A DNA stretch of 64,000 nucleotides from NCBI GenBank assembly GCA_026388155.1, contig JAPLKI010000005.1:1-64000 (forward strand). Reading direction: 5' to 3'. A program made the position numbers and the translations under genes. Source of the DNA: Elusimicrobiota bacterium. Lineage in GTDB: Bacteria; Elusimicrobiota; Elusimicrobia; Elusimicrobiales; UBA9959. Under the pieces are notes generated by a model. The model was given only the letters and a program-made list of their open reading frames with translations, did no database searches and was not told where the DNA came from. Below, piece after piece: positions 1 through 64,000 of this stretch; the first letter of the stretch is position 1, and each line of letters begins with the position of its first letter.

Positions 1-325
1 GTCTATAACAGAAAGCGGCGCCATTCGTCTTTGGGTTATATCAGCCCGGATAGTTTTGAAGAAAAAGGCGGGTCAAAATGAGACCGGTCAAGCCCTACAC
101 AAAAATGGGCTTAAACTGTCTCGCAAACGGGGCGCAGTCCAGATTGTGTTACCCCGTTCTACGCGGGATTCCGCTACTAAGGGGGGAACACAGTATTGTT
201 GCATCAAAGATTATCGATTAAAATGGGTCTGTATAGACATAAAGTTGGCATACCCTGGACGTTCCCCTTGTATAACGGTTACAACAAGAAAATTGAAATA
301 AAACTGGTGTAATATAAAAACATAA
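1..325. other. Intergenic / upstream flank, no gene seen
   Basis: I see no convincing gene in this first stretch. The only open frame of note (56-301) has no recognisable family, no Shine-Dalgarno sequence and an unusual composition, so I do not call it. The 3' end leads into the flippase gene at 326. Confidence 0.5.
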
Positions 326-1900
326 ATGGGGAATATGTATACGTCAAAATATTTGAAAATATATTTCTGGCAGGGGGCGGCCTTTCTGCTGCGGTTCCTT
401 TCACTGTTCATTGTAACACCATACCTGACGAAAGACCCCTCAACCTACGGTATTTATGCTGTTTGTTTGTCGGTAACATTTTTTTTTAGTTATGCCGATT
501 TGGGCTTTTTAAGGGCGGGGCAAAAGTATGCGGCGGAATGTTATGCGAAAGGAGAACGAGCCGAGGAGATGCGGTATATCGGTTTTGGAATATTCGTGCT
601 GCTCGGGTTCACGTTGCTTTGCTCCTCTGCGATCTGTTACCTGGGCTATCACCCCCAGGTATTGATTAAAGGATTATCTGCTCCCGGAAAGATTTCCACG
701 GCATCAAATCTTTTGCTTATACTTGCTGGGTTCGCTCCCGTTACCGTTCTTCAGCGCATGGCGGCTATGATTTTTGATATACGTTTGGAGAGTTATATAA
801 ACCAGCGCATATCTCTTTTCGCGAGTATTATCACTATAAGTTCGGTCTTTTATTTCTTTGGAGGCGGGGATTACCGGATTGTCCCTTATTTTTTCTTTTC
901 TCAATCCCTTAATCTTATTGCGGTCGGTGTATGTTTATGGCTGGCTAAACGAAAATATGGTTATGATTTAAAACAATTGTTCAAATCTATTGCTTTTAAC
1001 GCAGATATCTATAAGAAAGCCAATGGTCTCGCCTATTCAGGGCTGTATGTGATGGTTGTATGGATTCTTTTTTATGAACTTGATCAAATGGCCATTGGTA
1101 AGTTTTTAGGTATTGAGAAAGTTGCCATTTATTCCATTGCCTTTGCTTTTGCTACTTTGTTCCGGTCTGTTTACGGCATCCTTTTCTCCCCATTTGTGGT
1201 CAGGGCCAACCACTTTGTGGGGAATGGTGATGAGGAAGGTCTTAAAAGGTTCTCTCTTCAGTTAGTTTCGCTTTCAGCGCCTCTTGTTGTTCTCCCGACG
1301 ATAGCTCTTGCTCTTGTTGCCAGGCCCTTTATTCTGTCGTGGGTGGGGACAAACTACAGCAACAGTGTCGCCTTAGCAAGATTGTTTTCACTTATCGCGA
1401 CTTTATCCTTTATCTCGTACACAGCAAGTATGATCCTTACCGCAAAAGTACGGCTTAAAGAGGTGTATATAACTTCCACAATTCAACCCATAATATACTG
1501 GCTGGGAATACTGACTACTTATTCATTCTGGGGGTTATTGTCTTTTGCGGCATTTAAGTTGATTGCAACCGTAATTCCAACTATATACTTTTTTTGTATT
1601 TTAATAAGGTTTTTTAATATGTCCGCGAAAGAATTGCTTCAAAAAACAGTGTATCCGCTTGTGTGGCCTTTGATGTTTTTGGTTACAGCGCTTCTAATTG
1701 CCAATAGATATCTGCCTTGTGAAAAATCAAAAGTTAATTTGCTGATAGTCCTGGGAACAACGGGTATATGTATCGCCACAAGCATGGGAATACAATATTT
1801 AACCTCTTCGGATATACGAAAAGCCGCCAAAAACATCATTGGAAATATTTTCCCTGAAAAACCAATAACAAAAGTTTGGCCGGGAGCGGGCATCGCATAA
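326..1900 (+). CDS. Polysaccharide flippase (Wzx/MATE-like, MOP superfamily)
   Basis: This is a 524-residue polytopic inner-membrane protein, almost entirely hydrophobic, with about twelve predicted membrane helices separated by short charged loops. Length and pattern fit the oligosaccharide flippases of the MOP superfamily, which move undecaprenyl-linked repeat units across the inner membrane. It begins with a short cytoplasmic stretch and a first helix around residues 14-35. Its stop overlaps the start of the next gene (TAATG at 1898-1902), so the two are probably translationally coupled. The position at the head of a glycosyltransferase cluster supports a role in O-antigen or capsule export. 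The specific substrate cannot be read from sequence. Confidence 0.85.
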   Translation: MGNMYTSKYLKIYFWQGAAFLLRFLSLFIVTPYLTKDPSTYGIYAVCLSVTFFFSYADLGFLRAGQKYAAECYAKGERAEEMRYIGFGIFVLLGFTLLCSSAICYLGYHPQVLIKGLSAPGKISTASNLLLILAGFAPVTVLQRMAAMIFDIRLESYINQRISLFASIITISSVFYFFGGGDYRIVPYFFFSQSLNLIAVGVCLWLAKRKYGYDLKQLFKSIAFNADIYKKANGLAYSGLYVMVVWILFYELDQMAIGKFLGIEKVAIYSIAFAFATLFRSVYGILFSPFVVRANHFVGNGDEEGLKRFSLQLVSLSAPLVVLPTIALALVARPFILSWVGTNYSNSVALARLFSLIATLSFISYTASMILTAKVRLKEVYITSTIQPIIYWLGILTTYSFWGLLSFAAFKLIATVIPTIYFFCILIRFFNMSAKELLQKTVYPLVWPLMFLVTALLIANRYLPCEKSKVNLLIVLGTTGICIATSMGIQYLTSSDIRKAAKNIIGNIFPEKPITKVWPGAGIA

Positions 1901-4176
1901 TGGAACTTTTATATTTTACAGATATTTCACAATTGCAATATGTTTTGGATAAGAAACCGCTATTGCTTGAACAAATGCAGCCGATTACGGGAGATGTCGT
2001 TGTAGCATGCGAACTGGAAAGGCGGAATATCAGCTTTGTCGATGAATGGGACTTTTTGGGGCCAACTGATATTGAAAGGAATTCTGGAATAGCAAATGAT
2101 CTTTCAGGGACCTGGTGGCATGAAAACCTTGCAAGTACAGAATATGAAGGATTTTCTTTATTGGATGCAGCCAGACAAGATATGGTTTATCCTTTGGAGG
2201 CCTGCCTGAATGCAAGGACTGTTTATGAAAAAATATTTCAAAAGAATCATATTAATAGAATATCGGGATACTTTTTGCCAGAAATCGGAGTTATTCGTTG
2301 TGGACCTTTCCCAACACATCGGGCCGTAAGATCTGTTTCCCAGGCAATATTATTTTGGTTGGCAGATAAATATGGCATTCAAATTGACAAACTGGAATCA
2401 AAATATCCGCTTTCCGAGGGTGTTATAAGAAAGGGTCGCCGTTTTTTTGGTTCAGTAAAAATAATTGCCTCTAACAAAATGGATGTTAAAGCAGCAAAAG
2501 TCGCGCTTGTTGTAAGTGGCGGTATGGATGAAGCTGAATATAAGACTCTTAAGAACATTATAAATGATTTGCTGGGATGGCAGTCCCTTGCAATTAGTCA
2601 AAGCGATTTTTTGTGTAACCCATTAATCAAAGATGAAAAAAATAAAAACCTTGAACTCCAATCATCCTGGATCGGTTTTTGTGAGTCTGTTGAACAATAC
2701 CAGGGCCATTATCCTGAAATTTTTGCAAACCCCCACCTCAAGTTTCAGTTTCAACGCATATGGGATGAAATAGGACTTGCGGTTAAGTGTGGGAATGTTT
2801 TTTCAACATTTCTTGATGTCCTTCAGCCCTCCTTAATAATATTCGGACATGAGGCGTTTACTATAGAACGCGTTCTTGTGCGATTGGCAAAGAAAAAAGG
2901 TATTCATACTGTGGGGCTTGTGCATGAAGGACTAGGGCATAAAATTGGCTTTAGAGGCGGGGTGGGAGATGCCGATTCGCTTTTGGTGTGGTCTGACATC
3001 GGTTTTAATGCTCTAAAATCGTACGGCATTAATGAGGCCAGGCTACAAAAAATAGGTTCGATTAGATATGAGCCAAAATTAAATAAATATCTTCAGAAAA
3101 CGCGTTCCAACGAAAGTGAGTTTAAAAATAGGGCAAAGAAACGCATAGGGATACCGGTAAATAAATCCACAATTTTGATATTAACAACTGCGATAAATAC
3201 GGGCTTCTACACTCCGATAGCAAACCCCCGGAAACACCGTGAAACAATTAATGAGCTTATTACATTAATTAAATCACGGCAGGATTTACAGTTTATCATC
3301 AAACCCCATCGGAGTTATGATTATTATGAGCTTTACAGAAAACTAACTGAACTAAACCTTGCAAATCTCAAGCTTTTGGAATCAGCGACTTTGGACGAAG
3401 CTCTTGAAGCAAGCGATATCTGCCTGATGATAAACTATTTCACAACGGCTGGTCTAGAGGCCATGTTAAGCCGGGTGCCTGTAATATATTTGAATACGGC
3501 CGTTTACGATCTTCCTGAGTGGAATGATATTTTGCCGGGTTTTGTTTTAAATCGGATACGATCAGTTTCGGAACTTGAAAATCATATTGACAGTTTGCTT
3601 AATGATCCGGCTTTTAAAGAGGGCTCTTTTATTGAGGCTGAAAAACTAATCAAACAGGTCCTTGATGTCAAAGAAAAATCAGCAATAGCGCGATTGCTTG
3701 ATTTTATTCAAAGCATAAGTGCGAATTCTTGGATAAAACAATCAGATGTTAAATCGGTTATTCAGACAATATGCGCGGAGCCACATGCTAAAAATATTAA
3801 TGAGGAATTGGCCGGTGAATTTATAAAACAACACATAGTGAATCAATCATTTAAAAATGTTTTATATGTCTTTTCGTTTTTGGCCGGCACTTACAACCTT
3901 GGCGTTTCAAATATTTATAAAATTTTCAATGTGATTCAAAGTCATTTTGCTCAAGAGAACAAATTATCCTGGAGTGAGTCAAATTGGGCAATGTTTCTGG
4001 CATATATCTCTGGGTATAATCTGAAAGTGCCCGGTAGTGATATTCCCTCTGCATTTAAATTGGGCTTGTTTGTTTTGCTACATCCAAAAAAGTTTATTTT
4101 TTCAAATGGCACAATCAAAGGGGGTTTGATGCGGTATTTAACTCAGGCAATGACTGGAAAAATTATTGCTCGATAA
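1900..4176 (+). CDS. Large predicted GT-B-fold surface-polysaccharide transferase
   Basis: This 758-residue soluble protein is not placed in a named family with confidence. The middle and C-terminal parts look like a GT-B-type glycosyl/glycerophosphotransferase: a FGHEAF strand near residue 314, a histidine-rich LVHEGLGHKIGFRGG segment near 340, IIKPHRSYDYYE near 467 and GLEAMLSRVPVIYLN near 518, the last typical of a nucleotide-binding C-terminal domain. The N-terminal 300 residues are unassigned. I chose the ATG at 1900, which overlaps the flippase stop with GGGAG upstream; a TTG at 1876 would add eight residues. The gene is more AT-rich than the later part of the locus. It could be a Kdo- or CDP-glycerol-type transferase; the donor is unknown. 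Confidence 0.6.
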   Translation: MELLYFTDISQLQYVLDKKPLLLEQMQPITGDVVVACELERRNISFVDEWDFLGPTDIERNSGIANDLSGTWWHENLASTEYEGFSLLDAARQDMVYPLEACLNARTVYEKIFQKNHINRISGYFLPEIGVIRCGPFPTHRAVRSVSQAILFWLADKYGIQIDKLESKYPLSEGVIRKGRRFFGSVKIIASNKMDVKAAKVALVVSGGMDEAEYKTLKNIINDLLGWQSLAISQSDFLCNPLIKDEKNKNLELQSSWIGFCESVEQYQGHYPEIFANPHLKFQFQRIWDEIGLAVKCGNVFSTFLDVLQPSLIIFGHEAFTIERVLVRLAKKKGIHTVGLVHEGLGHKIGFRGGVGDADSLLVWSDIGFNALKSYGINEARLQKIGSIRYEPKLNKYLQKTRSNESEFKNRAKKRIGIPVNKSTILILTTAINTGFYTPIANPRKHRETINELITLIKSRQDLQFIIKPHRSYDYYELYRKLTELNLANLKLLESATLDEALEASDICLMINYFTTAGLEAMLSRVPVIYLNTAVYDLPEWNDILPGFVLNRIRSVSELENHIDSLLNDPAFKEGSFIEAEKLIKQVLDVKEKSAIARLLDFIQSISANSWIKQSDVKSVIQTICAEPHAKNINEELAGEFIKQHIVNQSFKNVLYVFSFLAGTYNLGVSNIYKIFNVIQSHFAQENKLSWSESNWAMFLAYISGYNLKVPGSDIPSAFKLGLFVLLHPKKFIFSNGTIKGGLMRYLTQAMTGKIIAR

Positions 4177-4264
4177 TTATAAAACAATCCTAAGATGGGG
4201 CAAGGAGATTTTACACAGCTGCCCCGTACTTATTTTATGACACATCATATCTAAAAAATAAATT

Positions 4265-5302
4265 ATGAACCCATCAGAAAACCATACAAATTGTCATTTA
4301 TGTTTAGAATCAGCAACATTAAAATATAAAAACTATCCAGGGTATCAAATTCCGTCTTTTTTTGATATTTATTATTGTTCTTCTTGTGACACTTCCTTTT
4401 CCATGCCTCGCGTTGAAGGGAATGAGATTTATGATTTAATCTATAAAAATGGTCCAGCGGTCAGATGGTATAATCGTTATTGGGGATATTCTACGGCTGT
4501 TAAAACTAAAAAAAAACCGTTAGATTATTTGGCTGAATCAGAAGATGTTTATTGGGGGGTTAAAGAATCTTTAAAGCAAATTACCAAAAACGCTTTAATT
4601 CCAGCCAAAATCTTGGAAATTGGTTGTGGTTTGGGGTATTTGACTTACTCTTTAAATAAGTCGGGTTATAATTCACAAGGCTTAGATATTTCTCAAGAAG
4701 CTGTAAATAGAGCGATAAAAGATTATGGAAATTATTACATATGTGAAGATTTGTTTAAATATGCTGTCAACCATGAAAATGAATATGATGTGATAATATT
4801 TACTGAATTGATAGAGCATCTAAACGATATTTATGGCTTTATGGAAAATTTAAGAAAACTTTTAAAATCTGATGGAAAAATTGTTTTGACAACACCTAAC
4901 AAATCTTTTTATCCATCAGACGTGCTTTGGGCTACAGATCTGCCGCCAGTTCATTGTTGGTGGTTAAGCGAAAAATCTATTACGCATCTTGCTGAAAAAT
5001 TGAATATGAATGTGTCTTTTTTAGATTTCAAGAAATATTATTCCAGGCATACAACATGGGTGGATTTAAGAAAAATTGCAATCCCAATTACCCCACCAGT
5101 ATTTGATAGGGATGGAACAGTGATTGACAAAACCACAACAGTATTTAATAGAGAGTGCGGAATTAAAAAGATATTAAAAAAAGCAGAATTTGTTAAATTA
5201 ATATTTGCAAAAATGCGGTATTTTTGGGTTAGAAATAATCGGGATTTATTAATCCCCAAAAATAGAGGCCCTGTGCTATGTGCAATTTTACAGAAGAAAT
5301 AA
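4265..5302 (+). CDS. SAM-dependent class I methyltransferase with N-terminal zinc-ribbon-like motif
   Basis: The protein has 345 residues. Cysteine pairs at C10/C13 and C38/C41 form a probable zinc-binding knuckle, as in sugar C-methyltransferases and related proteins of O-antigen clusters. The class I SAM-binding motif ILEIGCGLGYL lies near residues 117-127, with an acidic GLDIS strand after it and TELIEHLND as post-motif I. The C-terminal quarter is basic and unassigned. Base composition is strikingly AT-rich (long A/T runs, AAA and TTA codons) compared with the GC-rich genes after 10 kb, which suggests recent acquisition. A likely role is modification of a sugar or another small acceptor in the surface polysaccharide; the substrate is not predictable. 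Confidence 0.8.
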   Translation: MNPSENHTNCHLCLESATLKYKNYPGYQIPSFFDIYYCSSCDTSFSMPRVEGNEIYDLIYKNGPAVRWYNRYWGYSTAVKTKKKPLDYLAESEDVYWGVKESLKQITKNALIPAKILEIGCGLGYLTYSLNKSGYNSQGLDISQEAVNRAIKDYGNYYICEDLFKYAVNHENEYDVIIFTELIEHLNDIYGFMENLRKLLKSDGKIVLTTPNKSFYPSDVLWATDLPPVHCWWLSEKSITHLAEKLNMNVSFLDFKKYYSRHTTWVDLRKIAIPITPPVFDRDGTVIDKTTTVFNRECGIKKILKKAEFVKLIFAKMRYFWVRNNRDLLIPKNRGPVLCAILQKK

Positions 5303-5649
5303 ACATGAGATAAAACACATTAAAGTTCTTTGCTCGAAAAAGCATTAAGCGTATGTTTAACTCTTTCGGGTTTGTTGTGCGTAAACAAAGTGGTTTTTAT
5401 GGGATACACCGGTTAAAAACCTGTCCCATGGGGTGGTTGCAGGGCTCTGTCGGTTCGCAGAGTCTGCCGGGAGGTCGGTACACATCTGGCCCCCAATCGC
5501 CTATAACTGCAAGTCCAAGGCGGTTTACGAGATGGCCTTGTTTAATCATGCGACTTTTCATCTTTTTGCTGATATGAAATATCTTAAGTTCGCGTGCATA
5601 GCAAAAAGCAATTAGTCTATAACTGCTAAAATTATAAGAGCACCCGATA
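5303..5649. other. 347-bp gap with an inverted word pair, no gene
   Basis: No gene is supported. Positions 5401-5427 form a hairpin-like pair, GGGATACACCGGTT followed by AAAAACCTGTCCC, related to the GGGACAGACACCGGTTT word seen at 16831 and 20869. The short open frames here overlap on both strands and have no recognisable product, so the stretch probably marks an insertion or deletion scar between the AT-rich methyltransferase gene and the next gene. Confidence 0.45.
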
Positions 5650-6720
5650 ATGGAAAACAAAGCGAGAGTTATTGCGGCCTATCTTCCACAGTATTATCCT
5701 ATTCCGGAAAACGATATTTGGTGGGGGAAGGGTTTTACGGAATGGACTAACGTCGGAAAAGCCAAACCTTTATTTAAAGGTCACTATCAACCGCGTGTCC
5801 CGGCTGATTTGGGTTATTATGATTTGCGTGTGCCCGAAACCAGGCAAGCACAGGCTGATATGGCGCGGGAATGCGGGATAGAGGGCTTTTGTTATTGGCA
5901 TTATTGGTTTGGAAATGGCAAAAGACTTTTAGATAGGCCTTTCAAGGAAGTGCTAAAGAGTGGGGAACCGGATTATCCATTTTGTTTGGCGTGGGCTAAT
6001 AGCTCCTGGCAAGGAATTGACTATGGGGTAAAAGGGCAAAAACTTTTAATTAAGCAGGAATATCCCGGATTGAAGGACCACGAGCAACATTTTTATGAAA
6101 TTCTGCCGGCTTTATCGGATCATCGGTATATTAGAGTTGAAAATAAACCATTATTCTTGATTTTTAACCCACGCCATCTTCCTAATCCAAAAGAATTTAT
6201 TGATTGTTGGCAAAATCTTGCGGTTAAAAATGGATTGGAGGGTGTTTATTTTGTCGCCCAAACATCCGATTTGCCTGCGATTGATCCATTAATAAATGAA
6301 GGATATGACTCGGTAAATATTATTAGAATTTCACATCCGCCTAGATATGGGATATCAACAATTCAGAAGATAAAGCGAAAAGTCTTTAGAGAACTGGTAA
6401 GGTATAACTATAAGGATGCTATTAAATTCTTTTCCGGACCTGAAGATTATTCTGAAAAAGTTATTCCGTCAATTTTTCCCAATTGGGACCATACCCCCAG
6501 AAGTGGAAAGAAAGGGTATGTTTTACATGGTTCTACTCCTGAGCTTTTTAAAAAACACGTTGAGATAGTTCTTAAAGCAGTTGCGAATAAACCGACACAA
6601 AAGAAAATCATATATCTTAAATCCTGGAATGAATGGGCAGAAGGCAATTATATGGAGCCGGATTTAATGTTCGGGCATGGCTATTTACAGGCCCTTAAAG
6701 AGTGTTTAATCGGATCATAA
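5650..6720 (+). CDS. WbsX-like / GH99-like glycan protein
   Basis: A 356-residue protein with the hallmarks of the WbsX family (glycoside-hydrolase-99-like TIM barrel) found in O-antigen and capsule clusters. It has an N-terminal AAYLPQYYPIPENDIWWGKG, then FTEWTNV, GFCYWHYWFGNGKRLLDRPF near residues 78-97, and a C-terminal KSWNEWAEGNYMEPD that carries the usual acidic residues. Length matches the family. Members are annotated as glycosyltransferases, but the fold is that of endo-mannosidase-type hydrolases, so it may trim or transfer a glycan. It has no signal peptide and so is probably cytoplasmic. It precedes a methyltransferase gene by only 17 bp. Confidence 0.85.
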   Translation: MENKARVIAAYLPQYYPIPENDIWWGKGFTEWTNVGKAKPLFKGHYQPRVPADLGYYDLRVPETRQAQADMARECGIEGFCYWHYWFGNGKRLLDRPFKEVLKSGEPDYPFCLAWANSSWQGIDYGVKGQKLLIKQEYPGLKDHEQHFYEILPALSDHRYIRVENKPLFLIFNPRHLPNPKEFIDCWQNLAVKNGLEGVYFVAQTSDLPAIDPLINEGYDSVNIIRISHPPRYGISTIQKIKRKVFRELVRYNYKDAIKFFSGPEDYSEKVIPSIFPNWDHTPRSGKKGYVLHGSTPELFKKHVEIVLKAVANKPTQKKIIYLKSWNEWAEGNYMEPDLMFGHGYLQALKECLIGS

Positions 6721-6737
6721 TCATATTTGAGATCGTT

Positions 6738-7472
6738 ATGGAACAATTTGAATATCGAAAAAAAATATATCCTAAATACACCAGTCACATGACAGGGTAC
6801 GCCAATCTATCCGAGGATGATTATGTCCGCTGGGGGGAGGCCGCCGCTTCGTATTTGAATGGCTGGTTGCCGCAGAATAAGCAAGCACAGTGCCTGGATG
6901 TGGCATGCGGGGCGGGACATCTGCTGCATATGCTTAAAACAAAGGGGTATTCTAATTTAACCGGAATTGATATCAGCCCCGAACAAGTGGCGACAGCTAA
7001 AAGAATCTGGGGCAATGTCTTTGAGGCAAATGTTCTTGATTTCCTTCAGCAACATCCGGAATCTTTTGACCTTATTACAGGGTTTGATGTTATTGAACAT
7101 TTCACAAAAAACGAAGTTTTTGAATTCTTAGGGGGGGCCTGTCGCGCACTGCGCCCTGGAGGGATACTTATTCTTCAAACTATAAATGCCGAAAGTCCTT
7201 TTGGGCTTAAGGTTCGATATGGTGATTTTACGCATGAGCTGGCTTTTGATGTCAATGGTCTTGAACGTCTTTTATCAATCACAGGATTCGTAAATATTAA
7301 GGCGCGAGAATGCGGGCCGTATGTGCATGGATTAAAAAGTTTAATCCGCAAAATTTTATGGAATTTAATCCGCCAGGGAATCAAGGTTTGGAATCTTGCC
7401 GAGACTGGGTCGCCGGGAAGCTGTGTGTTCACGAGGGTCTTTGATATAAAGGCGGAAAACCCAAAACATTAG
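6738..7472 (+). CDS. SAM-dependent class I methyltransferase
   Basis: A 244-residue class I methyltransferase. The SAM-binding motif LDVACGAGHLL lies near residues 52-62, followed by the GIDIS acidic strand, the FDLITGFDVIEHF motif II region, and LRPGGILILQT for motif III. I chose the ATG at 6738, 17 bp after the previous stop and preceded by TTGAGA; a GTG at 6702 would overlap the previous gene. It ends three bases before the Shine-Dalgarno-bearing start region of the next glycosyltransferase, so the genes are probably co-transcribed. It likely methylates a sugar or lipid-linked intermediate of the surface polysaccharide. Confidence 0.8.
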   Translation: MEQFEYRKKIYPKYTSHMTGYANLSEDDYVRWGEAAASYLNGWLPQNKQAQCLDVACGAGHLLHMLKTKGYSNLTGIDISPEQVATAKRIWGNVFEANVLDFLQQHPESFDLITGFDVIEHFTKNEVFEFLGGACRALRPGGILILQTINAESPFGLKVRYGDFTHELAFDVNGLERLLSITGFVNIKARECGPYVHGLKSLIRKILWNLIRQGIKVWNLAETGSPGSCVFTRVFDIKAENPKH

Positions 7473-7481
7473 GAAGTGGCG

Positions 7482-8516
7482 ATGAAAATTGTATTCGTTG
7501 GGCCTTTATGGGAAGGGAGTACGAGTTTGCAGCGCATGCGCGTCCTTCAGGGGATGGGGCACAAAGCCTTTCCTGTTGACACTTTGCCGGCACGGATTCA
7601 TAAACGCCAAAATGGTTTGGCGTTGAGGCTTTTGAATAAAATAGTAAAAGGCCTGGATTGGGTCGGAGCAAACACTGCGATAAGAGATCTGTTTCTCTCT
7701 GGTCCTGGTGACATCTTATGGCTTGACAAAGCTTTAACCATACTTCCTCAAACACTTCAGTATGTGAAAAATCTGAGGCCTAAAACAATTATTGTCGGCT
7801 ACTCGCCGGATGATATGGCTGGCCCGCATAATCAGACGGATCGCTTTCTTAAATCATTGAAATATTACGATATTTATTTTACAACAAAGACTTACGGCGT
7901 TCCCGAGCTTAAAGCGCTGGGTTGCCCGGATGTAAGATTTGTAACTAATGGATATGATCCGGAAACACACAAACCTTACCGGCTAACAAATCATGAGAAG
8001 CAAATATTCGGTGGGCCTGTTGGTTTTATCGGGGACTATGAACAGGAGCGTGCCGATTCAATTCGGTTTTTGGCGGACCATGGTGTCAAGGTTAGAATAT
8101 GGGGCCCGAACTGGAATAAAATGAAGCCGCATCACAATATCGTTATTGAAGGGAAACCATTGTGGGGAGAGGACTATGCAAAGGCTGTCTGTGCTTTTGA
8201 CATCAATCTCGGTTTTTTACGGAAGATCAATCGGGACAGGCAGACACAAAGAAGCGTGGAAATCCCGGCAACAAGAAGTTTTATGTTAGCTGAGCGCACG
8301 GATGAACATCTGGCTCTATTTGAGGAGGGGAAAGAGGCGGAATACTTCAGTTCAGACCAGGAGCTTTTAAAGAAGGTTAATTATTACCTTGAGAACCCGG
8401 AAGAGCGGGAAAAAATTGCCGCCGCTGGATTTGAGCGCTGTGTTTCCTCTAAATATTCCTATCATGAAGTCATAAAGCTCATGCTGGGACATATTTCTTT
8501 AATAAAAAAATATTAA
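7482..8516 (+). CDS. CgeB-like / group 1-type glycosyltransferase
   Basis: A 344-residue cytoplasmic protein with a GT-B architecture of the CgeB-like group. The N-terminal KIVFVGPLWEGSTSLQRMRVL starts a Rossmann half, and the C-terminal half has GFIGDYEQERADSIRFL, VRIWGPNW and a sequence ending in SVEIPATRSFMLAERTDEHLALFEEGKEAEYF, the pattern used by these enzymes to bind the nucleotide sugar. The ATG at 7482 has AGGAAG immediately upstream and is preferred to a GTG at 7476. It follows the methyltransferase gene closely. The donor sugar is unknown. Confidence 0.8.
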   Translation: MKIVFVGPLWEGSTSLQRMRVLQGMGHKAFPVDTLPARIHKRQNGLALRLLNKIVKGLDWVGANTAIRDLFLSGPGDILWLDKALTILPQTLQYVKNLRPKTIIVGYSPDDMAGPHNQTDRFLKSLKYYDIYFTTKTYGVPELKALGCPDVRFVTNGYDPETHKPYRLTNHEKQIFGGPVGFIGDYEQERADSIRFLADHGVKVRIWGPNWNKMKPHHNIVIEGKPLWGEDYAKAVCAFDINLGFLRKINRDRQTQRSVEIPATRSFMLAERTDEHLALFEEGKEAEYFSSDQELLKKVNYYLENPEEREKIAAAGFERCVSSKYSYHEVIKLMLGHISLIKKY

Positions 8517-8546
8517 CATGCTAAGTTTTGCGTAAAGACGTGTATC

Positions 8547-10094
8547 GTGACAACTATCCCTTGTAAATCGTTTGATAAGCCTCCGTTGACCTTGAGTATT
8601 CCTCTTGGCTGGATAATGGCGCCCATAATTAGTGTTTTTATGGCCGCCATGTTAATATGTTTAGCGGCCAGGGAAATGGATATCGGATTATCGTTGGTGT
8701 TCTCGTTGGCGACCACGGGGATCGCGGCAACTTGTTGGTTCACTGCGAAGTATTATTTAAAAAAGATTCCATATGCATTGGTTTCCCCACCGGTAGTTCT
8801 CCCGCTGTTTTGGTCACTTTTTGCGGTTTTTATGCCCCTTTGTTATTTATTCGGAGGCTCTTCTTCTCCATTGGGGTTACAAGCATTGGGGTTAAATGAA
8901 ATTTATGTTAAAGCTCAATTTTGGGTTTTTATCGGCACGTTAATGCTATGTTTTGGCCTTTCTGTTTTCAGTAAACATTGCTGCAGACTATCTAAACCCG
9001 ACCTTTCGACAAAGGGGATAAAAAGTCTCCATATAGCGTGGTGGGTTCTATTGGGGCTGTCCAGTCTTCAATGGATCCGGACATACCAAATGGGGTTGTT
9101 TAGTCGTGCGGCTATCTATGCGCCTGACCCGACCCCTTTTCTTTGGATTACCGATCAAGCCAGCGAGTACGCATTTTATGCGCTATTAATGATTTCTGTT
9201 TTTATTCTGTCCAGTAATTCGGCCGGAATTGACAAAAAACATTTTCTGAAATGGTACCGAATTGCGGCATGTTTCATGGTGCTCTACTTGTTTCTGAAAG
9301 CACAATATAGATGGTTTGCTATTGTTGTGTTTCTCGTTTTTGCGGGATATTACGCTTATAATCCCGCCAAAATTAAACGTTATCTTGTCGTTTTCGCTGG
9401 CCTGGCTCTTCTTCTTTTCCCCCTTATGAATACTATGCGAAGCGCGGCGTTCATAGTGGGGGGAATGGGAAATGAGCAAATAAAAAGCATGTTAGTGGAT
9501 AACCTAAAAGAAGGTTTGTATAGCACATATTTTCACCCGCAGGATATTCAACGCGAAAACATCTGGGACAGGGCTGGCATTACATTTGAATTTACTGCCG
9601 CCACTATTTATGAAATCCCCGGTAGAGAAAAATATTTTTCAGGCACGTTATTCTTGCAGGACATGAAGCTGATGATTCCGTATATGCTTTGGCCGGAAAA
9701 ATACGCTGATGGCCTCATCATGGACTCAAAGAATCTAATAAACCTTAGGGCTCGAGGGACCGCTGGCGATACCGGAATGAGCCCGATCATTTATTTATGG
9801 GCAGCGGGGGGGCCTTCCGCTGTTTTAATCGGCATGTTCCTTTTTGGTTTAATTTATGGATACATATATTGGAAATGTATTTCAAATATGGAAGGCGGCC
9901 TGGGAATTTTATTGTATTCTTTGTTTCCTTTGGCATTAACGCAATTGGAACAGCATTGGGTTATGAATCTGCTGATCCCCTTGCGTCTTTGTGTCGTTGC
10001 CGTGGTTGTTTGGTGGATAATTAAGGTGTTCGCGCGAATTCCCAAAGGTGTCCATAAGTGGGTAGCTATAAATTCCTCGCAGATAACTCAATAG
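8547..10094 (+). CDS. Wzy-like O-antigen/oligosaccharide repeat-unit polymerase
   Basis: A 515-residue inner-membrane protein with roughly a dozen hydrophobic helices and one long periplasmic region around residues 310-390. This is the usual topology of repeat-unit polymerases, whose sequences are otherwise very divergent. The GTG at 8547 is the first usable start; the Shine-Dalgarno sequence is weak. The position between glycosyltransferase genes, together with the flippase at 326, completes the Wzx/Wzy-dependent set. Assignment rests on topology and context rather than conserved motifs. Confidence 0.65.
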   Translation: MTTIPCKSFDKPPLTLSIPLGWIMAPIISVFMAAMLICLAAREMDIGLSLVFSLATTGIAATCWFTAKYYLKKIPYALVSPPVVLPLFWSLFAVFMPLCYLFGGSSSPLGLQALGLNEIYVKAQFWVFIGTLMLCFGLSVFSKHCCRLSKPDLSTKGIKSLHIAWWVLLGLSSLQWIRTYQMGLFSRAAIYAPDPTPFLWITDQASEYAFYALLMISVFILSSNSAGIDKKHFLKWYRIAACFMVLYLFLKAQYRWFAIVVFLVFAGYYAYNPAKIKRYLVVFAGLALLLFPLMNTMRSAAFIVGGMGNEQIKSMLVDNLKEGLYSTYFHPQDIQRENIWDRAGITFEFTAATIYEIPGREKYFSGTLFLQDMKLMIPYMLWPEKYADGLIMDSKNLINLRARGTAGDTGMSPIIYLWAAGGPSAVLIGMFLFGLIYGYIYWKCISNMEGGLGILLYSLFPLALTQLEQHWVMNLLIPLRLCVVAVVVWWIIKVFARIPKGVHKWVAINSSQITQ

Positions 10095-10229
10095 CGGAAT
10101 GGAACCAAAACTGTGCCAATTGGGCATAAAGCGCTTATATACAACCGGGTAGCGCTTCTTAGGGACGCTGTTTCGGGAGAGGGCGCGCTTGACCGGAGCA
10201 GAGTAAAATAGACGAGCGATTTTATCCAT

Positions 10230-11318
10230 ATGAAATCTGACAAACTGCTGCTACTCGTTACGGAACTGGAAGATCCGGATTTCAAGGGTGGAATACAAGT
10301 TTTTAACCAATCTTTTGTGAAAGCGTTGGCGGAGTTGCATGTTTCTTTCTCCATATTGGCATTGAATGATTGGCAAAAAAGAAATGTGGGATTCTTCGGT
10401 AAATTGTTCCGGCAAGTTTTATTCGGCTGTAAAACGTTTGTTGCGGTCTATCGGCATAAGCCGGATTTGATTATTTGCGGGCATGTGGGATTTTCATCGT
10501 TATGCTTCTTTCTGCAAAAGTTACAGGGGATTCCATTTATTACTATTACATATGGCGTAGATGTGTGGAGTTTGACCCGGATCAAGAAAATGGCGCTTGC
10601 CGCTTCAAAAAATATCCTTTCCATTAGCAATTATACTCGCAATCGTATTTGTTCCCAGCTGCCGAACTATCCGCAAAAACAAATCTTGTTGTTCCCTACG
10701 ACATTTGATGCCGCGCGCTTTGCTCCGGGTCTGAAATCCGGGGGAATAATGAAAAAGCTCGGAATTCGCGAAACTGATGCGATTGTCCTTTCGGTTTCCA
10801 GATTAAGCAAATCGGAGGGGGATAAGGGTTGTGAGAAGATAATTTCCAGTGTAAAAGAATTGGTTTTAAAGTTTCCCGATCTTAAATATGTTGCCGGCGG
10901 CAGCGGTGATGATTTACCCCGCCTTCGCAGACTTGTTCGGGATCATGGACTTGGCGATAAAATATTATTTCCGGGGTTTATTCCGGATTCTGAACTTCCT
11001 GATTACTATAATTTGTGCGATTTGTTTATTCTCCCCAGCAAGAAAGAGGGGTTTGGCATAGTCTTTCTGGAAGCGCTTGGATGCGGAAAACCGGTTATTG
11101 CCGGCAACCGCGATGGCTCTGTAGACGCTGTTTTGGGCGGAGAGCTTGGATTATTGATCGACCCGGATAGTATTGCCGAAATTAAGGATGCTATTGTCAG
11201 AGTTTTAACAAAGAATATCCCCAAAAACATGCTTGATAAAGATTATTTACGGTCGCGTGTGGTGCAAGCGTATGGTTTTGATAGTTTTAAAAATCGTTTG
11301 GAGGCAATACTTTCATGA
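10230..11318 (+). CDS. Glycosyltransferase family 4
   Basis: A 362-residue GT-B glycosyltransferase. The N-terminal domain has GGIQVFNQSFVKALAEL. The C-terminal donor domain carries VSRLSKSEGDKGCEKII near residues 188-204, FPGFIPDSELPDYYNLCDLFILPS and the E-x7-E-type KKEGFGIVFLEALGCGKPVIAG signature near residue 271. These are typical of retaining GT4 enzymes that use nucleotide-activated sugars. Its stop overlaps the next start (ATGA at 11315-11318), showing translational coupling with the deacetylase. A 135-bp gap separates it from the polymerase. Confidence 0.9.
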   Translation: MKSDKLLLLVTELEDPDFKGGIQVFNQSFVKALAELHVSFSILALNDWQKRNVGFFGKLFRQVLFGCKTFVAVYRHKPDLIICGHVGFSSLCFFLQKLQGIPFITITYGVDVWSLTRIKKMALAASKNILSISNYTRNRICSQLPNYPQKQILLFPTTFDAARFAPGLKSGGIMKKLGIRETDAIVLSVSRLSKSEGDKGCEKIISSVKELVLKFPDLKYVAGGSGDDLPRLRRLVRDHGLGDKILFPGFIPDSELPDYYNLCDLFILPSKKEGFGIVFLEALGCGKPVIAGNRDGSVDAVLGGELGLLIDPDSIAEIKDAIVRVLTKNIPKNMLDKDYLRSRVVQAYGFDSFKNRLEAILS

Positions 11319-12070
11319 AGCTGCGTTTTATGGCTGATGATTACGGGGTGGGCGCGAAAACCAATGTGGCCACCGCTTCTTTAGCTTCCGGCGGAATTCT
11401 CAGCGGTGTTTCGGTTTTGGCTTCCAATGATTCAGTCTACCCTGTTGCCAATGAGCGCCCGAAGGATCCCATATATGGCGCGCATTTGTATTTAACTGAA
11501 TTTCCGCCTTTAACTCCGAAACTGGCGAGCATGGGGCGCGGGAGGGGATTATCCAAGAAGGCTCTGGCCGTGCATATATTCGCGGGCAGGATTTCACGGG
11601 AAGATATCATTTCGGAATTTACCGCACAAATTGAGAAACTTGCAGTTAACGGTTTTGACGTGCGGTTTCTTGACTCACATATGAATATCCATTGGCTGCC
11701 TGTGGTTTTTCCCGCGGTTATGGAGGTCGCAAAAAAGCGCGGTCTTTTCGGAGATATTCGCCCCTTTGCGCAGTTGGATTTTTCGTTGCGGGGCAATGCC
11801 CGCACATATCTTTCCCTGTTCAGGGCGAAGAGTCTGGGGTTTAAGGCCGATTCCAGGGTTTTAGTTAACTGCCCCGGATATAAACAGGATAGAATTGATT
11901 TAAATCCGGCTTTGGAATTGTGGGACAATTTCCTGGTGGCGGTTAAATCAAAACGCTATGAAGAAATAGTGGTGCCCTGCCATCCCGGCTTAAGTCCGGC
12001 GGAAGTACGGATTTATTCTTCGCCGGAGTTCAGGCAACTGCTGGAAAAACACTCCCTGACTACAAAATGA
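11315..12070 (+). CDS. YdjC/ChbG/HpnK-family carbohydrate deacetylase
   Basis: A 251-residue member of the YdjC-like fold. The catalytic metal ligands are visible: D8-D9 in FMADDYG, a histidine in GAHLYLTEFPPL near residue 56, and the two-histidine motif DSHMNIHWLP near residues 121-130. Known members remove N-acetyl groups from sugars such as chito-oligosaccharides or lipid-linked GlcNAc. It is coupled by ATGA overlaps to the GT4 upstream and the double GT2 downstream, which suggests it deacetylates a glycan intermediate assembled by these enzymes. No signal peptide is visible, so the site of action is probably cytoplasmic. Confidence 0.85.
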   Translation: MKLRFMADDYGVGAKTNVATASLASGGILSGVSVLASNDSVYPVANERPKDPIYGAHLYLTEFPPLTPKLASMGRGRGLSKKALAVHIFAGRISREDIISEFTAQIEKLAVNGFDVRFLDSHMNIHWLPVVFPAVMEVAKKRGLFGDIRPFAQLDFSLRGNARTYLSLFRAKSLGFKADSRVLVNCPGYKQDRIDLNPALELWDNFLVAVKSKRYEEIVVPCHPGLSPAEVRIYSSPEFRQLLEKHSLTTK

Positions 12071-13785
12071 CCACGCAAACCGTCAAGCTTTCCGTCTCGG
12101 TCCTTATAATGACGCAGAATGAAGAGGTGAACATCCGCTATGCGGTTGAAAGCGTCTTACCGTATTTTAACCAGGTTATAGTTGCCGATTCTTTCAGCAC
12201 GGACAATACATTGGCGATATTGAAAGAATATCCCGAAGTTGAAGTTTATCAGCATGTTTTTGAGAGCTGGGCTGAGCAACGCAACTGGATGCTGGCTAAC
12301 TGCGCCATACGCAATGAGACAGTGTTCTTTTTGGATGCCGATGAATATATTGACGGCAGGCTTGTTAAAGAGTTGGGCGGCGTTTTGCAAAGCGGCGCTG
12401 AATTTTCGGCAATTTATCTGGATAGAGAATATGTTTTTCTGGGCGGCACGCTTAAGTATGCGCATGGCCATCCGTTGACTTTCCGGGTTTTTAAAAAAGA
12501 AGGGCTTTCTTTTGTGGGGGAAGGCGCAAGGGAGTATGCCAAGGTTAATGGGCCTGCTATAACCTTTAAGAGCCCTTATATCCACCATGACCGCAATCCG
12601 GTATCTGTGTGGATACGCAAGCATAATAATAATTCCGACCGGGAAGCCGAGCTTTTTATTTCACGGGAAAAGCGGAAGGATGTGCTGCCTGTAGCGAGGC
12701 TTTCAGGCGCGCAGCGTTCCAAGTTGTGGGTCCGCGCCAATTTATGGAATAAGTTCCCGCTGCTTTCAAGACCGTTTCTCTACTTTCCAGCCCGCTATAT
12801 TCTAACGCTGGGTTTTTTAGAGGGTGTTCCCGCTTTTATTTATATTTACTTGAACGCATTTTTTTATCAAAGCCTGATTGATGCAAAGGTGTTATATCGG
12901 AAGGCTTGTGCAACGGACGAAGGGCCTGTCGGTGCGTCCTCTGTTCCAGATACCGATAAACTTCCCGTGACAGTTTTGATAATGGCGCAGAATGAGCAAG
13001 AGAATATCCGTTATGCCGTGGAAAGCGTATTGCCATACTTTAACCAAATAATAGTTGCCGATTCCTTCAGCACGGATAGGACCACTGAAATACTGAAGGA
13101 ATATCCTGGGGTTGAGGTTTACCAGAACACTTTTGAAAGTTGGGCTGACCAACGCAACTGGATGCTGGCTAACTGCGCTATCCGCAATGAAAAAGTCTTG
13201 TTCTTGGACGCGGATGAGTATATAACTCCTGAATTCGCACAGGAGTTTCGCCAAATCCTTGATTCCGGGGTCAACTTTGCCAGTATAATCATAAAGCCTT
13301 GTTTTATTTTTATGGGACGACAGTTACGCTACGCGTATGGGCATCCCAAGATAAAAAGAATATTCTCGCGGGCAGTGCGGTTTTTTGGGGTCGGCGCCAG
13401 GGAATATGCGGTTCTGAGCGGGGCTTGTTTGGAAATAATTTCTCCTATTATGCATCGTGATCATAAGCCTCTGTTCGCCTGGGTGGCAAAACATAACAAC
13501 AACTCTGACCGGGAAGCTGCCGCATATTTTGAGCGGAAGATCTTCCCGGGGGAGGCTGACGGCGGTTTGGCGGGTGGAATTAAAGCCAAGCTCTGGGTCA
13601 GGGGGAATATCTGGGACAAACTGCCTTTGCTGGCCAGGCCCTTTTTCTATTTTATATACCGCTATTTCTTTAAATTGGGGTTTATGGACGGCAAGCCGGG
13701 ATTCATTTACTGTTTCCTGCATTCATTCTTGTATCAAAGCATGATTGATGTTAAAATTATTGAAACCCGCAAAAAGAAAGTGTGA
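12067..13785 (+). CDS. Tandem double GT2 glycosyltransferase
   Basis: One 572-residue reading frame holds two complete, closely similar GT2 domains of the WaaE/LgtF type. Domain 1 opens with VSVLIMTQNEEVNIRYAVES near residue 9 and has its FLDADEYI DxD site near 90. Domain 2 opens with VTVLIMAQNEQENIRYAVES near residue 301 and has FLDADEYIT near 381. Further paired motifs (ESWA[ED]QRNWMLANCAIRNE, KHNNNSDREA, KLWVR) recur in both halves, so this is an internal duplication and fusion. The usual enzyme is one domain of about 250-280 residues. Both halves keep their acidic site. Each may add one sugar, or the pair may extend a repeated residue. Confidence 0.9.
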   Translation: MTTQTVKLSVSVLIMTQNEEVNIRYAVESVLPYFNQVIVADSFSTDNTLAILKEYPEVEVYQHVFESWAEQRNWMLANCAIRNETVFFLDADEYIDGRLVKELGGVLQSGAEFSAIYLDREYVFLGGTLKYAHGHPLTFRVFKKEGLSFVGEGAREYAKVNGPAITFKSPYIHHDRNPVSVWIRKHNNNSDREAELFISREKRKDVLPVARLSGAQRSKLWVRANLWNKFPLLSRPFLYFPARYILTLGFLEGVPAFIYIYLNAFFYQSLIDAKVLYRKACATDEGPVGASSVPDTDKLPVTVLIMAQNEQENIRYAVESVLPYFNQIIVADSFSTDRTTEILKEYPGVEVYQNTFESWADQRNWMLANCAIRNEKVLFLDADEYITPEFAQEFRQILDSGVNFASIIIKPCFIFMGRQLRYAYGHPKIKRIFSRAVRFFGVGAREYAVLSGACLEIISPIMHRDHKPLFAWVAKHNNNSDREAAAYFERKIFPGEADGGLAGGIKAKLWVRGNIWDKLPLLARPFFYFIYRYFFKLGFMDGKPGFIYCFLHSFLYQSMIDVKIIETRKKKV

Positions 13786-13958
13786 ATATAATTTGGGCTT
13801 AAAGGAACTTGCAGAAAGATTGCCGATCAATTTGTCCGCGCGGGAAAGTATTGGTTTGTTGGGCAGCGGGCGTAATAAGTTTCGGGCTATGTAGTCATGT
13901 GCGGGCGTGCGCCAGATAAAATTGGAAGTTAAATTTCCCCGGCGCCGGAATTTTTAAA

Positions 13959-15095
13959 GTGAAAACAAAATATCTGTTTGTAAACACCCATTATCTTCCG
14001 GATTCTCATTTTGGAGGTGTCGTTGAGAGCGGCAGTAAAATGCTTAAGTTTTTACGGCGGGGAGCGGAATTCCGCCTTTCCACTGTAAGCCGTACACCGC
14101 AAGCCAGTGCCCCTTACCTGGCCCCAGGGGACCAGTGCTATCGTTCGCTGTTCTTTCATGGGTTTGCTGTCTCGTTGGAGGCTATAGCCGGGCTCTGGCG
14201 CGATGTTCGTTCTTGTGACGTTTTGCTGATAAACGGAATTTTTACTTTTCCGGTCACATTGGCAGCCTTGTATGCAGTTATCCTGAACAAGCCTTTTATG
14301 GTAGCTGTAAGGGGGGGCCTTAAACCATGGGCAATGGCGCACAAAAAATGGAAGAAATATTTTTATATCAGGTTAATCACTTTGCCGCTTATGAGGAGGG
14401 CGCGGTATGTGCAGGTTACCTCCCTGGAAGAAGAGAAGAATATAAGAAATCTCGGTTTTAAGAATGTAATCAATATCTCAAATGGTATTGATGCCGAAGA
14501 ATTTGCCAACCTTCCCGGCAGAGACAAAGCCGGGGCACGATTTGGCCGCCGTTTAGTGTTTTTGTTTCTTTCGCGGACCAATAAAGAAAAAGGGCTGGAT
14601 ATCTTACTGTCGGCGTATAGGAAGTTTTGTGCCGATTTCTCTGCGGAAGGGCATGTGCTTTGCATAGTAGGACCTGATCACCAGGGGTATTTGAAAGGCA
14701 TGGGTTTGAATTATGCCAAAGAGAATATAGAGCGCCTGGAGGGAGTTTACGGAGAAGATAAACTGGCGCTCCTTAGGCGTGCTGATGTGCTTGTGCTGCC
14801 CTCCTACAGCGAAAACTTCAGCAATGTGGTGGCTGAGGCGCTTGCCTGCGAAACCCCGGTTATAACCACCACCGGCACACCATGGACGGAGCTGGAAAAA
14901 GTAGGATGCGGGCTTTATATTGAGCCGACGGCTGATAAGCTTTTTGAAGCCATGAAGCTTATGTATGGCAAAACCCAAATTGAACGCCAGGAGATGGGCC
15001 GCAGGGGCAGGCAATATATTCTTGAAAACTTTAATTGGGAAAATAAGGCAAAACAGCTTTTTGTATATCTGGAAAAAATCGCTGTTCAAAAATGA
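13959..15095 (+). CDS. Glycosyltransferase family 4
   Basis: A 378-residue GT-B enzyme. The acceptor domain begins KYLFVNTHYLPDSHFGGVVESG. The donor domain has FLSRTNKEKGLDILL near residue 205 and the signature SYSENFSNVVAEALACETPVITT near residues 283-305. It starts with GTG at 13959, 173 bp after the double GT2; that gap contains no recognisable gene. The stop overlaps the next start (ATGA at 15092-15095). It belongs to the same assembly line as its neighbours; linkage and donor are unknown. Confidence 0.88.
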   Translation: MKTKYLFVNTHYLPDSHFGGVVESGSKMLKFLRRGAEFRLSTVSRTPQASAPYLAPGDQCYRSLFFHGFAVSLEAIAGLWRDVRSCDVLLINGIFTFPVTLAALYAVILNKPFMVAVRGGLKPWAMAHKKWKKYFYIRLITLPLMRRARYVQVTSLEEEKNIRNLGFKNVINISNGIDAEEFANLPGRDKAGARFGRRLVFLFLSRTNKEKGLDILLSAYRKFCADFSAEGHVLCIVGPDHQGYLKGMGLNYAKENIERLEGVYGEDKLALLRRADVLVLPSYSENFSNVVAEALACETPVITTTGTPWTELEKVGCGLYIEPTADKLFEAMKLMYGKTQIERQEMGRRGRQYILENFNWENKAKQLFVYLEKIAVQK

Positions 15096-15856
15096 AAATT
15101 TCTGTTATTACTGCGGCTTATAAGTCCGGCGGCACTATTGCTGACGCCATAAAATCGCTGTTAGCCCAGACCTACAAGGATGTGGAGCATATAATCATTG
15201 ACGGCGGGTCTGTGGACGGCACTCGCGACATTGTGGCGTCTTTCGGGGATAAAATATCACGCTTTGTAAGCGAACCGGATAATGGTATTTATGACGCCAT
15301 GAATAAGGGGATAAAACTGGCAACCGGTGATATTGTAGGCGTTTTAAATTCGGACGATATGTATGCGGACAAAAATGCCCTTGCCCGGGTGGCTGCGGCG
15401 TTTGAGAACCCGGAGGTGGATGTCTGCTACGGAGATTTGGTATATGTGTCCCCGGTCAATATTGATAAACCCGTGCGGGTTTGGAAGTCTTCCCCTTACG
15501 CGCCCGGCTGTTTTCTGTCAGGGTGGGTGCCCCCTCATCCCACTTTTTTTGCGCGCAGGCCGGTATATACGAAGCACGGCGGGTTTGACCTGTCTTTTCC
15601 GCTGGCGGCTGATTTTGAACTGATGCTGCGCTTCCTGCATTGCTATAAACTTAAATCCGTTTATATACCGGCAACCATAATGAAGATGCGTTTAGGCGGG
15701 GCCACTAACAAAAACGCGGGGAATGTTTTACGTCAGAATATAGAGATTTTTAAGGCCGGGCGCAAGAACGGCGTGCCCCTGCGCTGGCGGTTTTTTATAG
15801 GTAAGCTGTATGACAGACTTTTGCAATATATAAGGGCGGACAACATATGCGGATAG
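15092..15856 (+). CDS. Glycosyltransferase family 2 (WcaE-like)
   Basis: A 254-residue GT-A enzyme. It has ISVITAAYKSGGTIADAIKS at the start, HIIIDGGSVDGTRDI around residues 34-48, and the NSDDMYADKNAL metal/nucleotide site near 88, followed by GDLVYV and the acceptor region GGFDLSFPLAADFELMLR. The pattern and length match colanic-acid-type WcaE and related inverting transferases. It overlaps the GT4 before it by four bases and the SDR gene after it by ten, so it is embedded in a tightly packed operon. Confidence 0.9.
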   Translation: MKISVITAAYKSGGTIADAIKSLLAQTYKDVEHIIIDGGSVDGTRDIVASFGDKISRFVSEPDNGIYDAMNKGIKLATGDIVGVLNSDDMYADKNALARVAAAFENPEVDVCYGDLVYVSPVNIDKPVRVWKSSPYAPGCFLSGWVPPHPTFFARRPVYTKHGGFDLSFPLAADFELMLRFLHCYKLKSVYIPATIMKMRLGGATNKNAGNVLRQNIEIFKAGRKNGVPLRWRFFIGKLYDRLLQYIRADNICG

Positions 15857-16815
15857 TTGTAACCGGCGCGGGGGGGTTTATTGGCAGGCATCTTTGCCGT
15901 GCGCTTAAAAAAAGTGGTTTTCAGGTATTGGGATGCGTTATGGAGCCGGAGCAAAAGGCTGCCATCCGAGAAGAGGTGGAAGTGTTCGTTTCAGGGAAGA
16001 TTGACGGCAGTACGGCTTGGCATAATGCCTTAAAAAAGGATGATATTGTTGTGCATTTGGCCGCACGCGTACATGTTATGCGTGAAACAGCCTCCGATCC
16101 GCTGGAAGCATTTCGCAGGGTAAATGTCACAGGTACGGAAAATCTGGCCAGGCAGGCGGCGGCGGCTGGGGCAACGCGTATTGTTTTTATGAGCACTGTG
16201 GGCGTGAATGGCAACAATTCTGGAGAGCGGGCTTACATTGAAAGCGATCCCCCACAACCGCATAATTACTATTCCGTCTCAAAACATGAGGCGGAAGAAA
16301 AATTGTCCCGGATTTCTGCTGAAACCGGCTTGGAAGCTGTTATGCTACGCGCGCCGCTTGTTTACGGGCCAGAAGCTCCTGGCAACTTTTTCGCGCTTAT
16401 TAAAGTTGTCAGCAAAGGCTTGCCGCTTCCTCTGGCGTCAATACGCAACCGAAAAAGTTTTGTGTATATTGGGAACCTTGTTAACGCTATAATTCTTTGT
16501 TGTACGCATACCGCAGCCGCGGGTAACACATATCTTGTAAGCGATGGAGAGGATATATCTACACCGGAACTGATACGCAGGTTGGCAAACGCTTTGGGCC
16601 GTCCGCCGCGCCTTTTTCCGTTCCCGCCCGCTTTGATGCGGCTTGCGGGGAAGCTGACCGGCAAAACGACAGCTGTTGACCGGCTTCTGGGTTCTCTTGT
16701 GGTGGATAGCGGCAGGATCCGGCGCGAATTAGGCTGGAAGCCGCCATTTACTGTGACAGAGGGGTTAAGAGAGACGGCGGAGTGGTATATAACAACTGGG
16801 CGACTAAGTAACTAG
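15847..16815 (+). CDS. NAD-dependent extended SDR epimerase/reductase (WbpV-like)
   Basis: A 322-residue extended short-chain dehydrogenase/reductase. The cofactor motif GAGGFIGRH is at residues 7-15, the active-site STVGVNG near 117 and the catalytic Y142xxxK146 in YYSVSK. The sequence around HLAARVHVM and EAFRRVNVTGTENLARQAA resembles UDP-sugar 4-ketoreductases and epimerases such as WbpV. These often sit directly before a phosphoglycosyl transferase, as here, to make the first sugar nucleotide (for example a QuiNAc- or FucNAc-type donor). The exact product is an inference. Confidence 0.8.
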   Translation: MRIVVTGAGGFIGRHLCRALKKSGFQVLGCVMEPEQKAAIREEVEVFVSGKIDGSTAWHNALKKDDIVVHLAARVHVMRETASDPLEAFRRVNVTGTENLARQAAAAGATRIVFMSTVGVNGNNSGERAYIESDPPQPHNYYSVSKHEAEEKLSRISAETGLEAVMLRAPLVYGPEAPGNFFALIKVVSKGLPLPLASIRNRKSFVYIGNLVNAIILCCTHTAAAGNTYLVSDGEDISTPELIRRLANALGRPPRLFPFPPALMRLAGKLTGKTTAVDRLLGSLVVDSGRIRRELGWKPPFTVTEGLRETAEWYITTGRLSN

Positions 16816-16830
16816 GCGGCTTTGGAAACT

Positions 16831-16849
16831 AGAGACAGACACCGGTTTT
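16831..16849 (+). repeat. GGGACAGACACCGGTTT-type word, site 1
   Basis: The short motif AGAGACAGACACCGGTTTT lies between two genes and next to a degenerate heptad run (GGCGACT AAGTAACT AGGCGGC at 16799-16820). A nearly identical word occurs at 20869 and an inverted pair of related words at 5401-5427. Confidence 0.5.
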
Positions 16850-16865
16850 TTTAAATATTAATGTT

Positions 16866-17426
16866 ATGAAACGATTTTTTGACATTGCAACGGCTATATT
16901 ACTGCTTATTGCCTTGAGCCTTCCCATGCTTTTACTTGTGCTGTTGGTAAAATTAACCTCGCGAGGATCGGCTTTATACTGGTCTGACCGCATAGGGCGT
17001 AATAATGATATTTTTAAGATGCCCAAGTTCCGCACCATGCGCGTTGATACTCCGCCTATGGCTACCCACCTTATGATTGAACCTGAACGGTTTTTAACGC
17101 CGCTGGGTGGCTTTCTGCGCAAAACCAGCCTGGACGAACTGCCGCAATTGTTCAGTATTTTATGGGGAGATATGAGTTTTGTCGGACCCAGGCCCGCCTT
17201 GTTTAACCAGGATGACCTTATAACTCTGCGTACCGTCAAAGGGATTTATCGCATAACTCCGGGGCTTACCGGTTGGGCCCAGGTAAACGGCCGGGATGAT
17301 TTAGCTATTCCTGTTAAGGTTGAATATGATGAGTATTACCTGAAACATCGCTCCTTTGCCTTTGATATTAAAATTCTCTTTATGACCGCGTTGCAGGCGA
17401 TTACTGGAAAAGGGGTGAGGCACTAG
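16866..17426 (+). CDS. Monotopic phosphoglycosyl transferase (PglC/WbpL-like sugar transferase)
   Basis: A 186-residue single-domain polyprenyl-phosphate phosphoglycosyl-1-phosphate transferase. It starts MKRFFDIATAILLLIALSLP, the re-entrant membrane helix. It continues with FKMPKFRTM, the catalytic Asp-Glu pair in KTSLDELPQLFSILWGDMSFVGPRP near residues 86-110, and PGLTGWAQVNGRD. The length equals that of PglC rather than the larger WcaJ/WbaP proteins. It loads the first sugar phosphate onto undecaprenyl phosphate and starts each repeat unit. The SDR gene before it probably supplies the donor. A decayed partial copy lies at 18800-18910. Confidence 0.92.
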   Translation: MKRFFDIATAILLLIALSLPMLLLVLLVKLTSRGSALYWSDRIGRNNDIFKMPKFRTMRVDTPPMATHLMIEPERFLTPLGGFLRKTSLDELPQLFSILWGDMSFVGPRPALFNQDDLITLRTVKGIYRITPGLTGWAQVNGRDDLAIPVKVEYDEYYLKHRSFAFDIKILFMTALQAITGKGVRH

Positions 17427-17605
17427 GAGGAAACGACGAAGGTTTGAGGGTCGGATATTTGGGGGATGACCATGGGAGGCAGGGCGGCTTCTATCCTGTC
17501 TGTCCGGGCCGAACAAGCGGGCGCTTCATGAGAAGCCCGATGGGACAGAAAATTGTTGGTTGTTGCAAATTCTTGTCTTTGTCTGTTGTAATATCCAAAT
17601 GTTGT

Positions 17606-17634
17606 TTGACTTCGCCTGTTGTAACAAGCATAAT
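17606..17634 (+). promoter_or_regulatory. Sigma-70-like promoter for the Gmd-like gene
   Basis: TTGACT at 17606-17611 and CATAAT at 17629-17634 are separated by 17 bases, 32 bp before the ATG at 17667. The 240-bp gap 17427-17666 holds no other recognisable feature. Confidence 0.5.
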
Positions 17635-17666
17635 TGTATTTACTAACGCTGAAATGCGAAAAACAC

Positions 17667-18629
17667 ATGAAAAAAGCTCTCATAATAGGAGTAAGCGGTC
17701 AAGACGGAACTTATCTTTCCAAATCCCTGCTTGCGTCAGGATGGGAGGTTATTGGGACTTCGCGTGAGCTGAAAAACAACTCTTTCATAAATCATAAAAA
17801 AGAAGGGATTTATGGGGCAGTTAAACTTGTGAACCTGAATCCCACCAATTATTCAGAAGTTCTGTCCCTCATGAAGTTTCTGGACCCGGACGAAGTTTAT
17901 AACCTTTCCGGGCAGAGTTCGGTGATCCTCTCTTTTCAGCGTACGGAGGAAACGGTTGACAGTGTGATAAAGCCCACCCTTAATGTTCTTGAGGTTATAA
18001 GACGCTTCGGACTTAAATCCAGGTTCTTTAACGCTGCATCCAGCGAGTGCTTTGGCGGGGGCGATGCTCCGGCGAATGAATCCACGCCGTTTAATCCTAA
18101 GAGCCCGTATGGCATAGCCAAGACAGCGGCTTTAATGCTTACGAGGAATTACCGTGAGGCATACGGCCTTTATGCCTGTTCGGGGATACTGTTTAACCAT
18201 GAGTCGCCTTTGAGGGGGGGGGATTTCGTGACCGGAAAAATAATAAACGTTGCCGCGCGTATAGCGGAAGGGAGAGGGGAGAAGCTACATCTCGGCAACA
18301 TCAATATAACGCGCGACTGGGGCTGGGCTCCGGAATATGTAGAGGCTATGCGCCTTATGCTCTCAAAAGATAAACCGGAGGATTTTGTTGTGTCAACGGG
18401 CGAAAGCCACAGTCTGGCGGAATTCCTGGCGGCTGTTTTTGGGGAGTTCGGCCTTGATTGGAAGGCCCATACAGAGACCGATAATTCACTCCTAAGGCCG
18501 CTGGATTTAGTTTGTGTAAAAGGGACCCCCTCAAGGATAAAGGCCGCATTAGGTTGGCAGGCTGGGTTGAAAATGAAAGACTTGATAAAGAAATGGATAG
18601 ATTCTCTAGATAAGGCCAAATCTGGGTAA
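17667..18629 (+). CDS. gmd: GDP-mannose 4,6-dehydratase-like SDR
   Basis: A 320-residue extended SDR. The dinucleotide-binding start KKALIIGVSGQDGTYLSKSLL is characteristic of GDP-mannose 4,6-dehydratase. It also has NAASSECFGG near residue 122, Y148xxxK152 in SPYGIAK and the GMD-typical LFNHESPLRGGDFVTGKI. It is somewhat shorter than usual (about 345-370 residues), the loss being spread through the C-terminal half. I chose the ATG at 17667 rather than an upstream TTG at 17634 that overlaps the promoter -10. The product would be GDP-4-keto-6-deoxymannose, a precursor of fucose- or rhamnose-type sugars; a relative with another NDP-sugar is possible. Confidence 0.8.
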   Translation: MKKALIIGVSGQDGTYLSKSLLASGWEVIGTSRELKNNSFINHKKEGIYGAVKLVNLNPTNYSEVLSLMKFLDPDEVYNLSGQSSVILSFQRTEETVDSVIKPTLNVLEVIRRFGLKSRFFNAASSECFGGGDAPANESTPFNPKSPYGIAKTAALMLTRNYREAYGLYACSGILFNHESPLRGGDFVTGKIINVAARIAEGRGEKLHLGNINITRDWGWAPEYVEAMRLMLSKDKPEDFVVSTGESHSLAEFLAAVFGEFGLDWKAHTETDNSLLRPLDLVCVKGTPSRIKAALGWQAGLKMKDLIKKWIDSLDKAKSG

Positions 18630-18995
18630 GAATGTGAGTCCGCTGAAAAAAACCTCCAGTTAGACCGTAATTTTTTTAAATCCGCCTTCAGTTTGAAATC
18701 GTAAAAAATGGGCTTTGGTCTCTATTTTTTTCCCGGACTGTCATCCCAGGCGGGAAATGGGCAAGGAACCGGCTTTTAGCCCGATCCCGCAAGGGATTGT
18801 TCCGCTCTTAAACTCCTGGTTGGCCTGACCGGGTTGGGATGGAAGAATGTAATATTTAAAATATTCAAATCCCGCACCATGCGTGTTGACATCCCGCCTA
18901 AAGAATTGTTGGCTGCTGGTTGTTGGAGGGGGGAGAGGGGTTGTGACTTTAGTCACATTTGATTCTTGTCGGTAAAATTGTAGAATTAAGGTATT
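18630..18995. other. 366-bp gap with a sugar-transferase relic and a promoter-like sequence
   Basis: No intact gene. It contains the phosphoglycosyl transferase relic at about 18800-18910, a small GTGACT/AGTCAC palindrome at 18943-18956, and TTGATT (18959-18964) / TAGAAT (18981-18986) just before the CapD-like gene. Confidence 0.5.
18800..18910 (+). pseudogene. Relic of a second phosphoglycosyl transferase gene
   Basis: Translation gives DRVG, then after a one-base frame change WKNVIFKIFKSRTMRVDIPP. This aligns with SDRIGRNNDIFKMPKFRTMRVDTPP of the intact enzyme at 16866-17426. The DNA match is clear around CCCGCACCATGCG at about 18870-18883. Only this central block survives; no start, no active site and no 3' part remain. 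It is probably the trace of an older initiating transferase gene or of a local duplication during remodelling of the locus. Confidence 0.65.
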
Positions 18996-20894
18996 ATGAA
19001 AATCGTGAGCACCAAAAATAGCAAGTGGCTGGTTCTTGCCATGGATACCGTTGCGGTGCTGGTTTCCTGGTGGCTGGCTTTCCAGCTTAGATTTGATTTT
19101 ATAGTGCCTACGGAAGAATGGCCGCATTTCTTTGGCGCCATAGTGGTTATTTTATCGGCAAGAATAATTGCTTTCAGTTACTTCGGGCTTTACCGCGGAA
19201 TCTGGCGTTATGCCAGCCTTAGCGATCTTACCTCCATAATGAAGGCTGTCGGCTACAGCCAGGTATGCATAGTCGCTTTGATACTTTTTGTTCAGGGCAC
19301 CCAGTTTCCGCGCGCGGTCCTTATTATAGACCCGGTCCTGACGCTTTTTATGATCGGTTTCATCCGTTTTTCAATACGGGCTACACGGGAGTGGAGAGCC
19401 TCCGACTGGAAAAAAGACGCAAAGCTTTCGCGCGTGATGATATACGGAGCCGGCGACTTGGGGGAATCGGTTCTTCGTGATCTCACCAGCGTGCGGCACG
19501 CCGCTTATAATATAGTCGGGTTTTTTGACGATAATCCCCATAAGTGGAAACAACAGATACACGGGTTTACGATTTTAGGGGGAAGGAAAGTGTTCGCTAA
19601 AGTTCTTGCCGAGCACAATATAGACCAGGTTATTGTGGCGGTCAACCATTCCCGCGGCCAGCTTATAAAAGATCTTATGGAACTTTGTTCCAAAGGGAAA
19701 TGCGGCATGGTGCAGTTTAAGACCGTGCCGACCATTGAGGAACAGTTAAGCCATAAAGCGAGCGGAATTTCCGTGAGGAAAATAGAGCTTTCCGACCTTC
19801 TGCCGCGGAAAAAAATCATGCTGGATATGAACGCCATGGAAGGGATAATTTCCGGAAAGACCGTGCTTGTTACCGGCGCCGGCGGCACTATAGGCGCTGA
19901 ATTGTGCAGGCAGGTTTTGAGATATAATCCAAAGTGTCTTTTGATGCTTGAAAACCATAACACCGCCCTTTTTTACATTGAAAAAGAAGTAATGGAGATC
20001 GGTTATCCCACGCGGATCGTTCCTGTTGCGGGGGATATTAAAGACGAAGTCCTGCTGAAAAATATTTTTGAAACCTATTCCCCGAATATTGTTTTTCACG
20101 CGGCCGCGCATAAGCATGTTCCGCTGATGGAATCCAATCCGCAGGAAGCGATTAAGAACAACACTCTGGGCACTTACGCTTTGGCGGAAGCCGCGGTAAA
20201 GTATAAGGCTGAAAGGTTCCTGTTTATTTCAACGGACAAGGCCGTAAGGCCTTCAAGCGTGATGGGCGCCTCAAAGAGGCTTGGCGAAATGGTGGTAAGG
20301 GCTTTTGCCGAGGTTAACGGCACCAAATGCATGTCGGTGAGGTTCGGCAATGTTCTCGGCAGTTCGGGGAGCGTTGTTAAAATATTTCAGGAACAGATAA
20401 TAAACGGCGGGCCGCTGACCGTTACCCATCCGGAGACCACAAGATTTTTTATGACGGTTGAGGAATCCATACAGCTTATTCTTCAGGCCTGCTCCATGGG
20501 CAAGGGCGGCGAGATCTTTGTTTTAAATATGGGAACCCCTGTTAAAGTGGTTGAGCTTGCCAAAAACCTGATAGTTTTAAACGGGCTTGAGCCCGGCAAA
20601 GATATTGAGATAAAGTACACCGGTCTAAGGCCGGGGGAAAAGCTTTTTGAGGAGCTTTTCAGGCCGCAGGACGTGCGCAAAGACACCGGCCATGACGATA
20701 TTTTCATGGCGGTTCCCGAAGAATCCGATATGGCTGTTTTGAAAGAGCAGATGAGCGAGCTGAGTCTTCTTTCCGAGCTTCCCGACCCTGCCCCGATTAT
20801 CAATAAGATCCGGCAGCTGGTTCCCGCCTACACCGGCAATCCCAGTGCAATCAAAAAACTTAAAAACCAGGGACAGACACCGGTTTCACATTAA
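18996..20894 (+). CDS. Membrane nucleotide-sugar 4,6-dehydratase (CapD/WbpM/PglF family)
   Basis: A 632-residue protein with the full family architecture: about four N-terminal membrane helices (residues 10-120), a first Rossmann domain (YGAGDLGESVL near 150), then the catalytic SDR domain with VTGAGGTIGAELCRQVL near 292, HAAAHKHVPLMESNP and STDKAVRPSSVMGASKR near 410-427. Members convert UDP-GlcNAc to the 4-keto-6-deoxy sugar used for bacillosamine, QuiNAc or FucNAc. With the WbpV-like SDR and the PglC-like transferase it makes a coherent initiating-sugar pathway. The last residues (QGQTPVSH) are encoded by a dispersed repeat word at 20869, so the C-terminus has been replaced or extended by repeat sequence. 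Confidence 0.9.
   Translation: MKIVSTKNSKWLVLAMDTVAVLVSWWLAFQLRFDFIVPTEEWPHFFGAIVVILSARIIAFSYFGLYRGIWRYASLSDLTSIMKAVGYSQVCIVALILFVQGTQFPRAVLIIDPVLTLFMIGFIRFSIRATREWRASDWKKDAKLSRVMIYGAGDLGESVLRDLTSVRHAAYNIVGFFDDNPHKWKQQIHGFTILGGRKVFAKVLAEHNIDQVIVAVNHSRGQLIKDLMELCSKGKCGMVQFKTVPTIEEQLSHKASGISVRKIELSDLLPRKKIMLDMNAMEGIISGKTVLVTGAGGTIGAELCRQVLRYNPKCLLMLENHNTALFYIEKEVMEIGYPTRIVPVAGDIKDEVLLKNIFETYSPNIVFHAAAHKHVPLMESNPQEAIKNNTLGTYALAEAAVKYKAERFLFISTDKAVRPSSVMGASKRLGEMVVRAFAEVNGTKCMSVRFGNVLGSSGSVVKIFQEQIINGGPLTVTHPETTRFFMTVEESIQLILQACSMGKGGEIFVLNMGTPVKVVELAKNLIVLNGLEPGKDIEIKYTGLRPGEKLFEELFRPQDVRKDTGHDDIFMAVPEESDMAVLKEQMSELSLLSELPDPAPIINKIRQLVPAYTGNPSAIKKLKNQGQTPVSH
20869..20887 (+). repeat. GGGACAGACACCGGTTT-type word, site 2
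   Basis: AGGGACAGACACCGGTTTC overlaps the 3' end of the CapD-like gene and supplies its last codons. It is followed directly by a heptad array, the same arrangement as at 16799-16849 but in reverse order. Confidence 0.5.
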
Positions 20895-20955
20895 ATCTGC
20901 TGGGCAGCTGGACTGCTTGACGGCTAGGCGGCCGGGCAACTTGGCGGCTTACAGC
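20895..20955 (+). repeat. Heptad word array (GGCGGC/ACGGCTA type)
   Basis: Degenerate words TTGACGG, CTAGGCG, GCCGGGC and TTGGCGG follow each other in the gap after the CapD-like gene. The same word type recurs at 50195-50275. Confidence 0.5.
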
Positions 20956-20991
20956 AAAGTGTGAGACAATTGATCGTTAAGTCGGTACTCT

Positions 20992-22299
20992 ATGAGCTTT
21001 AAAAATTTAAAATCCCGGCTTGCGGTTTTTGGGCTGGTTGTTCTATTTCCGGCCGCGGGCCGCGGCGAAAGCGTTGTGAACACGGCCATTACCTCAAAAG
21101 CGATATACTCAAGCGCGGAAAACGCTTTCTTGCCCGGCCAGGAGGGCCTAAAGCTTAAGCAGGGCCTGAACCTGCTGGAGTTTGAAAGCGCGCGGGTGAA
21201 TATCTCTTCAGGAACAGGCGCTTACCTTGAACTGAAACAGAGTCTGGAAGATAACTTCACGCGCGCCGAGATCTTTAAGCTTTATTTCAGCGTCAGGTTC
21301 GCCGGCTTGTCGGTTCTGCTTGGTAAAGACAGTTTTAATATAGGCCCGGCTGAAAACGGCCTGCTGCTTTCAAAGAATGCGGCGCCGTTCCCCATGCTGC
21401 GGATAGCCAATGAAAAACCGCTGCGGCTTTTGGGCGACTGGCATTTTCTGGCGTTAAACGGCTGGCTTTATGATAATGATTCCGGCTCCGAACCTCCGCA
21501 GCTGCTTGCGGTGCGGGCGCAGTATTCACCGTGGCCCGCGCTTGCTTTGGGCCTGACCAGGACATCTTATTACGGCGGGCCCGGCAGGCCCGTGTATAAA
21601 CTTTGGGAATATCCAAAACTTTTGCTTGGCGCAAACGAGAATGTTCCCGGGAACCGTTACGATACCGACGGTTATCTGGGTTGCGACATAACCTTTGACC
21701 TGCCGGAAAAATTCCTGCCGGGTTCCGTTAAAAAAGCGAAGCTTTATTATGAGGACGCTGGTACCGATGTGAATGCTGTCTGGCAAAGCAATCACAAAGG
21801 TGAAAAGTATATTTTCCCTTTCGGCTTCAGGCTGATGCTGAATTCCTATACCGGCGGCCTGGTCGCCGAAACCGACCGCGACCGTTTCCTCCTTGAATTC
21901 CAAAGCGTCAGCGGCCAGTTTTATACGCATCACTGGTACCCGGTGGAGGATCACCAGGGGCTTTCATTCGGCAGCCCGTACGGGCGCAACCTGCAGCAGC
22001 TCTTTTTCAGACACGAGAGGAAAACCGGTGAAAAGGCAGGTTTTAAATACGAGCTTGGCTATGTCAGGCAGCCCGCTTTTTCCAAGTGGGACAGTCTGAA
22101 GCCGGGGACCGAACGTTATTACGCGTCTTTCGCGCTTTCGAGGGGCTGGGGCAATGTGGTGCTTGAGCCGTTTACGCGGCTGGATTTTACAAAGAACCGG
22201 AACACTGATATCGCCCCTGTCGCTCCGGGGAAATTCAACACCGTTAAGGGGACCAGGCTTTTTGTTATACTCGGCCTTTCCGCCACCCTGGGGTTTTAA
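20992..22299 (+). CDS. Outer-membrane beta-barrel, Wzi-like capsule assembly protein
   Basis: A 435-residue exported protein with a signal peptide (about residues 1-26, ending VLFPAAGRGE). It has many short alternating beta strands and a terminal strand ending RLFVILGLSATLGF, which has a C-terminal aromatic as in outer-membrane barrels. Motifs GKDSFNIGPAENGLLLS, PLRLLGDWHFLALNGW and FYTHHWYPVEDHQGLSFGSPYGRN fit the capsule-assembly Wzi family, which helps anchor capsule or O-antigen polymer at the cell surface. Its place at the end of the polysaccharide locus agrees. The fold assignment is stronger than the specific function. Confidence 0.75.
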   Translation: MSFKNLKSRLAVFGLVVLFPAAGRGESVVNTAITSKAIYSSAENAFLPGQEGLKLKQGLNLLEFESARVNISSGTGAYLELKQSLEDNFTRAEIFKLYFSVRFAGLSVLLGKDSFNIGPAENGLLLSKNAAPFPMLRIANEKPLRLLGDWHFLALNGWLYDNDSGSEPPQLLAVRAQYSPWPALALGLTRTSYYGGPGRPVYKLWEYPKLLLGANENVPGNRYDTDGYLGCDITFDLPEKFLPGSVKKAKLYYEDAGTDVNAVWQSNHKGEKYIFPFGFRLMLNSYTGGLVAETDRDRFLLEFQSVSGQFYTHHWYPVEDHQGLSFGSPYGRNLQQLFFRHERKTGEKAGFKYELGYVRQPAFSKWDSLKPGTERYYASFALSRGWGNVVLEPFTRLDFTKNRNTDIAPVAPGKFNTVKGTRLFVILGLSATLGF

Positions 22300-22355
22300 T
22301 AGATCAGGGCAGCTGCCGGATTTTAATAAAAAAGTATAATACTTCTGGTTTTTCT

Positions 22356-23045
22356 ATGCTTAATAAAATATTGCTGGTGGACGACGATAGGGTGGTGCTG
22401 GACTCTACCCGGCGTTATCTGGAAAGTCATGGTTTTCAGGTGGCGCATACCGATAACGGTTCCGAAGCCGTAATGCTGGCCAGGGAATACAGCCCTGACT
22501 TTGTAATAACCGACGCCGAGATGAGAGGCCTGGACGGTTTTGCTTTGTGCAAGGTGATCAAAGAGACGCCGGAATTGGCCGGTGTGCCCGTAATAATAAT
22601 TTCCGGCAGAAAAATAGCCGAGGAGGATATACTTGCCGGCTATAACAAGGGCGCCGATGACTATATTTTAAAGCCCGTTTCTTTTCCGGTGCTGCTGGCC
22701 AAAATGAAAGCCGTGATGAAAAGATACGAAGCTTTCCGTTCGGATACCGGCAGGATTTCCAGGCTGGGTATGGTAATTGACCCCGCTGCCCGTTCCGTCA
22801 CCAAAAAGAACGAGGTGATACGGCTCACCCGCAAGGAATTTGATCTGCTCACCGCCCTGATAACCGGCGAGGGCCGTGTGCTGGACGTGCCTTACCTGCT
22901 TAACGCCGTATGGGGCTATGACCCGGCCAGCTACAATGACCCGCATACCGTCGGAGTGCATGTATCCTCGCTCAGAAAGAAGCTGGGCGCTGAAATAGGC
23001 GCCCATATTGTGAGCGTTACCGGCCACGGATATAAATTCGAATAA
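22356..23045 (+). CDS. OmpR-family response regulator
   Basis: A 229-residue two-domain regulator. The receiver domain occupies residues 4-122 with LLVDDDRVV acidic pair, phospho-acceptor aspartate in VITDAEMRGLDG near residue 54 and the lysine in YILKPVS near 106. The winged-helix DNA-binding domain (about 133-228) has RLTRKEFDLLTALI and TVGVHVSSLRKKLG, ending in VTGHGYKFE. There is no adjacent sensor kinase on the same strand; it may respond to the kinase encoded at 24504-26057. Its position directly after the Wzi-like gene suggests, but does not prove, control of surface functions. Confidence 0.93.
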   Translation: MLNKILLVDDDRVVLDSTRRYLESHGFQVAHTDNGSEAVMLAREYSPDFVITDAEMRGLDGFALCKVIKETPELAGVPVIIISGRKIAEEDILAGYNKGADDYILKPVSFPVLLAKMKAVMKRYEAFRSDTGRISRLGMVIDPAARSVTKKNEVIRLTRKEFDLLTALITGEGRVLDVPYLLNAVWGYDPASYNDPHTVGVHVSSLRKKLGAEIGAHIVSVTGHGYKFE

Positions 23046-23048
23046 CTA

Positions 23049-23138
23049 TAGAGAATAGAGGTTGGCGGATAGAGGTTAGGGAAGGAATTCCTTACACCGT
23101 CGCCATCCTCTAGTCCCTGGCCACTAACCCCTTCTTCC
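23049..23138 (+). repeat. Heptad palindrome (AGAGGTT words)
   Basis: Left arm words AGAGAAT, AGAGGTT, GGCGGAT, AGAGGTT, AGGGAAG are followed after a short spacer by the complementary right arm CCTCTAG, TCCCTGG, CCACTAA, CCCCTTC. Each arm keeps a seven-base period, and together they can form one long imperfect hairpin. Confidence 0.65.
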
Positions 23139-23155
23139 CGCGATTTGATTAAAAT

Positions 23156-23184
23156 TTGACAATTATCTGTTCTTTTTCATAATT
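23156..23184 (+). promoter_or_regulatory. Sigma-70-like promoter
   Basis: TTGACA at 23156-23161 and ATAATT at 23179-23184 with a 17-base spacer lie 38 bp upstream of the ATG at 23222, directly after the heptad palindrome. Confidence 0.6.
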
Positions 23185-23221
23185 CCCTCTGTTATAGTAT
23201 GTTTGCGGGTATGGAGGGGTT

Positions 23222-24136
23222 ATGAACGGAAAAAACTCTGCGGCAGCGAAAATCTTTCTAACCTCCATCCTCGCGCTCTTCCAGGGAGCCTTTTTTGCCT
23301 CCGCTTCCGAGGATGTTTATAAGACAATGGCGAATGACTTCGCCAGATATTCCGCCGACAAAAAAGTAAAAACCATAGCCGTAATAGGCTTTTCGCGCAA
23401 GGCCCAGACTTCGCGCGAGGAGAGCGAATATGTTTCCGAAAAACTGCTTGCCGGCCTTTCGCAATCCGGCAAAGTTAATTTATTGGAACGCGGCCAGCTG
23501 GATAGGGTGCTGGGGGAACGCAAACTGGAACTGGCCGGCGTTACCCGCAAAACGCCCGGCGGCAGGGAGGAGGGGGTAAACACCAGCGACGCCGTAATAA
23601 CGGGCACGGTGTTCGGCACCGCGGAGCATCTTACGATAATAGCCAAGCTGATAGACCCGCGCACGGGCGCGGTTCTGCACACTGTCGAGGGCCAGGCTGA
23701 GCGGCAGCCGGAAATGGTGCCGCCGGAGTGGTCCGACGACTTTGATCTGCCGGAACTGGGAACCATGTCGCCCATATCTTTGGGCAAAGATTTTAATCTT
23801 TCATTCAGGGATTTACGCGACGCTCCAACCGGCTGGGACGTTCAAACCTGTGGCGCCAGGAGCGCGCGGCTGGCCGCCCGCCAAAGTGCCGCGCTTGAGG
23901 CCAAGGCCAAATACTGGGCGCTTAAAATGAAGGAGCCGGGTTTTAACAGCGCCGGTCTTAAAAGGAATCCGGGCGGAGAAATAACGGACAGCCGGAACAG
24001 GAAAAAATTTTATGAACTACTCAGGCGGTTCTACCGCTCGGAAACAGTTCCTCAGTTATCAGAGGATGAAAAAAACACAGTCGATTCAATAATGGAGGAG
24101 GAGGGTAAAGTATCCGACGAATGCGGGATACATTAA
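23222..24136 (+). CDS. Exported CsgG/FlgO-like protein
   Basis: A 304-residue protein with a signal peptide (about residues 1-29, FFASASE). The segment KTIAVIGFSRKAQTSREESEYVSEKLLAGLSQSGKVNLLERGQLDRVLGE is typical of the CsgG/FlgO-type domain, followed by AVITGTVFGTAEHLTIIAKLIDPRTGAVLHT. These domains are found in periplasmic or outer-membrane-associated proteins of surface assembly systems. The C-terminal 130 residues are unassigned and end with an acidic tail. GGAGG precedes the ATG. The 3' end overlaps the convergent receiver gene by four bases. Confidence 0.75.
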   Translation: MNGKNSAAAKIFLTSILALFQGAFFASASEDVYKTMANDFARYSADKKVKTIAVIGFSRKAQTSREESEYVSEKLLAGLSQSGKVNLLERGQLDRVLGERKLELAGVTRKTPGGREEGVNTSDAVITGTVFGTAEHLTIIAKLIDPRTGAVLHTVEGQAERQPEMVPPEWSDDFDLPELGTMSPISLGKDFNLSFRDLRDAPTGWDVQTCGARSARLAARQSAALEAKAKYWALKMKEPGFNSAGLKRNPGGEITDSRNRKKFYELLRRFYRSETVPQLSEDEKNTVDSIMEEEGKVSDECGIH

Positions 24137-24501
24137 TCACCCGCCCCGATCACCTTCGCCGCCAAATCCCGTATCTCGTTTATGCCGAAGGGCTTTATAA
24201 GAAAGCCTTCCACCGCCACTCTTTGCGTTACGGGATTTGAAATGTCGGAGACGGAACCGGTGATCAGGATAACTTTAGTCCGCGGCCGCAGTATTTTAAG
24301 CTCTCTTATCACCTCTTCGCCCCGCATATCCGGCATTTTAAGGTCGCAAATCACAAGGTCAAATTCTTCTTTTTTTGCCAGCGCAAGCGCCGAGGCGCCG
24401 TCAGAGGCCGTTCCCACGGAGTAGCCGCGGCTGGAAAGTGCGCGCGTCACATAATTACGGATAATTTCTTCGTCGTCCGCAACGAGGATTTTTTTGATCA
24501 T
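24133..24501 (-). CDS. Single-domain response regulator (CheY-like)
   Basis: A 122-residue stand-alone receiver. It has the acidic pair in ILVADDEEI, phospho-acceptor aspartate in LVICDLKMPDMRG near residue 53, threonine in ILITGSVSD and lysine in FLIKPFG near 104. No output domain follows. It is read directly after the hybrid kinase gene on the minus strand with a two-base gap, so it is most likely a phosphorelay partner of that kinase. Confidence 0.93.
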   Translation of the reverse strand: MIKKILVADDEEIIRNYVTRALSSRGYSVGTASDGASALALAKKEEFDLVICDLKMPDMRGEEVIRELKILRPRTKVILITGSVSDISNPVTQRVAVEGFLIKPFGINEIRDLAAKVIGAGD

Positions 24502-24503
24502 TT

Positions 24504-26057
24504 TTATACCGGCAGGTAAATTTTAAATACGGAGCCGCCGTTCACGGGGCTTTGTGCCTCAATCCTGCCGTTATGCCTGTTAATTATGCCAAGGCATACT
24601 GACAGGCCAAGCCCCGTGCCCTTGCCTACGGGCTTGGTGGTGAAAAACGGGTCAAAGACGCGGTTTATTACTTCGCCGGGGATGCCGGGTCCGGTATCGG
24701 AAAAGGCGATCTCCACTTCCGTTCTTGCGCCGGCTGACTTGGTAAGCCGCGTACTTATGGTAAGGACGCCGCCGTCCGCCATGGCGTCCCAGGCGTTGGT
24801 CAGCATATTTAAAAACACCTGCATAAGCTGCTGAAAATCCGCGGTTACCTGCGGCAGTTCCGGAGCGAAATCCCGGATTATTTTGATGCCTTTCAATTCC
24901 AGCTGCCGGGCGCACAGCACCAGGGTTTCTTCTATCGCCTCACTTATATTTACCGGCTCCATGCGCGGTTTTTCCTGTCGGGCAAAGGACAGCAAAGACG
25001 AGATTATCTTCTTGCAGCGGAACACGGCCTTTTCTATTTCCTTCAGGTCCTGGTAATTCTGTGTTTTTTGGTCGGAGTTTTCCAGCACAAGCTGGGTAAG
25101 GCCCAGAATACCCGAGAGAGGATTGTTGATTTCGTGCGCCAGACCCCCGGCGAGCTGTCCCAGGGCCGACATTTTCTCCGCCTGCACCAGTTGCGACTGA
25201 GTTTCCTGCAATTGTTTATACAGATTTGAGTTTCTGAGCGCCAGGTTTACCAGTGAGCCGAAGATCTTGGCCCGCTGCATGTCATTTTCCGTGAAGTGCT
25301 CTCCTGACTGCCTGCGGCTGATATTTATTATTCCCGTAAAAGTGTTTTCCTCCATTATAGGCAGCAGCATGGTGAATTTAATTTCGCCTATGCCGGTTAT
25401 GGCGCCTATCTCGGCATCGCTTAAGGGTTCTTCTATCAGCATCATGGGGTTTATGCCGTCCTTGGCGAAGCGGGTCATGGCGCGCGTGCACAGTTCAAGT
25501 CGTGACAATTTGCGCGCTTCATCCTCAAGCCCTTCCGACACCGCTATGTAAGGCCGTCTGCCCTTGTCCCAAAGGACCAGCGCGGCTTCGTCGGCTTTCA
25601 GCGTGCGCGTTACGGAGTCAATGATTATTCTCAGCAGTTCTTCCGATTTGATGGTGGAGAAAATGGCTTTAGTGAGGTCGTTGAATCTGCGTTTTTCCAG
25701 GGCCTTTTCAACCACGGCCAGCAGCTCTTTTATCTCGAAAGGCTTGCGAAGGTAATCAAAGGCGCCCTTGCGCAGGCTTTGAATAGCCGTGCTCATTGTG
25801 CCGTGGCCGGTGGCCATTATAACTTCTATTTCAGGGTCTATCTTTTTAATTTCTCCGAGTGCTGTTATGCCGTCCATGCCCGGCATCATGATGTCCATCA
25901 CGGCTAGGTCAAACTTTTCGGCGCTTACTTTTGCCACGCTTTCGTTGCCGTCAGAGGCGCAGGTTACGCTGTAGCCCTCGATGGTAAGCGCCGCCATCAT
26001 GAAATCAAGTATGGCGTACTCGTCGTCAACTAAAAGTATTTTTGTTTTATGGTTCAT
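24504..26057 (-). CDS. Receiver-GAF-histidine kinase hybrid
   Basis: A 517-residue cytoplasmic sensor kinase. Its order is unusual, with the receiver first: REC (residues 5-120; aspartate in LAVMDIMMPGMDG near 54, KPF near 106), a GAF-like sensor domain (about 130-275), a coiled-coil, HisKA with phospho-accepting histidine in GGLAHEINNPLSG near residue 308, and HATPase with NMLTNAWDAM, FSDTGPGIPG and GKGTGLGLSVCLGI. No membrane helices are present, so it senses an internal signal or a partner kinase. It is cotranscribed with the downstream CheY-like gene. Confidence 0.93.
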   Translation of the reverse strand: MNHKTKILLVDDEYAILDFMMAALTIEGYSVTCASDGNESVAKVSAEKFDLAVMDIMMPGMDGITALGEIKKIDPEIEVIMATGHGTMSTAIQSLRKGAFDYLRKPFEIKELLAVVEKALEKRRFNDLTKAIFSTIKSEELLRIIIDSVTRTLKADEAALVLWDKGRRPYIAVSEGLEDEARKLSRLELCTRAMTRFAKDGINPMMLIEEPLSDAEIGAITGIGEIKFTMLLPIMEENTFTGIINISRRQSGEHFTENDMQRAKIFGSLVNLALRNSNLYKQLQETQSQLVQAEKMSALGQLAGGLAHEINNPLSGILGLTQLVLENSDQKTQNYQDLKEIEKAVFRCKKIISSLLSFARQEKPRMEPVNISEAIEETLVLCARQLELKGIKIIRDFAPELPQVTADFQQLMQVFLNMLTNAWDAMADGGVLTISTRLTKSAGARTEVEIAFSDTGPGIPGEVINRVFDPFFTTKPVGKGTGLGLSVCLGIINRHNGRIEAQSPVNGGSVFKIYLPV

Positions 26058-26258
26058 TGATCAGCCTTTCCCCGTACCGCAGCCGGACAAAACTCATTGT
26101 ATAAAAAAACCGGGGCCCCCGGTTTTAGGTTCTGTTTGGAAATACCCGGGAAAAGTGATAAAATAATGTCTGCTCGCAAAGTCTTTCGCAGACGCGTGAT
26201 TACACGGATTAAAAAAACGATTACAGCGATTGCGTTGGGGTTTAATAACGGATTTAAT

Positions 26259-26332
26259 GGGCCCGTAGCTCAGTTGGTTAGAGCAAGCGACTCATAATCG
26301 CTGGGTCGTAGGTTCAAGTCCTACCGGGCCCA
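26259..26332 (+). tRNA. tRNA with CAU anticodon (Met or Ile2)
   Basis: A 74-nt cloverleaf. Acceptor GGGCCCG pairs with CGGGCCC and is followed by discriminator A. The D arm is GCTC/GAGC, the anticodon stem AGCGA/TCGCT holds loop CTCATAA (anticodon CAU), and the T arm GTAGG/CCTAC has TTCAAGT. CCA is not encoded. The CAU anticodon is shared by elongator tRNA-Met and the lysidine-modified tRNA-Ile2; the anticodon stem resembles Ile2, but I cannot decide from the sequence alone. Confidence 0.93.
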
Positions 26333-26340
26333 GTAATTTA

Positions 26341-26375
26341 AAAAGGCCGTCCCAGTAAAGGGGCGGCCTTTTTTT
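26341..26375 (+). terminator. Rho-independent terminator after the tRNA
   Basis: GGCCGTCCC pairs with GGGGCGGCC around a short AGTAAA loop, followed by seven T residues. It lies eight bases after the tRNA and, on the opposite strand, just beyond the 3' end of the convergent gene at 26391; flanking A and T runs could let it work in both directions. Confidence 0.85.
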
Positions 26376-26390
26376 GCGTCATAGAACTGT

Positions 26391-27452
26391 TTATTTTTTT
26401 ACCGCTTTGTCTTCCTGGTAGCCGTATTCGGCCTTCAGCGCGCCCCCGGGTTCGTAAACCCGCAGGATTTTCACCTCATCTTTTTCAAAAACAAATTCTT
26501 TTTCCAGCTTGCCGTCTTTTGAATACACCTGAACGGTCCCGTCCGGCGCTTTGCCGTCTTTGCCCACGATGTTGAATTCCTTGTCCAGGTGTATACGGGC
26601 GATATATTTATTGTTGAGGTAAAAGGAAAAGCGTTCGCCGCGCGCCAGGCTCTGCGCTTTTGCCGTTACCATTGACTCATTCCCCGGCTCTTTTAGGGAT
26701 TCCTTTTGCCGGGGTTCCGGTTTTGGCCCGGCCCGGTCCGGGTTTTCGGCCGCGCGGCCGTCGGTGTAGAGAGTAGCGGATTTTACATTGCCCTGGGCGT
26801 CGTACTGCCTGAACCAGCCGTCCGGCACGCCGTTTTTGAAACTCTGCTCAAACTGCAATATCCCGGTCTCGCCGCGTATTGTGACCGGGCCGTCAAGGAC
26901 TCCGTTGGAGTATTGCGCTTCAGTCTGAAGCGCTCCGTTCGGAAAAAAGGCCTTAAGCGTCCCGGTGACTTTTCCGTTTGCCATGGTTTTTACTGTTTTC
27001 GGGGCGTCGGTGTCGTAATATTCCGTATAGGCGGCGTCCTTGACGGCCCCTTCGAGGCCAAGCGGGGCGCCGGCGGCCGAAAAAGTTTCAGTGGCTATAA
27101 CAACCGAACCCTCGTAATAAAACATCTGCACGGTGGAGGTGTCGGGCTTTACGGTTATAAAAGTGAATTTTGCCCGCGCCGGCGCGGGGCTTGCGACAGG
27201 GGTTTCTCCCGTGGCAGCCGCCGCGGCCTGGGCGATAACGGCGCTTGATACGGCGACAGCGTCCGGGGCCTGTTTAAGTATGTCTTTTTTATTTATGGTA
27301 AGAGAGCCGTATTCTGTTTTTACAAGCGCCATGCCGTCCATTTCGCCGGTAATCTCACCGTTTATTTTTGTGCCGTCTTTAAGGGTTATGATCTCGCCGC
27401 GTGCGACCGCGCCAAACCCGATTAATGCTGTTGTCAAAATTAGTTTTCTCAT
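26391..27452 (-). CDS. Exported YwqK/MORN-like repeat protein
   Basis: A 353-residue exported protein. It has a signal peptide (LILTTALIGFGAVARG), then a short beta domain beginning EIITLKDGTKINGEITGEMDG, a proline/alanine linker near residues 85-95, and a series of MORN/YwqK-type strands such as GKVTGTLKAFFPNGALQTEAQYSNGVLDGP and QFEQSFKNGVPDGWFRQYDAQG. The C-terminal part repeats similar text ending EKEFVFEKDEVKILRVYEPGGALKAEYGY. I prefer the ATG at 27452, which has GGAG six bases before it; an in-frame ATG lies four codons upstream. It is likely periplasmic or surface-exposed; the specific role is unknown. Confidence 0.65.
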   Translation of the reverse strand: MRKLILTTALIGFGAVARGEIITLKDGTKINGEITGEMDGMALVKTEYGSLTINKKDILKQAPDAVAVSSAVIAQAAAAATGETPVASPAPARAKFTFITVKPDTSTVQMFYYEGSVVIATETFSAAGAPLGLEGAVKDAAYTEYYDTDAPKTVKTMANGKVTGTLKAFFPNGALQTEAQYSNGVLDGPVTIRGETGILQFEQSFKNGVPDGWFRQYDAQGNVKSATLYTDGRAAENPDRAGPKPEPRQKESLKEPGNESMVTAKAQSLARGERFSFYLNNKYIARIHLDKEFNIVGKDGKAPDGTVQVYSKDGKLEKEFVFEKDEVKILRVYEPGGALKAEYGYQEDKAVKK

Positions 27453-27571
27453 AAAATTCTCCATCGCCGTAATCGTTGTGGATTATCGCTGTAATCTCTT
27501 CCCTAATTTTAGCAAATGAGGCGGGCGGCAGTTTTTTCTTTATGCCAAGTTTTGTAATATGTAACAATAAC

Positions 27572-27643
27572 GGCGCGGTGGCCAAGTGGTAAGGCGGCAG
27601 TCTGCAAAACTGCTATTCGCGGGTTCGATTCCCGCCCGCGCCT
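27572..27643 (+). tRNA. tRNA-Cys (GCA)
   Basis: A 72-nt cloverleaf. Acceptor GGCGCGG pairs with CCGCGCC, and the discriminator is T, as expected for tRNA-Cys. The anticodon loop CTGCAAA gives anticodon GCA, and the T arm is GCGGG/CCCGC with TTCGATT. CCA is not encoded. Confidence 0.95.
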
Positions 27644-27650
27644 TAGATTT

Positions 27651-27710
27651 TCAGTAGATAGTCGGCGGTTAAGCGCTCTTCACTATTTATTAATCGCTAT
27701 TCGCTCCCCT
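27651..27710 (+). repeat. Heptad array (TCGCTAT words)
   Basis: TCAGTAG, ATAGTCG, GCGGTTA, AGCGCTC, TTCACTA, TTTATTA, ATCGCTA, TTCGCTC follow one another between tRNA-Cys and the aminotransferase start. The two halves are partly complementary (TAGTCGGCGG against ACTATT/CGCTATT). Confidence 0.5.
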
Positions 27711-27714
27711 ATAT

Positions 27715-28875
27715 ATGAACCTCAGCAAACTCGCGATGTCTATCGGCCAATCGGCTACCTTAAAGCTCAATGAGCTGGCAGGGAACCTGAAAGCCGAGGG
27801 AAAGCCGGTTATACACCTGGGAGGGGGAGAGCCGGAAGAAAAAATCCCTTCAGGAGCGCGCGACGAAGCTGAAAAAACCCTTTCCGCCGGTTTTGTCCGA
27901 TATACCCCGACCGCCGGCACGGCGGAACTTAAAAAAGAACTCTGTCTTTACACCGAAAAACATTACGGCCTTAAGCCCGCGCCAAAAAATATTGTCGTCT
28001 CTTCCGGCGCCAAGCAGGCCATTTACAATTTTTTGATGGCGGTCATTAATCCCGGCGACCAGGTGGTTTTTCCGGCCCCCTACTGGGTAAGCTATCCTGA
28101 AATGGTCAAAATGGTTTACGGCACTCCCGTGGCGGTGCCGCCGCGTCCGGGCGGGCTTGTGCCGACGGTGGCCGACATTGAGGCCCATATAACCTTAAAT
28201 ACCAGAGCGGTGCTTTTAAACAGTCCCAATAACCCCTCGGGGCAGCTTTATGATGCGGAGTTTATACGGGAGATGGTGGAAATCTGCGAAGACCGCAATA
28301 TCTACCTTCTTATGGATGATATTTACAACCGCCTGATGTTTGACGGAGTCCGGGCGCCGTCCGCATTTTCATTTTCAAAACGCGGCCTTGAAGATTCGGT
28401 AATTGTTTCCGTAAACGGCGTTTCCAAAACTTATTCCATGACGGGTTTCAGGATAGGCTGGAGTGTGGGACCCGAAGCCATTACCAAAGCCATGGCGAAG
28501 GTCCAGGCGCAGATCACCTCCTGCCCTTCCGCTTTAAGCCAGAAAGCGGCCCTTGGCGCGCTTCGCGGCACTGACGATTTTGTGGAAAACCTGCGCTCCG
28601 GCCTTGAAAAAAAGCGCGATGTCATGCTGGCGGAACTTGCCAAGCTGAAAAAGGTTAAGCTGCATAAGCCGCAGGGCACTTTCTACTGTTTTCCCGATTT
28701 CAGCGCTTACGACAGCGATTCAGCCAGACTTTCCGCCATGCTGCTTGAGAAAGCTATGGTTGTTGCCGTGCCCGGCATAGAATTCGGGCTTGAGGGGCAT
28801 CTGCGCTTAAGTTACTGCGGGGCTGAAAAAGACATCGTTGAGGGCGTGGAGCGAATCAGGAAAATATTGGATTGA
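27715..28875 (+). CDS. Class I/II PLP aminotransferase (aspartate aminotransferase-like)
   Basis: A 386-residue fold-type I aminotransferase. Visible are the substrate-binding GGGEPEEKIPSG, YTPTAGTAELKKEL, SSGAKQAIYNFLMAVINPGDQVVFPAPYWVSYPEM, NSPNNPSGQLY and the PLP lysine K238 in VNGVSKTYSMTGFRIGW. These match the subgroup I-gamma aspartate aminotransferases that transfer amino groups between aspartate and 2-oxoglutarate. Substrate specificity cannot be fixed from motifs. It shares strand and locus with pckA, whose substrate oxaloacetate is the product of aspartate transamination, so the two may work together at the aspartate-oxaloacetate-PEP node. Confidence 0.9.
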   Translation: MNLSKLAMSIGQSATLKLNELAGNLKAEGKPVIHLGGGEPEEKIPSGARDEAEKTLSAGFVRYTPTAGTAELKKELCLYTEKHYGLKPAPKNIVVSSGAKQAIYNFLMAVINPGDQVVFPAPYWVSYPEMVKMVYGTPVAVPPRPGGLVPTVADIEAHITLNTRAVLLNSPNNPSGQLYDAEFIREMVEICEDRNIYLLMDDIYNRLMFDGVRAPSAFSFSKRGLEDSVIVSVNGVSKTYSMTGFRIGWSVGPEAITKAMAKVQAQITSCPSALSQKAALGALRGTDDFVENLRSGLEKKRDVMLAELAKLKKVKLHKPQGTFYCFPDFSAYDSDSARLSAMLLEKAMVVAVPGIEFGLEGHLRLSYCGAEKDIVEGVERIRKILD

Positions 28876-28880
28876 GTAAT

Positions 28881-28963
28881 ACAGAATACAGTAGACAGTA
28901 GTCAGTAGTCGGGAGGCGGTATTCTGAATTCTGTCTACTATATTCTGACTTCTGACTCCTGAT
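28881..28963 (+). repeat. Heptad palindrome (CAGTAG/CAGAAT words)
   Basis: Left arm: ACAGAAT, ACAGTAG, ACAGTAG, TCAGTAG. Right arm: TATTCTG, AATTCTG, TCTACTA, TATTCTG, ACTTCTG, ACTCCTG. Arms are complementary and both keep a seven-base period. The same word family recurs at 58088-58160. Confidence 0.75.
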
Positions 28964-28972
28964 GAGGACTCT

Positions 28973-30547
28973 ATGGAAACCAAAACATCAACCGTATTGC
29001 CTGACGTAAAAACCTCAAAAACAATATTCCGCAGCCTTTCCGCACCGGAGCTTTACGAGCACGCTGTCTCAAAGAAAGAGGGGCAGATAGCCGCGGGAGG
29101 CGCGCTTGCCGTTAAAACCGGCTTCCACACCGCACGGGCCGCTCAGGACAAATTTGTGGTAAAAGAAGAAACCAGCCGGAAACATATCTGGTGGGGGGAT
29201 TACAATGTCCCCTTTGAAGAAACTAAATTCGACGCCCTCGCGGGAAAAATTACGACCTATCTTTCGGACAAGGATATATATGTCCGCGATTGTTTCGCGG
29301 GTTCCGACCCCAAAAACCGCCTGGGTGTGCGGATCATAACCGAGTACGCCTGGCACAGCCTTTTTGCCAAAAATATGTTTATAGAGCCGTCCGCGGGCGA
29401 GGCGGTAAAACCGGAGTTTACTGTTATTGCCGCCCCTGGTTTCAAAGCCGACCCCGGAGTTGACGGAACCCGTTCCGGCACGTTCATTCTGGTCAACTTC
29501 AGGCAAAAGCTCGTGATTATCGGCGGCACCGGCTATGCCGGCGAGATAAAGAAGTCCGTTTTTACCATAATGAATTACCTGCTTCCTCTAAAAGGCGTAA
29601 TGCCCATGCATTGCTCGGCCAATCTGGGCCCCAAAGGCGACACGGCCATATTTTTCGGACTTTCAGGCACCGGCAAAACCACGCTTTCCTCCGATCCGGA
29701 GCGGCGGCTGATAGGCGATGATGAACATGCCTGGTCGGATGACGGGATCTTCAACTTTGAGGGCGGCTGTTATGCCAAGGTTATAAACCTTTCTCCGGTG
29801 GCCGAACCGCAGATCTACGCGACCACGGGGCGTTTCGGCACGGTGCTTGAAAATGTGGTTTACAACCCTGTAACGCGCGAGCTTGACCTTAATGACGGCT
29901 CGCTTACCGAAAACACCCGCGCCGGGTATCCGCTTGAGTTCATAAACAACGCGATCAGGGGAGAGGTGTTCGGCCATCCAAAGAACATAGTGATGCTTAC
30001 CTACGACGCTTTCGGCGTTCTGCCACCTATCGCGAAACTTTCCTATGAACAGGCGATGTATCACTTTATTTCAGGCTATACGGCGAAGGTGGCCAATACC
30101 GAGATAGGCGTTAAAGAGCCGAGGGCCACGTTCAGCGCCTGCTTCGGCGCGCCTTTCATGAGCCACCATCCTTCCGTTTACGCCGAACTGCTTGAAAAGA
30201 AAATGCGCGCGAACAGCGCGCACTGCTGGCTTATAAACACGGGGCTTGCGGGCGGGCCGTACGGCGTGGGCAAACGCATAAGCATTCAAAACACAAGGGC
30301 GCTTTTAAACGCCGCTCTTGACGGTTCTCTCTCCGGCGCTAAATTCCGCAGGGACCCTGTTTTCGGCTTTGAGCTGCCGCTTGAGTGCCCCGGAGTGCCG
30401 TCGGATATACTCAACCCGGAAAATGTATGGCCCGACAAGGCCGCCTACAAGGCTAAATATCTGGAATTGGCCGGCCTTTTTACCAAAAATTTCGCCAAAT
30501 TCGGTGTTACCAATGGGGCTATTGTAAAGGCCGGGCCCCGGATTTAA
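28973..30547 (+). CDS. pckA: Phosphoenolpyruvate carboxykinase (ATP)
   Basis: The 524-residue length is exactly that of ATP-dependent PEP carboxykinases. The kinase P-loop GLSGTGKTTLSSDP is near residues 229-242, followed by the metal-binding IGDDEHAWSDDGIFNFEGGCYAK. The substrate region near HCSANLGPKGD and the RYxxxP-like C-terminal nucleotide contacts (NTGLAGGPYGVGKRISI) are present. It converts oxaloacetate and ATP to PEP and CO2 in gluconeogenesis; in anaerobes it can run in reverse as an ATP-forming step. It starts 97 bp after the aminotransferase gene, the gap being almost entirely a heptad palindrome. Confidence 0.97.
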   Translation: METKTSTVLPDVKTSKTIFRSLSAPELYEHAVSKKEGQIAAGGALAVKTGFHTARAAQDKFVVKEETSRKHIWWGDYNVPFEETKFDALAGKITTYLSDKDIYVRDCFAGSDPKNRLGVRIITEYAWHSLFAKNMFIEPSAGEAVKPEFTVIAAPGFKADPGVDGTRSGTFILVNFRQKLVIIGGTGYAGEIKKSVFTIMNYLLPLKGVMPMHCSANLGPKGDTAIFFGLSGTGKTTLSSDPERRLIGDDEHAWSDDGIFNFEGGCYAKVINLSPVAEPQIYATTGRFGTVLENVVYNPVTRELDLNDGSLTENTRAGYPLEFINNAIRGEVFGHPKNIVMLTYDAFGVLPPIAKLSYEQAMYHFISGYTAKVANTEIGVKEPRATFSACFGAPFMSHHPSVYAELLEKKMRANSAHCWLINTGLAGGPYGVGKRISIQNTRALLNAALDGSLSGAKFRRDPVFGFELPLECPGVPSDILNPENVWPDKAAYKAKYLELAGLFTKNFAKFGVTNGAIVKAGPRI

Positions 30548-30569
30548 AAGAGCCGGTTTATTTTTTCTA

Positions 30570-30600
30570 TTGACAAAACAGTGGAAAAATAGATTAATAT
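30570..30600 (+). promoter_or_regulatory. Strong sigma-70-like promoter for the SWIB gene
   Basis: TTGACA at 30570-30575 and an AT-rich -10 region within ATTAATAT at 30593-30600 (TAATAT with a 19-base spacer, or ATTAAT with 17). The start codon at 30639 has a near-perfect AAGGAGG at 30624-30630. Promoter, ribosome site and terminator together indicate an independently and strongly expressed small gene. Confidence 0.65.
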
Positions 30601-30638
30601 GCATTGGAAAGCAGTAATCTCAAGGAGGAAGTACACAA

Positions 30639-30899
30639 ATGGCAACAGCTAAGACGAACTCTAAGTTCATGGCCCCCATGACACCCGACACGATTCTCTC
30701 GGACATCATCGGCAACAAGCCGGTACCCCGCACCGAAATCGTGAAGAAACTCTGGGTCTACATAAAGAAGTACAACCTGCAGGACAAGAAGAACAAAAGG
30801 AACATCAACGCTGACGAGAAGCTTCTAAAGTTTTTCGGCGGTAAAAAACAGGTGACCATGTTCGAACTGGCGAAGTTCATCGGCAAACACGCGAAATAA
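30639..30899 (+). CDS. SWIB/MDM2-domain protein
   Basis: An 86-residue protein that is almost entirely one SWIB domain: GNKPVPRTEIVKKLWVYIKKYNLQDKKNKRNINADEKLLKFFGGKKQVTMFELAKFIGKH. The fold is best known from eukaryotic chromatin remodelling subunits. Stand-alone bacterial copies occur in Chlamydiae, where fusions to topoisomerase I are also known, and in several other lineages; they are thought to act with nucleic acids or condensed chromatin. The protein is rich in lysine (basic), compatible with DNA binding. It has its own promoter, an excellent Shine-Dalgarno sequence and a strong terminator. Confidence 0.92.
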   Translation: MATAKTNSKFMAPMTPDTILSDIIGNKPVPRTEIVKKLWVYIKKYNLQDKKNKRNINADEKLLKFFGGKKQVTMFELAKFIGKHAK

Positions 30900-30916
30900 G
30901 CCGGTCCATAAATTAA

Positions 30917-30948
30917 ACGCCGTCCGCTGTAAAAGCGGACGGCGTTTT
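30917..30948 (+). terminator. Rho-independent terminator after the SWIB gene
   Basis: ACGCCGTCCGC (30917-30927) pairs perfectly with GCGGACGGCGT (30935-30945) around a short A-rich loop and is followed by a T run. Confidence 0.9.
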
Positions 30949-31063
30949 GTTTGGGCACGCCCGGCAGGCCCCAATAGTTGTTGTGGAACGGGGAATTGTC
31001 CGGGTGTCTGTAACATCCGGCGGAAGCCAAAAAACCTTGATCTGGAATCCGCGATTTTAAATC

Positions 31064-32788
31064 TTAGTCCCTGCGGCGGTCAATCACATAGTGGCTTTTT
31101 TCGGCGGCTTTGGCCGCTTTTTTTAATTCCGCGCCTATGTTGCTGACCTGCGCGAAGGAGTGGATCGGCCGCAGACGGTTGTGGATTATGCCTATTGAGA
31201 TAGAGAGGAAGGAAAATTTTTTAATATTACCCTGACGGTCGGTGGAAACTATGGTCCCGCGTTCCCTGTCTTCTTTTGAGTAGAAGGACGGCGCTATTTC
31301 GTCAAAAGCCGCTGTAATGCGCCTGGCCAGGTCCTCCGCTTTTTCAAAACTGGTTACAATTATAAAATCGTCGCCGCCTATGTGGCCTATAAATTCTTCG
31401 GAATTATCATTCCTGATGGTAAGTTTCACCAAGAGGTTCGCGGTGGCCTTGATAACGCGGTCTCCGGCCTCAAAACCGTAAGTGTCGTTATAGGCCTTGA
31501 AATTATTCAGGTCCAGATAAAGCACGGCAAAGGGAAGGTTTTTCTGTATTTCGCGCTCCACCCGCGCCTGTATCGAGGGGTTTCCGGGCAGTTTGGACAG
31601 CGGGTTGGTGTCCAGCACCAGTTTGTTGCGTTTGAGTATCATGCGGATGCGGGCTATCAGCTCGTCGGTATCCACGGGTTTTATAAGGTAATCGTCTATG
31701 CCCATGCTGAGGCCTTTCAGCTTTGCGCTTTTCTCGCCGAAGGCGGTGCAGATCATTATGGGGATATGGGCGAACAGCGGGTTGTCCTTCAGGCTTTGGG
31801 CCACGCTAAGGCCGTTTTTAATAGGCATGTTATAGTCCAGCACCACTATATCCGGGCTGGTTTCGAAAATTACCTGAAGCGCTTCCTGGCCGTCCGAGGC
31901 AGTGAACACCTCAAAGCCAGCGCTTTCCACCGCTTCCTTTATCAGCATTAAGAGTTCCGTCTGGTCGTCGGCTATCAGCACGCGCGGCTTCGCGGCGATA
32001 CGCGGCTCGCTTTGTCCGGCCGGCGCGGAACGGTCGTTCTGCGTCTGTTCTTTTATCAGCTTTAAAAGCAATTCTTTCGGCATTTCCCTGGTCACTATTT
32101 CGGGGAGCCCCGTAATTACGCCGCACTCCTGAAAATTTTCAAGGCGCAGGCCGCTTAAAACTATAATCGGTATTTTCGCCGTTTCCGTTTCTTCCTGCAT
32201 TTCCTCCATTATTTTGAAGCCGTCCATGCCGGGCATCATCAGGTCAAGCAGCAGAACCCGCGGCCGGGTTTCTTTAAGCATCTGCATCACTTTCAGCGGG
32301 TCGTTCGCGATCACCGGCTTGCAGTTATTAGCCTCAAGGAACATTTTTACCAGGTCGGAAAATTCTTCGTCGTCATCGGCTATCATGATCGCGGGGTGTT
32401 CCCGTGTGTCCACTCCGCTGAGCGCTTTGGCCAGGGTCGCCTTAAGTTCTTCAAAGTCGATCGGTTTTGTGAGGTAGCCTGTCACCCTGGGGGCGGGGCC
32501 GGTCACTATTTCGGTTTTCGGGGTTTTGGAAAAAATTATTATTTTCTGTTTTTCCGTGAACGGGTTTTTTCTTATGTCGCCTATGAAACCGAGCGGATTG
32601 AAGGCCTGGATCAGAATGTTTAAAATTACCAGGTCGGGTTTCCAGTCCTGGATGGTCGTCATGGACTGCTGGTAATCCGCGGTGTGCCGGACGCTGTAAT
32701 CATTCTCCTCAAGAAAAGTTTTAAGTTCTCCGGCCGGGACGGCCTCCGTATCCACGATAAGTATTTTTTTCCTGAATTCCTGGTCCAT
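31064..32788 (-). CDS. Triple-receiver GGDEF protein
   Basis: A 574-residue soluble regulator with three receiver domains and a C-terminal GGDEF domain. REC1 (about residues 8-122) looks degenerate: VDTEA replaces the acidic pair and the phospho-acceptor site reads LVILNILIQ. REC2 (about 132-250) has IADDDEE and LLLDLMMPGMDG. REC3 (about 269-385) has IADDQTE, VLDYNMPIKNG and YLIKPVD. The GGDEF domain (about 400-570) has LYLDLNNFKAYNDTYG and the active-site variant GGDDF, so it may still make cyclic di-GMP. The degenerate REC1 may act as a phosphorylation-independent docking domain. Confidence 0.9.
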   Translation of the reverse strand: MDQEFRKKILIVDTEAVPAGELKTFLEENDYSVRHTADYQQSMTTIQDWKPDLVILNILIQAFNPLGFIGDIRKNPFTEKQKIIIFSKTPKTEIVTGPAPRVTGYLTKPIDFEELKATLAKALSGVDTREHPAIMIADDDEEFSDLVKMFLEANNCKPVIANDPLKVMQMLKETRPRVLLLDLMMPGMDGFKIMEEMQEETETAKIPIIVLSGLRLENFQECGVITGLPEIVTREMPKELLLKLIKEQTQNDRSAPAGQSEPRIAAKPRVLIADDQTELLMLIKEAVESAGFEVFTASDGQEALQVIFETSPDIVVLDYNMPIKNGLSVAQSLKDNPLFAHIPIMICTAFGEKSAKLKGLSMGIDDYLIKPVDTDELIARIRMILKRNKLVLDTNPLSKLPGNPSIQARVEREIQKNLPFAVLYLDLNNFKAYNDTYGFEAGDRVIKATANLLVKLTIRNDNSEEFIGHIGGDDFIIVTSFEKAEDLARRITAAFDEIAPSFYSKEDRERGTIVSTDRQGNIKKFSFLSISIGIIHNRLRPIHSFAQVSNIGAELKKAAKAAEKSHYVIDRRRD

Positions 32789-32829
32789 GAAATTGATTCT
32801 AACATTTTAGCGGAGTTTTGTAACTGCTC

Positions 32830-32893
32830 AGGTTCGCGGCATCAGGGTTCGCTGTTTTTGGTTCAGGGTTCAGCGGTTCACGGTTCCGGGTTA
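32830..32893 (+). repeat. Heptad array (GGTTCAG words)
   Basis: GGTTCGC, GGCATCA, GGGTTCG, GGTTCAG, GGTTCAG, CGGTTCA, CGGTTCC and GGGTTAT run in near-perfect seven-base register. A possible distant complementary arm is the CCGCTGAACCTGA stretch at 33151-33163, on the other side of the structured element. Confidence 0.6.
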
Positions 32894-32911
32894 TCTTTTA
32901 TGTCTTAGCCT

Positions 32912-33085
32912 GAATCCTGCAGTCCAACCGGGTTTCCATTGAGAAATCAGGTGAACAGAAGTATTGCAGGATTCCCCGCAGTAGCGGGTCGGAAACCAAG
33001 CGCAATGCGCGCCAGGTTTCCGAAGGTGTATGCCGCGCGAAGCGCACCTGAGCTCCGCGAAGGGAAAGTTTCAACTGAAACTTTC
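32912..33085 (+). repeat. Multi-hairpin structured element, copy 1 (candidate structured RNA)
   Basis: Six helices can be drawn. P1 is GAATCCTGCA (32912-32921) with TGCAGGATTC (32965-32974). It encloses P2, ACC-G-GGTTTC with GAAATC-A-GGT (32927-32952). P3 is CCCGC-AGTA-GCGGG (32975-32988). P4 is GGAAACC/GGTTTCC (32991-33021) with an inner GCGC-AAT-GCGC. P5 is GGT/ACC around a seven-base bulge and GCGC-GAA-GCGC (33025-33048). P6 is GAAAGTTTC-AACT-GAAACTTTC (33064-33085). Copy 2 at 43594-43767 has the same length and the same six helices with different paired bases. Orientation (RNA strand or ssDNA) is unknown. Confidence 0.7.
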
Positions 33086-33223
33086 AGGTTAGCCGTCTGA
33101 GGCCGCAGGAAAGAGTTCACCGATACTGCGCCAAAAATGTCCTGGAATTCAACCGCTGAACCTGATAATCTCAGTCTTGTGTCTTTTCAGCGGGCACATT
33201 TTGAAAATGATAGAATTTTATAA

Positions 33224-33430
33224 ATGAAAAACGCGGAGGATAATTACTGGAAATACGCGCAGATAGGCCTGGAATTGGCCGTAAGCGTGCTGCTTGGTTT
33301 TTGGGCCGGCTATCGGCTGGACAAGAAAATAGGGACTTCTCCCTGGCTCATGCTCGGCGGCTCGGCCGGCGGTATGGCGGCGGGGTTTTATCTGGTCATC
33401 AGGGAACTTTTCAAAAAAGAAGGGGAGTAA
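33224..33430 (+). CDS. atpZ: AtpZ/AtpI-like ATP synthase accessory protein
   Basis: A 68-residue protein with two membrane helices (about 12-33 and 40-60) joined by a short basic loop containing DKKIGTSPWLMLGG, the signature of the small AtpZ/AtpI-type proteins encoded at the head of atp operons. These proteins assist c-ring assembly or magnesium/calcium handling. The stop overlaps the next ATG (TAATG at 33428-33432). Confidence 0.8.
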   Translation: MKNAEDNYWKYAQIGLELAVSVLLGFWAGYRLDKKIGTSPWLMLGGSAGGMAAGFYLVIRELFKKEGE

Positions 33431-33717
33431 TGGATTCAGTCTGGATGGCTGTCTTTGCGGGGCTTGCCGCCGGGGCCTTCAACGGGGCGCTGGCCCGCTG
33501 GACGCTTAAAAAAACGCTTAACTCGCCGGCCCCTGTTTTTTATTCCGTATTTGTGGGCGGGCTGCTGTACCGTCTTGTCTTTCTGGCCGGGGCGGTTTGG
33601 TTATTGCGCCGCGAAAAATATATAATTATAGTTCCGTTCGCGATTTCTCTTATACTTGTTCAGCTGATTTTTGAAGTCATTCCGCTTAAAAAACATGGGA
33701 TTAAAAGAGATACTTGA
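33430..33717 (+). CDS. Small membrane protein, ATP synthase subunit I-like
   Basis: A 95-residue protein with three to four hydrophobic helices and a basic LARWTLKKTL loop. Sequence similarity is not diagnostic, but length, topology and position between atpZ and atpB fit subunit I / AtpI. The ATG at 33430 overlaps the atpZ stop; its 3' end overlaps atpB by 23 bases. Confidence 0.65.
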   Translation: MDSVWMAVFAGLAAGAFNGALARWTLKKTLNSPAPVFYSVFVGGLLYRLVFLAGAVWLLRREKYIIIVPFAISLILVQLIFEVIPLKKHGIKRDT

Positions 33718-34456
33718 ACATCACGTTGTTGACCATGTGTGGGCCTGGGCCTCGCTTGGGCCGCTGAAGTTTCCGGTCTCAAAACACCTGCTTATGATGG
33801 GCATCGCGGCTTTCATACTGCTTGTGGTCTTCCCTCTCATAATACGCAGCCGCTCCCTGGCGCTTGCTCCGTTCCGGGCAATGATCGAGATAGTGGTGCT
33901 TTTCCTGCGTGATGAGGTGGTCTTGCCTAATCTTGGCCGCAAAGGCGCGGCCTATGTGGGTTATTTTTGCACCCTGTTTTTCTTCATCCTTACAATGAAC
34001 CTGCTGGGTATCGTCCCGTTCGGGGCCACCGCCACCGGCAACCTGGCCGTCACGGCGGGGCTGGCGCTTACCACTTTCGCGCTCGTTAACTTCGCCGGAA
34101 TAAAGGAACAGGGGCTTTTTTCTTACCTCGCGCACATCGTCCCGAAGGGCGTGCCGCTCTGGCTTTACCCGCTGCTTTTCCCCATCGAGATAATAGGCCT
34201 GGTCACAAAAACTTTCGCCCTGTGCATCCGTCTTTTCGCCAACATGATAGCCGGCCACATAGTAATACTGGCTTTCATAAGTTTTATTTTCATCTTCGGG
34301 TCGTTCGGCCTGGCTATCGGGTTCGGCGTGGCGCCGATATCGGTGGCCCTGGTGCTTTTTATCCTGTTGCTGGAATTATTCGTGGCGTTCTTGCAGGCTT
34401 ATGTGTTCACTTTCCTGACCGCTATTTTCACGGGCGCGGCAATGCACCCGCACTAA
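33695..34456 (+). CDS. atpB: ATP synthase Fo subunit a
   Basis: A 253-residue polytopic membrane subunit. The conserved helix TKTFALCIRLFANMIAGHIVILAF contains the essential arginine that faces the c-ring, and the C-terminal LLLELFVAFLQAYVFTFLTAIF holds the conserved Glu/Gln of the proton half-channels. The ATG at 33695 is preferred to an upstream TTG at 33671. It overlaps the subunit I-like gene. Confidence 0.96.
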   Translation: MGLKEILEHHVVDHVWAWASLGPLKFPVSKHLLMMGIAAFILLVVFPLIIRSRSLALAPFRAMIEIVVLFLRDEVVLPNLGRKGAAYVGYFCTLFFFILTMNLLGIVPFGATATGNLAVTAGLALTTFALVNFAGIKEQGLFSYLAHIVPKGVPLWLYPLLFPIEIIGLVTKTFALCIRLFANMIAGHIVILAFISFIFIFGSFGLAIGFGVAPISVALVLFILLLELFVAFLQAYVFTFLTAIFTGAAMHPH

Positions 34457-34459
34457 CAG

Positions 34460-34497
34460 CAGGGGATAGGGGCTGGCGTATAGGGGATGGGGAAGGT
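34460..34497 (+). repeat. Heptad array (GGGGATA words)
   Basis: GGGGATA, GGGGCTG, GCGTATA, GGGGATG, GGGAAGG lie directly after the atpB stop. No complementary arm is visible nearby. Confidence 0.55.
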
Positions 34498-34546
34498 GAG
34501 CAGGAAATTTTTGGTTTGATATTAAAATTATGGAGGTAGCTGAAAT

Positions 34547-34840
34547 ATGAACGACTTGACATTCCTTGGACTTGGCTATATAGGAGCCGGGCTTGGCGCC
34601 GGCCTCACCCTTGTGGGCGCCGGTCTCGGCATAGGCAAGCTGGCCTCAAGCGCCCTTGAAGGCACGGCCCGCCAGCCGGAAGCGGGCCCTGCGCTGCGCA
34701 CCACCATGATCATAGCGGCGGCGCTGGTGGAAGGCCTCGCGTTTTTCGCGCTGGTCATCTGCCTGCTCGCGGTTATGAATTTCGGCATGCCCCAGGCTCC
34801 GGCGGCGTCCGAAGCCGCGCAGACCGAAGCGCACAAATAA
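34547..34840 (+). CDS. atpE: ATP synthase Fo subunit c
   Basis: A 97-residue hairpin of two membrane helices with the conserved polar loop ARQPEAGP (residues 41-48) and the ion-binding glutamate E62 in ALVEGLAFFALV. The residue after E62 is glycine and no helix-1 glutamine is present, so it lacks the sodium-binding signature and is most likely proton-driven. The C-terminal tail beyond residue 80 (PAASEAAQTEAHK) is longer than usual. It is preceded by GGAGG. Confidence 0.96.
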   Translation: MNDLTFLGLGYIGAGLGAGLTLVGAGLGIGKLASSALEGTARQPEAGPALRTTMIIAAALVEGLAFFALVICLLAVMNFGMPQAPAASEAAQTEAHK

Positions 34841-34843
34841 GCA

Positions 34844-34962
34844 GTTGAGAGTTAATAGTGGATAGTGTAGAGACATAGAAGATTCGATATTTAAGATCAC
34901 AGATTCACGTTTTGGGTTTTTGGCTTTCTCTCTACACTATCTACTCTATACTCTACACTGGA
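34844..34962 (+). repeat. Heptad palindrome (GATAGTG/TAGAG words)
   Basis: Left arm GAGAGTT, AATAGTG, GATAGTG, TAGAGAC, ATAGAAG. Right arm CTCTCTA, CACTATC, TACTCTA, TACTCTA, CACTGGA. Arms are complementary and separated by about 45 bases. The whole atpE-atpF gap consists of this structure, and its last word contributes the GGAG of the atpF ribosome site. Confidence 0.75.
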
Positions 34963-34969
34963 GTTATTT

Positions 34970-35491
34970 ATGGAAGCCTTAATTAAACCGGAATTCGGCC
35001 TGACCTTCTGGACAATAACCTGCTTTGTCCTGCTGGTCCTCGTGCTTTCAAAGACCGCCTGGAAGCCGCTTTTAAAAGCGGTGGAGGACAGGGAAAGCGC
35101 GCTGAAGCGCGACCTCGAGGCGGCTGAGAGCGCCAGGGCCGAAGCTGAAAAAATAAAAAAAGAACTGGAAATTAAATTCGCCGAGATTAAAACCGAGATT
35201 TCCCGCCATCTCGATTCGGCAATAGCCGAAGGCGAAAAAGAAAAAGAAAGGATAATTGAAGAGGCGCACAGAAGCGCGGCTTTAATAGTGGCGGCGGCGA
35301 GAAAAGAAACGGATTCGCAGAAAAACGCGGTAGTGCGCGAGCTTAGGGAAAAGGTCGTAGGGCTTGCTCTGGCGGTTTCTGAAAAACTGATCGAAAAACA
35401 TCTTGACCCGAAAACCAATTCCCAGCTCATAGCCAAGTCAATCGACGAACTTGAAAAAGCGAATAAATCTTTTAATCTTTCGGAGAATTGA
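34970..35491 (+). CDS. atpF: ATP synthase Fo subunit b
   Basis: A 173-residue stalk subunit. One N-terminal membrane helix (TFWTITCFVLLVLVLSK) is followed by a long, highly charged coiled coil rich in Glu, Lys and Ala (residues 35-150), the peripheral stalk dimer. It ends three bases before the atpH start. Confidence 0.95.
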   Translation: MEALIKPEFGLTFWTITCFVLLVLVLSKTAWKPLLKAVEDRESALKRDLEAAESARAEAEKIKKELEIKFAEIKTEISRHLDSAIAEGEKEKERIIEEAHRSAALIVAAARKETDSQKNAVVRELREKVVGLALAVSEKLIEKHLDPKTNSQLIAKSIDELEKANKSFNLSEN

Positions 35492-35493
35492 AA

Positions 35494-36051
35494 ATGAAAT
35501 CGGCCGACAAGACGCTTGCCAATCGCTATGCCAGGGCTTACATGGGCCTTGACGGCCGGGGTTTTGATCACGCTCTTGAGAGCGCCGCTAAAGCCAAGAT
35601 TACGGCGCTGAAGAAGGTCTTTTTCGCCGTTGGCCCTTACATGAAAATGCTGGCTCACCCGGTCATTAACGGAGCCGTAAAAGAAGAAATAATAGAAAAA
35701 ATCATGGGGTCCTCTGCGGCTTACGGTTCCGCGCGCGGTTTTCTGGAATTCCTCGTAAAGGAAAACAGGTTTTTCCTCTTTGAAGCGACAGTGCAGGAAG
35801 CTTCGAGGCTTTTTGACGCCTGGTGCGATGTAATGAAAGCTGAAGTCTATTCCCGCTACGCCCTGACCGAAGCGGAGATCAAGCGGCTTGAAAGATTTCT
35901 GGTTAAATCCTCCGGCAAAAAAGTTCACCTGGTGCAGGCGGCGCCCGGATGTGTGCTTGGCGGTTTTGAAATAAGAATGGGCGATCGGTTGATAGGCGAC
36001 TCGCTGAAAGGGCGCCTTGCGCGCCTTAAAAAAGAATTATTCGCGGTTTAG
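35494..36051 (+). CDS. atpH: ATP synthase F1 subunit delta
   Basis: A 185-residue subunit with the OSCP-type N-terminal helical bundle (TLANRYARAYMGL, family-typical NRYA) and the C-terminal stalk-binding domain including GGFEIRMGDRLIGDSLKGRLARLKKEL. The ATG at 35494 has GGAG eight bases upstream, and is preferred over a TTG two codons earlier. Confidence 0.92.
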   Translation: MKSADKTLANRYARAYMGLDGRGFDHALESAAKAKITALKKVFFAVGPYMKMLAHPVINGAVKEEIIEKIMGSSAAYGSARGFLEFLVKENRFFLFEATVQEASRLFDAWCDVMKAEVYSRYALTEAEIKRLERFLVKSSGKKVHLVQAAPGCVLGGFEIRMGDRLIGDSLKGRLARLKKELFAV

Positions 36052-36057
36052 ACCGGC

Positions 36058-36138
36058 GCTGAAGCTCTGAAGAGCTGAAGCGCTGAAGGTTGTTCCCTCT
36101 TTTACTTCAGAGCTTCAGAGCTTCAGCTCTTCAGCTCC
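36058..36138 (+). repeat. Word palindrome (GCTGAAG words)
   Basis: Left arm GCTGAAG, CTCTGAAG, AGCTGAAG, CGCTGAAGG. Right arm CTTCAGAG, CTTCAGAG, CTTCAGCT, CTTCAGCTCC. The period is seven to nine bases and the arms are exact complements over long stretches. The repeat fills the atpH-atpA gap. Confidence 0.75.
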
Positions 36139-36157
36139 ATTAAAGGCGGTATTTGAA

Positions 36158-37672
36158 ATGATACGACCCGAAGAGATAACCGAGATCATCAGAACCAGAA
36201 TAGAAAAATTTGTGCCCGAAGCCCAATTGAACGAGACGGGGCAGGTGTTGCAGATGGGCGACGGCATTGCCCGTGTTTACGGGCTTGAGCGCGCTGTGGT
36301 GGGGGAACTGGTGGATTTTGAAGGCGGCGTGCGCGGCATGGTTTTAAACATTGAAAGGGAGAATGTGGGCGTGGTGGTAATGGGCGCCGACTCCAACATC
36401 AAGGAAGGCGACAGAGTAAAACGCACCGGCCGCGTGATGGACGTGCCGGTGGGGCGGGAACTTGTGGGAAGGGTGCTGGACGCGCTGGGCAATCCCATTG
36501 ACGGCAAAGGGCCGATAAAAACGGACAGGCGCCGCCCCGTTGAAATAATAGCCCCCGGTGTGGTGGAACGCCAGCCGGTAAAAGAGCCGCTGCAGACCGG
36601 ACTCAAAGCCATAGACGCCATGATCCCCATAGGCCGCGGCCAGCGCGAGCTTATAATAGGCGACAGGCAGACCGGCAAAACGGCCATAGCCATAGACGCC
36701 ATTATAAACCAGAAAAACGAGCCGCCGGAAACAAGGCCTATATGCATTTATGTGGCCATAGGCCAGAAGGAATCCACAGTGGCCCGCGTGGCGACGATCC
36801 TTGAAGAAAACGGCGCCATGGAATACTCCATAATAGTTTCCGCTTCAGCCGCCCAGCCGGCCGCGCTTCTGTATCTCGCGCCCTATTCCGGCTGCGCCAT
36901 GGGCGAGGAATTCCTGTGGCAGGGCAGGCACGTACTTATAATCTATGACGACCTTTCAAAGCACGCCCAGGCTTACAGGCAGATGTCGCTTCTTTTGCGG
37001 CGTCCTCCGGGCCGCGAAGCCTACCCGGGCGACGTGTTTTACCTGCACTCAAGGCTTTTGGAGCGCGCCTGCAAGCTTAACGACAAGAACGGCGGCGGTT
37101 CTTTGACGGCGCTGCCCATAATCGAAACTCAGGCGGGCGACGTGTCGGCTTATATTCCCACCAACGTTATTTCGATCACCGACGGCCAGATCTACCTTGA
37201 ATCCGCCCTGTTCCACTCGGGGCAGCGCCCGGCTGTCAATGTGGGTATTTCCGTGTCGCGCGTCGGGGGCTCCGCGCAGGTAAAGGCCATGCGGCAGGTA
37301 GCCGGCAAGCTGCGGCTGGATCTCGCCCAGTACAACGAGCTGGCCGCTTTCGCCCAGTTCGGCTCGGACCTGGACAAAACCAGCCTTGATCAGCTGCGCA
37401 GGGGAGAGCGTATGGTGGAACTGCTCAAGCAGGACCAGTATTGCCCCCTCACTTTAGCCGAGCAGGTGGTAACGCTTTTCGCGGGTTCAAGAGGATATTG
37501 GGACGACGTCGGTCTGGATAAGGTAAGGAAGTATGAAGATGGCCTGCTGCGGTTTATGAAGGAAAACTACTCTAACCTGTTCGCCGATATTTCTGAAAAG
37601 AAAGAAATCGGCAAAGAACTGGAAGAACGGCTGGCCAGCGCTTTGGAGCGATACAAGAAAGAGTTCGCATAG
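36158..37672 (+). CDS. atpA: ATP synthase F1 subunit alpha
   Basis: A 504-residue subunit with the nucleotide-binding [13 protein letters not shown] near residues 168-180, [13 protein letters not shown], the family signature [17 protein letters not shown] near 360 and the C-terminal helical domain. The length is standard. It is followed after 12 bases by an unrelated sugar epimerase gene rather than atpG. Confidence 0.98.
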
Positions 37673-37684
37673 GAGACGCCTAAA

Positions 37685-38608
37685 ATGAAATACCTGGTGA
37701 CCGGCGGAGCGGGTTTTGTGGGCTCGAACATAGCCTTCGCGCTGGCGCGCGAACGCAAAGCCGTGGTGACGGTTCTGGATGATTTTTCCTCGGGGAATTT
37801 TAAGAATTTGCTTGGTTTTGAAGGCGATGTTATCGGCGAAGACATTTTAAGCCCCGGCTGGTTCGCCAAAGTCGGTAAAGTTGACGCCGTGTTCCACGAA
37901 GCCGCCGTCACGGATACCACGGTGATGGACCAGAAAAAAATGATGCAGGTGAACGTGGAGGGCTTCAAGGCGGTGCTTGCCTTTGCCGCGCAGTACGGAG
38001 TGAGGACCGTGGTTTACGCCTCCTCCGCCGGGGTATACGGCAACGGCGGATGCCCCATGAAAGAGGACTCTGTGCCGGCGCCGGAGAACGTTTATGGCTT
38101 CTCCAAAGCTATAATGGACAACGTCGCGCGTGATTTTGCCGCCGTCCACCCGGATATGGCCTTAACAGGGCTCAGGTATTTTAATGTGTACGGCCCTGGC
38201 GAAGCCTATAAGGGCAAAGTGGCAAGCATGATGTATCAGCTTTATCTGCAGATGAAAGCGGGCAAGCGCCCGCGTATTTTCAAATTCGGAGAGCAGATGA
38301 GGGATTTTGTATACATTAAAGACGTGGTGCGCGCCAACTTTAACGCCCTTGACGCGACTGGCTTCGGCGTTTGCAATGTGGCTTCGGGCAAACCCGAAAA
38401 TTTCAACAAGGTCGTTGATTGTTTAAACAAGGGGCTTGGTTTGAACCTGGACCCTGAGTATATAGAAAATCCGTACGCCTTTTATCAGAATAAGACTCAC
38501 GCGGACCTGCGCCGGACCAAGGCGCGCCTTAATTACAGGCCCGAATGGAACCTGGAAAACGGCATAGCGGATTATGTGAAAGAGCTGGAAAAGCGGGGAA
38601 AAGTCTGA
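37685..38608 (+). CDS. hldD: ADP-heptose 6-epimerase-like SDR inside the atp operon
   Basis: A 307-residue extended SDR: VTGGAGFVGSNIA at residues 4-16, VVYASSAGVYG near 114 and catalytic Y137xxxK141. The stretches NVYGPGEAYKGKVASMMYQLYLQ and FKFGEQMRDFVYIKDVVRANF closely match ADP-L-glycero-D-manno-heptose 6-epimerases, which make the heptose of the LPS core. It follows atpA by 12 bp in the same orientation and probably shares its transcript. The position between atpA and atpG is unusual. A UDP-galactose-type epimerase is the main alternative. Confidence 0.8.
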   Translation: MKYLVTGGAGFVGSNIAFALARERKAVVTVLDDFSSGNFKNLLGFEGDVIGEDILSPGWFAKVGKVDAVFHEAAVTDTTVMDQKKMMQVNVEGFKAVLAFAAQYGVRTVVYASSAGVYGNGGCPMKEDSVPAPENVYGFSKAIMDNVARDFAAVHPDMALTGLRYFNVYGPGEAYKGKVASMMYQLYLQMKAGKRPRIFKFGEQMRDFVYIKDVVRANFNALDATGFGVCNVASGKPENFNKVVDCLNKGLGLNLDPEYIENPYAFYQNKTHADLRRTKARLNYRPEWNLENGIADYVKELEKRGKV

Positions 38609-38699
38609 GAGTCTGGGCGTCAGGAGTCTGAGCGTCGCGGATACTGAAATTCTCCGGCTCCAAGACCCTTAGACCCCGAGACTCTAAGACTCTAGACTG
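38602..38699 (+). repeat. Heptad palindrome (GAGTCTG words)
   Basis: Left arm GAGAGTCT, GGGCGTC, AGGAGTC, TGAGCGT. Right arm CCAAGAC, CCTTAGA, CCCCGAG, ACTCTAA, GACTCTA, GACTGAC. The arms are complementary, starting within the last codons of the epimerase gene (its stop TGA is part of the first word) and ending just before atpG. Confidence 0.75.
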
Positions 38700-38704
38700 A
38701 CATT

Positions 38705-39601
38705 ATGGCTTCTATACGCGACATCAGAAAACACATAGGCTCGGTTAAAAGCATCAAGCAGATAACCTATGCCATGAAAATGGTGGCCGCGGCGCGCATA
38801 AAGCGCGCCCAAGGAAGTATTTTGTCCGCGAGGCCCTTCTCCGATAAGATGGACAGCCTTATCGGGGACCTTTATTGCGACCTGGGAGAGGAAGATTTTA
38901 AGGCTTCCCCCGCTTATAAATTGTTCGAGGAAAAACCTGATACGGGAGCCGTCTGCCTGGTGCTCGTAACCGCCGACAGGGGGCTTTGCGGGTCTTTCAA
39001 CACCAATCTGTTTAAAGCGGCGCTCTCCTGGCTGAAGGAATACCGCGGCAAGAAAATCTATGTGATCGCGGTGGGAAGGAAGGGCAGGGATTTCCTGAAG
39101 CGCCTGAAAGGCCTTAATCTTGAGTTATATTTTGAAATGGTGAATATTTTTCCCAAAGCTGATTACGCCAAGGCAGAAATACTGGGCGGAAAGGTGCTTG
39201 AGCTTTTTCTCGGGCGCGATATTGAGCGTGTAGCGCTCATTTACAATGAATTCAAGTCCATGCTCGCCCAGCGCATAGTTACCGACGATCTGCTGCCGCT
39301 TAAAAGCCGCGTGCTCTCAAGCGGCATTGAGCTTAAATGCGGGGATTTCAATTTTGAGCCGTCCAAGGCCCGTCTGCTTGAGGCGCTTTTGCCGCGCCAG
39401 CTTAAAGCCCAGCTTTACCGGGTGCTGCTGGAATCGCAGGCGGCGGAGCTGGCCGCCCGCATGAACGCCATGGAGTCGGCCTCAAAAAATGCCGCGGAGC
39501 TTATAGAGGGGCTCACTCTTATTATGAATAAAACCCGGCAGTCTATAATTACCACCGAGTTGAACGAAATAGTGGGCGGCGCCGAAGCCCTGGGCGGATA
39601 G
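38705..39601 (+). CDS. atpG: ATP synthase F1 subunit gamma
   Basis: A 298-residue central rotor subunit. The N-terminal helix ASIRDIRKHIGSVKSIKQITYAMKMVAAARIKRAQ and the C-terminal ELAARMNAMESASKNAAELIEGLTLIMNKTRQSIITTELNEIVGGAEAL are the two conserved coiled-coil helices. The middle domain carries LVTADRGLCGSFNTNL. Confidence 0.97.
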   Translation: MASIRDIRKHIGSVKSIKQITYAMKMVAAARIKRAQGSILSARPFSDKMDSLIGDLYCDLGEEDFKASPAYKLFEEKPDTGAVCLVLVTADRGLCGSFNTNLFKAALSWLKEYRGKKIYVIAVGRKGRDFLKRLKGLNLELYFEMVNIFPKADYAKAEILGGKVLELFLGRDIERVALIYNEFKSMLAQRIVTDDLLPLKSRVLSSGIELKCGDFNFEPSKARLLEALLPRQLKAQLYRVLLESQAAELAARMNAMESASKNAAELIEGLTLIMNKTRQSIITTELNEIVGGAEALGG

Positions 39602-39610
39602 CGGGGAAAG

Positions 39611-39735
39611 TTACACAGACGCATAGATGCGTAGAGGCATAGCAGGGTGGAAGATTAAATTTAAATAATTCCGGTTTCTGAACGACTATGCCTATGATTA
39701 CTAAATTGCTACACATCTAGATTGCTATGCATCTG
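39611..39735 (+). repeat. Heptad palindrome (GCATAGA words)
   Basis: Left arm ACAGACGCATAGA, TGCGTAGA, GGCATAG. Right arm CTATGCC, TATGATT, ACTAAATT, GCTACAC, ATCTAGATT, GCTATGC, ATCTGA. The arms are complementary. It fills the atpG-atpD gap and ends at the atpD ribosome site. Confidence 0.65.
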
Positions 39736-39736
39736 A

Positions 39737-41195
<1,459 letters not shown>

Positions 41196-41217
41196 GAACA
41201 CTTGAAGGGGAATTCGG

Positions 41218-41637
41218 ATGAAGAATAAATTATCGCTTTCCATAATTACGCCGGAGAAAGCCGCGCTCACGAACAAGGAAGTTTCTTTCGTCTCTCTCCC
41301 GGCGTTTGAAGGCGAGCTCGGCGTTTTCCCGGGCCATATTTCCACGGTGGTGCAGCTTAAAGAGGGATTGCTCCGCTACAAAGCCGGCCATGAACACGGC
41401 GATTTTTCCGTGCTGGGGGGATTCGCAGAGATAAACAAGGACAAGGTTCTGGTGCTCGCTGAAGCCGCCGAGCTTGCCAAAGAAATAGACGAAGAGCGCG
41501 CCCGGCAGGCCTACCGCAAGGCCAAGGACGCGCTGAGCGTGAAAGGGGACGACCTGGACCTGGATTCCGCTCAGGCGGCTCTCAGGCGCGCCGCCGTGCG
41601 CCTGAAAATAGCCGAGTATCGCCGCAAGCACAGATAA
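41218..41637 (+). CDS. atpC: ATP synthase F1 subunit epsilon
   Basis: A 139-residue subunit with the N-terminal beta sandwich (LSLSIITPEKAALTNKEVSFVSLPAFEGELGVFPGH, the conserved GELGVFPGH) and the C-terminal helical hairpin EIDEERARQAYRKAKDAL. It ends the atp operon. Confidence 0.96.
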   Translation: MKNKLSLSIITPEKAALTNKEVSFVSLPAFEGELGVFPGHISTVVQLKEGLLRYKAGHEHGDFSVLGGFAEINKDKVLVLAEAAELAKEIDEERARQAYRKAKDALSVKGDDLDLDSAQAALRRAAVRLKIAEYRRKHR

Positions 41638-41665
41638 GTCACAAGTTACAGGTAACAATCCTCGG
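41633..41665 (+). repeat. Heptad words (CAAGTTA/CAGGTAA), left part
   Basis: AGTCACA, AGTTACA, GGTAACA follow the atpC stop. Similar words (GCAACAG, ATACAGG, TTACAGA, CAAATTAC) recur at 41754-41783 on the other side of the block repeat 41661-41745, so that repeat seems inserted within or bracketed by the array. Confidence 0.5.
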
Positions 41666-41745
41666 TCGCGGACAGCGCCAGAGGCCGCAACAGGCCGGTG
41701 TCACTGGAGGTGCCGTCTCAAATGGCCTCTGGCCCACAAACGGCC
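41661..41745 (-). repeat. Shuffled-block repeat, copy A
   Basis: Read on the minus strand this holds block X (GGCCGTTTGTGGGCCAG), block Z (ACGGCACCTCCAG) and block Y (GCTGTCCGCGAC). The same three blocks occur on the plus strand at 50285-50363, but in the order X-Y-Z. Confidence 0.55.
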
Positions 41746-41855
41746 AGGCCACAAGCAACAGATACAGGTTACAGACAAATTACAATTGAAAAAACAGCCG
41801 AAATAAGTCAGAATTCACTTGGGACTTGCGGAATTTCTCGGGGTCAGGGGGAGAG

Positions 41856-42512
41856 ATGAACAAAATTTACCTGCTTGTATTGGCCATGGCCGCGCTTTCA
41901 GCCGCGGTCTTTTTTATTTTAAAGCGGCACAAGGCAAAGCGCAGAAAAGCCCTGGTTAAAATTGCGGAAGGGCTTGCTGTTGATTTTGAGGAATATGGCC
42001 CGGAACTGCAGCTTCTTGAAAACACCGGGCTGCCGCTGTTTATAGAGGGAGGCAGGGGTTTCGGGAAAAATTTACTGCGGTTTCCGCATGAAGACGGTTT
42101 TGAAGCGTACTTTTTTGATTATATATGCTTAACCGGGGACGCGAAAAAACAGATAAATAGGCAGGGCACGGTGGCGCTGTTCGGTTTTAAAAAAACGCAA
42201 TTCCCCGTTTTTTACCTGGCGGCGGACGACGCCGCGCACAAACCGGACCTTAGCGGCTTTGAGCCTGTGGACACTTCCTCTTTTGCCCGTTTTCCCGCCG
42301 GACTTGAACTTTACGGGAGCGATGTCGTCGCTTTGCACGCGGTCTTTAACCGTGAAACCGCGACTCTTTTTACTAAGGAGTCGGGGTGGAGCGCGCAGGG
42401 CGCAGGGCGCTATCTGCTGCTTTATAAAGGCTGTGGATTGGTAAGCCCGCATGATTATCCAGGTTTCATAGAAGAGGCTAAAACTCTGGCTTTCCGCCTG
42501 GAACCGACTTAA
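41856..42512 (+). CDS. Membrane-anchored protein of unknown function
   Basis: A 218-residue protein that I do not recognise. It has one N-terminal membrane helix (LLVLAMAALSAAVFFIL, residues 6-22) followed by a strongly basic stretch KRHKAKRRKALVK, then a mixed alpha/beta domain with no known motif. The ATG at 41856 has GGGGGAGAG directly upstream; an in-frame ATG ten codons earlier is less likely. The topology (N-out helix, cytoplasmic basic segment and domain) suggests a cytoplasmic domain tethered to the membrane. It lies after the atp operon, converging on the methyltransferase gene with a six-base gap. Confidence 0.6.
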   Translation: MNKIYLLVLAMAALSAAVFFILKRHKAKRRKALVKIAEGLAVDFEEYGPELQLLENTGLPLFIEGGRGFGKNLLRFPHEDGFEAYFFDYICLTGDAKKQINRQGTVALFGFKKTQFPVFYLAADDAAHKPDLSGFEPVDTSSFARFPAGLELYGSDVVALHAVFNRETATLFTKESGWSAQGAGRYLLLYKGCGLVSPHDYPGFIEEAKTLAFRLEPT

Positions 42513-42518
42513 AGTCCG

Positions 42519-43241
42519 TTACTTTGCCGCGGTGTGGACGGCTACCGCGCCGGGGAATAATATTTTATATGAGGGGGATTTAAATCCGGCTTCAAGGAGC
42601 AGGGCGGAAAATTCGTCCGCTCCGTAGAAGTCAAGAACGGTGTTTCTAAGGAAAGTATAGGAAGTCCTGCTCGCCGGCGAGACCAGGTTTAACAACCCTA
42701 TAACCGTTTTTACATAGGCCCTGAAAATTAAATTAACCAGCGGATTCTCCGGCCTGGTGGTTTCAAGGTTGAGGAAAACCCCGCCGTCTTTCAGTACCCT
42801 CCCGAATTCCCGCAGGGCCCGGGTCATAAGCTGCCGGTCAATATTTAGGTTGCGCGCGGCGAAGGAAACCGTCACCAGGTCGAAGGCATTATCCGGAAAG
42901 GGCAGCGCCTTTGCCTCGGCCTCCACAAATTCTATTTTATCTGTTTTTGAGCGAGCCTTTGACAGCATGGCGCGGCTCAGGTCCGCGCCGGTAACTTTAA
43001 GCGCGCCGCCGTAGGTTTTATAAAGGACAATTGAAAAATCGCCGGTGCCCGCGCAGGCGTCAAGCGCTGTGGAAGCGTCCGGGGAAAGGGTTTTAAGGGT
43101 GTTTGCCGCGCGGACCCGCCACCAGCGGTCGAGGCCGAGCGTCAAAAAGGAGTTCGCGGACTCGTAAAAACGAAAAATGCCGTCATAAAACCCGGCGACG
43201 GCCAATTCTCTTGCTGACCGTGTCACGGTTTCATGCGGCAT
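42519..43241 (-). CDS. ubiE: UbiE/MenG-type quinone methyltransferase
   Basis: A 240-residue class I methyltransferase of the UbiE/COQ5 family: FYDGIFRFYESANSFLTLGLDRWWR (family motif near the N-terminus), SAM motif LDACAGTGDFSI, GADLSRAMLSKA, ALPFPDNAFDLVTVSFAARNL (the typical PFPDxxFDxVTxxFGLRN-like box) and the C-terminal YTFLRNTVLDFYGADEF. It methylates demethylmenaquinone (or its ubiquinone equivalent) in the last steps of quinone synthesis. In an anaerobe menaquinone is the likelier product. Confidence 0.88.
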   Translation of the reverse strand: MPHETVTRSARELAVAGFYDGIFRFYESANSFLTLGLDRWWRVRAANTLKTLSPDASTALDACAGTGDFSIVLYKTYGGALKVTGADLSRAMLSKARSKTDKIEFVEAEAKALPFPDNAFDLVTVSFAARNLNIDRQLMTRALREFGRVLKDGGVFLNLETTRPENPLVNLIFRAYVKTVIGLLNLVSPASRTSYTFLRNTVLDFYGADEFSALLLEAGFKSPSYKILFPGAVAVHTAAK

Positions 43242-43261
43242 TTAACAACGCGGAGAAAAAA

Positions 43262-43435
43262 TTATTTTTTCTCTTCTTTGGGTTCGTTTTCGGCCACGAA
43301 TTTTTTTATGTCTTCTATGGCTTCAATTACGAGCCGGGCCTTAGACAGGCCGAAAGAAAACGGATATTTATCGTTTTCGTTCCTTTTAAGCACCAATACC
43401 GGCTGGCCTTTGAATTCGGTTCTTTCTACGATCAT
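43262..43435 (-). CDS. Small conserved protein of unknown function
   Basis: A 57-residue protein: VERTEFKGQPVLVLKRNENDKYPFSFGLSKARLVIEAIEDIKKFV, with an acidic/lysine-rich tail. The pattern FKG-P-LVLKR-END-FPFSFGLSKA recurs in short uncharacterised bacterial proteins that I recall only as hypothetical. The start at 43435 is supported by GGAGG seven bases upstream; a longer frame to 43489 has none. It might be a small regulatory or nucleic-acid-related protein. No function is claimed. Confidence 0.65.
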   Translation of the reverse strand: MIVERTEFKGQPVLVLKRNENDKYPFSFGLSKARLVIEAIEDIKKFVAENEPKEEKK

Positions 43436-43795
43436 AAAACGTCCTCCACGCGCCGGCGGATTTGCCGTGCGCCCTAGTGGTCTTATCATAACACAAATAA
43501 GCTGAACATTTCAATATAATTTTAATAACGCCCGGCTGATTTTTAATTAACTGTTGCCAGGCGCCGGCTTTTTTAGTTATATTTCTATAACCCGAATCCT
43601 GCAAGTAAAGCCGATTTTCATCGGAAAATAGGCGGATAAAAAATCTATGATTCCCCGCAGGAGCGGGTCGTGAATTTCCAGCGCTATGCGCGTAAATTCA
43701 CGAGGATGTATCCACCGCGCAGCGGTCCACGAGCACTGCGAGGGGGAATTCTTCAACTGAAGAATTCGGATAGTGGAACAGGCAAAAAGGGGTCT
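43436..43795. other. 360-bp gap with structured element copy 2
   Basis: No gene. It holds the minus-strand leader of the small conserved protein (43436-43500), an AT-rich unassigned stretch, and the multi-hairpin element copy 2 at 43594-43767, which ends 28 bp before the ATG at 43796. Confidence 0.6.
43594..43767 (+). repeat. Multi-hairpin structured element, copy 2 (candidate structured RNA)
   Basis: Same length (174 nt) and helix order as copy 1. P1 is reduced to GAATC/GATTC (43594-43653). P2 is GCC-G-ATTTTC with GAAAAT-A-GGC. P3 is CCCGC-AGGA-GCGGG (43654-43667). P4 is GTGAATTT/AAATTCAC (43670-43701) with inner GCGC-TAT-GCGC. P5 is GGA/TCC around a bulge and CCGC-GCA-GCGG (43704-43728). 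P6 is GAATTCTTC-AACT-GAAGAATTC (43746-43767). Loop AACT of P6, the P2 G/A mismatch and the linker GAGC..YGCGA are conserved while the stems differ. It lies immediately upstream of a membrane protein gene. Confidence 0.7.
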
Positions 43796-44293
43796 ATGAA
43801 TAAACAAGAATCGCTCAAAGCCTTGCTGGTAAAAGCCGTAAAGGTGCTGGTGGTGCTGTTGGCGCTTTTTTTGATTTCCTGGTTTATCGATATACTTCCG
43901 TTTGCCAAGTCCCTGCCTTTTTTTACGGATAAGCTGCCGGTGTCGGTTTTTCTGAATACCGTTATTTCTCTGCTGGCTTTAATGGCTTTCGTGGGTTTCG
44001 GTTCCGAAGCAAAGGAGCCCCTTGACAGCCTGCTTGAGCGCCTGGGCGGCGCCGGCGAGCTTTTTTCTCATATGGTCAAAATTCTGGCCCTGCTATTCGC
44101 CTACTACGCCTTTCAGGATGCGGTGTTTCCGTTTATCAGGAATTTTGAATGGATTTATCAGTCTTTGTTCCTGGCGGCTACAATGTTTTTTCTCGTCAAG
44201 GCGGGCCTGCTGGTTTATCGCGTAAGCGAAGAAATAAGCAGACTTCTGCTTTCTCTTTTTGAACCGTACAAAAAAGGCGATTCGGGAAAATGA
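43796..44293 (+). CDS. Four-helix membrane protein of unknown function
   Basis: A 164-residue protein with about four membrane helices (around residues 14-34, 47-65, 83-105 and 118-140) and a short charged tail. I recognise no family. The ATG at 43796 is preceded by AAAAAGGGG; the longer upstream frame is formed by the structured repeat and is rejected. The short spacing to structured element copy 2 makes that element a candidate 5' leader of this gene. Confidence 0.6.
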   Translation: MNKQESLKALLVKAVKVLVVLLALFLISWFIDILPFAKSLPFFTDKLPVSVFLNTVISLLALMAFVGFGSEAKEPLDSLLERLGGAGELFSHMVKILALLFAYYAFQDAVFPFIRNFEWIYQSLFLAATMFFLVKAGLLVYRVSEEISRLLLSLFEPYKKGDSGK

Positions 44294-44294
44294 C

Positions 44295-45368
44295 TTAGGA
44301 AATTGACCCGCCCGCGGGCGCCGGAGCCGCGTCCAATAAAAAAGAAAATTTAACTGATTTCCCCTGCTCGGAAACAACATTGAGGCGGCTGCCGTGGGCC
44401 AGGAGTATTTCCTGGGAAATTTTAAGTCCCAGCCCGAAACCCTCAGCCGAGGCTTTTCCGTTTTCAGTCCTGTAAAAGGTGTCGAAAACTCTGGCAAGCT
44501 CTTCCCTGTTCAGGCCGCTTCCCGTATTCTCAACGGAAAAAAACGCTTTCCCTCCGCTTCCCGTTTCATGGCCCACGCTTAAGGTTATTTTACCGCCGGC
44601 CGGAGTGTATTTGATGGCGTTTCCTATAAGGTTGCTTACTACGAGCATCATAAGCTCCCTGTCCGCTTTGACCGGCAGCGGTTCCGGCGGCAATAATTTT
44701 TCTAAAATTATGTTTTTTTGCGTTATCTGGACTTCAAGGTTTTCAAGGCACTCCTGTATCAGCTCCCTGAGGGGGAAGAAGGAAAACTCAATTCTCAGCT
44801 TTCCCGCCTCTATGCGCGCCGAGTTCAAAATATTTTTCACAAACATTTTAAGCGCTCTCTGCGTGCCTTCGGCCGTTTCATAAAGCTTCATCCTCAGCGG
44901 CTCGCCCGCCGCCGCGTCCGTCTCCCGCAAAAGGAATGAACTGCCTATGAGGCTTGTGAGAGCGTTATTAAATTCATGGCTCACCATATGGAGGAGCTTC
45001 GATTTCATTTCGGAGGTTTCGCGCTCTTTTTTGAGAGCGCCGGAAATAAGCGTAAGCAGGCGTGAAACTAAAACAAAAAAAACCGTCACGATCAGCGCGT
45101 TCCAGTACGGCACCAGGGGGTGTGAATAGTAGCGTTCTATAAGACCGTAATCCAGCAGGAACCAGGCGAGGCCGGAGGCTATGGCAAATATCATTCCCCA
45201 GGCGGAACCGGCGCGCCAGGTGGCAAATCCTATGGGGATAAGGTAAAAGACCGAGATTGAAATTTCGTAGCCGGTCCCGTAATCAAGCAGGCCTATAAAG
45301 ATCAACAGCAGCGTGCACAGGAGCAGGGCCGATTTTTTTGAAGCGAAGAGTTCGGGGGTTTTTATCAT
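44295..45368 (-). CDS. Membrane sensor histidine kinase
   Basis: A 357-residue kinase with about four N-terminal membrane helices (residues 12-110), no large periplasmic domain, then HisKA with the phospho-accepting histidine in LHMVSHEFNNALTSLIGSS near residue 131. The HATPase domain has the N box NLIGNAIKYTPAG, G1 VENTGSGL and G2 GFGLGLKISQ. The membrane part reads EISISVFYLIPIGFATWRAG, a pattern seen in small membrane sensor modules. No partner regulator is adjacent. Confidence 0.9.
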   Translation of the reverse strand: MIKTPELFASKKSALLLCTLLLIFIGLLDYGTGYEISISVFYLIPIGFATWRAGSAWGMIFAIASGLAWFLLDYGLIERYYSHPLVPYWNALIVTVFFVLVSRLLTLISGALKKERETSEMKSKLLHMVSHEFNNALTSLIGSSFLLRETDAAAGEPLRMKLYETAEGTQRALKMFVKNILNSARIEAGKLRIEFSFFPLRELIQECLENLEVQITQKNIILEKLLPPEPLPVKADRELMMLVVSNLIGNAIKYTPAGGKITLSVGHETGSGGKAFFSVENTGSGLNREELARVFDTFYRTENGKASAEGFGLGLKISQEILLAHGSRLNVVSEQGKSVKFSFLLDAAPAPAGGSIS

Positions 45369-45469
45369 AAAGGCGCCGTCGCCGCCGGATAATTTTCACA
45401 TTTAGCGGCCTTTACTGTCAATACCTGTTCCCCCGCGCGGGCCGTTGCCGCTGAAAACGCAGAAATAAC

Positions 45470-45498
45470 TTGACAATATACTGGCACGCTTGTAATAA
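45470..45498 (+). promoter_or_regulatory. Sigma-70-like promoter for the pil operon
   Basis: TTGACA at 45470-45475 and TAATAA at 45493-45498 with a 17-base spacer, about 86 bp upstream of pilM. No heptad array is present in this gap. Confidence 0.6.
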
Positions 45499-45583
45499 TT
45501 ATATAACATTGACTTATTAAGATATTGGCGCCGTCAGAAGAGAAGTTGCGCTTAAAAATTGTTTTTTACAGTTAAAAGACTGA

Positions 45584-46693
45584 ATGATTCCAAATCTGGT
45601 AAAACTGCTGTTCCCCGTAAAAGACATAGTGGGTGTTGACATAGGCAGCTATTCCATAAAAATAGTGTGTTTCACGCAGGACAAAAAACACCTTAAGCTC
45701 AAGGCTTGGGGTTATATTCCGCTGGCCATAAAATCGGACGTACCGCCTGAAGAGAAAAAAACCATCATTGCGCAGGAAATCAAAGACTATCTGAAAAAAA
45801 AGAGCATACAGGCCAGGTATGCGGCGGCTTCCGTCTCCGGTAACGCCGTTATAGTGCGCTATGTCAGGCTGCCAAAGCTTTCCCCGAAGGAGCTCGCGCT
45901 GACCATAAATGTGGAGGCCGAACCGTTTATTCCCTTTGACATAAAAGACGTCAACCTCACCTATCATATCCTCGACGACATCATCGAAGAGGGCCAGTCG
46001 AAGATGGAAACGATGCTGGTGGCGGCAAAAAGAGACTCCGTAAACGATAAAATAAACATACTTTTGGCGGCCGGGCTTGAGCCGTTGATAATAGACGTGG
46101 ACTCTTTCGCCCTTGAAACGCTTTACGATAAACTTTATCCGGCTCCGGAGGGCAACGCCGCGCTTATCCTCAATATCGGCCATATGGTGACCAACCTTTC
46201 CATCGTGGCGCAGGGCGTTACCCGCGTGGTGCGCGACATTTTCATTGCCGGCGCCACTTTTGACAAGGCCATCGCAAAAGCTCTTAAGGTGGACGTGCAG
46301 ACCGCCGCCGCGGCAAAGAAGAAAAAATGTCTGCTGGTGTCCGACGAGGATAAAGAGGCGGCCATAGGCGATTTTAACAAGGAAGGTGTTGCCGTTTCCA
46401 GGGCCGCCGCGGGTGTGTTGAAGGATCTGTACACCGAGGTGTCCCGCTCCATAGATTTTTATCTCTCGCAGGGCGCGGAGCATTCCATATCAAAGATATA
46501 TCTCTCCGGCGGCATCGCCAACCTTGCCAACATAGAAAAATTTCTGTCGGTCGGATTCAAGGTGCCGGTGGAAGTGATAAATCCTTTCGCTTTTCTGGGC
46601 GAGCAGGTCAGGAATGTTCCGGCCGATGTGCTGCCCGCGCTCGCTGTGGCAACGGGACTTGCGCTGCGCAGGCTTCAGGACTGGGAAAAATGA
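45584..46693 (+). CDS. pilM: Type IV pilus assembly protein PilM
   Basis: A 369-residue actin-like ATPase fold: VGVDIGSYSIKIVCF at the N-terminus, ALILNIGHMVTNLSIVAQGVTRVVRDIFIAG in the middle phosphate loop, and IYLSGGIANLANIEKFL near residue 305. PilM is cytoplasmic and binds the N-terminus of PilN. It overlaps pilN by four bases (ATGA). Confidence 0.92.
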   Translation: MIPNLVKLLFPVKDIVGVDIGSYSIKIVCFTQDKKHLKLKAWGYIPLAIKSDVPPEEKKTIIAQEIKDYLKKKSIQARYAAASVSGNAVIVRYVRLPKLSPKELALTINVEAEPFIPFDIKDVNLTYHILDDIIEEGQSKMETMLVAAKRDSVNDKINILLAAGLEPLIIDVDSFALETLYDKLYPAPEGNAALILNIGHMVTNLSIVAQGVTRVVRDIFIAGATFDKAIAKALKVDVQTAAAAKKKKCLLVSDEDKEAAIGDFNKEGVAVSRAAAGVLKDLYTEVSRSIDFYLSQGAEHSISKIYLSGGIANLANIEKFLSVGFKVPVEVINPFAFLGEQVRNVPADVLPALAVATGLALRRLQDWEK

Positions 46694-47241
46694 TAAGAAT
46701 AAATCTCATTCCGCCCGGGTATATAGCCAACATTAACCGCAGGGTTATTATTGCCAAGATCGTTCTGGGAGCTGTGCTGGCGTTTGCTGTGGTGACCCTG
46801 CTTTCGCTTTGGCAGATCACGAGGGCGGGGGCTCTTAAATCAACCCTGGCCAAGCGCGAGACGGAACTTCAATCGCTGCAGGGCGATGTTCAAAAGGTAA
46901 ATGCCATAGAAGCGAATATAGCCGAGGTTCAGCGCTACCTTGACGCCATAAACCACATAACCAACGGGCGCTTTATTTACACCAAATTCCTGCAGGAAAC
47001 CGCGCGCGATCTGCCGGCCACTATCTGGTTTACCTCCATAAATACCTCGCTGGCCGGCGATATGATGGGGGTCACCTTCGCGGTTCAATCCCGGTCCGCC
47101 TACGATCTGGCTGACTGGCTCAACGCGCTTGAAACAAAAGCGGGGTATTCCAGCGTTAATCTGAGCGGGATAACGATCGCGAAAAACGACCTGGGAAAGA
47201 TTTTCAGCACCCAGGTTACGCTGAAGTGCGCCACCAAGTAA
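46690..47241 (+). CDS. pilN: Type IV pilus assembly protein PilN
   Basis: A 183-residue bitopic protein. It has the PilM-binding N-terminus MIRINLIPP (the conserved INLLP-like motif), one membrane helix (VLGAVLAFAVVTLLSLWQ) and a periplasmic coiled coil and ferredoxin-like domain. It forms the inner-membrane alignment complex with PilO. Confidence 0.9.
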   Translation: MIRINLIPPGYIANINRRVIIAKIVLGAVLAFAVVTLLSLWQITRAGALKSTLAKRETELQSLQGDVQKVNAIEANIAEVQRYLDAINHITNGRFIYTKFLQETARDLPATIWFTSINTSLAGDMMGVTFAVQSRSAYDLADWLNALETKAGYSSVNLSGITIAKNDLGKIFSTQVTLKCATK

Positions 47242-47245
47242 ACTT

Positions 47246-47797
47246 ATGGACAAGATAAAGCTTACGAAGGAACAGATAACGCAAATAGCGGCGGGCGTGT
47301 TTTTTGGCGGACTTTTTATTTTCGCTTACCTGAATTATTTCTGGCTGCCGCTTTCAAAGACTATAACTGAGAATATCAGTAAGGTCGCTTCACTGGAGAG
47401 CGAAATAAACAAAGCCAAAATGCTGAAGGCGAAGTATAAAGACCTGGAAGCCAAGCTTGAGTCGCTGAAGTCCCAAAAGGAAGCGGCGCAGAAGAAACTG
47501 CCGCATGACAGGAAATTGCCGGACCTGCTGCGCACTATTATCAATTTAAGTAAAGTGTACAAGGTGAACATTCAGTCCATCAGTTCGCCGGCAAGCGGCA
47601 AAGAGGCGTATTTTATCAAGGCTTCATACCAGATAAGCGTACTCTGCGACTATCATGCTTTAGGCCGGTTCATGACAGCCCTGGGGCTTGAGGAGAGGAT
47701 CATGACCACGGAAAACCTGACTATATCGGCCACGCCGGGCTCCGACACCTCGATTTCAGCCTCTTTCACGCTGGTGGTGTTCCAGTATAACGGCTAG
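47246..47797 (+). CDS. pilO: Type IV pilus assembly protein PilO
   Basis: A 183-residue bitopic protein with one N-terminal membrane helix (GVFFGGLFIFAYLNYFWL), a coiled coil (residues 40-85) and a C-terminal domain with LPDLLRTIINLSKVYKVNIQSI and FMTALGLEERIMTTENLTI, typical of PilO. It pairs with PilN in the periplasm. Confidence 0.88.
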   Translation: MDKIKLTKEQITQIAAGVFFGGLFIFAYLNYFWLPLSKTITENISKVASLESEINKAKMLKAKYKDLEAKLESLKSQKEAAQKKLPHDRKLPDLLRTIINLSKVYKVNIQSISSPASGKEAYFIKASYQISVLCDYHALGRFMTALGLEERIMTTENLTISATPGSDTSISASFTLVVFQYNG

Positions 47798-47840
47798 GCC
47801 GTCCGACAAGGCACAGCCATAGGCTAGACAAGGAAATTTT

Positions 47841-48386
47841 ATGCTCCGCTTTTTTTTGTTTTTCATGGTTTTGTCCGCTCCGGCCGGGGCCCGGCCAGCC
47901 GTACCAATTCCGTTGGGCATGGGGACCAAGGGAGCCGTATCGACTCCGGCGGCCGCGGCGGCCCAGGTAGCCGTATCGACTCCGGCGGCCGCAGCGGCCC
48001 AGGTGGCCGTGTCAACTCCGGGAGCCACGGTGGCCCAGCTGTATCCCGGCCTTGGCCGCGATCCGCTGGTTCCTTCCACCGTGTTCGGCGGCCAGGCCGG
48101 ATTGGACCAGGCGCAGAGCAGCCCTGTGACGGTAAGCTCTTTCAGCATTAATAATTTGAGCCTTACCGGCATTATGGAAGATTCCGGCGGCAAACAAGCC
48201 CTGCTTGCCGATATCGTCAACGGCAAGGTTTATACCCTGAAGGCTGGCAGGCTGCTTGACTCTAAAAAAAAGCCGGTTCCCGGAGTGTCCGGGGTTATCA
48301 AGGGTAAGCAGATCATACTTTTAACCAACGATAAAAAGATCCGTCAAATCGATCTTCGCGAGAAAAAACAGACACTGGAGAACTGA
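47841..48386 (+). CDS. pilP: PilP-like pilus protein with a tandem repeat linker
   Basis: A 181-residue exported protein at the pilP position. It has a signal peptide (LFFMVLSAPAGA), then a 12-residue unit AVSTPAAAAAQV repeated about three times (residues 34-70), then a short beta domain with ISINNLSLTGIMEDSGGKQALLADIVNGKVYTLKAGRLL, matching the PilP core that bridges PilNO to PilQ. The repeats form a flexible spacer whose length may vary. It follows pilO by 43 bp and precedes pilQ by two. Confidence 0.75.
   Translation: MLRFFLFFMVLSAPAGARPAVPIPLGMGTKGAVSTPAAAAAQVAVSTPAAAAAQVAVSTPGATVAQLYPGLGRDPLVPSTVFGGQAGLDQAQSSPVTVSSFSINNLSLTGIMEDSGGKQALLADIVNGKVYTLKAGRLLDSKKKPVPGVSGVIKGKQIILLTNDKKIRQIDLREKKQTLEN
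47932..48040 (+). repeat. 36-bp tandem repeat inside pilP
   Basis: About three tandem copies of a 36-bp unit encode AVSTPAAAAAQV (the third is degenerate). The unit length is a multiple of three, so copy changes keep the reading frame. Confidence 0.8.
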
Positions 48387-48388
48387 AA

Positions 48389-50155
48389 ATGAAAAAACCC
48401 CTCTCTTTGCTGGTTATGGCGGTATTTTTAACGCAGAATTTGCCGGTGCTTTACGCTGTTGAAAACGCCACTGTTAAATCGGTCCGCGTATCCGCGGAGA
48501 GCGTTTATATCGCCACCGACAAGCCTGTGAAATACAGGGCTTTTATCATGGGCACGCCGCCAAAACTTGTGGTTGAATTAATGGGTGCGCGCCTGAAAAC
48601 GCTCGAAGATATACCGGTAAACGGCTCGCTCCTTAAAAGGGTGCGTACCGGCCAGTTTCAGACAAGCCCTGTCAGTATTTCCCGTGTGGTCCTTGAACTC
48701 TCTCAAAAAGCGGCTTATGAAATAACCCGCGAGGGAGAGGAACTGGTGGTAATGCTTGGCGGCAGGCCGGCGCAGGCAAAGCCCGCGGTGAAAGACACTC
48801 AGGGCGGAGCGGCTCCTGCCGGAGTGACGGTCATCACGCCCTCCGACAGCGCGGCCCCGGCCAAGCCGGTGGAATTGAAAATGGAGCCGGCGCGGGTTTT
48901 GCCTGAAGATCTTTCAAGAGAAAGCGTGCCGGTCATCACGCCCAAAAAAACACAGCCGGCGCATTCGCCTTCCCGCAGCATCATGGAAAGTCTTTCCCGC
49001 GAGCCGATCAGTTTCGATTATAACGAAGCCAGCGTGCGCGAGGTGATAGGCATGATGGCGGCTAAGGCCGGAGTAAATGTAATTTACTCCGACGATGTTT
49101 CCGGCTCAATAACGATAAACCTTAACAGGGTGCCTTTTGACGAGGCGTTTAAAACCATACTGGACGGGAAAGGCCTTACCGCGCAGCAGGTGGGGGACAA
49201 TATTTTAAGGATAGCCACCCCGCAGACTTTTATGGCCGAGCAGAAAAAAGCCATGCTCCAGACCAGGATATTTTTTCTCAACTACTCCAAAGCCGCCGAA
49301 GTGAAAGTTCAGGTGGAAGCCGTTACCGCAGCCGAAAACCGCACAGCCCACTGTGTGGTGGACCTGGCCAATAACGCGCTTATCATCACCGACACTCCCA
49401 TGGGTCTTGAAGGAACGGCCCGCCTGCTTAAGAACCTGGATCGCGTACCCAAACAGGTGATGATAGAGGTGAAACTGGTGGAGGTAACGCTTGACAACTC
49501 TTTCGAACTGGGAGTGGACTGGAATTTTGCAAACAAGACTAACGGCACTTCCGGCGAGGTTTATATGGCCGGACCGACGCCCGGAGCCGGAACGATGGCC
49601 GGCTCTTTCACACTGGGAAAGGTCCTCGCTAATTCCTCGTTCAACGCGGTCATATCCGCCGCCGTTAAGAAGAACAAAGCCAAGATCCTTTCAGACCCGA
49701 AAGTGGCCACTTTGAACAATAAAGAGGCCAGTATAGATATCACGGATCAGACTTCCTATGACCAGCAGACAGTTACCAACGTCAGCGGCGTGAACACCAT
49801 TACCCATGCATTCTCTAACGTTGTCACCGGCATAACTCTTAAGGTGACGCCTACAATAAATTCGGACGGCCGTATTACCATGCATATCGTCCCTTCAGTA
49901 AGCCAGCCCAGCGCCGGACTTCCCGGTGCGCCTCCCAATGTCGCCACCAGGGGCACCGATACCAACGTGGTAGTGCGCGATGGAGAGACCATAGTCATTG
50001 GCGGGCTGATACATGATAACCAGGCGGATGTGGTTTATAAAATACCCATTTTGGGCGATATCCCGCTGCTTGGCTATGTCTTCAGGAAAAAGAGCGTTAC
50101 CAGAACCAGAGTGGAACTGCTTATTTTTGTGACTCCGACAGTTATAGCGGATTAG
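48389..50155 (+). CDS. pilQ: Type IV pilus secretin PilQ
   Basis: A 588-residue outer-membrane secretin. It has a signal peptide (LLVMAVFLTQNLPVLYA), an AMIN domain (about residues 25-120) that binds peptidoglycan, a Pro/Ala linker, an N0/STN domain (ISFDYNEASVREVIGMMAAKAGVNVIYSDDVSGSITINLNRVP, near 205-255), an N1-like domain and the secretin core ending IVIGGLIHDNQADVVYKIPILGDIPLLGYVFRKKSVTRTRVELLIFVTPTVI. It forms the ring through which the pilus leaves the cell. Confidence 0.93.
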   Translation: MKKPLSLLVMAVFLTQNLPVLYAVENATVKSVRVSAESVYIATDKPVKYRAFIMGTPPKLVVELMGARLKTLEDIPVNGSLLKRVRTGQFQTSPVSISRVVLELSQKAAYEITREGEELVVMLGGRPAQAKPAVKDTQGGAAPAGVTVITPSDSAAPAKPVELKMEPARVLPEDLSRESVPVITPKKTQPAHSPSRSIMESLSREPISFDYNEASVREVIGMMAAKAGVNVIYSDDVSGSITINLNRVPFDEAFKTILDGKGLTAQQVGDNILRIATPQTFMAEQKKAMLQTRIFFLNYSKAAEVKVQVEAVTAAENRTAHCVVDLANNALIITDTPMGLEGTARLLKNLDRVPKQVMIEVKLVEVTLDNSFELGVDWNFANKTNGTSGEVYMAGPTPGAGTMAGSFTLGKVLANSSFNAVISAAVKKNKAKILSDPKVATLNNKEASIDITDQTSYDQQTVTNVSGVNTITHAFSNVVTGITLKVTPTINSDGRITMHIVPSVSQPSAGLPGAPPNVATRGTDTNVVVRDGETIVIGGLIHDNQADVVYKIPILGDIPLLGYVFRKKSVTRTRVELLIFVTPTVIAD

Positions 50156-50194
50156 CCCTAAAATCGCGGTTGACGGGGAACCCGCCAGGCATCG

Positions 50195-50275
50195 GGACAG
50201 CTGGACGGCTAGGCAGCTAAAATGCGGAATACCTAAAAAGCCGTCCAGCCGGCAGTCAAGCTGCCCCGCATTAAC
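50195..50275 (+). repeat. Palindromic word array (GGACGGCTAGGCAGCT)
   Basis: GACAGCTGGACGGCTAGGCAGCT on the left faces AGCCGTCCAGCCGGCAGTCAAGCTG on the right, giving complementary arms of degenerate words like those at 20895-20955. Confidence 0.5.
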
Positions 50276-50284
50276 CCGAGGGAC

Positions 50285-50363
50285 GGTCGTTTGCGGGCCA
50301 GTGGTGCTGTCCGCGACTGAGGCCTTTGGCCGTCCGCCATAGGTCTTGATACGGCACCTCCAG
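50285..50363 (+). repeat. Shuffled-block repeat, copy B
   Basis: Block X (GGTCGTTTGCGGGCCAG, 50285-50301), block Y (GCTGTCCGCGAC, 50306-50317) and block Z (ACGGCACCTCCAG, 50351-50363). Copy A has the order X-Z-Y on the opposite strand. Confidence 0.55.
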
Positions 50364-50470
50364 AGGATTGAAGGATGAGGCAAAGAACACATCAAAGGCA
50401 AAAATTGTTTTTTCATTCCTTCTCCCTTATCACTCATCCCTCCGGATCCCGACCGGGGAATTTGGGCTAG

Positions 50471-51646
50471 ATGCTTGTCTTTCCGTTCTTTTCTGTCCTG
50501 GCTTTTGCCCCGCTTCTACAGGGCCTCTTTGATTTTCCTCTCCAAACCGCCTTCCAGGCGATAATATTTTTTTCCTGCCTTTTATGGTTTTTGTCCGCGC
50601 TAAAGCACGCTCAATTGCCGTCTGATTTGTTGTCAAGGCGCCAGTTGGCTTGCGCTCCTGTGCTCCTGTGCTCCTGTGTTCTTGCCGTTCTGGCGCTTTC
50701 CTTTTTTTCCATGTTCGCAAGCCCGGTGCGGGCGCTGGTGTGGCCCGAGTGGGGCAATTTAGCGGCCGGGCTCCTGATTTTTATTTTTTCCGGCTTTCTT
50801 CGCCCTGAAGAGCGTAACAGAACAGACCGCGCTCTGCGGATCGCGGCCTGGGGAACGGCGGCCCTTGCCGGCGTTCAAGCCCTCGTTTTAAAAAGTCCGC
50901 AGGTCTCCGCTTCTCTCACAAACCCGAATGCCCTCGCGCTTTTCGTGGTAATGCTTTTGCCTTTGGCGGCGTCCTGGAAAGACTGGTGGCTTGCCGGAGC
51001 TTTACTGGTGCTTTTGATCTGGACGCAATCCGCGGGCGCGGCTATCGCGCTGATCTCCGCCGCCGGCTTTTACATGCATCAGTCGTTCGGGCGCGCTGAG
51101 TTGAAAAAAAATCTGCCGATTTTTGTCCTGCTCGCCATAGCGCTTGTCCTGGTGATTTCCCAGGTTCCGACGCAGTCATTCATCCACCGCCTTCTTTGGT
51201 GGAAAAGCGCCGTGCTGATGTTTCTCTCTAATCCATTTTTGGGTTTCGGCCATGCCGCTTTTACGTTCGTCTATCCCGCTTACAGGGGGGCGATACCCGG
51301 CGACATCGGTTCAATTTACGCCCACAGTTATTATCTTGAATTTCTGGCTGAAAACGGGCTTTTTTGCGCCGCGCTCTGGTTCGGGCTTTTGGTTTATGCG
51401 GTTAAAAAAAAGACGGGACTGGCGAAATATTCGCTTATTGCCGCCCTGGCCCACGGTGTAATTGACTTCGGGCTTTCAGTGCCGGCTAATTTTTGGATTT
51501 TCTGCTACCTCGCGGCGCCGGACAACCGGGAGCACAGGAGCACAGGAGCACAGGAGCACAAGCGCACAAGTAAGAGGCGGGCTGGCCTTTTCAGCAGCCG
51601 CGACCGTGCTCGCCGCGGCCTGGCTGAATTTGTGTTTTACGCATAA
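50471..51646 (+). CDS. O-antigen ligase/Wzy-like membrane protein, frame broken before its TPR tail
   Basis: As read, 391 residues. About eleven membrane helices and a periplasmic loop with LTNPNALALFVVMLLPL, FLGFGHAAFTFVYPAYRG and YAHSYYLEFLAENGLF fit the O-antigen ligase/Wzy_C family (the last is the conserved HNxYL-like motif). After residue 352 (LAAPDN) the frame enters an octamer array and translates to a hydrophilic tail REHRSTGAQEHKRTSKRR that is not family-like. The expected continuation, a membrane helix and TPR region, is in the +1 frame at 51570-51971. Insertion of one octamer would restore the fusion. Confidence 0.75.
   Translation: MLVFPFFSVLAFAPLLQGLFDFPLQTAFQAIIFFSCLLWFLSALKHAQLPSDLLSRRQLACAPVLLCSCVLAVLALSFFSMFASPVRALVWPEWGNLAAGLLIFIFSGFLRPEERNRTDRALRIAAWGTAALAGVQALVLKSPQVSASLTNPNALALFVVMLLPLAASWKDWWLAGALLVLLIWTQSAGAAIALISAAGFYMHQSFGRAELKKNLPIFVLLAIALVLVISQVPTQSFIHRLLWWKSAVLMFLSNPFLGFGHAAFTFVYPAYRGAIPGDIGSIYAHSYYLEFLAENGLFCAALWFGLLVYAVKKKTGLAKYSLIAALAHGVIDFGLSVPANFWIFCYLAAPDNREHRSTGAQEHKRTSKRRAGLFSSRDRARRGLAEFVFYA
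50655..50678 (+). repeat. Octamer array, left arm (CTCCTGTG x3)
   Basis: Three perfect tandem copies of CTCCTGTG lie inside the ligase coding sequence (residues about 62-70). They are the reverse complement of the array at 51530-51569. Confidence 0.85.
51530..51569 (+). repeat. Octamer array, right arm (GAGCACAG x3 plus two degenerate)
   Basis: GAGCACAG three times (51530-51553), then GAGCACAA and GCGCACAA. The unit of eight bases is not a multiple of three, so gain or loss shifts the reading frame at the ligase-TPR junction. Confidence 0.85.
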
Positions 51647-51971
51647 TCGGGCTTTGCGCGCGCAGGCGGCCGCCGTTTCATTTTACGCCGGGCGGGATTT
51701 TACGGCCGCTGAAAATAAATTTAAAAAAGCCCTTGAAATTGAAAACGGCCCGGCGCCGCTTGAGGCGCTTGGAGAAATAGAATTCCGGCTCGCTTCCGAA
51801 AGAAAAGACAAGGGGGCGCTTTTTTCCGCCGCCGTGTTTTTTGAGCGCGCGCTTATTCTAAACCCCTACAGCGCGTCAGCGTACAGGAATCTGGCCGCTG
51901 TTTACCGCGCGGCAGGGGAAGATAAACTGCTAAAGGGCCTTGAGGAAAGAAAAAAGAGGATATTCAGATGA
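51570..51971 (+). pseudogene. Out-of-frame TPR tail of the ligase
   Basis: About 133 codons in the +1 frame relative to the ligase: VRGGLAFSAAATVLAAAWLNLCF forms a membrane helix, then TPR-like helices (AAENKFKKALEIENGPAPLEALGEIEF, FFERALILNPYSASAYRNLAAVYRAAGE). It has no credible start codon of its own. The neighbouring gene at 51968 encodes the same arrangement (membrane domain plus TPR) in one frame, supporting the view that this is the separated C-terminal part of the upstream ligase. Its stop overlaps the next start. Confidence 0.65.
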
Positions 51972-53866
51972 GCGCCGCGAAGACGCTGTTGAAAGAAAAG
52001 GTCCGGGGCTGCGCTCCGGCTTTCTTTCTGCTGTTTGCCTGCTCCCTTTCAGGCCTCAGGGGCGCCATGAGCTGGGAGGTGTTCGCGCTGGCGGTTTTTT
52101 GCCTGGCTGTTTTTTTCAGAGAGGAAGGCTTCGCGCTCCCGGGCGGACTCTGGCCGTGGTTCTTCGGCTGGCTCGGTATCGCTTCGGTTTTTTCACTTGA
52201 GCCGCTTAATTCGCTGTCCCAGTTCTCAAAATATCTGGTTTTCGCGTTTTTTCTCTCTTTAACTTCCCAGTGCGGCAAAACCTCAGTCTCTGACAGTGTC
52301 ATGGGCGCAGAAACGGGGAGGGCCCCGCACTTTGGCCCTTTCGGAAAAAGTGCGGGGGGGCCCTGGCTGCTAGCGCTTTTTGGCGCCGCGCTGATCTGCG
52401 CTTTTGTCGTTTTTTATCAGCGGCTCTCGGGTGCCGGAGTTTACGGTGTTTCCGGCTTCAACCCTAACTATTGCGCGGCTTTCATGGCCGGGGCTTTTGC
52501 AGCCGCGTGGGTATTTATGTTTTCAGCCGCGGACGGCGCCATAGGCCCGCGGCAGACCCCGCACTTTGGCCCTTTCGGAAAAAGTGCGGGGCAGGCCAGT
52601 GTCCCGGAAAAAGAAATCAGGCATAAAATGTTTTATGGTCTGCTTTCCGCGGTTTTCATTTCAGGAATAATCGCCGCCAATTCCCGCGGGGCGCTTATGG
52701 CTTCAATAGTCGCCGCCGCGGCCTGGCTTATAACAAGTAAAAAATGGCGGGTTCTGCTTTATCTGGCCGCCGCGCTCTCTTTGACAGCGGCGCTTTTCCC
52801 CGAGGAATGGCTTTCTTTTTTGTTTAAAGCTGAAGATCCCCGGGCCTACGCGCGCGTTTGGATATGGGGCAGCGCCCTTGAAGCCGCGCTCGCCCGGCCC
52901 TTCTTCGGCTTTGGCCCCGGGCTGTTCGAACGGGCCTTTGAACTTTTTAAGTTTCCTTATTTCAACGGTATTTCATACTACGGTCATTCCACCATTCACG
53001 CCCATAGCGAGGTTTTGAATCTGGCGGCCGAGGCCGGCCTCCCCGCCGCCGTTCTTTTTCTTGGGGCGGTGTTTTATTCCGTTAAAGAAAAAAGCCGCGA
53101 TGCCTTTGCGGCGGCTATGAAATTCTGCGCGCTCGCGCTTCTGGTCCAGGGGACTTTTGATATAGTGTTATATTCAGGGGCGGTGTCGCTTTTATTCTTT
53201 GGTTCCCTCGGCTTTGCCGCCGGCGGGCCCCGGCACGAAGGCGCTTGCGGAAAATCGACCGGGCGATCGCGGCCCATATTGCTTATCTTCGGCGTTTTAT
53301 GTGTTTTGAGCCTTGCTTCGCGGGTTATTTTTGAGCGGGATTTCTCCCTGGCCCTGCGGCCCGGAGCGGACCCGGCGCAAAGCGCGGCGGCGCTTCGGCG
53401 GGCCCTGGTTTTTGCCCCTTATGATAAAGACCTGCTTCTTCGGGCCGCGCGGGCGCGGCTGCTGTCATCCGGCAATTACGCTTACGCGGCGGCCTTTGTT
53501 GAAAACGCTGCCGTCTTTTGCCCGAAAGATCCGAGGTTCCCGTATCTTGCGGCCGAGGCCTTCATTTACGGCGCTAACGCTCCGGCGGCTTATAGCAGGC
53601 TTGATAAGGCTCTTGTTCTTGAGCCGGAGTTCCTGGCGGCGAGGGTTGCTTTGGCCCGCCTGCTTTATTCCGACGGCAAATTAAAGGCCGCGGCCGCGCA
53701 GGCCGCTATCGCAGAAAAAACAGCCTCGCAAAGCCGGCGGCAGTACTCCGTTTACGACATGCTGCTTATAAACTTTGATCTGGAAGCCTTTAAGGACTTA
53801 AAAAAAGAAATATGGAAGAAAAGAGCGGTTGGGAAAAATATTGTTTCAGGCAGACCGGCTCGATAA
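51968..53866 (+). CDS. O-antigen ligase/Wzy-like membrane protein with TPR tail
   Basis: A 632-residue fused protein with about twelve membrane helices, the ligase-type region GFNPNYCAAFMAGAFAAAW, FFGFGPGLFERAFELFKFP and the conserved STIHAHSEVLNLAAEAGLPAAVLFLG near residue 340, then a C-terminal TPR region (about 450-615: AALRRALVFAPYDKDLLLRAARARL, ALVLEPEFLAARVALARLL). Three short loops (HFGPFGKSAG near 119-131 and 197-209; HEGACGKSTG near 422) come from palindromic DNA elements inserted in frame. Likely roles are glycan ligation or pilin/protein glycosylation. It overlaps the phospholipase gene by 55 bases. Confidence 0.8.
   Translation: MSAAKTLLKEKVRGCAPAFFLLFACSLSGLRGAMSWEVFALAVFCLAVFFREEGFALPGGLWPWFFGWLGIASVFSLEPLNSLSQFSKYLVFAFFLSLTSQCGKTSVSDSVMGAETGRAPHFGPFGKSAGGPWLLALFGAALICAFVVFYQRLSGAGVYGVSGFNPNYCAAFMAGAFAAAWVFMFSAADGAIGPRQTPHFGPFGKSAGQASVPEKEIRHKMFYGLLSAVFISGIIAANSRGALMASIVAAAAWLITSKKWRVLLYLAAALSLTAALFPEEWLSFLFKAEDPRAYARVWIWGSALEAALARPFFGFGPGLFERAFELFKFPYFNGISYYGHSTIHAHSEVLNLAAEAGLPAAVLFLGAVFYSVKEKSRDAFAAAMKFCALALLVQGTFDIVLYSGAVSLLFFGSLGFAAGGPRHEGACGKSTGRSRPILLIFGVLCVLSLASRVIFERDFSLALRPGADPAQSAAALRRALVFAPYDKDLLLRAARARLLSSGNYAYAAAFVENAAVFCPKDPRFPYLAAEAFIYGANAPAAYSRLDKALVLEPEFLAARVALARLLYSDGKLKAAAAQAAIAEKTASQSRRQYSVYDMLLINFDLEAFKDLKKEIWKKRAVGKNIVSGRPAR
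52323..52357 (+). repeat. In-frame palindromic insert, copy 1
   Basis: CCCCGCACTTT pairs perfectly with AAAGTGCGGGG around GGCCCTTTCGGAA. Encodes PHFGPFGKSAG. Confidence 0.8.
52557..52591 (+). repeat. In-frame palindromic insert, copy 2
   Basis: Same 35-base palindrome as copy 1, identical in sequence and in the same codon phase, 234 bp downstream in the same gene. Confidence 0.8.
53227..53265 (+). repeat. In-frame palindromic insert, diverged copy 3
   Basis: CGGCACGAAGGCGCTTGCGG then AAAATCGACCGGG aligns codon by codon with copies 1 and 2 (HEGACGKSTG against HFGPFGKSAG). The palindrome is decayed. Confidence 0.5.
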
Positions 53867-55092
53867 GCGGCAACAGTGTCCGGCTGCTTAAAAACGGCGA
53901 AGAGGCCTTTGGCGAAATGATCGAAGCCGTAAAAGCCGCCAAAGAGTATCTCTTGCTGGAATTTTACGCTTTCGCCGATGACGCCGCCGGGCGGCTTTTT
54001 GCCGCGCTGCTTAAAGAAAAAATGCGCCAGGGGGTGCGGGTTTACCTTATCCGCGACGGGGTGGGTTCCATACTTACCGACCAGGACTTCTTTTCCGGCC
54101 TTGCCGCCGAGGGGGCAGGAGTCGCGGAATTCCGTCCTTGGGTGCATTGGAAGCCCTACTGGAACTGGATAAAGCGCGACCACAGAAAAATTCTTTGCAT
54201 GGACGGGGCAGCGGCCTTCGTGGGCGGTTTTAATATTACCGAAGCCGACCTGCCGCGCTCGCTCGGCGGACGCGGCTGGAAAGACGCGCAGGTGCGTGTG
54301 GAAGGGCCGGCGGTCGCGGAGATAGAGAAGCTTTTTTGGGAATCCTGGTCCTCAAGCCGGCAGACCGCCGCTCTTTCGGGCGAACCTGAAAGAAGCGGGG
54401 GGGCTGCGACGGAGCCGGGCGGCAAGGAGGGCGTCTGCCCGCCGCCTGTCTGGCGGCACTCAAAAGAGCATCTGGCCGGCAACCCCGCCGCCTGCCTGCG
54501 GACCGGAGCTGTGTCCGGCGATACGCAAACGGGCAGCCGGGGGAATGTTCCGGTTTCCATAGTTTCCGCTTCCGGTATAAGGAACTTCATGTCTATCAGG
54601 CGCAGTTACAGGTATGCCATAGACATGGCCGAAGATTATATTTATATCACCAACGCCTACTTTCTGCCGGACCGCCTTATTTACCGCCGTCTGATCAGGG
54701 CGGTGCGCCGCGGGGTGGATGTGCGCATCATAGCGCCCCTTAAAACGGACCATCCTTATGTGCGCTGGGCTTCCTGGGCAATGTACGCCCACATGCTGAA
54801 AAACGGCATAAGGCTGTACGAATGGCAGGGTGAAATTTTACATTCCAAGATCGCCGTTATTGACGGGCTGTGGTCTTCGGTAGGCAGCCATAACCTGGAC
54901 CACAGGAGCCTGCATTACAACCTGGAACTGAATGTTAATGTTTTTAACAGAAAATTCGGCTCGGAAGTGAGGCGGCTTTTTATGGAGGATATTAAAGGCT
55001 CAAAGGAATTGACGCTCTCCATAGTGCGTTCGCGGCCCCTGCTTTCAAAGGCGGCAAGCAAACTGCTTTATCTCTTCAGGTCATTCGGCTGA
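53812..55092 (+). CDS. Cardiolipin synthase-like phospholipase D
   Basis: A 426-residue PLD-superfamily enzyme with two HKD motifs: HRKILCMDGAAAFVGGFN near residue 124 and HSKIAVIDGLWSSVGSHN near 345. Both have the catalytic H-x-K-x4-D. The arrangement fits bacterial cardiolipin synthases or related phosphatidyl transferases acting on membrane phospholipids. No N-terminal membrane helices are present, unlike classical Cls, so it resembles the shorter ClsB-type. Between the domains (about residues 182-246) is a Gly/Pro/Ser-rich insert encoded by GC-rich DNA containing short inverted repeats. It overlaps the previous gene by 55 bases. Confidence 0.88.
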   Translation: MEEKSGWEKYCFRQTGSISGNSVRLLKNGEEAFGEMIEAVKAAKEYLLLEFYAFADDAAGRLFAALLKEKMRQGVRVYLIRDGVGSILTDQDFFSGLAAEGAGVAEFRPWVHWKPYWNWIKRDHRKILCMDGAAAFVGGFNITEADLPRSLGGRGWKDAQVRVEGPAVAEIEKLFWESWSSSRQTAALSGEPERSGGAATEPGGKEGVCPPPVWRHSKEHLAGNPAACLRTGAVSGDTQTGSRGNVPVSIVSASGIRNFMSIRRSYRYAIDMAEDYIYITNAYFLPDRLIYRRLIRAVRRGVDVRIIAPLKTDHPYVRWASWAMYAHMLKNGIRLYEWQGEILHSKIAVIDGLWSSVGSHNLDHRSLHYNLELNVNVFNRKFGSEVRRLFMEDIKGSKELTLSIVRSRPLLSKAASKLLYLFRSFG

Positions 55093-55102
55093 ATTTTTCG
55101 GC

Positions 55103-55182
55103 AAGGCTGAAGGCATAAGGCTGAGGGTTGAAGGGTTACAAGGAAATTTCCTCAACTTCAGCCTTAAGCCTTATATCAATGG
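55103..55182 (+). repeat. Heptad palindrome (AAGGCTG words)
   Basis: Left arm AAGGCTG, AAGGCAT, AAGGCTG, AGGGTTG, AAGGGTT. Right arm CCTCAAC, TTCAGCC, TTAAGCC, TTATATC. The arms are complementary, and the right arm runs into the start region of the next gene. Confidence 0.7.
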
Positions 55183-55196
55183 AAGCTGAAATATCA

Positions 55197-56654
55197 ATGG
55201 ATATAAAAAGACGGAAACTAAACATCTTGTCGTTGCTTTCTGTTCCTTTAATCGTTTTTTTGTTTTTTTGCTTCGCTTTTCCCGCCCCGGCTTTCAGCCT
55301 GGAACAGGATATAAAGCCGGCAAATGTCAACGAAGCCGAATACTCGGCGTTGAAAGACAGGTTGAGCGTAAGCCTGTTCTTCCGGGGGGAACTGGCGGAT
55401 AAGATCATGGACGCCGGTCTGCAAAACCGTCTCTTGAAACTGGACGGAGGGGAAACCCGCGCCCAGATAAGGGAAGCGCTGTTAAACTGGATTAAAAAAA
55501 ACCCGGACAAAGCCGCAAACCTTTATTTTTATCTGAGCCGCGGCGGGTCCCCCGGCGCAATGCCCGCTGAAATAAAATATTCCATATCTTCCTGGAAAAT
55601 ACACCCGCGCTTTTTGGGGCTGATAAACGCGCTTATAACGGCGGCCGGGGACAAGAAGGTGTCGGACGAAACTTTAAACTTGGCGGCTGACCGGCTTTTT
55701 GGAGGACCTCAGGTTTCCCCGGAGGCGGGAGGGGTTGAACCAGGCCCCGCCCGGACGGAAGAAACCGCTTTCTTTTCCGGCTATGCCGATTACAAGCTTA
55801 ACCGCGCGGGGCTTGAAAGAGAGCTTAAGAACCTGCGGACATGGACCGACTCCCTGCGGGACGGCTTTGAACCGGCTGAGGCGTCCAAGCCGCTTGCGCA
55901 GTTTTTTGAAGAAACCTTTTCCGCCTACGGGTCTTTTGCCGCGTCAGCCTCGGCCTTGAAGCCGCGAAGCGCCCTTACCGCCGAAGAATCCGCAGGCCTT
56001 GAAAAAGAGAGACGTTTTTTAAGGGGCAAATTAGCCGCGCTCACTCTGCGTGAACTGGCCGCGGGGGTTAACAGGGCCGTCAGGGGGCTCGGCGTGGAAG
56101 ACGCGGAACTTTTCCGGGAAGCAAAGGCCTTATCCGTAAATCTTGAGAAAGCGGCGGGGGATTTTGAAGCGGGCCGCGGCGCCCCGGGCAACATGAGCAG
56201 TGTTCTGCCTGCGGTCGGCCGTGACTGCGCGGTTTTTTGTGCGAGAGCCGGGGCCGCGAAATCCCTGGCAGTTCTGCGCGTCCGCCGTAGGCGGACGGCC
56301 GGGTTTTCCTGCCTATACGATTATTTATCCTGGCTGTGCTTTGAACGGTTTTACCCGGCCGGAGAGTATGTTCGGGCCCGATGCGCGCTTCAGGGCGGCG
56401 AAGCCCTGCTTCGGCGCGCGCGGGCGCGGCTTGACCAAGGCGATATTGAGGACGGGAGCGGCGACCTGTCGGCCGAGCTGGCGGAGTTCATCGGTTCGCT
56501 TGAGACCGTTGAAAAAATTTCCGCCTTCAATAAGCGCGCGCAGTTTTTTTTATGGGGGCTGGTTTTCAGGCCGGCTGAAATTGAGGCTTCAGTTTCGGCC
56601 GGAAAATTAAGCTTTAAACCCGCGTTCACTTTTTTCAGGCTTGCGGGCGGATAG
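55197..56654 (+). CDS. Exported protein of unknown function
   Basis: A 485-residue protein that I do not recognise. It has a clear signal peptide (LNILSLLSVPLIVFLFFCFAFPAPAFS) and then a mainly helical, charged sequence with many Glu, Lys, Arg and Ala residues, suggesting a helical-bundle periplasmic protein. I start it at the ATG 55197; upstream in-frame ATGs lie in repeat sequence. A perfect hairpin GTCCGCCGTAGGCGGAC at 56281-56297 sits inside the coding sequence, encoding VRRRRTAGFSC, and looks like another small in-frame insert. It is followed by a GCGAATA word array. Confidence 0.55.
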   Translation: MDIKRRKLNILSLLSVPLIVFLFFCFAFPAPAFSLEQDIKPANVNEAEYSALKDRLSVSLFFRGELADKIMDAGLQNRLLKLDGGETRAQIREALLNWIKKNPDKAANLYFYLSRGGSPGAMPAEIKYSISSWKIHPRFLGLINALITAAGDKKVSDETLNLAADRLFGGPQVSPEAGGVEPGPARTEETAFFSGYADYKLNRAGLERELKNLRTWTDSLRDGFEPAEASKPLAQFFEETFSAYGSFAASASALKPRSALTAEESAGLEKERRFLRGKLAALTLRELAAGVNRAVRGLGVEDAELFREAKALSVNLEKAAGDFEAGRGAPGNMSSVLPAVGRDCAVFCARAGAAKSLAVLRVRRRRTAGFSCLYDYLSWLCFERFYPAGEYVRARCALQGGEALLRRARARLDQGDIEDGSGDLSAELAEFIGSLETVEKISAFNKRAQFFLWGLVFRPAEIEASVSAGKLSFKPAFTFFRLAGG

Positions 56655-56680
56655 GGAATAGCGAATGGCGAATAGTAACA
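56652..56680 (+). repeat. Heptad array (GCGAATA words)
   Basis: GGGAATA, GCGAATG, GCGAATA, GTAAC. The second word creates the ATG at 56665. Confidence 0.5.
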
Positions 56681-57420
56681 TGAAAAAAGAAAAGAAAAGA
56701 AAAACGCTTTATATATTTTCCTACGGCATCAGGCCCTCGCAGATAACGCTTGAAACGCTGTCCGCTCTTAAAAAATGCGATCTGGTGTTTTCCCACAGCC
56801 TTGAAGGCGGGGCGGGGGATTTTATATCAGGAGCATGTAAAGAATTCCGCATGCTCAGGGAATTAGATCAGCGGCAAACAGTCAATTCGGTGAAAAAGGC
56901 GTTCCTGACGCGCGGGACCGTCGGTTTTCTCACTTACGGGAATCCGTTTTTCCTTAATGCCACCACGGCGCTTATCAATATGGAAATGAAGAGAGCCGGT
57001 ATTTGTGTGCGGGTAATGCCAGCGGTTTCTTCTTTTGACGCTATAATTAACCTCATGGATTTAAATAAATATTCCGCCTCCGGTCTGCGCCTGGTTGAAT
57101 TGGCGACCGTAATGGAGGATGTCCCTCTGACGCCGGAAATGGACACACTGTTTTTTGTGGTCGGGGAGCTTAATCTCAAGGAAAATGACCGGCACAGGGA
57201 AAGATTCTTTGAAAAGTTAAAAAAAACCTATCCCGGCGCCCAAGCCGCCGTTCTTATAAATTGCGCGTGCATTGGCGACGAGTCCGGCAGGTTAATTAAG
57301 ACCAGCGTGGCCCGGCTTAAAAAAGCTTTTGGCAGGGCCGATAAAGTTACGACCTTGTTTATTCCAGCAGTAACTAACAACGCCATAGGCCATAGGCAAA
57401 AAGGCTGCCATAAGCTTTAG
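56680..57420 (+). CDS. Tetrapyrrole-methylase-fold SAM methyltransferase of unknown substrate
   Basis: A 246-residue protein with features of the TP-methylase fold: KTLYIFSYGIRPSQITLETLSALKKCDLVFSHSL at the start, VGFLTYGNPFFLNATTALINMEMKRAG for the SAM-binding GNP-type loop, and VMPAVSSFDAIINLMDLNKYSASGLRLVELATVM. The last pattern resembles stand-alone TP-methylases related to peptide N-methyltransferases more than cobalamin or siroheme enzymes; no cobalamin genes are nearby. The ATG at 56680 is chosen because the one at 56665 lies in a repeat word. Its last codons are encoded by a word array (57390 on) and overlap the broken gatB on the other strand. Confidence 0.55.
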   Translation: MKKEKKRKTLYIFSYGIRPSQITLETLSALKKCDLVFSHSLEGGAGDFISGACKEFRMLRELDQRQTVNSVKKAFLTRGTVGFLTYGNPFFLNATTALINMEMKRAGICVRVMPAVSSFDAIINLMDLNKYSASGLRLVELATVMEDVPLTPEMDTLFFVVGELNLKENDRHRERFFEKLKKTYPGAQAAVLINCACIGDESGRLIKTSVARLKKAFGRADKVTTLFIPAVTNNAIGHRQKGCHKL

Positions 57421-57470
57421 GCAGTAGGCCATACGCTTTTTAGAAATTTCCTTATAACTTATGGCCTCTC
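57385..57470 (+). repeat. Heptad array (GCCATAG words)
   Basis: GCCATAG, GCCATAG, GCAAAAA, GGCTGCC, ATAAGCT, TTAGGCA, GTAGGCC, then a partly complementary arm CTTATAACTTATGGCC. It overlaps the 3' ends of both convergent genes. Confidence 0.6.
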
Positions 57471-58062
57471 TGGCCCAGGCCTCTGTCTGCGCGGCATCGT
57501 TTATCTGTGCCAGGCCCAGTTCGCCCAGCAGAGTCCCGGGGTCTTTGCCGGTTTCCCAAGACTTGGCAAAAAGGGTTTTGGCGGCTGAAGCCGAAGCCGC
57601 CCCCACTGTCACCAACCCCGCCAGCGCAACCACGCTGGCCGGTAAAATGGTTTTTGAAAGATAGTCTTCCGGCTTTATTTTTAATTCGTTGGCGCGGGCT
57701 ATGCGTATTGTTTTTGACCCGGAAGGCTTCAGGTCTATTTCAATACTCCCTGCCTCGCAGAGCGGCCGGTCGAACTGAGACACCTGGTATGATTTGGGCA
57801 GGTCCGGATAAAAATAATTTTTACGGGTAAAAATGGAAACTTCGTTTACACGGCAGTTAAGGGCGATACCCGCCTTAACGCCCAGCTCCACCGCTTTTTT
57901 ATTGGCAGCGGGCATTGTGCCCGGCTGGCCGGTGCACACCGGGCAAATAGAGGAATTGGCCCGGGCCGCGTAGTCCGCCTGAGGGCATGAGCAGAACATT
58001 TTTGAGGCGGTGTTAAGCTGCGCGTGCGTTTCAAGGCCGATGAGAGTTTCAAATGAGCTCAT
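57471..58062 (-). pseudogene. gatB: Internally deleted gatB (Asp/Glu-tRNA amidotransferase subunit B)
   Basis: The N-terminal about 118 residues match GatB well (FETLIGLETHAQLNTASKMFCSC, CPVCTGQPGTMP, FTRKNYFYPDLPKSYQVSQFDRPLCEAG). After SKTIRIAR the sequence jumps in frame to the C-terminal tRNA-binding region (KPEDYLSKTILPASVVALAGLV... ETGKDPGTLLGELGLAQINDAAQTEAW). Intact GatB is about 475 residues; some 270 central residues, holding the kinase/amidotransferase core, are missing. The last 60 residues are replaced by word-array sequence. Either a real pseudogene or an assembly collapse. The open frame continues to 57292 as antisense of the methylase gene. Confidence 0.75.
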
Positions 58063-58087
58063 GGGGTTTGTGGTACTGCTCAGGTAG

Positions 58088-58160
58088 ACAGAATCCAGAA
58101 GTCAGTAGCCAGAATTCGGATTACTGGATTCTGAATTCTGACTTCTGTCTACTGTAATAT
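58088..58160 (+). repeat. Heptad palindrome (CAGAAT/CAGAAG words)
   Basis: Left arm ACAGAAT, CCAGAAG, TCAGTAG, CCAGAAT. Right arm ATTACTG, GATTCTG, AATTCTG, ACTTCTG, TCTACTG. The arms are complementary around TCGG. It lies between the broken gatB and the Nudix gene and uses the same words as 28881-28963. Confidence 0.75.
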
Positions 58161-58164
58161 TTAC

Positions 58165-58590
58165 TTAAATCTTTGAGTAGTCTTCCAGAAGTTCCAGCAG
58201 CTGGAAATCGCTCGGATACGTGAGAAAAGATCCCGCCTCCGCCAGCGCGCACCATTTCATGTCGAAGATCTCGTCCGGCGTTTTCGGTATCCCGTCCCCG
58301 CCGACGCGTTTCATCAGATACCAGCGTACGTCTTTGTTCACCGGGATGCCGTTCCTGACGAACGAGTATTCGGCCTTATAGAGTTCGCGGGCTATCTCGC
58401 AATAAAAGCCGGTTTCTTCCACCACTTCCCTTAAAGCCGCCGCTTCGGCGGCTTCCCCGTCTTCCAGGTGGCCTTTCGGGAAAGTCCAGACTTTTTCGCC
58501 TTTAAGGTTAGACATCAATATCAGAAGGACCCTTCCGTCTTCAAAAATTACACCGCCGGCTGAGTGTTCGCGCTTTGTTTCAGACGACAT
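58165..58590 (-). CDS. Nudix hydrolase
   Basis: A 141-residue Nudix enzyme. The Nudix box GHLEDGEAAEAAALREVVEETGF (near residues 40-62) fits the consensus G-x5-E-x7-REVxEExG. The start SAGGVIFEDGRVLLILMSNLKGEKVWTFPKG resembles the Ap4A-hydrolase/MutT-like group. It hydrolyses a nucleoside diphosphate derivative and may clear dinucleoside polyphosphates or oxidised nucleotides. Confidence 0.92.
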   Translation of the reverse strand: MSSETKREHSAGGVIFEDGRVLLILMSNLKGEKVWTFPKGHLEDGEAAEAAALREVVEETGFYCEIARELYKAEYSFVRNGIPVNKDVRWYLMKRVGGDGIPKTPDEIFDMKWCALAEAGSFLTYPSDFQLLELLEDYSKI

Positions 58591-58617
58591 TATTCAGCTC
58601 CTTAGGGCTTGTAGCGG

Positions 58618-58858
58618 AATAATATGAGCGTTTGGAGGCCCAGATTTGAGCCGGATGCAAGGCGCGACGAGGGAGCATAGTGGGACCTATGTGACTGAGG
58701 AGGAACGCGGCAGCCGGTTCAAAGATGGGCCTCCCCCGGGGGGCTGACCGCTTTTGGGCTGCGCCTTTGCGGCATTGCGCTAATGTACGTGTAGTACATG
58801 TCGCTTCATGCTGCTTCGGCTCGCTCCAAAATCGGTTCAGCCAAATGTTCATATTATT
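58618..58858. mobile_element. MITE-like nested palindromic element between the Nudix and gatC genes
   Basis: Terminal inverted repeats AATAATATGAGCGTTTGG (58618-58635) and CCAAATGTTCATATTATT (58841-58858) enclose two imperfect palindromes. Unit A (58634-58734) has arms starting GGAGGCCCAGATTTG and ending CAAAGATGGGCCTCC, with CATAG/CTATG at its centre. Unit B (58742-58842) has arms GGCTGACCGCTTTTGG and CCAAAATCGGTTCAGCC with ATGTAC/GTACAT at its centre. The whole could fold as a three-way cruciform. No transposase is encoded, so it would need to be mobilised in trans. Confidence 0.65.
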
Positions 58859-59171
58859 TCGTTACAAGTCCGTATAGTTTCAAATAGCAAGCTTTCATTA
58901 AATCGTTTTCGCGCTGCGGCGCGTTTTTTAAAATGGCTTCCCTGTCGGGGAAAAGTTCCGGTTTGTCTTCGCGCAGCACATTCTCAAGGCCGAGGATATG
59001 CGCCGTGGGCTCGATACCGGAAGTGTCGGCGGAATTCAGTTCTTCCATCCAGAAAAGAATCTTTTTCAGCTGGCCGGCATAAAGGTTTTCTTCTTCTTCC
59101 GTCAGTCCCAGCCGCGCCAGTTCCGCTATATATTCCACGTCTTTTTTTGTTATTTCCGTAAATTTTATCAT
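58854..59171 (-). CDS. gatC: Asp/Glu-tRNA amidotransferase subunit C
   Basis: A 105-residue GatC: TEITKKDVEYIAELARLGLTEEEENLYAGQLKKILFWMEELNSADTSGIEPTAHILGLENVLREDKPE is a full match to the family, which belts GatA and GatB together in the transamidation of Glu-tRNA-Gln or Asp-tRNA-Asn. No gatA is present in this window and gatB nearby is deleted, so a working complex would need genes elsewhere. The last residues reach into the palindromic element. Confidence 0.92.
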   Translation of the reverse strand: MIKFTEITKKDVEYIAELARLGLTEEEENLYAGQLKKILFWMEELNSADTSGIEPTAHILGLENVLREDKPELFPDREAILKNAPQRENDLMKACYLKLYGLVTK

Positions 59172-59236
59172 TAAGGTTCAGGTCACCGGTGCCTGCCTTC
59201 ATATTGGCACCTCAGTGGCGGTTATTATGCTTTCTT

Positions 59237-59266
59237 ATACTATGTATTTAACATTGTATATGTCAA
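59237..59266 (-). promoter_or_regulatory. Sigma-70-like promoter for gatC (minus strand)
   Basis: On the minus strand TTGACA (59266-59261) and TAGTAT (59242-59237) with an 18-base spacer, about 66 bp upstream of the gatC ATG. Confidence 0.55.
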
Positions 59267-59300
59267 TTATAAACCTTGCTGACAAAACGATTCTCCCAAC

Positions 59301-59329
59301 TTGACAGATTTCGGTGTATTACATAATAT
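59301..59329 (+). promoter_or_regulatory. Near-consensus sigma-70 promoter for the FecR-domain gene
   Basis: TTGACA (59301-59306) and TAATAT (59324-59329) with a 17-base spacer. The TTG is therefore a -35 base, not a start codon, which decides the start of the next gene. Confidence 0.8.
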
Positions 59330-59378
59330 AGAAGAATCATTAATGCGGGGGTTTGGTATCTTCAGGAAAAGATCACTC

Positions 59379-60875
59379 ATGAGATATATCATCTCAATTA
59401 TCGCGGCGGTCGCGCTGGCGCAGAGCGCTTATTGCGCTTATATTGCCTCATATAAGGGAGAGGTGGAGTATAAAAAGGCCTCATCCCAGGAGTGGAAACG
59501 GCTTGAAGGTGCCGCCGGGCAGAAACTTGCCGGCGGAGACGAACTGATGACCAAGCGCGCTTCCGTGGCTGAAATACGAATGGATTCCGGCTCCATGATA
59601 AAGCTGGCCCCAGTATCGGATCTCAAGCTTTCGGACGAGAACGGCGTACAGGCCTCGCTGGAACTCTATACGGGTAAATTGCGGGCCTGGGTGCGGAAAA
59701 AAATCGCCACCAGATTTCAAATATGGACACCGGCGGCGGTCTGCGCCGTGCGGGGCACAGAATTCTCCCTGGAGGTGGACCCGCAGACATTGCATACGCA
59801 GGTGGATCTTTTCCGCGGGACACTCGCGGTCAGGGACATCCTTGGAAACGAGCTGATGCTTCAGGAGGGCCGCCGGCTTTCCGTTGCCCCTGAAGGGCTT
59901 GGCGTGCCGCAGCAGATCTCAAAGCTGCTTGAAAGCGAGCGCCAGGGCGGCAGGGAGACGCTGACGAAGGAACTGGGGCTGGCGATGTCAAAAGAGGCGG
60001 TTTTGGCCGCCGCGGCCGAGGAGATAAAGCTGGCCGAGTATCAGCAGGGGAAATCGCTTATCGACGTTTCCGGGAACCGCGTACAGCTTGAAGAGTATGT
60101 GATGCGCCCCGCGGCCGACCAGTTCAAGCTGGTGGTGCTCAATAAGCGGGAAAGCCGGCTGGACTACTTTTTCTACAAAGGCACGTTCAACACAACGCTG
60201 CCCTCCGACCTGAGCCTCGCCCTCAGGCAGCTGGGCGGCACGCCGCAATCCCCTTCGTGGTATCTGACCGCATACCAGACCGGAAGGTCAAATACTATAG
60301 ACGCAGTGGAGGAAAACGCCTCGGGCGGACATCCCGTGGATATAAACCACAACCTTGACCTGTCCGACGATGTGGACTCATATTTCGATTCCGCCACGGA
60401 TATCTTTGTTCCCGTTACCGGAGCATTTTACAAAACCCTCTTTGACTACTATTCTATAAAGTACGACGGGACCCAAACCTATGCCTGGGAGCCCGCGTCC
60501 GGCATAGCCCCGTTCGCCGCCGGGGTTGGCGGCATCCAGAACACGGGCTCGGACCTTAAAACCGCCATTTTCGGCGGCAGCGCCAGCTACGCCATTGATT
60601 CAAGCTTTCCGGACGGGACATTCCTGCACAACCGTATACGCGAAACATACGGCGCGGGGGCTGATTTCACACAGTACGACAATTATATTATTGATAATGA
60701 CGGCAAAACGGCGGGCATCGCGGACTTCGCCGGCGTAACCAGCGGGCCGCAGTACAAGGAAGCCCTGCTGAAGTGGAACTTTCAGCAGGTTATCACTTCA
60801 AGCTTTTTTGGCGGCCGCAAAATAGACCTTGTGGTGGAGCCGAAAATACTGATACAGTCGGGGCTTGTGCAATGA
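59379..60875 (+). CDS. Exported FecR-domain protein
   Basis: A 498-residue secreted protein. It has a signal peptide (YIISIIAAVALAQSAYCA), then a FecR-type beta domain (about residues 19-170: GDELMTKRASVAEIRMDSGSMIKLAPVSDLKL, GKLRAWVRKKIATRFQIWTPAAVCAVRGTEFSLEV, VDLFRGTLAV) usually found in anti-sigma factors and secreted sensors. The C-terminal 320 residues are rich in Asp, Tyr and Gly with no known family. The ATG at 59379 has AGGAAAAG upstream and lies 50 bp after the -10 box; an ATG at 59343 is the alternative. The stop overlaps the next gene's ATG (ATGA). Confidence 0.8.
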   Translation: MRYIISIIAAVALAQSAYCAYIASYKGEVEYKKASSQEWKRLEGAAGQKLAGGDELMTKRASVAEIRMDSGSMIKLAPVSDLKLSDENGVQASLELYTGKLRAWVRKKIATRFQIWTPAAVCAVRGTEFSLEVDPQTLHTQVDLFRGTLAVRDILGNELMLQEGRRLSVAPEGLGVPQQISKLLESERQGGRETLTKELGLAMSKEAVLAAAAEEIKLAEYQQGKSLIDVSGNRVQLEEYVMRPAADQFKLVVLNKRESRLDYFFYKGTFNTTLPSDLSLALRQLGGTPQSPSWYLTAYQTGRSNTIDAVEENASGGHPVDINHNLDLSDDVDSYFDSATDIFVPVTGAFYKTLFDYYSIKYDGTQTYAWEPASGIAPFAAGVGGIQNTGSDLKTAIFGGSASYAIDSSFPDGTFLHNRIRETYGAGADFTQYDNYIIDNDGKTAGIADFAGVTSGPQYKEALLKWNFQQVITSSFFGGRKIDLVVEPKILIQSGLVQ

Positions 60876-63091
60876 GAACACCTTCATTATTCGCTGTTCG
60901 CTGTTCGCTATTTGCCGAACTGGGGCGATTTAAAAGGATTTTAACCCTGTGCCTCCTCACGGCGGTTTACTGCGCGCCGGCTTTCGGCGCAACGGTCAGG
61001 TGGACAGGGGAAGGTAAAAACAACAAGGCCTCAAACAGTATGAACTGGAGCGCAGGCAGGGCGCCAGGTGAAAATGACTATGTCCTCTTCGGCATTCTTT
61101 CATCCAAAAACTGTTCCTGGGACCTCAACATCAAAATCTCCTCATTCGCCATGACGACTAATTATAAAGGAAAGGTCAGGCTCCAGACCTCCAGGCTTGA
61201 GGTGGCCGGTAATATGAACATTGAGGGAGGGAATTTTGACCTTCAGGCAGGGTTTCTCACCGTGGGCCGCCGGATATATGTCGGGTTTGGCGGCGCCCTT
61301 GAACTTTCCAATGGGACGCTGAGCGTGGGTCCGACGGGCGTTCTGGTGGATAACGGAGGAACTTTTTTGTCAACGGGATATTCTCCGGCCCGGATCACGT
61401 CCGCTAAGCCTGATGAGTATTACAAATTTATTGTCGGGCGGGGCTATATAACTCTGTCCAATCCAACTGGAACAGAGGTGGAGGGTTCCCGGGGCATGAC
61501 GATCTATTCCCTGGCGGAGGTCAAACAGGCGGATTTCGTCAAGGTGAAACGGATTGAGCCGGGGGCGTCCGCCTTAAGGATATTCAGGGCGAATGGTAAT
61601 AAAATAGAGCCTAAGGGCTGGACTTTTGATGCTACGGTGGAAAACAAGATAGGCACGCCGGATGCTAAGCTGGAAAAGTCTGAACTGGCGGCCATGGCCG
61701 TGGAAACCCGCACCCCCGAATATATCTCGCCTCTCGCCGTTGTGTCGACTATCACCCAACCTGTGCCGCTTGCTGAAGCTCCGGCAGCCGAAGTAGCCAC
61801 TCCCGCCATTCTGCCGACTATCACCCAGCCCGTGCCGCTTACTGAAGCCCCGGCAGCCGTGGAGCCTGAAGAAACTCCTTTTGCGGGTCTGGATGAATAT
61901 GAAACCGCCAGCGCGCGGGCTAATTTTCAGCCTTACCTGGCGGTCCAGCTTAACGGAGGCCAGTATTTTTTCCAGCGGGAGCAGGGCAATCTTTCCGGCA
62001 ATCTGAATGTGCTGGCTTCCATGGTGATAAAACATGAAAAACTGGGGCCGAACTGGACGATAGTTCCCGTGGTTTCATCGCAGTACCAGGGAACAAAGCA
62101 GGTGGCCGACTTGGTGGGCGGGGGCACGCTTTTTCAGGAAAGGATGTCGCACTCTTTAGCCGTTCGCGGAATCTACCAGCTCTCCCCTAAATGGAAGCTC
62201 AAGCCCGGCTTGGGATACAAGTGGGAGTTTCTTAAAGAAACCAGGGACGAATCCTGGGGACACGGCCTTTTTGACTACCGCCGCCCCAGTTTCTCGCTTG
62301 AGGGGGAATATGCCTACAATGACCCGTTTTCCTTTACCATAGGCTATGACTTTTACCATATAGGATTTGTAAACTTCACTTCCCTTGAATCCATAATCAA
62401 GGATTCCCAGGGGAATTCCATGGCCCGGGAACTGTCCGGGCGCTCCGTTTTGGATTCAGACAATCACTCTCTTGTGTTCGGGGGAACATTACAGGGGCCG
62501 TGGCGGAGTTATGCCGAGGGAAATCTGGTTACAACCCTGCGCCTCTTCCCGGACCAGCATGTGGTTACCCAAACAGGGGATTTTAATAATTCTACCCGCA
62601 AGGACCTCTCCAACCAGTTCTCCCTGGCCTGGAGAATTCCCCGCGAAATTTCGGCGAGCTGGAAAGCTGTGGGCGGGGTAAGGCTGGCGGCAGGATTCAA
62701 TACATCCAGCCAGAACAGCTACGACGCCCAGAGGTTCAAGTTCCTTAAGGACTACTATGATTCCACATCTATAAGTGCAGGTGTTGATTTAAGTCTCTAT
62801 CGAAAGCTAAGGGAAGAGCGGTCCCTGGAACTTAGCCTCTCGGCTACCCTGGGCCGGGTGGGCTATAGCGGCCGGCAGGCCCAAGATGCATCCGGGCTCT
62901 ACCTGAACGACAAGATCTATCAGAACGAGGCGATTTTAAGCATTGGTTTAAGCTATCCCATCGCCCCTCACTTCATGTGGACTTCGCAGTTCGGCTACGG
63001 CAGGCAGACTTCAAACCAGAATTTTGAGAAGCTTTACAGATACAACTTCACGACCACGAACTACAGGGTCGGATTCGGTTACGAATATTAG
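60872..63091 (+). CDS. Autotransporter-like outer-membrane beta-barrel protein
   Basis: A 739-residue exported protein with a signal peptide (RILTLCLLTAVYCAPAFGA). A passenger-like beta region opens with TVRWTGEGKNNKASNSMNWSAGRAPGENDYVLFG (the NWxxG.xPxxxD pattern of beta-helix passengers). Next is a duplicated Pro/Thr linker (TITQPVPLAEAPAAE then TITQPVPLTEAPAAV near residues 290-330), and then a C-terminal barrel of about 400 residues with many alternating strands, ending NFTTTNYRVGFGYEY (terminal aromatic). The first codons run through a TTCGCTG word array, encoding FAVRCSLFAE before the signal helix. Confidence 0.75.
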   Translation: MRTPSLFAVRCSLFAELGRFKRILTLCLLTAVYCAPAFGATVRWTGEGKNNKASNSMNWSAGRAPGENDYVLFGILSSKNCSWDLNIKISSFAMTTNYKGKVRLQTSRLEVAGNMNIEGGNFDLQAGFLTVGRRIYVGFGGALELSNGTLSVGPTGVLVDNGGTFLSTGYSPARITSAKPDEYYKFIVGRGYITLSNPTGTEVEGSRGMTIYSLAEVKQADFVKVKRIEPGASALRIFRANGNKIEPKGWTFDATVENKIGTPDAKLEKSELAAMAVETRTPEYISPLAVVSTITQPVPLAEAPAAEVATPAILPTITQPVPLTEAPAAVEPEETPFAGLDEYETASARANFQPYLAVQLNGGQYFFQREQGNLSGNLNVLASMVIKHEKLGPNWTIVPVVSSQYQGTKQVADLVGGGTLFQERMSHSLAVRGIYQLSPKWKLKPGLGYKWEFLKETRDESWGHGLFDYRRPSFSLEGEYAYNDPFSFTIGYDFYHIGFVNFTSLESIIKDSQGNSMARELSGRSVLDSDNHSLVFGGTLQGPWRSYAEGNLVTTLRLFPDQHVVTQTGDFNNSTRKDLSNQFSLAWRIPREISASWKAVGGVRLAAGFNTSSQNSYDAQRFKFLKDYYDSTSISAGVDLSLYRKLREERSLELSLSATLGRVGYSGRQAQDASGLYLNDKIYQNEAILSIGLSYPIAPHFMWTSQFGYGRQTSNQNFEKLYRYNFTTTNYRVGFGYEY
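60883..60915 (+). repeat. Heptad array (CTGTTCG words) inside the 5' coding region
   Basis: TTATTCG, CTGTTCG, CTGTTCG, CTATTTG. The array encodes part of the pre-signal N-terminus of the barrel protein, showing that the words also enter coding sequence. Confidence 0.6.
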
Positions 63092-63137
63092 GGAAGAGAT
63101 TACAGCTATTCGTCTTATTAGCTATTAAGGAGACCGT

Positions 63138-64000
63138 ATGAAACATTTATTCAGAAATTTTAAATCCATTTTTTTCTGCCTCATTCTCATGGGGTACGGG
63201 GCGGGCTTTGCCCAGACGAACCCTCCCCAAAAAGTAAACTTCCAGGGAAGGCTTACGGACCTCGCGAACAATCCCCTGAACGGTTCCTTTGAACTTGTCT
63301 TTTCCTTATATGACGCGCCGGCGGGAGGAACAGCTCTTTGGAACGAGACCCAGACGGGTGTTCCCGCCGTAAACGGCGCCGTGGAGGTGATCCTGGGCTC
63401 CGTGACTCCCATTCCCTACTCGGTGGTAAAATCATCCACAATATATCTTGGGATCACCGTTGATGGCGAGGCCCTGAACCCCCGCCAGCCTTTCAATTCC
63501 GTCCTCTATTCATTGAACACCTACCAGTTGGCGGGAAAAACATATGACACATTCGTAGACACCTCCACGGCCCAAACGATAACCGGCATAAAAACATTCA
63601 GCGCCAATCCCGTGTTCAACGTGGACGCGATAGGGCAGGAAAGGATAAGCGGCTTAACCGCGGCGCTGGCCGCGAAGGCTGTCGCCGCGACTGTAGCCGT
63701 TGACACAACCACGCTGAAGACGCGGATAGACGGCATTGCAGGCGACAGCCTGGGCAACCATATCGCCACCACCACGCTGAATATGGCGGGTTTCAATATT
63801 ACCAATGTGCGCGAAATAAATGCAAGCACCATAACCGCAGCCGGCAATATCACCGCGGTAAAGTATTACGGTGACGGGTCCGGTTTGACCAATATCTCGG
63901 CGGGCAACAGCCTGGGCAACCACATCGCCACCACCACGCTGAATATGGCGGGTTTCGGCATTAACAATGTGCGCGATATAAATGTAGGCACCATAACCGC
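63138..64000 (+). CDS. Tail-fibre-like secreted repeat protein (partial, runs off the window)
   Basis: The frame opens at 63138 with AAGGAGA upstream and stays open to the end of the window (287 codons seen). It has a signal peptide (FKSIFFCLILMGYGAGFAQ), a conserved head domain (KVNFQGRLTDLANNPLNGSFELVFSLYDAPAGGTALWNETQTGVPAVNGAVEVILGS) seen in large secreted proteins of several environmental phyla, then NTYQLAGKTYDTFVDTSTAQTITGIKTFS. Tandem fibre repeats follow: SLGNHIATTTLNMAGF near residues 204 and 257, each followed by INNVR-INxxTITA and, after the first, YYGDGSGLTN. The protein probably continues for many more repeats. Confidence 0.8.
   Translation, partial: MKHLFRNFKSIFFCLILMGYGAGFAQTNPPQKVNFQGRLTDLANNPLNGSFELVFSLYDAPAGGTALWNETQTGVPAVNGAVEVILGSVTPIPYSVVKSSTIYLGITVDGEALNPRQPFNSVLYSLNTYQLAGKTYDTFVDTSTAQTITGIKTFSANPVFNVDAIGQERISGLTAALAAKAVAATVAVDTTTLKTRIDGIAGDSLGNHIATTTLNMAGFNITNVREINASTITAAGNITAVKYYGDGSGLTNISAGNSLGNHIATTTLNMAGFGINNVRDINVGTIT
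63749..64000 (+). repeat. Tandem coding repeat of the fibre-like protein
   Basis: Two copies of a unit of about 53 codons start at AGCCTGGGCAACCA near 63749 and 63908; the first half of the unit is nearly identical at DNA level. The second copy is cut by the end of the window. Confidence 0.75.

Follow-up and report, generated by a model that had tools for sequence, protein, structure and literature searches.

The window analysed here comprises 64,000 nucleotides from the genome of an Elusimicrobiota bacterium (contig JAPLKI010000005.1, positions 1 to 64,000, forward strand). It carries two copies of a hairpin-rich element on the plus strand, copy 1 in front of the atp operon and copy 2 in front of a membrane protein gene. 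The AtpD encoded here is 96% identical to that of Elusimicrobia bacterium UBA9634, which assigns the host to Elusimicrobia. The list of open reading frames places a nucleotide-sugar epimerase-like gene between atpA and atpG (window positions 37685-38608). In UBA9634, a RAYT-like Y1 transposase gene, read from the sequence only, lies beside atpC (L059, about 12100-12900). Four RAYT-like Y1 transposases are found in the source genome (G000; L157-L160), and none of those checked adjoins the repeats. The parts of the two element copies are as follows, with the kind of evidence in brackets.

32905-32908, plus strand: left-hand target duplication of copy 1, TTAG (sequence; family statistics)
32909-33088, plus strand: MITE copy 1, 180 nt, CCTGAATCC...TTTCAGG (sequence, BLAST, duplication statistics)
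32909-32924, plus strand: terminal inverted repeat at the left end of copy 1, CCTGAATCCTGCAGTC (pattern shared with other ends)
32912-32974, plus strand: helix P1, 32912-32920 with 32966-32974, the left terminal inverted repeat and its inverted internal copy (fold)
32975-32988, plus strand: helix P2, hairpin CCCCGC/GCGGGT (fold)
32989-33023, plus strand: helix P4, with outer arms 32989-32996/33016-33023 around an inner GCGC hairpin, 33000-33003/33007-33010 (covariation)
33024-33026, plus strand: P0, AGG, able to pair with the 5'-terminal CCT (fold, covariation)
33064-33085, plus strand: helix P7, terminal hairpin GAAAGTTTC-AACT-GAAACTTTC, which includes the right terminal inverted repeat (fold)
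33073-33088, minus strand: terminal inverted repeat at the right end of copy 1, which reads CCTGAAAGTTTCAGTT as reverse complement (end comparison)
33089-33092, plus strand: right-hand target duplication of copy 1, TTAG (sequence; family statistics)
43587-43590, plus strand: left-hand target duplication of copy 2, ATAA (sequence)
43591-43769, plus strand: MITE copy 2, 179 nt, diverged subfamily (sequence; site empty in G001)
43770-43773, plus strand: right-hand target duplication of copy 2, ATAG, which differs from the left-hand one at one position (sequence)

A preliminary description had reported two hairpin elements of 174 nt at these places. Both are indeed there and fold far better than shuffled sequences. 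Folded as RNA, whole copies gave z = -5.6 (copy 1) and z = -4.6 (copy 2), and the initial 114 nt of copy 1 folded as DNA gave z = -8.2. The length of 174 nt fell short, the real ends lying outside. The same account took the element to be present twice. Instead, the two copies belong to a large family, as BLAST with copy 1 gave 45 matches in the source genome (a 3.36 Mb MAG, 96.9% complete). Of the 61 related genomes searched, 19 gave matches; every one of these 19 belongs to a single family (f1), and the sister family gave none. No match to the left end was detected in viral contigs. One relative, G025, carries at least 46 left ends. The element is non-coding and mostly 174-187 nt long, with a range of 80-320 nt given deletions or inserts.

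The ends of the element are terminal inverted repeats of 6-16 nt, CCYGAA...TTCRGG, which extend to CCTGAAnnnTGCAGTT in many copies. This pattern, present in the left repeat of copy 1, recurs as reverse complement at right ends of the element and also at the ends of the IS1380 element in the relative G010. For 71 copies both ends were recognised. In 48 of these the flanking YTAR 4-mers are identical, a value reached in 0 of 10000 permutations (p < 1e-4), and their first and last bases agree far more often than expected. A larger set revealed exact 4-bp YTAR duplications in 69 of 98 copies. Near-identical copies in G010 are flanked by TTAG/TTAG, CTAA/CTAA and TTAA/TTAA; thus the 4-mers are part of the target. 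Two copies (L010 and L011) at different sites have the same shortened left end (TAAGGAACAAAAG...), which looks as if an internal ATAA, followed by GGAACA, had acted as an alternative end.

We compared the insertion sites with those of relatives, where the junctions could be aligned only roughly because the intergenic DNA has diverged. Upstream of the atp operon, G002 has an empty site at the place of copy 1, and G001 and UBA9634 have unrelated DNA there. The site of copy 2 is empty in G001. Relative to the neighbouring genes, the element was found 17 times in plus/plus, 11 times in minus/minus, 11 times in convergent and 4 times in divergent arrangement.

The parent element was reached via a DDE_Tnp_1 locus in G010 that bears similar ends. 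This IS (L223/L261) has one end CCTGAAAGTTGCAGTTG and, 1.7 kb apart, an inverted end CCTGAAAAATGCAGTTA adjoining TTAA, and it encloses a frameshifted IS1380 transposase. It is the sole assembled copy with both ends, and its flanks do not match (TTAA versus GGGG). A transposase 82% identical to that of G010 was found in G023. There, the left ends read TTAA followed by CCTGAAAACTTCAGTTG and the right end reads CAACTGAAGTTTTCAGG followed by CTAA; these ends were taken from different loci, there being no intact complete IS in one piece. The right end of the group-B MITEs matches the 17-nt end CCTGAAAACTTCAGTTG exactly. The transposase was identified as IS1380 by NCBIfam NF033539 (2.3e-72 and 1.7e-64) and as DDE_Tnp_1_4 by Pfam. 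In the source genome, what is left of this IS is a decayed 5' fragment (G000:C6:146836-146928), which adjoins a copy of the element (L008). The assembly of this genome (96.9% complete) has no intact IS1380 transposase gene, and searches of it for DDE_5 (IS701), DDE_Tnp_1_4 and DDE_Tnp_1 gave nothing significant. No IS1380 transposase was found in the G025 assembly either, despite its many left ends. The enzyme is thus absent, lost or unassembled in these two genomes. The left-end loci retrieved from G000, G010 and G025 included no autonomous copy with the left end of the MITE.

The element is short, lacks a transposase gene and has many copies, terminal inverted repeats, target duplications and empty orthologous sites, as MITEs do. 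These repeats, the YTAR duplications, the empty sites and the ends shared with an IS1380 element identify it as a MITE and not as an atp leader. We hold with high confidence that it is a non-autonomous MITE of the IS1380 family and, as part of the same judgement, that both window copies are ordinary insertions and not regulators of the atp operon. Judging from the shared ends, an IS1380 (piggyBac-like) transposase very probably mobilises it in trans. Such a DDE transposase, supplied by the larger relative, would recognise the CCYGAA...TTCRGG ends, excise the MITE and insert it at YTAR, from which the observed 4-bp duplication would result. In the piggyBac group, for which IS1380 serves as outgroup, the target duplication is mostly TTAA, with TTAG, CTAA and GTAA also reported (PMC10813416). 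The YTAR/TTAA duplications and the CCY ends fit this IS1380/piggyBac group. The known IS ends do not form the hairpins of the MITE, so the transposase fails to explain the fold.

At both ends of the MITE, a head-to-head doubling of the terminal inverted repeat makes a hairpin (P1 on the left, P7 on the right), and more hairpins lie between. In copy 1, P0 pairing would close a junction around P1, P2 and P4. RNAalifold predicted 39 pairs across 42 copies, and 21 of these pairs change on both sides. After addition of four pairs, double-sided changes were observed in 24 of 43, and 95.2% of the cells pair. The covariation score was 0.300, compared with 0.118 +/- 0.006 after shuffling and at most 0.089 when partners were slid. 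Thus the covariation that had been proposed from the two window copies is borne out in the larger set. These counts include many inherited changes, and copies swap whole hairpin modules, so independent events are far fewer. Such exchange was seen in L238, L252 and L257. The outer pairs of P4 have double-sided changes in 7 of 7 cases. P0 pairs the 5'-terminal CCY with an internal RGG; its third pair is C-G in 22 copies, U-A in 14, U-G in 5 and another combination in 1, and never C-A. In alignments read by eye, P6 is CCTGAGC/GCGAAGG in one group of copies, with two G.A pairs on the plus strand only, and GCCCGC/GCGGGC in another, all Watson-Crick. Stems contain more G.T than A.C (31 versus 11 cells, 13 versus 6 columns), a weak signal in favour of the plus strand. 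Fold energy gave no strand difference, with the plus strand lower in 21 of 42 copies as RNA and in 26 of 42 as DNA. The unpaired GTGTATGCC is better conserved than the P4 stem.

The covarying plus-strand fold is strong. Together with the G.T excess and the position of both window copies upstream of plus-strand genes, it would suit a structured non-coding RNA or a cis-regulatory leader acting on the atp operon and the membrane protein gene, as the preliminary description had suggested. We regard this as very improbable. A conserved leader is refuted by the absence of copy 1 before the same atp genes in three relatives; a conserved position before orthologous genes was not found in the relatives compared, and orientation to the genes is mixed. 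A structured RNA gene gained no positive support from Rfam or from gene context, which is not conserved. The Rfam comparison returned only two tRNAs in the window and no match to the element. Transposon ends and target duplications are likewise foreign to this explanation. Mobility itself had also been proposed, in the form of a single-strand-DNA element, and here the terminal repeats, 4-bp duplications and empty sites uphold the first half of the idea only. A Y1 transposase (IS200/IS605 or RAYT) that reads hairpins would account for a hairpin-rich, strand-specific element, and the source genome has four Y1_Tnp genes. To our knowledge, however, IS200/IS605 insertion makes no target duplication. 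Instead of this absence and the fixed cleavage tetranucleotide of IS200/IS605-RAYT (REP) elements, we observed real 4-bp duplications whose two sides vary together in near-identical copies, and on these grounds we reject RAYT as the mover. In addition, the ends are held in common with IS1380 elements, and within 1.5 kb of the RAYT genes no element ends were detected, apart from short chance matches. A Y1 origin therefore has hardly any probability left. From the duplications and the ends of IS1380 type, the likely enzyme is a double-strand DDE transposase, not one with the single-strand mechanism. The preliminary description had itself named a known IS end as a finding that would speak against its reading, and the ends do match an IS1380 element.

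The main rival concerning the fold, which concerns the fold alone and is compatible with the MITE reading, is palindrome correction combined with module exchange. Here, template switching would perfect quasi-palindromes and hairpin modules would be exchanged, and the paired changes would arise without selection on the fold. The arms of P7 come in a few versions, each fully paired (9 perfect 9-mers, one out of register), and G010 copies that are nearly identical elsewhere are set apart by one whole paired block. Both observations, and the module exchange described above, are in favour of this process. However, the long-range P0 pair covaries too, the plus-strand excess of G.T over A.C is unexpected under palindrome correction, and the conservation of the unpaired GTGTATGCC above that of the P4 stem also speaks against it, as does the placement of nested inserts. 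We consider template switching without selection possible, but doubtful.

A second repeat is nested in MITE copies at about six or seven sites: the P3 loop, the top of P1, the P1/P2 junction, the internal loop and the base of P4, the junction after P4 and the P6 loop. By inspection, all of these are at loops or helix ends. With about half of the steps inside helices, the chance of such placement is roughly estimated, without a formal test, at 0.005-0.04. Copies that carry an insert moved as units, since the same insert is found at different loci with different duplications. Placement and movement together suggest that the fold matters to the element. Short derivatives of 70-130 nt with duplications were left out as evidence that the fold is dispensable, because they may have been deleted after insertion.

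Thus selection on the folded strand of the MITE is likely, given the paired changes that keep the fold, the inserts at loops and helix ends and the weak bias of G.T over A.C. The most likely reason, which we infer, is tolerance. Copies in transcribed intergenic DNA would fold locally as RNA, or as single-stranded DNA during replication, and would be tolerated there. Tolerance at the RNA level has been proposed for BOX, ERIC and Correia elements (PMC3049150, PMC10969869), and by analogy it is our preferred, though unproven, role for the fold. A less probable idea, which we think unlikely, is that the interior is a selected folded RNA (or single-stranded DNA) device, a self-contained junction with the 5'-terminal CCY on the internal RGG, that gives the element or the host an activity. 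The device might, for example, act as an RNA in trans, regulate the transposition of the element or serve to process the transcripts into which the element has inserted. The transposon would then be selected for structure, beyond mere inverted repeats.

The MITE resembles IS1380 elements in its CCY ends, in the 4-bp duplication at TTAA/YTAR-type sites and in the identical 17-nt ends in sister genomes. In contrast to this parent, it has no transposase and instead has end hairpins and a folded interior. Like RUP and BOX of Streptococcus pneumoniae, it is small, high-copy, intergenic and tightly folded, with terminal inverted repeats and target duplications, and like BOX it is modular (PMC3049150). 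Movement by IS elements with similar ends has been proposed for RUP/BOX, and RUP ends resemble IS630-Spn1 (PMC3049150). Sequence and host are unrelated, and the text of that study contains neither the word covariation nor the word compensatory (PMC3049150). ERIC and Correia are also structured bacterial MITEs, and RNases cleave some of the transcripts in which they are embedded (PMC2759123, PMC10969869). However, ERIC-type elements duplicate TA and not YTAR, and their mode of transfer was called not elucidated (PMC2759123), whereas the MITE described here has an identified parent IS. Literature searches found no repeat catalogue for the phylum Elusimicrobiota. The element is a new MITE family of an already known kind, unusual mainly for its faithfully kept folded shape. 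What looked like a puzzling "unknown RNA" is thereby recognised as a defined family of transposons whose parent has been identified. With dozens of copies per genome, several subfamilies and nested inserts, it is an unusually clean natural data set for the question why bacterial MITEs fold so strongly, by selection or by mutational bias.

A second MITE family in the source genome (L225, L226, L228 and L229; G000:C6 and C10) is 221-224 nt long and has the same ends and YTAR duplications. Its interior is unrelated, hairpin-rich and likewise shows paired changes, TTTTGCCC/GGGCAAAA and TTTTACCC/GGGTAAAA. With the same ends on a different interior, the ends are what mobility requires, and the interior of the first family (E1) is a property of its lineage. 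In some MITE copies (L013, L022, L026, L145 and L155), a third hairpin module, of the type CCCCGCTCTTTTG...CAAAAGGGCGGGG, takes the place of the inner part of P4 or interrupts it.

A short repeat, GCCGTYTGA-hairpin-ACGGCAC, was detected at 53 places in the source genome, and the reversed control pattern at none. Most of the variation in its inner 4-bp stem is paired. It nests in MITE copies without visible duplication, usually after G (CCTG, AATG, GGTG, GGCG, CTCG). It recalls CGTC-tagged REPs (PMC3733652). A related sequence is present in the window at about 41704-41755 on the minus strand.
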